Positions 1-19,544 of a stretch of DNA of 19,544 nucleotides are shown here, in pieces. Below the pieces are notes generated by a model. The model was given only the letters and a program-made list of their open reading frames with translations. It was not told the DNA's origin and searched no databases. The DNA is taken from positions 1-19,544 of the forward strand of contig JAMOQH010000026.1 of NCBI GenBank assembly GCA_027064085.1, in the 5' to 3' direction. Origin of the DNA: a bacterium. Lineage in GTDB: Bacteria > UBP6 > JAFGXH01. How positions within the stretch are numbered: position 1 is the stretch's first letter; the number at the start of each line of letters is the position of its first letter. The translations under genes were made by a program, and so were the position numbers.

Positions 1-103
1 GTTTTCCTGTATCACAACCTGTTTCTGTACAAGTTTTTTCTTCTCCTGCACAAGAATACAATAATGCAGTTAAAGATAAAATCATTACTAATATTTTTTT
101 CAT
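1..103 (-). CDS. Small lipoprotein, N-terminal part (cut by window edge)
   Basis: The minus strand reads ATG at 103-101 followed by 33 further codons without a stop to the window edge, so only the N-terminus is present. The first 18 residues, MKKILVMILSLTALLYSC, form a type II signal peptide: two lysines, a hydrophobic stretch, then a lipobox (LYSC) with the cysteine at residue 18. The mature part begins AGEEKTCTETGCDTG and has two more cysteines. A strong Shine-Dalgarno site (GGAGG) lies 6 nt upstream of the ATG, and a TATAAT-like -10 box lies at 124-129. The protein is expected to be lipid-anchored in the envelope. The family cannot be told from 34 residues. The gene is transcribed away from thyX. 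Confidence 0.72.
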   Translation of the reverse strand, partial: MKKILVMILSLTALLYSCAGEEKTCTETGCDTGK

Positions 104-123
104 TAAGCCTCCAGTTTCTATTT

Positions 124-129
124 ATTATA
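124..129 (-). promoter_or_regulatory. Candidate -10 box for the left-edge lipoprotein gene
   Basis: The minus strand reads TATAAT here, about 20 nt before the Shine-Dalgarno-bearing start at 103. No good -35 hexamer is seen at 16-18 nt; a TTGTAA lies only 12 nt away, which is too close. It is only a candidate. Confidence 0.3.
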
Positions 130-244
130 GAAAAAACAAAATTACAAGGGGTTATATCATAATATATTATTATTTTCAAATTATTCATGTTAAATAGATA
201 AATCATTCAAATGGAGAAAATCATCATAATACAAAGAATTTAAA

Positions 245-273
245 TTGAATAAAAACTCCAAATATGATATTAA
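245..273 (+). promoter_or_regulatory. Candidate sigma70-type promoter of thyX
   Basis: TTGAAT (245-250) is followed after 17 nt by TATTAA (268-273), about 25 nt before the thyX start. An overlapping alternative is TTAAAT (240-245) with TATGAT (263-268), also 17 nt apart. Either would give a short leader containing the AGGAG site at 290-294. In DNA this AT-rich such matches are common, so confidence is moderate. Confidence 0.4.
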
Positions 274-297
274 AGAGTTGCATTTTTAGGAGTTAAA

Positions 298-924
298 ATG
301 AAAGTAATAAAACCTTATTTTATAATAGAGAGTAAAATAAATTCGGAAGAAATTTTAAAACATATTGAAAAGGCTGGAAGAACGGCTTACAAATCAGAAG
401 ATAAAATAACAGAAGAATCTGCAAAAAAATTTATTGCTAAAATAATGAATTTTAAGCATGAATCAGTGATAGAACATTATTCTGTTACAGTAAGGGTTAT
501 TTGTGATAGGGGAGTTACACATGAAATAGTAAGGCATAGATTAGCTTCTTATACTCAAGAATCAACGAGATATGTAAATTATTCAAAGGGTAAGTATGGT
601 TCGGAAATTACAGCAATTGAGCCTGTTTTTTGGGATACCGATAGTGTGAAATATAAAATATGGCATTCGGCTATGAGGTTTGCAGAAAAAGCCTATATGG
701 AGCTACTAGAAGAGGGAGCTACTGCGCAAGAAGCAAGAAGTGTTTTACCAAATTCTCTAAAAACTGAAATTGTTATGACTATGAATTTAAGAGCGTGGAG
801 ACATTTTTTTGAATTGAGATGTCATAAAGCTGCACATCCGCAAATGAGAGAAATTGCTTTGCCTTTACTTAGCGAATTTAAAAAAAGAATTCCAGTTATC
901 TTTGATGATTTGATTTTTGATTAG
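298..924 (+). CDS. thyX: Flavin-dependent thymidylate synthase ThyX
   Basis: ThyX makes dTMP from dUMP using methylene-tetrahydrofolate, FAD and NAD(P)H. Unlike ThyA it regenerates tetrahydrofolate directly. The 208-aa product shows the family signature RHR-X7-S at residues 79-89 (RHRLASYTQES followed by TRY), which binds dUMP and flavin. The second conserved block, NLRAWRHFFELRCHKAAHPQ, lies near residues 162-181. Length and order fit the usual 200-250 aa family, and the protein is cytoplasmic. The ATG at 298 has an AGGAG site at 290-294, about 3 nt upstream. It heads a plus-strand run of four genes, with a hairpin just after its stop that may partly end transcription. Its presence suggests that the organism may lack thyA, which this window cannot show. 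Confidence 0.96.
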   Translation: MKVIKPYFIIESKINSEEILKHIEKAGRTAYKSEDKITEESAKKFIAKIMNFKHESVIEHYSVTVRVICDRGVTHEIVRHRLASYTQESTRYVNYSKGKYGSEITAIEPVFWDTDSVKYKIWHSAMRFAEKAYMELLEEGATAQEARSVLPNSLKTEIVMTMNLRAWRHFFELRCHKAAHPQMREIALPLLSEFKKRIPVIFDDLIFD

Positions 925-930
925 CAACTT

Positions 931-960
931 CAACTACCTGCAAGCAGGTATTTTCCGTTG
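931..960 (+). terminator. Hairpin after thyX, possible weak terminator
   Basis: TACCTGC (935-941) and GCAGGTA (944-950) are perfect inverted repeats around AA, so the folded form is a 6-bp stem with a CAAG loop, followed by TTTT. An outer CAAC/GTTG pair (931-934 and 957-960) could lengthen it. The T-run is short, so termination would be inefficient; the next gene has no clear promoter of its own. Confidence 0.45.
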
Positions 961-985
961 AAAAATAAGCTAAAATCTTATTTTT
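961..985 (+). promoter_or_regulatory. Perfect A/T hairpin abutting the amidase ribosome site
   Basis: AAAAATAAG (961-969) and CTTATTTTT (977-985) are perfect inverted repeats around a 7-nt loop. The right arm ends directly against the AGGAG Shine-Dalgarno site (986-990) of the amidase gene. It could be an attenuator, an RNA element affecting translation, or a second U-rich terminator stem. The stem is almost all A-U and thermally weak. Confidence 0.35.
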
Positions 986-995
986 AGGAGATATT

Positions 996-1580
996 ATGGA
1001 TATAAAAAATACAAAACTATATAAAAAACATGAAAAATACCTTGTTTGGACTAGGCAAAAAGTTCCTTTAAATGATTTTTCAGGTTTAGATTTTTTAGAG
1101 AAACTTGATTATGAGTTTGAAAAAACTCCAAATTTTAAACCTTTAATAAAGGAAAATATTAAATATATTGCTATTCATCATGCTGAAATAGACAATGGAA
1201 ACCGTGAGTATTATCATTGGCTTCACAAAGCTTATTTTGGTTGGGATGCCATTGGTTATCACTTTGTAATTGGTAATGGAAAAGACGGACTAAGTATTGA
1301 CGGTAAAATTGAAGAAGGGAGAAGTTTGAATTATCAGGGAGCTCATGTAAAAAGTGTAAATCATGAGTCTATTGGTATTTGCCTTGTTGGTAATATGGAT
1401 AATTATAGGCCAACAGAAAAACAATATGATTCTTTGATTAGTCTTGTAAAAAAGTTAATCAGTAAATATGATATTGACATTTCAAATGTTCGTGGTCATA
1501 ATGAGTTTAAAGGGGTAACTAAAACTTGCCCAGGTAAAATGTTTGATTTAGAAGAATTTCGTAATATGCTTAAGGAGTAG
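996..1580 (+). CDS. N-acetylmuramoyl-L-alanine amidase (Amidase_2, T7-lysozyme type)
   Basis: This 194-aa protein carries a zinc amidase domain of the Amidase_2/PGRP family (about residues 55-194), which cuts the bond between MurNAc and L-alanine in peptidoglycan. Visible elements are the IHH zinc site (H61/H62), GYHFVIGNG with Y88, GAHV (115-118), SIGICLVGN (125-133), and GHNEF (H168) followed by KTCPG. The C178 ligand and the K176 two residues before it match the T7 lysozyme arrangement rather than AmpD, which uses Asp. About 55 N-terminal residues are extra and contain no signal peptide or membrane segment, so the protein is predicted to be cytoplasmic, or exported by another route such as a phage-type lysin. 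AGGAG precedes the ATG by 5 nt. The next gene starts 3 nt after its stop. Confidence 0.9.
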   Translation: MDIKNTKLYKKHEKYLVWTRQKVPLNDFSGLDFLEKLDYEFEKTPNFKPLIKENIKYIAIHHAEIDNGNREYYHWLHKAYFGWDAIGYHFVIGNGKDGLSIDGKIEEGRSLNYQGAHVKSVNHESIGICLVGNMDNYRPTEKQYDSLISLVKKLISKYDIDISNVRGHNEFKGVTKTCPGKMFDLEEFRNMLKE

Positions 1581-1582
1581 TT

Positions 1583-2446
1583 ATGAATCATGACCATCAT
1601 ATGGAATTTGAATTTTTTTCAATTCTTTTTGCAACATTTAAGATTATTGGTCTAGTTTTTTTATTTATGATCCTTGTTGAATTTTTAGAATTAAAATATT
1701 CTGATATATTTAAAAAATATTTAACACATAACAAATTTAGTCAATATGTGTTTTCTTCTTTTTTAGGTTCAACTCCTGGTTGTGTAGGGGTTTATGCTGT
1801 TGATACATTTTATATGGCTGGAATAATAGGCTTTGGTGGAATTATTGCCGCCACAATTGCAACTTTTGGAGATGAAGCATTTGTCTTATTTGCAACTTCT
1901 CCTAAGACAGCTTTAATTTTGGGGGGTCTTACTTTTATTTTAGGGATATTTGGTGGTTATTTAGCTACATTAACAGAAAAGCTATTAAAATTAACTTTTA
2001 AGCCTGCATGTTGTATAGAGCACCATCAAGGACATGAGAATAATATAGATTTAAAGCATTTTTTCAAGGCTCATATTTGGAAGCATGTTTTTATGAAGCA
2101 TATTCCCAAAATATTTTTATGGTTATTTTTCTCATTACTAATAATCTCATTTTTAAACGAATATGTTCATCTGTCAGATTTGATTTTTAAACATCAGGTT
2201 GCAACAATGTTTATTGCTGCTCTTGTGGGCTTGTTACCAATTAGTGGTCCGAACTTACTATTTATGACTCTTTACCTACAGGGGTCAATACCATTTTCAA
2301 TATTATTAGCTAATTCAATTATACAAGATGGTCACGGACTACTTCCCATTATTGGTTATTCTTTGGAAGATGCATTAAAAATTAAGGTTTTTAATATTAT
2401 TTTTGGATTAATCATTGGATTTATATTGTTTTTTATTGGTTTTTAG
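1583..2446 (+). CDS. ArsP_2-type 10-TM heavy-metal (putative manganese) permease
   Basis: This 287-aa integral membrane protein has two related halves, as in the family called putative 10TM heavy-metal exporter or putative manganese transporter (PF11449). The first half has GSTPGCVGVYAVDTFYMAG (62-80) then ATFGDEAFVLFA (93-104). The second has LLPISGPNLLFMTLYLQG (217-234) then SIIQDGHGLLPIIGYS (245-260). The GDE and QDGHG motifs sit at matching places in the two halves. A cytoplasmic or periplasmic loop (about 141-173) is rich in Cys and His (CCIEHHQGH), and the N-terminus is NHDHH, consistent with metal contact. Substrate is inferred from family names only. The start overlaps the amidase operon: GGAG lies inside the amidase stop region and the gap is 2 nt, so translation is probably coupled. 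Confidence 0.85.
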   Translation: MNHDHHMEFEFFSILFATFKIIGLVFLFMILVEFLELKYSDIFKKYLTHNKFSQYVFSSFLGSTPGCVGVYAVDTFYMAGIIGFGGIIAATIATFGDEAFVLFATSPKTALILGGLTFILGIFGGYLATLTEKLLKLTFKPACCIEHHQGHENNIDLKHFFKAHIWKHVFMKHIPKIFLWLFFSLLIISFLNEYVHLSDLIFKHQVATMFIAALVGLLPISGPNLLFMTLYLQGSIPFSILLANSIIQDGHGLLPIIGYSLEDALKIKVFNIIFGLIIGFILFFIGF

Positions 2447-2447
2447 T

Positions 2448-2479
2448 TTGTTGCTTCAACAAGATTACACTTTTTGTGT
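2448..2479 (+). repeat. Two small hairpins before the transglutaminase start
   Basis: TTGTTG (2448-2453) pairs with CAACAA (2457-2462) around CTT. ACAC (2467-2470) pairs with GTGT (2476-2479) around five T. They fill the whole gap between the permease stop and the transglutaminase ATG, where a ribosome site would be expected. Confidence 0.4.
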
Positions 2480-2481
2480 TC

Positions 2482-4392
2482 ATGATTGATTTATTTGCAA
2501 TATTATCTGTAATTTTATTTTGGGGATTCCAGACTAATAATATAATTTTTGCAATAATATTAATTATATTTTTAGGATTTCCATTATTCATAAATAGTAA
2601 AAATAGTTTTAGTTTTTCATTATTTAAATTTGCTTCTCTTATTAGTTATTTTTTATTTTTTATTGTAATATACTATTATTTAAATAATAACACATCTTTT
2701 TTTCTTGGAGGGGTACTAAAATGGTCTCCCTTAATACTATTACCTCTTGTTGCTCTTGAATTATATAGTTACGACAAGAAAATACTAATCAAGTCTCTAT
2801 TAATTTTTGTACCTAATGATAATAAAAAAGTTAAAATATTATATTGTTATATCTTTCTGGTTGTACTTGCTGCATCATTAGGAAAAAAGGGATTAATTTT
2901 TTATGTTTTTATATCAGTATTTTTTGCTATTCTTTTATTTTTTATAAAACCTAAGAGATATAGATTTACAACTTGGCTAATTATACTTGTTTTACTTATG
3001 TTCTCTTCATTTATTATACAAAATGGGGTATCTAATTTACATAAAAAGCTTGTGGATACAATGATTAATTTTTTAATGGGTATTGATAGTAATAATATTG
3101 ATATTTCAAAATCATCTACAAGGATAGGCAGTATTGGTAAATTAAAACTATCTGATGAAATAGTTTATAGGCTTAAAGCAGATAGAAATAATTATCCATG
3201 GTATTTAAGAGAAGCTACATATACAAAATATTTTAATGGAGATTGGGTTGCACCAGAAAGCAAATTTCTTAACTTTAATGAAGACCTTTGTTCATATAAA
3301 TTTAATGAAGAAGAAACACTAAGAGCAACTTTGTTTGGTGAATTTAAAAAGCTTTCTATTTTGCCATTGCATACAAGAATAAGTAAAGTGATTAGAAGAA
3401 AAAATAAGGAAACTTTTAGTAAAAATGAACTAATGGTCGTAAAAAGAGAGGGGGTTGAAACAAACTCTATTAGTTTTGAATATTATAAAAGGAATATTTC
3501 CTGTTTGGATAAAAAATTTACCCGTAATGATTTGGCAATTCCTAAAAATGAAAAAATTTATATTGACTTATTTATAAGAAAAGCCAGATTAACTTCAAAA
3601 ACTCCGGTAATGACAGTATTAAATAGGCTTAATTTAATTTTTAATACCAAATACAGGTATTCTTTGGATTTTAAGAAAGGGAAAAAAATAAAATCTCCAT
3701 TAGGTAGTTTTTTACTTGAAAGAAGGGCTGGACATTGTGAATACTTTGCAACAGCAACAACTCTTATTTTAAGAGAACTTGGTATTCCTGCAAGGTATAC
3801 AGTTGGATATTCCGTTCAGGAGTATAGTGAATTAGAAAATGCTTTTATTATAAGGCAAAGGCATGCTCATGCTTGGGTGAGGGTATTAGTTAATAATGAA
3901 TGGTATAATTTTGATACAACTCCATCTTCTTGGTTAGAGATTGAAAATAAGAAATTTGCTTTCTATTATAAAATATATGATTATTTATCATATATTGAAT
4001 ATAAGTTTAAAAGCTCTTCAATTTGGAGCTTTATAAAAAATAACTATCAATATAGTATCGTACTTTTAATTATTATTTTTATTGTAATAAGATATAAAAA
4101 TAGAAATAAACAAAATAAAAATAAACTTATTATCAAGAAAACTTCAAAAATATTTAAAAAAGTAGATAAAATACTAAAATCAAAGAAAATTATTCGTAAT
4201 AAAGATATTCCAATTGAAATTTGGTTAAATAATTTAAGTAAACAAGATAAGGATTTAATTAGATCTGTTGAATTACATGAAATAATTAGTTTATATTACA
4301 TAGTTAGATTTAGTGATAAGGAAGTATCTAAAAATGGTTTAAAATTAATATATAGAAAAATAAATACTTGGAAAAAGCTATTAAAAAAGTAA
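2482..4392 (+). CDS. TgpA-like membrane transglutaminase
   Basis: This protein of about 636 aa has six or seven hydrophobic N-terminal segments (residues about 1-185), an extracytoplasmic middle region, and a transglutaminase-like core. The catalytic triad is visible (numbered from the GTG two codons upstream): C421 in GHCEYFA, H465 in HAHAWVRV, D480 in FDTTP. One more membrane helix follows (about 526-540). The cytoplasmic tail, with LYYIVRFSD near 608-616, resembles DUF4129. This order matches the TgpA/DUF3488 family, thought to act on envelope protein or peptide substrates; the true reaction is unknown. The ATG at 2482 is preferred over GTG at 2476, but neither has a Shine-Dalgarno site. 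Many homologues sit beside a MoxR ATPase and a DUF58 gene, and neither is here. The gene runs convergently into the next one with only 4 nt between stops. Confidence 0.88.
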   Translation: MIDLFAILSVILFWGFQTNNIIFAIILIIFLGFPLFINSKNSFSFSLFKFASLISYFLFFIVIYYYLNNNTSFFLGGVLKWSPLILLPLVALELYSYDKKILIKSLLIFVPNDNKKVKILYCYIFLVVLAASLGKKGLIFYVFISVFFAILLFFIKPKRYRFTTWLIILVLLMFSSFIIQNGVSNLHKKLVDTMINFLMGIDSNNIDISKSSTRIGSIGKLKLSDEIVYRLKADRNNYPWYLREATYTKYFNGDWVAPESKFLNFNEDLCSYKFNEEETLRATLFGEFKKLSILPLHTRISKVIRRKNKETFSKNELMVVKREGVETNSISFEYYKRNISCLDKKFTRNDLAIPKNEKIYIDLFIRKARLTSKTPVMTVLNRLNLIFNTKYRYSLDFKKGKKIKSPLGSFLLERRAGHCEYFATATTLILRELGIPARYTVGYSVQEYSELENAFIIRQRHAHAWVRVLVNNEWYNFDTTPSSWLEIENKKFAFYYKIYDYLSYIEYKFKSSSIWSFIKNNYQYSIVLLIIIFIVIRYKNRNKQNKNKLIIKKTSKIFKKVDKILKSKKIIRNKDIPIEIWLNNLSKQDKDLIRSVELHEIISLYYIVRFSDKEVSKNGLKLIYRKINTWKKLLKK

Positions 4393-4396
4393 TAAA

Positions 4397-5668
4397 CTAT
4401 TTATATTCTCCAGAAACATATCTATCTTCAATTCTTAACCATGATTCTATACTTCTTTCAAGATATAAGGCATATTCTGGATTATCCAGTTTAACTAAAA
4501 CTTTATCTTTTCCATTTTTTAGAATTGCTCTTACTTTATAGCTATAAGTGGTGCTATTTTTATTTTTATGAATATATTCTTTCACATATATTTGGGATAT
4601 TTTATCTGATATAAAAATTTTCATTGGAAAGTGTGGCAACGGTTTAGATTTAATAATTATACTTTGTTTTGTAACATTAATATAAACTTTGTTTATTATA
4701 TCAATCAGCCCGGTATAAGCTATTGCAATAGCAAATAAAGTGAATATTAATGCCGTTGGGTTATTACTTGAACCATACGATAATGCAAAGAGTGACATTA
4801 TAATAGCAATAAAAATGGATATAAAACCTGATTTTACATTTAATTGAGTTTCTATATGTAATTTTGAGCCAGTATTTTTAACAATTATACCATTTGGTGC
4901 AATAATACTAATCTTTTTTCTTGCTTTTTCTTCTTGATTTAGGGTTTTTATTTGCCTTATTGTATGGCAATTTTCGCAATATCCTATGTTTTTTTCTATA
5001 TTTAATCTTTCTTTTTTTAGTGGCTGTTCACATACTTTGCAAATAATCTTATTATTCATTTCAGCCCTTGATACTGTTTTTTTATAATTTAACTCAAGAT
5101 TACTATTGATATTATCAAATGTTTTAGGTTGGGTATCAAGTAAATTTGATGTAAAAATATCTTCTTTTTCCATTTTAAGTGTTGTTGGTTGTAAATCATT
5201 TTTAGGTTTAATTTCTACTTTTACCGAACCCCCCAGTTCACTTAATTTATGCACAGTATGGGCAGGTTTTTCCTGCTCTAAAGGTTTTTCTGTTTCTAAA
5301 ATATCTGTTTGTTTTGTGGGATTTTCATGTGTTTGGGAGTTGGTAGCCTCCATTTCAGGATCAGTACGGGAGCTTACTGCTACATTATGGGTTTCATATT
5401 TATCGTAATGTTCAAAAACCTTGTAAAATATTTTTAAATCCCTGTCATAATCATTATTGTAAAAAAAATCTGTTATAGTTTTATTATCTTTTAATTTATT
5501 TAATTCATCTTCTATTTTTGATGTTCCTTCCCAGTCCATATCTTTTATTTCTTTGTATTTTTCAACAAATGCTTCATTGTCATTAAAAATATCTTTAACT
5601 TTATGAACTTCTTTTCCATTAATTATTTTTTCTTCTATTGATTTAAATCTATAATTTAGCTCTTTCAT
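4397..5668 (-). CDS. Zinc-ribbon, two-TM, PH-like protein, paralogue B (423 aa)
   Basis: No named family is recognised. Order of parts: an N-terminal globular region (1-88) ending in ITDFFYNNDYDRDLKIFYKV; a long polar linker (about 92-205) rich in Thr, Glu, Pro and Lys; a zinc ribbon with C210-X2-C213 and C231-X2-C234; two hydrophobic helices (about 281-300 and 305-325); and a C-terminal domain with IYVKEYIHKN, YKVRAILKNGKDKVLV and YLERSIESWLRIEDRYVSGE. That last pattern (a beta-rich domain ending in an I/L-E-x-x-I/L-E helix and a GE tail) matches, from memory, the PH-like end of many uncharacterised zinc-ribbon membrane proteins in bacteria. It is clearly a duplicate of the gene next to it, sharing all four parts except the long linker. 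AGGAG stands 5 nt before the ATG. The gap to the upstream paralogue is 14 nt, so they form one operon. The role is unknown, perhaps membrane-linked sensing. Confidence 0.82.
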   Translation of the reverse strand: MKELNYRFKSIEEKIINGKEVHKVKDIFNDNEAFVEKYKEIKDMDWEGTSKIEDELNKLKDNKTITDFFYNNDYDRDLKIFYKVFEHYDKYETHNVAVSSRTDPEMEATNSQTHENPTKQTDILETEKPLEQEKPAHTVHKLSELGGSVKVEIKPKNDLQPTTLKMEKEDIFTSNLLDTQPKTFDNINSNLELNYKKTVSRAEMNNKIICKVCEQPLKKERLNIEKNIGYCENCHTIRQIKTLNQEEKARKKISIIAPNGIIVKNTGSKLHIETQLNVKSGFISIFIAIIMSLFALSYGSSNNPTALIFTLFAIAIAYTGLIDIINKVYINVTKQSIIIKSKPLPHFPMKIFISDKISQIYVKEYIHKNKNSTTYSYKVRAILKNGKDKVLVKLDNPEYALYLERSIESWLRIEDRYVSGEYK

Positions 5669-5682
5669 AAAACTCCTTAATT

Positions 5683-6741
5683 CTATTCATTTTCATCATA
5701 AAATGCTAGATCGTTATCAATATTATATTCAAAAGGTACAATTTTATCTTGTATATTTAAATATTCTTCAATTTGGTATTCTAGATAACTTGCTATTTTA
5801 GGATTTCTTGTTTTAAGTAGTAAAATATGTTTTTCTCCTTTTAATATGGCTTTTAATGCATATTTATCAAAATAATTTTTTTTATCTGAATAATCAGTGT
5901 CTGCATCTAATTCTCTTTTCCCTATTTTTTTTACATAGAGTTGTTCTAGTTTTTTAAGGTTAATTTTTTTAGTTGCAGATAATCCAAAAGGTTTATGTCC
6001 TACAATTAGAAAATGCTCATTTATTTCTATATATTGCCTAGGAATAGCTACTGCAAAAGAGAAAAATATACCGCCTATATATATCAAAGTTTTAAGAATG
6101 CTATTCATTTCTATTCCACCTGTTATTATAATTGAAGCTGGAATTAAAGAAATTAAAAAAAGCAAACTTAATAGAATAAATTTACCTTTTTTAGAAGGCA
6201 TTTTTACTAAAAATTTATCTTTTTTTATTATTACATCTATATTTCTTGGTGCTTCTAAATTCTCTTTAATACTATGTTCTGGTTCTTTCATAAAAATAGT
6301 TCTTTCTCTATGGCATTTTTTACAATATGCCTTGTTTCTTGTTGGATCCATATTTCTTAAGCTTAGTGGAGTGTTACAAGTACCACAAACAGGTATTAAA
6401 ATTAAATTTTTTCTAGGTTTAATTGTGGAGTATGTGCTTTTAATTTCATTATTATTAGAACTATCCTTTAGTTTGTCTATTTCTTCCTGAGTAAAGTTTA
6501 CTTTATAAAAAATTTTTTTATTAGTTTTTGGGTCATCTCTGTAAAAAAAATCAATAATTTCATTATTTAGTTTAGACTTTCTTAATTCTTCATTAATTTT
6601 CTTTCCTAAGTTCCAATCAGAAGGTGCAATTGCTTTATAAGTATAAATAATGACTTTTTGCGTAGTATTAATATTTATTGCATTATAAATATTTCTTTCT
6701 ATTTGAGAGATTAATTTATATTTATTATTTAATAATTGCAT
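5683..6741 (-). CDS. Zinc-ribbon, two-TM, PH-like protein, paralogue A (352 aa)
   Basis: This is the first gene of the minus-strand pair and the more compact copy. Residues 1-82 (KYKLISQIERNIYNA near the start; EIIDFFYRDDPKTNKKIFYK at the end) align with the N-terminus of the neighbour and faintly resemble a protein-kinase N-lobe without a glycine loop or a C-lobe. A zinc ribbon follows (C119-X2-C122, C140-X2-C143). Two membrane helices lie at about 187-207 and 215-233, and a PH-like C-terminal domain spans about 235-340 (LEQLYVKKIG, YALKAILKGEKHILLL, LEYQIEEYLNIQDKIVPFE). The acidic tail IDNDLAFYDENE is unique to this copy. The topology would put both soluble ends on one side of the membrane, probably the cytoplasm. 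AGGAG lies 5 nt before the ATG, in the same AGGAGTTTT-ATG context as its paralogue. Function is unknown. Confidence 0.82.
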   Translation of the reverse strand: MQLLNNKYKLISQIERNIYNAININTTQKVIIYTYKAIAPSDWNLGKKINEELRKSKLNNEIIDFFYRDDPKTNKKIFYKVNFTQEEIDKLKDSSNNNEIKSTYSTIKPRKNLILIPVCGTCNTPLSLRNMDPTRNKAYCKKCHRERTIFMKEPEHSIKENLEAPRNIDVIIKKDKFLVKMPSKKGKFILLSLLFLISLIPASIIITGGIEMNSILKTLIYIGGIFFSFAVAIPRQYIEINEHFLIVGHKPFGLSATKKINLKKLEQLYVKKIGKRELDADTDYSDKKNYFDKYALKAILKGEKHILLLKTRNPKIASYLEYQIEEYLNIQDKIVPFEYNIDNDLAFYDENE

Positions 6742-6762
6742 AAAACTCCTATATTAAGTTTA

Positions 6763-6778
6763 AATATTTTAAAATATT
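6763..6778. repeat. 16-bp perfect palindrome AATATT-N4-AATATT over the promoter
   Basis: AATATTTTAAAATATT is a perfect palindrome over the -10 box of the paralogue operon. A second palindrome of the form AATATT-N4-AATATT lies at 17858-17873 inside another predicted promoter. It could be a repressor site, or chance in A/T-only sequence. Confidence 0.35.
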
Positions 6779-6794
6779 ATAGTAAATATATCAA
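6766..6794 (-). promoter_or_regulatory. Candidate promoter of the paralogue operon
   Basis: On the minus strand TTGATA (6794-6789) is followed after exactly 17 nt by TAAAAT (6771-6766), about 25 nt before the start at 6741. A perfect 16-bp palindrome (6763-6778) covers the -10 box and could be an operator. Confidence 0.45.
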
Positions 6795-6841
6795 TATTTA
6801 TTCATATAAAGTAAAAAATAAGTAAAAAACTAAAATTATTC

Positions 6842-6870
6842 TTGATATTCTTTATAAAATACACTATTTT
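6842..6870 (+). promoter_or_regulatory. Candidate promoter giving a leaderless ftsX mRNA
   Basis: TTGATA (6842-6847), 17 nt, then TATTTT (6865-6870). The ftsX ATG at 6877 lies only 6 nt after the -10 box, so transcription would begin at or next to the start codon. An alternative -10, TATAAA (6853-6858), would give a leader of about 12 nt, also without a Shine-Dalgarno site. Confidence 0.45.
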
Positions 6871-6876
6871 TATCCT

Positions 6877-7752
6877 ATGAGGATTGCATATTTTTTTAAC
6901 AAAGCGATAAAAAGTATAATTAGGAACATTTCATTGAATCTATTTTTGATGTTTATAATAGCTGCGTCTTTAATTATACTAAATCTTTTTTTATTAATAT
7001 CATATAATTTAAATATTTTTTTAGAAAATCATTCATCAAGAGATATGATTATTTATTTAGAAGTATTAGCAGAAAGTAAAGATATTAAAACTTATCAAGA
7101 CAAAGTAAAAAAACTTTTGCCTGATATTCAAACAATTAAATATGTAACAAATAAAGAAGCGTTAAAATCTTTTAAAAAAGAATTGGGTAAAAACGGAGAT
7201 TTACTAGAGGGATTGGACGCGAATATTTTACCTTCTTATTTTAAAGTAAGGTTTTCAAAACGATTAAAGTTATCTAAAACTTTAGTAAAATCTATTACGG
7301 ATTTATTTTTTGTTGATAGTTTATCTTATGGTAAAAAAACTTATAATAAAATAAAAAAAATTAGAGATGTTTCAACTTCATTATCTTATTATATTTTAAT
7401 TTTTATAATCATAATAACAATATTCACAATTTACACTACAATTAAACTGACTATTTATTCAAGAAAAGAAGAGATAGAAACTTTAGAATTAGTTGGTGCT
7501 ACTCAAGAATTTATAATTTTTCCTTTTTATATTGAAGGAGTATTGCAAGGTATTATCAGTTCAAGCCTTGCTTTATTTATTTTGTATATAATATATTCAT
7601 TTTCATTATCAAATATAGCAGAATTATTACCTATTGGTATTTCGGGATTTCAATTTTTGCCTATTTCATATATTTTTATTAATCTTTTTGTAACAAGTTT
7701 TCTTGGTTTGCTTTCTTCACATATTTCAGTTGTTAAATTTTTAAAGATATGA
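6877..7752 (+). CDS. ftsX: Cell division ABC-type membrane protein FtsX
   Basis: FtsX is the membrane half of the FtsEX complex, which couples ATP use by FtsE to activation of peptidoglycan hydrolases at the septum. The 291-aa protein has the family's four helices (about 19-43, 166-190, 218-243, 261-283). A large extracytoplasmic loop follows helix 1 and contains VTNKEALKSFKKELG (90-104) and ILPSYFKVRF (117-126). The hallmark LELVGATQEFIIFPFYIEG (203-221) is present. In most genomes ftsE lies directly upstream; here a divergent unrelated operon does, so FtsE must be encoded elsewhere. The ATG has no Shine-Dalgarno site (upstream TATTTTTATCCT) and no earlier in-frame start. Its stop overlaps the envC start by 4 nt (ATGA), the only TGA stop among the complete genes here. 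Confidence 0.93.
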   Translation: MRIAYFFNKAIKSIIRNISLNLFLMFIIAASLIILNLFLLISYNLNIFLENHSSRDMIIYLEVLAESKDIKTYQDKVKKLLPDIQTIKYVTNKEALKSFKKELGKNGDLLEGLDANILPSYFKVRFSKRLKLSKTLVKSITDLFFVDSLSYGKKTYNKIKKIRDVSTSLSYYILIFIIIITIFTIYTTIKLTIYSRKEEIETLELVGATQEFIIFPFYIEGVLQGIISSSLALFILYIIYSFSLSNIAELLPIGISGFQFLPISYIFINLFVTSFLGLLSSHISVVKFLKI

Positions 7753-8762
7753 AACTATTTTTATTCTTTTTAATTGCTATAAACATTCAAGCTGTTTCCA
7801 TTTTAGATAAAGTAAAAAATTTGGATTATAAAATATCTAATATTTCAAAATCTATAGATAAAAGTAAAAAAGATATTATTGAATTAGAAAAAAAACTAGA
7901 AAATAGTAAATTAAGAATTAGAAATCTAAAAAATAGTAATAAAAAATTAGAAATTATTATAAAAAAAAGAGTTAAATACTTATTTAAAATACTTAATGGA
8001 AATAATTTCTTGCAATTAATTGATTCTAAAGATGCTTTAAGTGTAGAGAGAAAAGAAAAGTTTTTTAAAATTGTAATAAACAATGATATTAATTTAATAA
8101 GAAACTATTTAATAAAGTTAAAAGAAATTAATAAAATTATTGATTTATATGAAAATCAAATTAAAGAATTAAAAGAAAGGCAACTAAAACTTGAAATTCA
8201 AAAAAAGGATTTTATAAAAGAAAGGAATGAAAAAAGAAGATATATTATAAAAGTTAAAAAATCTAGAACTTTAAATAAAAAATTAAAAAATGAAAAAAAA
8301 GTGGTTTCTAATAAAATAAATAAAAAATTAGTAACTAGAAATTCTTATTCTGGTTTTTTAAGAATGAAGGGTAAGTTGGATTTTCCAGTTAATTCAAAAG
8401 TTTATAAGTGGTATTATGTTAGGTATATAAAGTCTAAAAAATATTATGATATGCACAAAGGATTAACTTTTAAGGTGCCAATAGGAACAAGAGTTCATAA
8501 TGTTTATAAAGGAAATATTGTTTTTGCAAATTATATAAAGGGTTATGGGAAAACAGTAATTGTTTCACATGGAGGTGGTTTTTATAGTATTTATATGCAT
8601 TTGAGCAAAATATTAAAAAAATCAGGAGAAAAAGTTGAGGACAGGGAGGTAATTGCTTTGAGTGGAGATACGGGCTCAACTGAATATCCTAAATTATATT
8701 TTGAAATAAGAAAAAAGAAGAATCCTATAAATTTAAATAAGTGGTTTAATGTTAAAAAATAA
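7749..8762 (+). CDS. envC: EnvC-like murein hydrolase activator with degenerate LytM domain
   Basis: A 337-aa exported protein: signal peptide (MKLFLFFLIAINIQA), two coiled-coil stretches (about 20-80 and 105-185), then a LytM/M23 domain (about 208-335). EnvC-type proteins do not cut peptidoglycan; they bind FtsX by their coiled coil and switch on periplasmic amidases. The LytM domain here has lost most metal ligands. HKGLTF keeps H236 but has T240 where active enzymes have Asp, and KLYF has K315 and Y317 where the HxH pair should be, much like E. coli EnvC. H284 in YMHL is kept. The 4-nt overlap with ftsX implies coupled translation and supports an FtsX partner role. It is extremely rich in lysine and asparagine. 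An Amidase_3 partner is not in this window. Confidence 0.85.
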   Translation: MKLFLFFLIAINIQAVSILDKVKNLDYKISNISKSIDKSKKDIIELEKKLENSKLRIRNLKNSNKKLEIIIKKRVKYLFKILNGNNFLQLIDSKDALSVERKEKFFKIVINNDINLIRNYLIKLKEINKIIDLYENQIKELKERQLKLEIQKKDFIKERNEKRRYIIKVKKSRTLNKKLKNEKKVVSNKINKKLVTRNSYSGFLRMKGKLDFPVNSKVYKWYYVRYIKSKKYYDMHKGLTFKVPIGTRVHNVYKGNIVFANYIKGYGKTVIVSHGGGFYSIYMHLSKILKKSGEKVEDREVIALSGDTGSTEYPKLYFEIRKKKNPINLNKWFNVKK

Positions 8763-8773
8763 ATGGAGTTATT

Positions 8774-10090
8774 ATGAATGTTGTTAACATGTTTAAAAAA
8801 GGTCTTGAGCAATTACAACGAAAAAAAAGAATTAGAAATTTAAAAAATGAATTGATATTAAAAAGGGAGGAATTATCTAAATTATACTTAGATATTGGTT
8901 TTAAGATTAGTAATATGGATGTTGAAAAATTTGCTGATTTTGAAGAAGTAAATTCTATGAAAAATGTTTTAAGTATTATTGAGAAGTTAGAACAAGAGAA
9001 TTTAGAATTAGAAGAAAAAATTGATATAACAAAAGAGGATTACAATCATCAAATTGATTCTTATACTCCTTTAATAGCGGAACTAAAAGAAAATCTTTCT
9101 ATTCCTCAGAATAAATTAATAAAACTTAAAGAAGAGTCTTTAGAAATAAAGAAAGTATTAAAAGAATCTAAAGATATATTAAAGGAAAAAGAAGGTATTT
9201 TTAAAGATACTCAAGAGAGATTAGACAATAAATCAGAAGAAGATGGATTAGATGAAGATAAAATATTAATTTTAGAAAATGATTATAAAAGATTACAAAA
9301 AGAGTTATTAGAAATTACACATGATTTTGAGACTAAAACAGATGAATATAATGCTCTTAAAGAAAATATAAAAGTTGTAACAGAAGAAATAAAAACAGCT
9401 GAGGAGCAAATTAATACATATAAAAAAGAGATTGGTAGATTAAAAAAAGAGAAAATCAGGGAGATTGATGCAATAAAAAAGATTATTTCTACAAATAAAA
9501 ACTCAGTTATAAATCGTAATAAAGAACTTGAAGGGATTTATAAAAATATTGGAAATTTATCATTTTCTAAAAATATTTTACCAAATGAATTTGTAGGTTT
9601 TTATGAAAAGATAGATATAATTAATGAAGAAATTGATGAAATAAGTAAAAATAGGCAAAGTCTTGCTGTTGAAATTGATAAAACAGATAGTATGGTACTT
9701 TTTAAGTTTTTTTCTATGATGTTAGTGTTGGTTGCTATTATTATTTTAATAATTTGGGGAGTAATTAGTTTTTCTAATAGTAATGAAAAGAAGGGCGTTT
9801 TAGATAATCATAAAACTAAAATTAATAATATTTCTTGTAATAAAGGAGAGATATTAATGAAGGTACCTAAAAAGTTAAAAGCCCCATTTTCAGTTAAATC
9901 AAGAAATTTGTTAAGTAAGATTAATAAAGAAGGTGATAATATAAAAGTTGTGTTTTCTGCTGATTTAGAAGATAAAAAAGATGAATACAATTTACATATA
10001 CTAAGTTCAGGAAAAGAATTTACAGAATATAAAATAAAAACTAAAACTGATGATAAGAAGTGTTTAAAGTTTTATTTAAACAAGGATTAA
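8774..10090 (+). CDS. Coiled-coil protein with one C-terminal-side membrane helix, unknown
   Basis: This 438-aa protein is not recognised. Residues about 8-300 are almost entirely charged coiled coil. One membrane helix follows at about 306-333 (FKFFSMMLVLVAIIILIIWG), then a soluble domain of about 100 aa that looks beta-rich (IKVVFSADLED, YKIKTKTDDKKCLKFYL). An internal repeat is visible: ELSKLYLDIGFKI (33-45), then an acidic helix, resembles ELEGIYKNIGNLSF (251-264), then another acidic helix. No signal peptide is present, so the long coiled coil should be cytoplasmic and the small end domain periplasmic. GGAG precedes the ATG, and the start is 11 nt after the envC stop, so it is the third gene of the ftsX operon. 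Context suggests an envelope or division role, but that is inference. It ends 1 nt from the stop of the convergent pit gene. Confidence 0.8.
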   Translation: MNVVNMFKKGLEQLQRKKRIRNLKNELILKREELSKLYLDIGFKISNMDVEKFADFEEVNSMKNVLSIIEKLEQENLELEEKIDITKEDYNHQIDSYTPLIAELKENLSIPQNKLIKLKEESLEIKKVLKESKDILKEKEGIFKDTQERLDNKSEEDGLDEDKILILENDYKRLQKELLEITHDFETKTDEYNALKENIKVVTEEIKTAEEQINTYKKEIGRLKKEKIREIDAIKKIISTNKNSVINRNKELEGIYKNIGNLSFSKNILPNEFVGFYEKIDIINEEIDEISKNRQSLAVEIDKTDSMVLFKFFSMMLVLVAIIILIIWGVISFSNSNEKKGVLDNHKTKINNISCNKGEILMKVPKKLKAPFSVKSRNLLSKINKEGDNIKVVFSADLEDKKDEYNLHILSSGKEFTEYKIKTKTDDKKCLKFYLNKD

Positions 10091-10091
10091 T

Positions 10092-11573
10092 TTATTTGAT
10101 TTTTGAATTATGATATAGAATTTGTAATTTAGTTTTAAGTGATTTATTGTATATTTTGTTTTTTATATTTTTCTTTTTCAACTTCCAAGATTTAGATTTT
10201 TTGGATAAATCATCGTATAATTGCCATTTATAGTTATAATTATTACCATCAATAAGTTTTATTCCTTTTAATTGGTTTTTAGTGTAATTTAAATCTTTTA
10301 TCTCAGATATTTTCTTGTAATTTATTTTCATTTTATCGATTTTAGATTGGTCTATTAATTTTAAAACTAAAGTATAATCTTTTATACTTTTAGATAATTC
10401 TTTTTGTAATTTAATAGCATTATTAAAGTTTTTATCAATAATTTTATCTAAAGCATTAATTACTTTTTTATTTTTAAATAATTTATTATGCATTTTAGAT
10501 AAACCTGCTTGAGTTAACCTATAATTAATAGTTGTATATACTTTTTGTTGAAAAACATTTTGTATAAAGAATAACATGATAAAGCTGACTATGGCAGCAA
10601 TAAGAGGTGTTGAAACCCAACCTGATGCAATTTTACCTAGTGTTCCATATTTTATATTTCTTCCACCTTTTGCTAAGCCAATACCAATAACAGCACCAAT
10701 AACTGTTTGAGAGCTTGAAACTGGTACAAGAGGAATTGTAGGAAGTCCATGAGTATAAAGCCAATGCTCCAAGCCTTCTGATGAAAATAAAAATAACACT
10801 ATTGCTTGGCTTAATACAACAATTAGTGCTGCAACGGGAGATAATTTAACTAAACCATCACCAACAGTCATCATAACTTTTTTAGAGTATGTAAAAACAC
10901 CCACCCCAATAGCTAAACCACCAAATGCAAATAATATTTGAATACTTGTTAAGTTAAATAATCCATAAAAAGATAAATCTTTAAATGGAGATACATCAAC
11001 AAAAACTCCCATAACATTTGCTATATTATTTGCTCCTAGACTATAAGACGCCAAGGCCCCAATAACAATTAGCCCAATTCTTGTAAGCATATCTTGTGTT
11101 ATAATATGAATGGATGATTTTTCTATAATTTTTTGCATTAATTTAAAAACTATTACTGAAATAATTGCTGCTAATATAGGAGATGCAAGCCAAGATAGCA
11201 TAATTTTTGTTAATGAATTGTAGTCAGTAACAGAATTACTAAAAAAGTTCCAGCCAATAATTGCACCAACAACTGACTGTGATGTTGATACGGGTAATTT
11301 AAGCTTAGTCATCCATGCAACAGTTATTGCCGCGGCAAACGCAACAGTAAAAGAACCTGCAATTGCATTAACTGAGCCTAGTTTACCCAGAGTATGAGCG
11401 GCTCCTGCTCCCCCAATGATGGCTCCTAGCAAAATAAATACAGAGGCTAATATTGCGGCTGTTTTAAATTTGACCATTTTAGAGCCAACTGCCGTACCAT
11501 AAATATTTGCAGCATCATTTGCTCCTAACGACCATCCTAAAAATAATCCACTTGTTAAAAAAATAAAAAACAT
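10092..11573 (-). CDS. pit: Pit-family inorganic phosphate transporter
   Basis: A 493-aa PiT permease (PF01384) that takes up phosphate, or metal-phosphate, driven by ion symport. Both family repeats are visible: GANDAAN (17-23) with PVSTSQS (94-100), and GANNIAN (180-186) with PVSSSQTVIGAVIG (284-297). Membrane helices fill residues 1-341. The remaining 150 residues form a polar, lysine-rich tail with little hydrophobicity, making the protein longer than the short bacterial forms. AGGAAA lies shortly before the ATG. The gene follows the DUF47 gene by 15 nt, the usual pairing in which the PhoU-like partner controls the transporter. It is transcribed against the coiled-coil gene with a 1-nt gap. 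Confidence 0.93.
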   Translation of the reverse strand: MFFIFLTSGLFLGWSLGANDAANIYGTAVGSKMVKFKTAAILASVFILLGAIIGGAGAAHTLGKLGSVNAIAGSFTVAFAAAITVAWMTKLKLPVSTSQSVVGAIIGWNFFSNSVTDYNSLTKIMLSWLASPILAAIISVIVFKLMQKIIEKSSIHIITQDMLTRIGLIVIGALASYSLGANNIANVMGVFVDVSPFKDLSFYGLFNLTSIQILFAFGGLAIGVGVFTYSKKVMMTVGDGLVKLSPVAALIVVLSQAIVLFLFSSEGLEHWLYTHGLPTIPLVPVSSSQTVIGAVIGIGLAKGGRNIKYGTLGKIASGWVSTPLIAAIVSFIMLFFIQNVFQQKVYTTINYRLTQAGLSKMHNKLFKNKKVINALDKIIDKNFNNAIKLQKELSKSIKDYTLVLKLIDQSKIDKMKINYKKISEIKDLNYTKNQLKGIKLIDGNNYNYKWQLYDDLSKKSKSWKLKKKNIKNKIYNKSLKTKLQILYHNSKIK

Positions 11574-11588
11574 AATTTCCTTTAATTT

Positions 11589-12233
11589 TTATATTGATCT
11601 TTTAATTACAGATATTGAAATTCTCTCTGACACATCTTCTGCCATATCTGAAATTCTTTCTATTGTATGAGTAAAAAATCTTAAATGTTGTTTTTCTGCT
11701 AAGTTTAAATTTTCTGATCTAAATATATTTGTTCTTAATTCTGTTGTGATTTTATCTACTTCTGATTCATAAAAGCTTACTTTAGTAATATAATCCTTTA
11801 CCATAAGAGAGCTAACAAAGTACGCTCTTGCTGCAAGGACTAAATTTTCAACAGATTTTGTTGTTTGTTCTGTTAAGTTTATGTAACCTTTTTTAAATTC
11901 TTCTGGAATATTTGGTAGTTCTATAGAAAAATTATATAAGACCTCTTTTGAAGTATCAATTATTTTATCAAGATTTTCTAGTAATCCTAGCACATCTCCT
12001 CTTGATTCAGGCATTAAAGAATATGTGTATAATTCAATTTCAACATATTTTCTGTCTTTATCTGCATTATGCTCTTCTTTTGTAATTTCTTCAATTCTAG
12101 AATTGAAATCTTTCATTTCTGAGTTTAGATATGCTTTTATACCTGCTTCTAGTATAAGTGAACTTTTTAATAATGAGTCTAAAAAATTATCGATTTTCTG
12201 CTCCAATGCCTTAGTTTTCTTAAATGGTAACAT
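11589..12233 (-). CDS. DUF47/PhoU-like accessory protein of Pit
   Basis: This 214-aa all-helical cytoplasmic protein matches the DUF47 (PF01865) family, relatives of PhoU. Seen are ITKEEHNADKDRKYVE (about residues 50-65), the LMPESRGDVLGLLENLDKII block (about 73-92), and a second helical half ending RISDMAEDVSERISI. The acidic E/D-rich helices in each half recall the metal-binding helices of PhoU. DUF47 genes normally sit beside pit, as here, and are thought to control its activity; this has been shown for few members. AGAGGAAAT precedes the ATG. It is first in its operon, with a promoter in the 150-nt gap shared with cmk. Confidence 0.9.
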   Translation of the reverse strand: MLPFKKTKALEQKIDNFLDSLLKSSLILEAGIKAYLNSEMKDFNSRIEEITKEEHNADKDRKYVEIELYTYSLMPESRGDVLGLLENLDKIIDTSKEVLYNFSIELPNIPEEFKKGYINLTEQTTKSVENLVLAARAYFVSSLMVKDYITKVSFYESEVDKITTELRTNIFRSENLNLAEKQHLRFFTHTIERISDMAEDVSERISISVIKRSI

Positions 12234-12263
12234 ATTTCCTCTATTACATAAATAAAAAGAGCC

Positions 12264-12292
12264 ATTAGATTATAAAACAATGATGTTGTCAA
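12264..12292 (-). promoter_or_regulatory. Candidate promoter of the DUF47-pit operon
   Basis: On the minus strand a perfect TTGACA (12292-12287) is followed after 17 nt by TCTAAT (12269-12264). A perfect TATAAT (12274-12269) also overlaps but is only 12 nt from TTGACA. No clear Pho box is visible. Confidence 0.45.
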
Positions 12293-12321
12293 GTATAATT
12301 TTCAAATAATTGAAGTAAAAT

Positions 12322-12359
12322 AAAAAAAAATTGACTATATTTACAATAAATTATATAAA
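12322..12359 (+). promoter_or_regulatory. Candidate strong promoter of the cmk operon with A-tract
   Basis: TTGACT (12331-12336), 17 nt, TATAAA (12354-12359). A run of nine A (12322-12330) abuts the -35 box, like an UP element that contacts RNA polymerase alpha. Transcription would start near 12366, leaving a leader of about 18 nt with the GAGGAG site. Confidence 0.55.
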
Positions 12360-12383
12360 AAGAGGTTGTTATTTTGAGGAGTT

Positions 12384-13052
12384 ATGAGTATTGTTATTGC
12401 AATTGATGGGCCAGGAGGAGTAGGAAAAAGTTCTGTTAGTTTTGAAATCGCCAAAAAATTTAATTTTATGCTAATTGATACTGGCGCTATGTATAGAGCT
12501 GTTGCTTTATTTGCAATAAAAAATAATATTTCTTTTGAAGGAGAGAAGATACTTGAGTTAGCAAAAAAGCTTAAGTTTTCTTTTAAACAAAAAAATGATA
12601 AGAATTTAGTGTTTGTTAATAACAAAGATATAAGTTCCATTATAAGAACACAAGAAGTATCAATGAATGCTAGTAATGTGGCTAAAAATGGAAGATTAAG
12701 AAAGATACTTGTTGATAAACAAAGAGAACTAGGAAAAGAAAATTCTATTGTTATTGAAGGGCGTGATATCGGTACTGTTGTTTTTCCAAATGCAGGAATA
12801 AAATTATTCTTAACTGCTTCATCTGAAATAAGAGCAGAAAGAAGATATAAGGAATTACTTGCAAAAGGTCTTGATATTTCTTTTGAAAAAGTACTAGAAG
12901 AGTTAAAAGAAAGAGATTATAATGATAGTCATAGAGAAGCAAGCCCATTAATACAGGCAGATGATGCGATTTTAATTGATACTGGTAACTTATCTATTGA
13001 AGAAGTTATTAATAAGGTAATTGAAATAATTAAAGAAAGAATAGGAGTGTAA
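12384..13052 (+). CDS. cmk: Cytidylate kinase
   Basis: Cmk phosphorylates CMP and dCMP with ATP in the cytoplasm, feeding nucleotide and phospholipid precursor pools. The 222-aa protein shows the P-loop GPGGVGKSS (9-17), the CMP-side motif DTGAMYRAV (32-40), EGRDIGTVVFP (125-135), the lid arginines in AERRYKE (151-157), and RDYNDSHREASPL (177-189). All are standard for bacterial Cmk of about 220-230 aa. GAGGAG lies about 2 nt before the ATG. Its TAA stop shares one base with the ATG of the next gene (TAATG), so translation of the downstream lipoprotein is probably coupled. Cmk often heads mixed operons; the partners here are envelope genes. Confidence 0.96.
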   Translation: MSIVIAIDGPGGVGKSSVSFEIAKKFNFMLIDTGAMYRAVALFAIKNNISFEGEKILELAKKLKFSFKQKNDKNLVFVNNKDISSIIRTQEVSMNASNVAKNGRLRKILVDKQRELGKENSIVIEGRDIGTVVFPNAGIKLFLTASSEIRAERRYKELLAKGLDISFEKVLEELKERDYNDSHREASPLIQADDAILIDTGNLSIEEVINKVIEIIKERIGV

Positions 13053-13942
13053 TGAAAAAGATTTTAATATTATTAATATTGTTGATGTTTAATTATTCTT
13101 GTGTTAGCACTGCTGAAGGTAATACAATTAAGAAAAATGTTGCTAGAATAGATGCAAAATATAAAATGCTTGAAAATAAAGTAAACAATGACCAAAATAA
13201 GGTGAAAAGAAAATTAAGAAGAGTTGATGTTAAACTTTTAGAAATGAACAAAATTCTTAAAGAAGCTAAAAAATTGCTACATCATAATAATGCTGATTTT
13301 GGACAAGATATGGTTCAAATGGATATACGACTCAAGAAAGCAGAAGGTAAAAACGAGGAGATTCTTTTTAAATTTGAGCAATTAGAAAAAAAGTTTAAGG
13401 AATTAAAAGAAAGGCTAAAGGATGTAGATGTAAATATTGCTATGAATAATTCTAAAACTCAAGCTGTTAAGTCAAATAGCGTAGCAAAGGATAATAAAAA
13501 TACTAAAAATATTAATCCTAGTAGTTCTGATTATAAAAAACTAAATAATCCTATCGCATTGTTTAAATTAGGATATGCTTATATTGATGGTAAAAAATAT
13601 AAATCTATGGAACATAAAGACAGAATGAATAAATCTATTGAAATTTTTAATTTTTTAATTAAAAAATTTCCTAAACATAATAAAGCTAATTCTGCTAGAT
13701 ACTGGGTAACTCAAGCTTATTATTCTTCTGGGCAATATGAAAAAGCTTATAGAGTTATGAGTAAGTTTTTAGCAAAATATCCTAAAAGTAGACATATTTC
13801 ACAGATATTATTTCAAATGGCTAATTCTTTAAAGAATTTAGGCTTAAAAAAAGATAGTAAGACTCTATTTAAAACATTGATAAAATTATATCCTAGAAGT
13901 GGATATTCTAAAAAAGCAAAATCTATAATTAAAAACTTATAA
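13052..13942 (+). CDS. CpoB/YbgF-like TPR lipoprotein with coiled coil
   Basis: A 296-aa envelope protein. MKKILILLILLMFNYSC is a lipoprotein signal with the lipid-bearing cysteine at residue 17 (lipobox NYSC). Residues about 25-130 are charged coiled coil, followed by a polar linker and TPR-like repeats (about 167-296: NPIALFKLGYAY, SARYWVTQAYYSSGQYEKAY, QILFQMANSLKNLG, each followed by a YP or FP turn). Coiled coil then TPR is the layout of CpoB/YbgF, which coordinates peptidoglycan synthesis with outer-membrane constriction, and the repeats also recall BamD. CpoB of E. coli is not a lipoprotein and sits with tol-pal, absent here. The start shares a base with the cmk stop, and AGGAG lies in the end of cmk. 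Confidence 0.8.
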   Translation: MKKILILLILLMFNYSCVSTAEGNTIKKNVARIDAKYKMLENKVNNDQNKVKRKLRRVDVKLLEMNKILKEAKKLLHHNNADFGQDMVQMDIRLKKAEGKNEEILFKFEQLEKKFKELKERLKDVDVNIAMNNSKTQAVKSNSVAKDNKNTKNINPSSSDYKKLNNPIALFKLGYAYIDGKKYKSMEHKDRMNKSIEIFNFLIKKFPKHNKANSARYWVTQAYYSSGQYEKAYRVMSKFLAKYPKSRHISQILFQMANSLKNLGLKKDSKTLFKTLIKLYPRSGYSKKAKSIIKNL

Positions 13943-13957
13943 ATGTTAGGAGGAAGA

Positions 13958-15175
13958 ATGGTTATTAAAAAAAGAGCTAATCTAAAGTATTTAGTATTGT
14001 CTTTTTTATTGGTGTTTGTGTCGGTGTCTTGCAGTAAAAGTAATAAAGAACAATCACAAAATAATAATAAAACTATTGTTAAGCAAGTTGTTAAAAAAGT
14101 GAAAAAAAATCCTAAGAAAGTATTAGCATCTATGAAAATTGATAGAAGTAAAACACCTTTTGCTGGAGTATGGGAGCCAAGTACTAAAGATAGTGGCTTT
14201 TTATTAATGTTTCCTGATGGAAAATTTGAGTTATATGGAAAATATGATAGAAATTGTCATAGACATCCTAAGAAAAAAGGAACATACAAAGTTAAGGAAG
14301 GGCGAAATATTGAATTTACAATTAATGGTAAAACTGAAAATAAAAAACTAAATGTGATTTCTGGTTTTGTTAAAATTGAAGGATTTGGTTTGTTTTTAAT
14401 ACCAAATGGTATAACCTTAAAGGAAGAGGATGAAGAATATACTGATCCTAAAAAATTAATTGAATTTTGTAGGAATGTTAATAGAGATACTATCAGTAAA
14501 ATATACCCATATTTAACTCAAAAATCTAAATTGGCCCTAATTAAAATTGGTATTTTAGATAAAGATTATTTAGCATCTCATGAAAAGTATACAAAAAATA
14601 TTAATGACTTTTTAAGGAAATATAAGAAAATAGTTTCAATAAATTCAATAAAAAAAGATGGAAATTCTGAAATATTTAAATTAATTCTAAGGGATATGGA
14701 CGGAGCATCATATTCTGAGAAGTTTACTGTTACAAAAGAGAATGATAAATTAAAATGTGGCTTTTTTGATAACTTAAAACTTAGTTCATCAAGAAAGAAT
14801 ATAAAGGAAATCGCTTTTTGGTTTAAAGACTTGATTAATAGTAAAAAAGAATTCAAATTTCACTCTAAAATATCAGCAACAGATATTGTTAAAGTAAGGT
14901 TTGATGCAAATAATATTACAATACAAGAATTTAAAGGAGGGAAAGTTCCTGTTTTTGAATTAAAAGGAGATTTTAAAATTCTTGCTAATACTCCTAATGT
15001 TATTGCTTTATTTGTAAAAAGTAATAAAAAACAAGATAAAAAGATTAAAAATGATAAAAATACTGATAATATGAATAAAAAAATGTTAGAAAAAGATATT
15101 ATTGTTTTTAAATTTGGTAGTGATGAAAAAATAACAATTATATTAAAAGATAAAGAGTATTTGAACTTTAGGTAA
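13958..15175 (+). CDS. Lipoprotein of unknown function (405 aa)
   Basis: No family is recognised. The ATG at 13958 is chosen because AGGAGG stands 4 nt before it and the protein then opens with a lipoprotein signal, cysteine at residue 25 (lipobox VSVSC). The earlier ATG at 13943 has no such site. After a lysine-rich linker comes a beta-type domain (about 66-150: FAGVWEPS, LLMFPDGKFELYG, GTYKVKEGRNIEFT) that reads like a lipocalin-style or stress-lipoprotein barrel opening with G-x-W. A mixed helix/strand region follows (about 160-270), perhaps NTF2-like, then a beta-rich end (about 300-405) holding a polar lysine/asparagine insert. The start is 15 nt after the TPR lipoprotein, and the stop lies 2 nt before uppP, so it belongs to the cmk operon. 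The fold guesses are weak. Confidence 0.78.
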   Translation: MVIKKRANLKYLVLSFLLVFVSVSCSKSNKEQSQNNNKTIVKQVVKKVKKNPKKVLASMKIDRSKTPFAGVWEPSTKDSGFLLMFPDGKFELYGKYDRNCHRHPKKKGTYKVKEGRNIEFTINGKTENKKLNVISGFVKIEGFGLFLIPNGITLKEEDEEYTDPKKLIEFCRNVNRDTISKIYPYLTQKSKLALIKIGILDKDYLASHEKYTKNINDFLRKYKKIVSINSIKKDGNSEIFKLILRDMDGASYSEKFTVTKENDKLKCGFFDNLKLSSSRKNIKEIAFWFKDLINSKKEFKFHSKISATDIVKVRFDANNITIQEFKGGKVPVFELKGDFKILANTPNVIALFVKSNKKQDKKIKNDKNTDNMNKKMLEKDIIVFKFGSDEKITIILKDKEYLNFR

Positions 15176-15177
15176 TT

Positions 15178-15975
15178 ATGACATATTTAGAATCTATAAC
15201 TGAAGGAATAATACAAGGATTAACGGAGTTTCTGCCTGTGTCTTCTTCGGGGCATTTACATATTAGCCATGGATTATTTAACAGTAAAACAAGTATATCT
15301 CTATCTTTTACAATATTTTTACATTTATTTTCGTTATTTGCTGTTTTAATTATATTTAGAAAGACCATTATTAATATTATAAAAGGGATTTTTTCTGCTA
15401 TATTAGAAAAGAAAACCAATGAAGATTTTAATTTAGGAATGATGGTTATTGTTGGTACTATTCCAACTGCAATAATTGGTTTATTATTTGAAGATTATTT
15501 TGAAGCAACATTTTCAAGTCCTTTAGTTGTATCAATTATATTGTTTTTTAATGGAATAATCTTATATTCATCTAAGTTTTTTCAGCAAAAAGATGGTAAA
15601 TTAACTTATAAAAAAGCTTTAATTATTGGTTTTGTTCAAGGTTTGGCGATAACTCCTGGTATTTCTAGGTCGGGCTCTACTATTTCTGTAGCAATACTAT
15701 TAGGGGTAAATAGAGAAAAGGCTGGTGTCTTTTCATTTTTATTGTCTATTCCTGCTATATTAGGAGCCGTTGTACTTGGGTATAAGGGATTTTTATCTGT
15801 TTCAGTTAATGATTTTTATGTTTATCTGATAGGTGGCTTATTTGCTTTCTTTGTTGGCTTATTTTCATTAGTTATATTATTAAAATTAATTAAAAAAGGT
15901 AATTTCTATATTTTTGCATATTATTGTTTTGTAGTATCAATTCCTGCTACAATTTATTTTGCAGTAAAAGCTTAA
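15178..15975 (+). CDS. uppP: Undecaprenyl-diphosphatase UppP (BacA)
   Basis: UppP removes a phosphate from undecaprenyl pyrophosphate to recycle the lipid carrier for peptidoglycan and other surface polymers; it acts in the inner membrane and affects bacitracin tolerance. The 265-aa protein has both signatures. EGIIQGLTEFLPVSSSGHL (9-27) contains the catalytic glutamates and the SSSGH loop. GFVQGLAITPGISRSGSTI (151-169) contains the PGxSRSGxT arginine. Eight or so membrane helices are visible and the length is normal. The start is 2 nt after the upstream lipoprotein stop, with only a weak TAGG site, so expression probably depends on coupling. It is last in the cmk operon and meets the convergent flavoprotein gene after 2 nt. 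Confidence 0.95.
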   Translation: MTYLESITEGIIQGLTEFLPVSSSGHLHISHGLFNSKTSISLSFTIFLHLFSLFAVLIIFRKTIINIIKGIFSAILEKKTNEDFNLGMMVIVGTIPTAIIGLLFEDYFEATFSSPLVVSIILFFNGIILYSSKFFQQKDGKLTYKKALIIGFVQGLAITPGISRSGSTISVAILLGVNREKAGVFSFLLSIPAILGAVVLGYKGFLSVSVNDFYVYLIGGLFAFFVGLFSLVILLKLIKKGNFYIFAYYCFVVSIPATIYFAVKA

Positions 15976-15977
15976 GT

Positions 15978-17825
15978 TTATAATTTTAAAGCAATATCAA
16001 ATCCATCTTCTATTGCAGTTTGTGCATTAGAAACTTTATTTGCATCTCCAATTAAGTAAATTGATACAAGTCCCATTAATTCATTTTCTAGATAATGATA
16101 TGGCTTCATTCCGGTTGTAACAATAATTTCATCTATATTTTCTATAATTATTCCGTTATCTAAAAATACTTGCTTATCTTTTATTTCAAGAACTTTTCTA
16201 GAAGTATATATTTTAGCTTTTTGACTTTCATTTAAGGTTTTCAGAGTCAGCTTTCTACTTATCATTTCCATATTTTGAGCTACTTCGTCAAGCATCTCTA
16301 CAATTGTTATATTATTATTATCCAGTATTAAACTATGTGCGATCTCTAAACCTATTAATCCACCACCTATAATCAAAACATTTTTATCTTTGATGTTATT
16401 ACTATGCTCTAGTACTTCAGCCCAATGATAATGTTTTAATCCTTTTATAATCGGGATAAATGGTTTTGAGCCTGTAGCTAGTATTACCCCATCATAATTT
16501 CTACTTAGAAGTATTTCTTTTCGTACATAGCCTTTATAAATTTGTATATTATATTTTTTAATAACTTCTTTATAGTAAGTAATAATTGATTTTAATTTTG
16601 ATTTCTTAGGAGGTAAATAGGCCAAATTAAACTGGCCTCCAATTCTATTGCTTTCATATAAATCAACATGATATCCTTTTTGTTTAAGTCTGATTGCGGC
16701 TTCAAGGCCTGAAAGGCCTGCACCTATTACAGCAAACTTTTTAGATTTTTGTGTTTTTTCTAATTTTATATCTTTACCAACTTTAGGATTTACTACACAA
16801 CCTAACCCTTTTCCTGATTTTACCCCACCTAAACAACCATCCATACATGACATACATGGTCTGTATGGTTCATCTATTTTTCCAAGTATTTTTCCTATAA
16901 AATCAGGGTCTGCAATGAGGGCTTTACCTATTGATAAGTACTTAAAGTTTTTACTTAATTCTTCAATGTTTTCCTTTGTGTTTATCTGACCTACGGGAAT
17001 TACTGGAATTGTCAATTTTTTTTGTATTTTTAATGCAATTTCTTTGGTTTTATTTCCTGGAACAAATAAATGATGAAAAAACCATGGAGGAGTAGAGCAA
17101 AGAGAACCAGATGATACATGAATTGCTACAGCCCCCTTGTTTTCCAGAATTTTAGTTAATTTTATAACTTCCTCTGTTTTTATACCATCAGGAGTCATTT
17201 CGGAACCACTTATTCTAATCATAACGGGTATGTTTACAGCTTTATATACCTCATTAAAGATTTCAATAGCAAGTCTTGTTCTGTTTTCAAAATTTCCACC
17301 ATATTCATCTGCTCTTTGGTTAATCTTTTCAGACATAAACTGAGCTATAAGATAACCATGCCCAAACTGAAGTTCTATAATATCAAAACCTGCTTTTTCT
17401 GCTCTTATTGCTGAATTTTTAAACATACTAATAATATTTTTTATATCTTCTTTTGTTGCTATTTTAGGCGTTGCACCACCACTTTCACAGGCTTTATCTG
17501 TTGATGACAGAAAGTAATTATTTGGTATTTTAGGATTAGCCATTCTACCTGGATGGTTAAGATGGGCAATCACTTTTGTATTATATTTATGTATTATCTC
17601 CGTTAGTTTTTTTAAATTACTTATTTTTTCATCATTATCTATTCCTATTTGTGTAGGGAGTTCACGCAATCCTTTATCCATAAATAAAGGCTCTAGCGTT
17701 ATTGCTCCAAGATATTTAGCTCTTTTTTCATAAAATTTAATATGTTTGTCGGTTAAATTTCCTTCTTTATCTCCATAACCTGTTTTGATTGTTGCCATTA
17801 TAAAATTATTCTTTAAATTTAGCAT
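15978..17825 (-). CDS. 2,4-dienoyl-CoA reductase-type FMN/FeS/FAD oxidoreductase
   Basis: A 615-aa enzyme of the FadH/BaiCD/trimethylamine dehydrogenase group. An Old Yellow Enzyme barrel (1-320) contains HLNHPGR (88-94), FGHGYLIAQF (154-163; Y158 is the likely proton donor) and EYGGNFENR (174-182). An iron-sulfur motif follows with the canonical spacing C324-X2-C327-X3-C331-X11-C343. Then come an FAD site GAGLSG (368-373) with ESNRIGGQFN (391-400), an NAD(P) site GGGLIG (487-492), and a closing FAD motif YLIGDANKV (590-598). Electrons would pass NAD(P)H to FAD to 4Fe-4S to FMN to an enoate-type substrate. The substrate is unknown, since no fatty-acid or bile-acid genes adjoin. AGGAGG lies 4 nt before the ATG. 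It is a single-gene unit with an anaerobe-style enzyme type. Confidence 0.92.
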   Translation of the reverse strand: MLNLKNNFIMATIKTGYGDKEGNLTDKHIKFYEKRAKYLGAITLEPLFMDKGLRELPTQIGIDNDEKISNLKKLTEIIHKYNTKVIAHLNHPGRMANPKIPNNYFLSSTDKACESGGATPKIATKEDIKNIISMFKNSAIRAEKAGFDIIELQFGHGYLIAQFMSEKINQRADEYGGNFENRTRLAIEIFNEVYKAVNIPVMIRISGSEMTPDGIKTEEVIKLTKILENKGAVAIHVSSGSLCSTPPWFFHHLFVPGNKTKEIALKIQKKLTIPVIPVGQINTKENIEELSKNFKYLSIGKALIADPDFIGKILGKIDEPYRPCMSCMDGCLGGVKSGKGLGCVVNPKVGKDIKLEKTQKSKKFAVIGAGLSGLEAAIRLKQKGYHVDLYESNRIGGQFNLAYLPPKKSKLKSIITYYKEVIKKYNIQIYKGYVRKEILLSRNYDGVILATGSKPFIPIIKGLKHYHWAEVLEHSNNIKDKNVLIIGGGLIGLEIAHSLILDNNNITIVEMLDEVAQNMEMISRKLTLKTLNESQKAKIYTSRKVLEIKDKQVFLDNGIIIENIDEIIVTTGMKPYHYLENELMGLVSIYLIGDANKVSNAQTAIEDGFDIALKL

Positions 17826-17849
17826 AAGTCCTCCTTGCGTTACTAAATA

Positions 17850-17878
17850 AAACTAATAATATTAATTAATATTGTCAA
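17850..17878 (-). promoter_or_regulatory. Candidate promoter of the flavoprotein gene, with palindrome
   Basis: On the minus strand TTGACA (17878-17873) is followed after 17 nt by a poor -10, TAGTTT (17855-17850). A perfect 16-bp palindrome AATATTAATTAATATT (17858-17873) fills the spacer. A weak -10 with a palindrome between the boxes would fit a regulated promoter; this is inference. Confidence 0.4.
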
Positions 17879-18139
17879 GATTTTTTTTAAAATTAACTTA
17901 TTTGCAATGATTTTAGTTTTTAAGTATAAGTTATTCTAATTATTATATTAATTATTATTCATTAGTCTGTTTCATTTGTTGAACGCTCCATATGAATATT
18001 TTAATATTTGTATTCGCATAGTAGATGTTTAAAATAATACATTAAATAAATAAAGCTTATTGTATAAAAAACAAAGCCTACGGATTTGGGTTGTATATAT
18101 AATCGGAGTAAAATAAAACTTTAAAATTAAATAAAACTC

Positions 18140-18168
18140 TTGCTAATAAGAAGCAAAATATATATATT
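18140..18168 (+). promoter_or_regulatory. Candidate promoter of the DUF1015 gene
   Basis: TTGCTA (18140-18145), 17 nt, TATATT (18163-18168), with the GGAGG ribosome site at 18188-18192. A perfect TATAAT at 18098-18103 lacks a matching -35 box but is a second candidate start, giving a longer leader. Confidence 0.35.
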
Positions 18169-18196
18169 GTTCTTGTATTTTTATATTGGAGGAAAT

Positions 18197-19441
18197 ATGG
18201 TAGTTGTTAGACCTTTTAAAGCAGTAAGACCAAAAGATGAATTAGCTCAAAAAGTTGCATCTTTTCCTTATGATGTTATCAATTCAAAAGAAGCAAGAAA
18301 TCTTGCTAAAAATGATGAATATTCTTTTTTACATGTAGTAAAACCAGAAATTGATTTAGATGAAAATGTTAATTTATATGATGAATCAGTGTATCAAAAA
18401 GCAAAAGAGAATTTATATTCAATGATAGCAAAAAATATACTAGTTCAAGATGAAGAGCCTATGCTATATATCTATAAGCAAAAAATGGGTGATCATGAAC
18501 AATACGGTCTTGTTTCTACCGTTTCTGCTGATGAATACAATAATAATATAATTAAAAAGCATGAGTTTACTAGGAAGGATAAGGAAGACGACAGAACAAA
18601 ACATGTTTTAACTCTTAATGCAAATACCGGTCCTGTTTTTTTAACATATAGAGATAATGAGAATATCAATAAAATAATAGAAAGTTTTGTTAAAAATAAT
18701 ACTCCTAATGTTGATTTTGTAAGTGAAGATGGAATAGGGCATACTATTTGGGTAATAAATAATAAAAATATTACTTCTGAGTTAGTTGAATTATTTAAAT
18801 CTATTGATTATTTGTATGTTGCTGATGGACATCACAGATCTGCTTCTGCTGCAAGGGCTAAAGCTGAAAAAATGAAAAATGATCCTAATTACAACGAAGA
18901 AAAAGATTATAATTTTTTCTTAGCTGTTTTATTTCCTGCAACTCAGCTAATGATTATGGATTATAATAGAGCATTATTTACTATGAATGGTTTAACAAAA
19001 GAAGAATTATTTAGTAAAATAGAAGAAAATTTTACTTTTTTAAATGAAAATACTGCAAAACCATCATCTTCAAAGAGATTTGGTATGTATATAGATGGAA
19101 AATGGTATCAAATAGAGGCTAAAGAAGGTAGTTACCCTGCTGATGACCCTGTTAAATCTTTAGATGTTGCTATTTTACAAGACAATTTACTTGCTCCAAT
19201 TTTAGGAATTGGAGACCCTAGAGTAGATAAAAAGATAGATTTTGTTGGTGGAATAAGAGGAACAGAAGAATTAGAAAAGAGAGTTGATTCTAAAGAATGT
19301 ACACTAGCATTTTGTTTATATCCAACGGATATTAATCAATTGATGTCTGTTGCTGATGCAGACAAAGTTATGCCTCCTAAATCAACATGGTTTGAGCCTA
19401 AATTAAGATCAGGACTATTTGTAAATCTTCTTGGTGAATAA
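18197..19441 (+). CDS. DUF1015 family protein
   Basis: This 414-aa cytoplasmic protein matches DUF1015 (PF06245). It shows the N-terminal VRPFKAVRP (4-12) and FPYDVI (23-28) motifs, KKHEFTRKDKEDDRTKH (120-136), TGPVFLTY (144-151), and the hallmark YVADGHHRSASAARA (207-221). The DGHHR motif recalls ParB/Srx-fold proteins, including serine kinases of the SerK type, and some members are annotated as Spo0J/ParB-like. The biochemical role of DUF1015 is not settled. In some bacteria it lies near serine biosynthesis genes; none is here. The ATG at 18197 is chosen for its GGAGG site and because the conserved VVRPF begins there. The in-frame TTG at 18140 would add 19 residues with no homology. It is separated from both neighbours by promoter-bearing gaps, so it is probably monocistronic. 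Confidence 0.9.
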   Translation: MVVVRPFKAVRPKDELAQKVASFPYDVINSKEARNLAKNDEYSFLHVVKPEIDLDENVNLYDESVYQKAKENLYSMIAKNILVQDEEPMLYIYKQKMGDHEQYGLVSTVSADEYNNNIIKKHEFTRKDKEDDRTKHVLTLNANTGPVFLTYRDNENINKIIESFVKNNTPNVDFVSEDGIGHTIWVINNKNITSELVELFKSIDYLYVADGHHRSASAARAKAEKMKNDPNYNEEKDYNFFLAVLFPATQLMIMDYNRALFTMNGLTKEELFSKIEENFTFLNENTAKPSSSKRFGMYIDGKWYQIEAKEGSYPADDPVKSLDVAILQDNLLAPILGIGDPRVDKKIDFVGGIRGTEELEKRVDSKECTLAFCLYPTDINQLMSVADADKVMPPKSTWFEPKLRSGLFVNLLGE

Positions 19442-19465
19442 AATCTTAAAAATATCTTCATAATC

Positions 19466-19494
19466 TTGAAAAATTTATTTAAATAAAGTAAAAT
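19466..19494 (+). promoter_or_regulatory. Candidate promoter of the right-edge tatD-like gene
   Basis: TTGAAA (19466-19471), 17 nt, TAAAAT (19489-19494). Transcription would start near 19501, just before the AAGGAG site at 19505-19510. Confidence 0.5.
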
Positions 19495-19516
19495 GTCACT
19501 TTTAAAGGAGTTAATA

Positions 19517-19544
19517 TTGTTAATTGATTCACATTGTCATTTAA
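19517..19544 (+). CDS. TatD-family metal-dependent hydrolase, first codons only
   Basis: A TTG start at 19517, 6 nt after AAGGAG (19505-19510), opens the reading frame (M)LIDSHCHL up to the window edge. The SHCHL metal-binding motif right at the N-terminus is typical of TatD/YcfH-type DNases and related amidohydrolases, whose members usually begin with a similar LIDSHCHLD stretch. Only nine residues are visible, so the family call rests on this one motif. The TTG start is the only fitting start after the ribosome site. Confidence 0.65.

Follow-up and report, generated by a model that had tools for sequence, protein, structure and literature searches.

A paralogous pair of bacterial membrane proteins predicted to combine a kinase N-lobe-like domain, a zinc ribbon and an EROS-like split PH module

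Pseudokinases as usually described retain both lobes. A review of bacterial pseudokinases (PMC12599244) names the N-lobe once, and the terms 'zinc', 'PH domain', 'Sel1' and 'truncat' are absent from its text. In the literature searched, no paper was found on N-lobe-only kinases or on the ribbon–hairpin–PH module described here. Back-to-back dimers of the kinase PknB have been observed (PMC6333020). Among membrane proteins, human EROS (CYBC1, C17orf62) is a chaperone of gp91phox and binds TM helices 2 and 6 of this client with its own two helices (PMC12658887), and it has been reported as an orthologue of the photosystem I assembly factor Ycf4 (PMC5379978).

The window, that is, the whole stretch of DNA that was analysed (19,544 nucleotides from a bacterial contig), contains two genes, p2 and p1, both on the minus strand and arranged head to tail, with a gap of 14 nt from the stop of p2 to p1. 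The sequence AGGAGTTTTATG is present at both gene starts. The features of the pair are as follows (positions in the window).

5683-6741, minus strand: gene p2, 352 residues, upstream member of the pair (open reading frame, AGGAG directly 5' of the ATG)
6478-6741, minus strand: p2 N-domain, residues 1-88, kinase N-lobe-like with the order β1-β2-β3-αC-β4-β5 (AlphaFold2, Foldseek, VIA)
6304-6396, minus strand: p2 predicted zinc ribbon, residues 116-146, with C119, C122, C140 and C143 (alignment)
5749-6246, minus strand: p2 predicted PH-like barrel split by a TM hairpin, residues 166-331, EROS-like layout (AlphaFold2, VIA)
6049-6186, minus strand: p2 predicted TM hairpin, residues 186-231 (AlphaFold2 helices 186-206 and 212-231)
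4397-5668, minus strand: gene p1, 423 residues, downstream member of the pair (open reading frame, AGGAG directly 5' of the ATG)
5405-5668, minus strand: p1 N-domain, residues 1-88, kinase N-lobe-like, homologous to the p2 N-domain (alignment)
5054-5395, minus strand: p1 linker, residues 92-205, far longer than its p2 counterpart (alignment)
4955-5050, minus strand: p1 predicted zinc ribbon, residues 207-238, with C210, C213, C231 and C234 (alignment)
4427-4894, minus strand: p1 predicted split PH barrel with TM hairpin, residues 259-414, EROS-like (AlphaFold2, Foldseek, VIA)
4694-4837, minus strand: p1 predicted TM hairpin, residues 278-325 (AlphaFold2 helices)

The short distance between the genes suggests that p2 and p1 are transcribed together. 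Neither promoter nor terminator scans of the region gave an excess over shuffles, so the suggestion of an operon comes from the spacing alone. Nothing in the gene neighbourhood tied the pair to a kinase or to an evident membrane partner. A gene for a large membrane protein with a transglutaminase core (TgpA-like) lies at 2476-4392 of the window and is convergent with the pair.

The initial annotation had recognized the same four parts in both proteins, and these are true paralogues: BLASTP aligned p1 and p2 both from the ribbon to the C-terminus (E = 4e-15, 27% identity over 230 residues) and over the N-domain (E = 2e-9, 37% over 87 residues). The cysteine positions that it quoted are exact; these residues are the sole cysteines in each protein, and they form two CxxC knuckles with the spacing CxxC-17-CxxC, as in the third paralogue p3 (see below), which is the pattern of a predicted zinc ribbon. 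The N-terminal motif given as FFY..D....KIFYKV is found in both proteins, but its gap is of five residues (FFY..D.....KIFYKV), not four.

Two further paralogues are encoded in the same genome. The third full copy, p3 (375 residues), is located at G000:C103 8539-9666. The fourth protein, p4 (622 residues; G000:C165, L008:5609-7477), shares only the N-domain; one TM helix comes next and then Sel1 repeats with paired cysteines, which suggest an extracytoplasmic location for the repeats. N-domain identities are 49% for p1 and p4, 44% for p2 and p3, and 36% for p1 and p2. Across the four copies (28-49% identity) D42, W43, E52, K76, F78, Y79 and K80 are invariant. In a tree of the C-terminal module (the C-module), p2 groups with p3 as its sister (support 98/96) and p1 falls outside, so the neighbours p1 and p2 are not the product of a recent duplication; the earlier description of them as a tandem duplicate was too simple.

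The AlphaFold2 models draw on four sequences, and on only two in the N-domain. For residues 196-423 of p1 the mean pLDDT was 77.9, and the model has two strands before the hairpin and six strands and a helix after it. VIA alignments of the p1 C-module with PH/PTB domains extend to both sides of the hairpin yet match only 80-106 residues, which suggests a hairpin inserted into the barrel. A PH-like end had been anticipated and is borne out in the models of both proteins; the hairpin and the PH-like end had been listed as separate parts and both are predicted, but the models, like EROS, have the hairpin set within the PH barrel. The hairpin has basic residues on either side, from which a cytoplasmic location is expected for the N-lobe, ribbon and barrel alike.

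When the p1 C-module was searched against 350,542 chains using Foldseek, EROS (PDB entry 8kei, chain D) was the only match to pass E 0.001, at 2.6e-6, with a TM-score of 0.71 by EROS length. VIA gave Z 11.6 for the same chain, with 3.0 Å over 149 residues; the next row had Z 8.9. For the p2 model (mean pLDDT 65.8), EROS was also first, at Z 10.3, but with 6.5 Å and tied with kinase rows. EROS was not among the matches of a PDB sequence search with the bacterial family profile. The Ycf4 profile (PF02392), run on ten genomes, had no match at the module loci. Sequence kinship of the module to Ycf4 was also considered using three Ycf4 sequences from genomes passing the family cut-off, and was rejected: local and global hhalign comparisons were no better than shuffled or reversed controls. 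The likeness to EROS is thus one of fold.

The C-module could instead be a lipid- or peptide-binding PH/PTB anchor that positions the N-terminal parts, its resemblance to EROS being a convergence in placing a hairpin in a PH fold. Many PH/PTB domains match at Z 7-9, and this reading accords with the lack of sequence kinship to Ycf4. We nevertheless consider it unlikely, if worth keeping in view, as EROS alone passes the Foldseek threshold, is matched colinearly along its whole chain, hairpin included, and leads the next row by almost 3 Z units.

Scans of p1 and p2 against Pfam and NCBIfam returned only sub-threshold zinc-ribbon, LIM, DksA and DUF6585 matches, in agreement with the expectation that no named family covers either protein at full length, and no Pfam or NCBIfam family covers the ribbon–hairpin–PH module above its own cut-off. 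The module represents a bacterial family that has no name and occurs patchily; the suggestion that the C-terminal half belongs to an uncharacterized group of zinc-ribbon membrane proteins was correct. At E 0.001 the C-module profile matched 12 of 386 diverse genomes, some matches being partial, and in another phylum four of 39. Stand-alone forms were found in one Chitinophagales and one Planctomycetaceae genome, and the N-domain was absent from all inspected C-module relatives. The combination of half-kinase, ribbon and EROS-like module is in no family library searched here. Surveyed for pairs, C-module homologues proved to occur singly for the most part; one other genus carries a run of three tandem copies, in two sampled genomes (G154 and G290; L087:5022-8140 and L088:4815-7525), so the module family has multiplied locally elsewhere too.

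Alternatively, p1 and p2 might be one-component membrane sensors whose ribbon reports zinc or redox state, the half-kinase lobe serving as a ligand-binding domain in its own right. The four ribbon cysteines are, as noted, the only ones in either protein, and a ribbon heads nearly all stand-alone relatives of the module. The Pfam and NCBIfam scans, however, found no output domain (catalytic, DNA-binding or cyclic-nucleotide) in p1 or p2, and a ribbon-less module is present in both other sampled genomes of the same family (L058:1480-2010, 176 residues; L059:98-613, 171 residues), which makes the ribbon dispensable to the module. We regard a sensor of this kind as improbable.

The N-domain had been noticed as a part common to both proteins, but its predicted fold, that of a kinase N-lobe, had been missed. 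In the AlphaFold2 model of p2 it comprises strands 8-15, 18-23 and 29-38, a helix at 40-58 and strands 64-70 and 75-84, with pLDDT mostly 71-82 in this block; after β5 the chain exits the fold into the linker without a C-lobe. The top two Foldseek matches of the p2 N-domain in the PDB were kinase N-lobes (probability 1.00, E = 0.04). VIA superposed the N-domain on PknA with Z 10.1 and 2.2 Å over 84 residues, from residue 1 to past β5, and on SRPK1 with Z 10.2 and 2.6 Å over 79 residues. Sequence comparisons point the same way with less force. Compared with 14 kinase N-lobes of the same genome, the N-domain profile scored above 298 of 300 column shuffles, with an hhalign probability of only 3.5%. 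In single-sequence comparisons, kinase N-lobes scored above open-reading-frame decoys (p = 0.012), a weak excess, with higher single scores for some decoys. Taken with the models, we consider it highly probable that residues 1-88 are a kinase N-lobe.

No GxGxxG, HRD or DFG motif was found in p1 or p2. The position aligned with the VAIK lysine is Y33 in p2 and glutamate in p1, p3 and p4, and the alignment to kinases places the αC glutamate at 51 or 52, Glu52 being invariant in the four copies. Lacking a C-lobe, glycine loop and VAIK lysine, the N-domain is a half pseudokinase and, judged from the model, is not expected to phosphorylate or to bind ATP in the canonical manner. PF00069 (Pkinase) had no match in p1 or p2 at E 10, and a genome-wide search with it also omitted both loci; it returned 25 matches in this genome, of which 24 were above the cut-off.

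Two of the kinases of this genome have features of their own. A 377-residue kinase (L047, G000:C110) looks intact, has two C-terminal hydrophobic segments spaced like a TM hairpin and has an N-lobe (LNNKYHLTEI...) that resembles the N-domain by eye; a 526-residue kinase (L050, G000:C106) has a zinc-ribbon-like stretch, CPDC...CEQC, shortly N-terminal of its kinase domain.

A search of 28 genomes of the phylum yielded the N-domain in this genome alone, in the four proteins. Two PDB sequence matches of the N-domain (E = 0.4 and 0.66) were weak and were put down to chance. Matches in other genomes (E = 0.005-0.2) were discarded, those read in frame being unrelated or non-coding, and a scan of viral contigs gave no match. 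That the domain is only a leftover of a truncated kinase gene, inactive, fused by chance and drifting without function, is very improbable: although it was seen in only one genome of the phylum and has lost its catalytic features, four paralogous copies are still open and share the invariant residues listed above, and the domain occurs in two architectures.

The reading that we favour, and hold tentatively, is that p1 and p2 are co-expressed inner-membrane adaptor or assembly proteins in which the half-kinase lobe is a docking module. The EROS-like layout of the models would place the N-lobe, the ribbon and the PH barrel all on the cytoplasmic side of the membrane. By analogy with EROS, which holds gp91phox via two helices, the split-PH module would grip a membrane partner within the membrane, and the half-kinase lobe, carried on flexible linkers of differing length, would offer a cytosolic surface for docking proteins. 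Its docking partners may perhaps be some of the full Hanks-type kinases of the genome, which would be able to dimerize back to back. Each paralogue could bring this docking lobe to a partner of its own, p4 on a TM anchor with cysteine-paired Sel1 repeats.

A more specific form of the adaptor reading is that the module is a bacterial EROS-like chaperone family, wired here to Ser/Thr kinase signalling by pairing of the dead half-kinase lobe with full kinases. We think this form doubtful. An N-lobe that stands alone and has been reused repeatedly would itself be an uncommon use of the kinase fold.

Of the families to which the pair can be compared, DUF6585 (PF20226) gives p1 a weak match over the TM hairpin and the following PH strands (E = 6.6e-4, 19.6 bits); the p1 scores of 17.7-19.6 bits are under the curated cut-off of 27.7, and p2 has no match. 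With Hanks-type kinases and pseudokinases (PknA/PknB, MviN and the families of PMC12599244), residues 1-88 of p2 have the N-lobe fold in common in the model, whereas p1 and p2 are without the C-lobe, glycine loop, VAIK lysine and HRD/DFG, and go unseen by the Pkinase model. To the eye, the hairpin, PH-like strands and C-terminal helix of Ycf4 follow one another in much the same way. In EROS, the strands, the TM hairpin, the rest of the PH-like barrel and the C-terminal helix are colinear with the p1 model over 149 of 164 residues, at an identity of ~14-17% in the structural alignment; unlike p1 and p2, the matched chain has no zinc ribbon or kinase lobe. A patchy bacterial module with this layout would be a prokaryotic candidate for the origin of the EROS/Ycf4 chaperones, or else a convergent counterpart of them.
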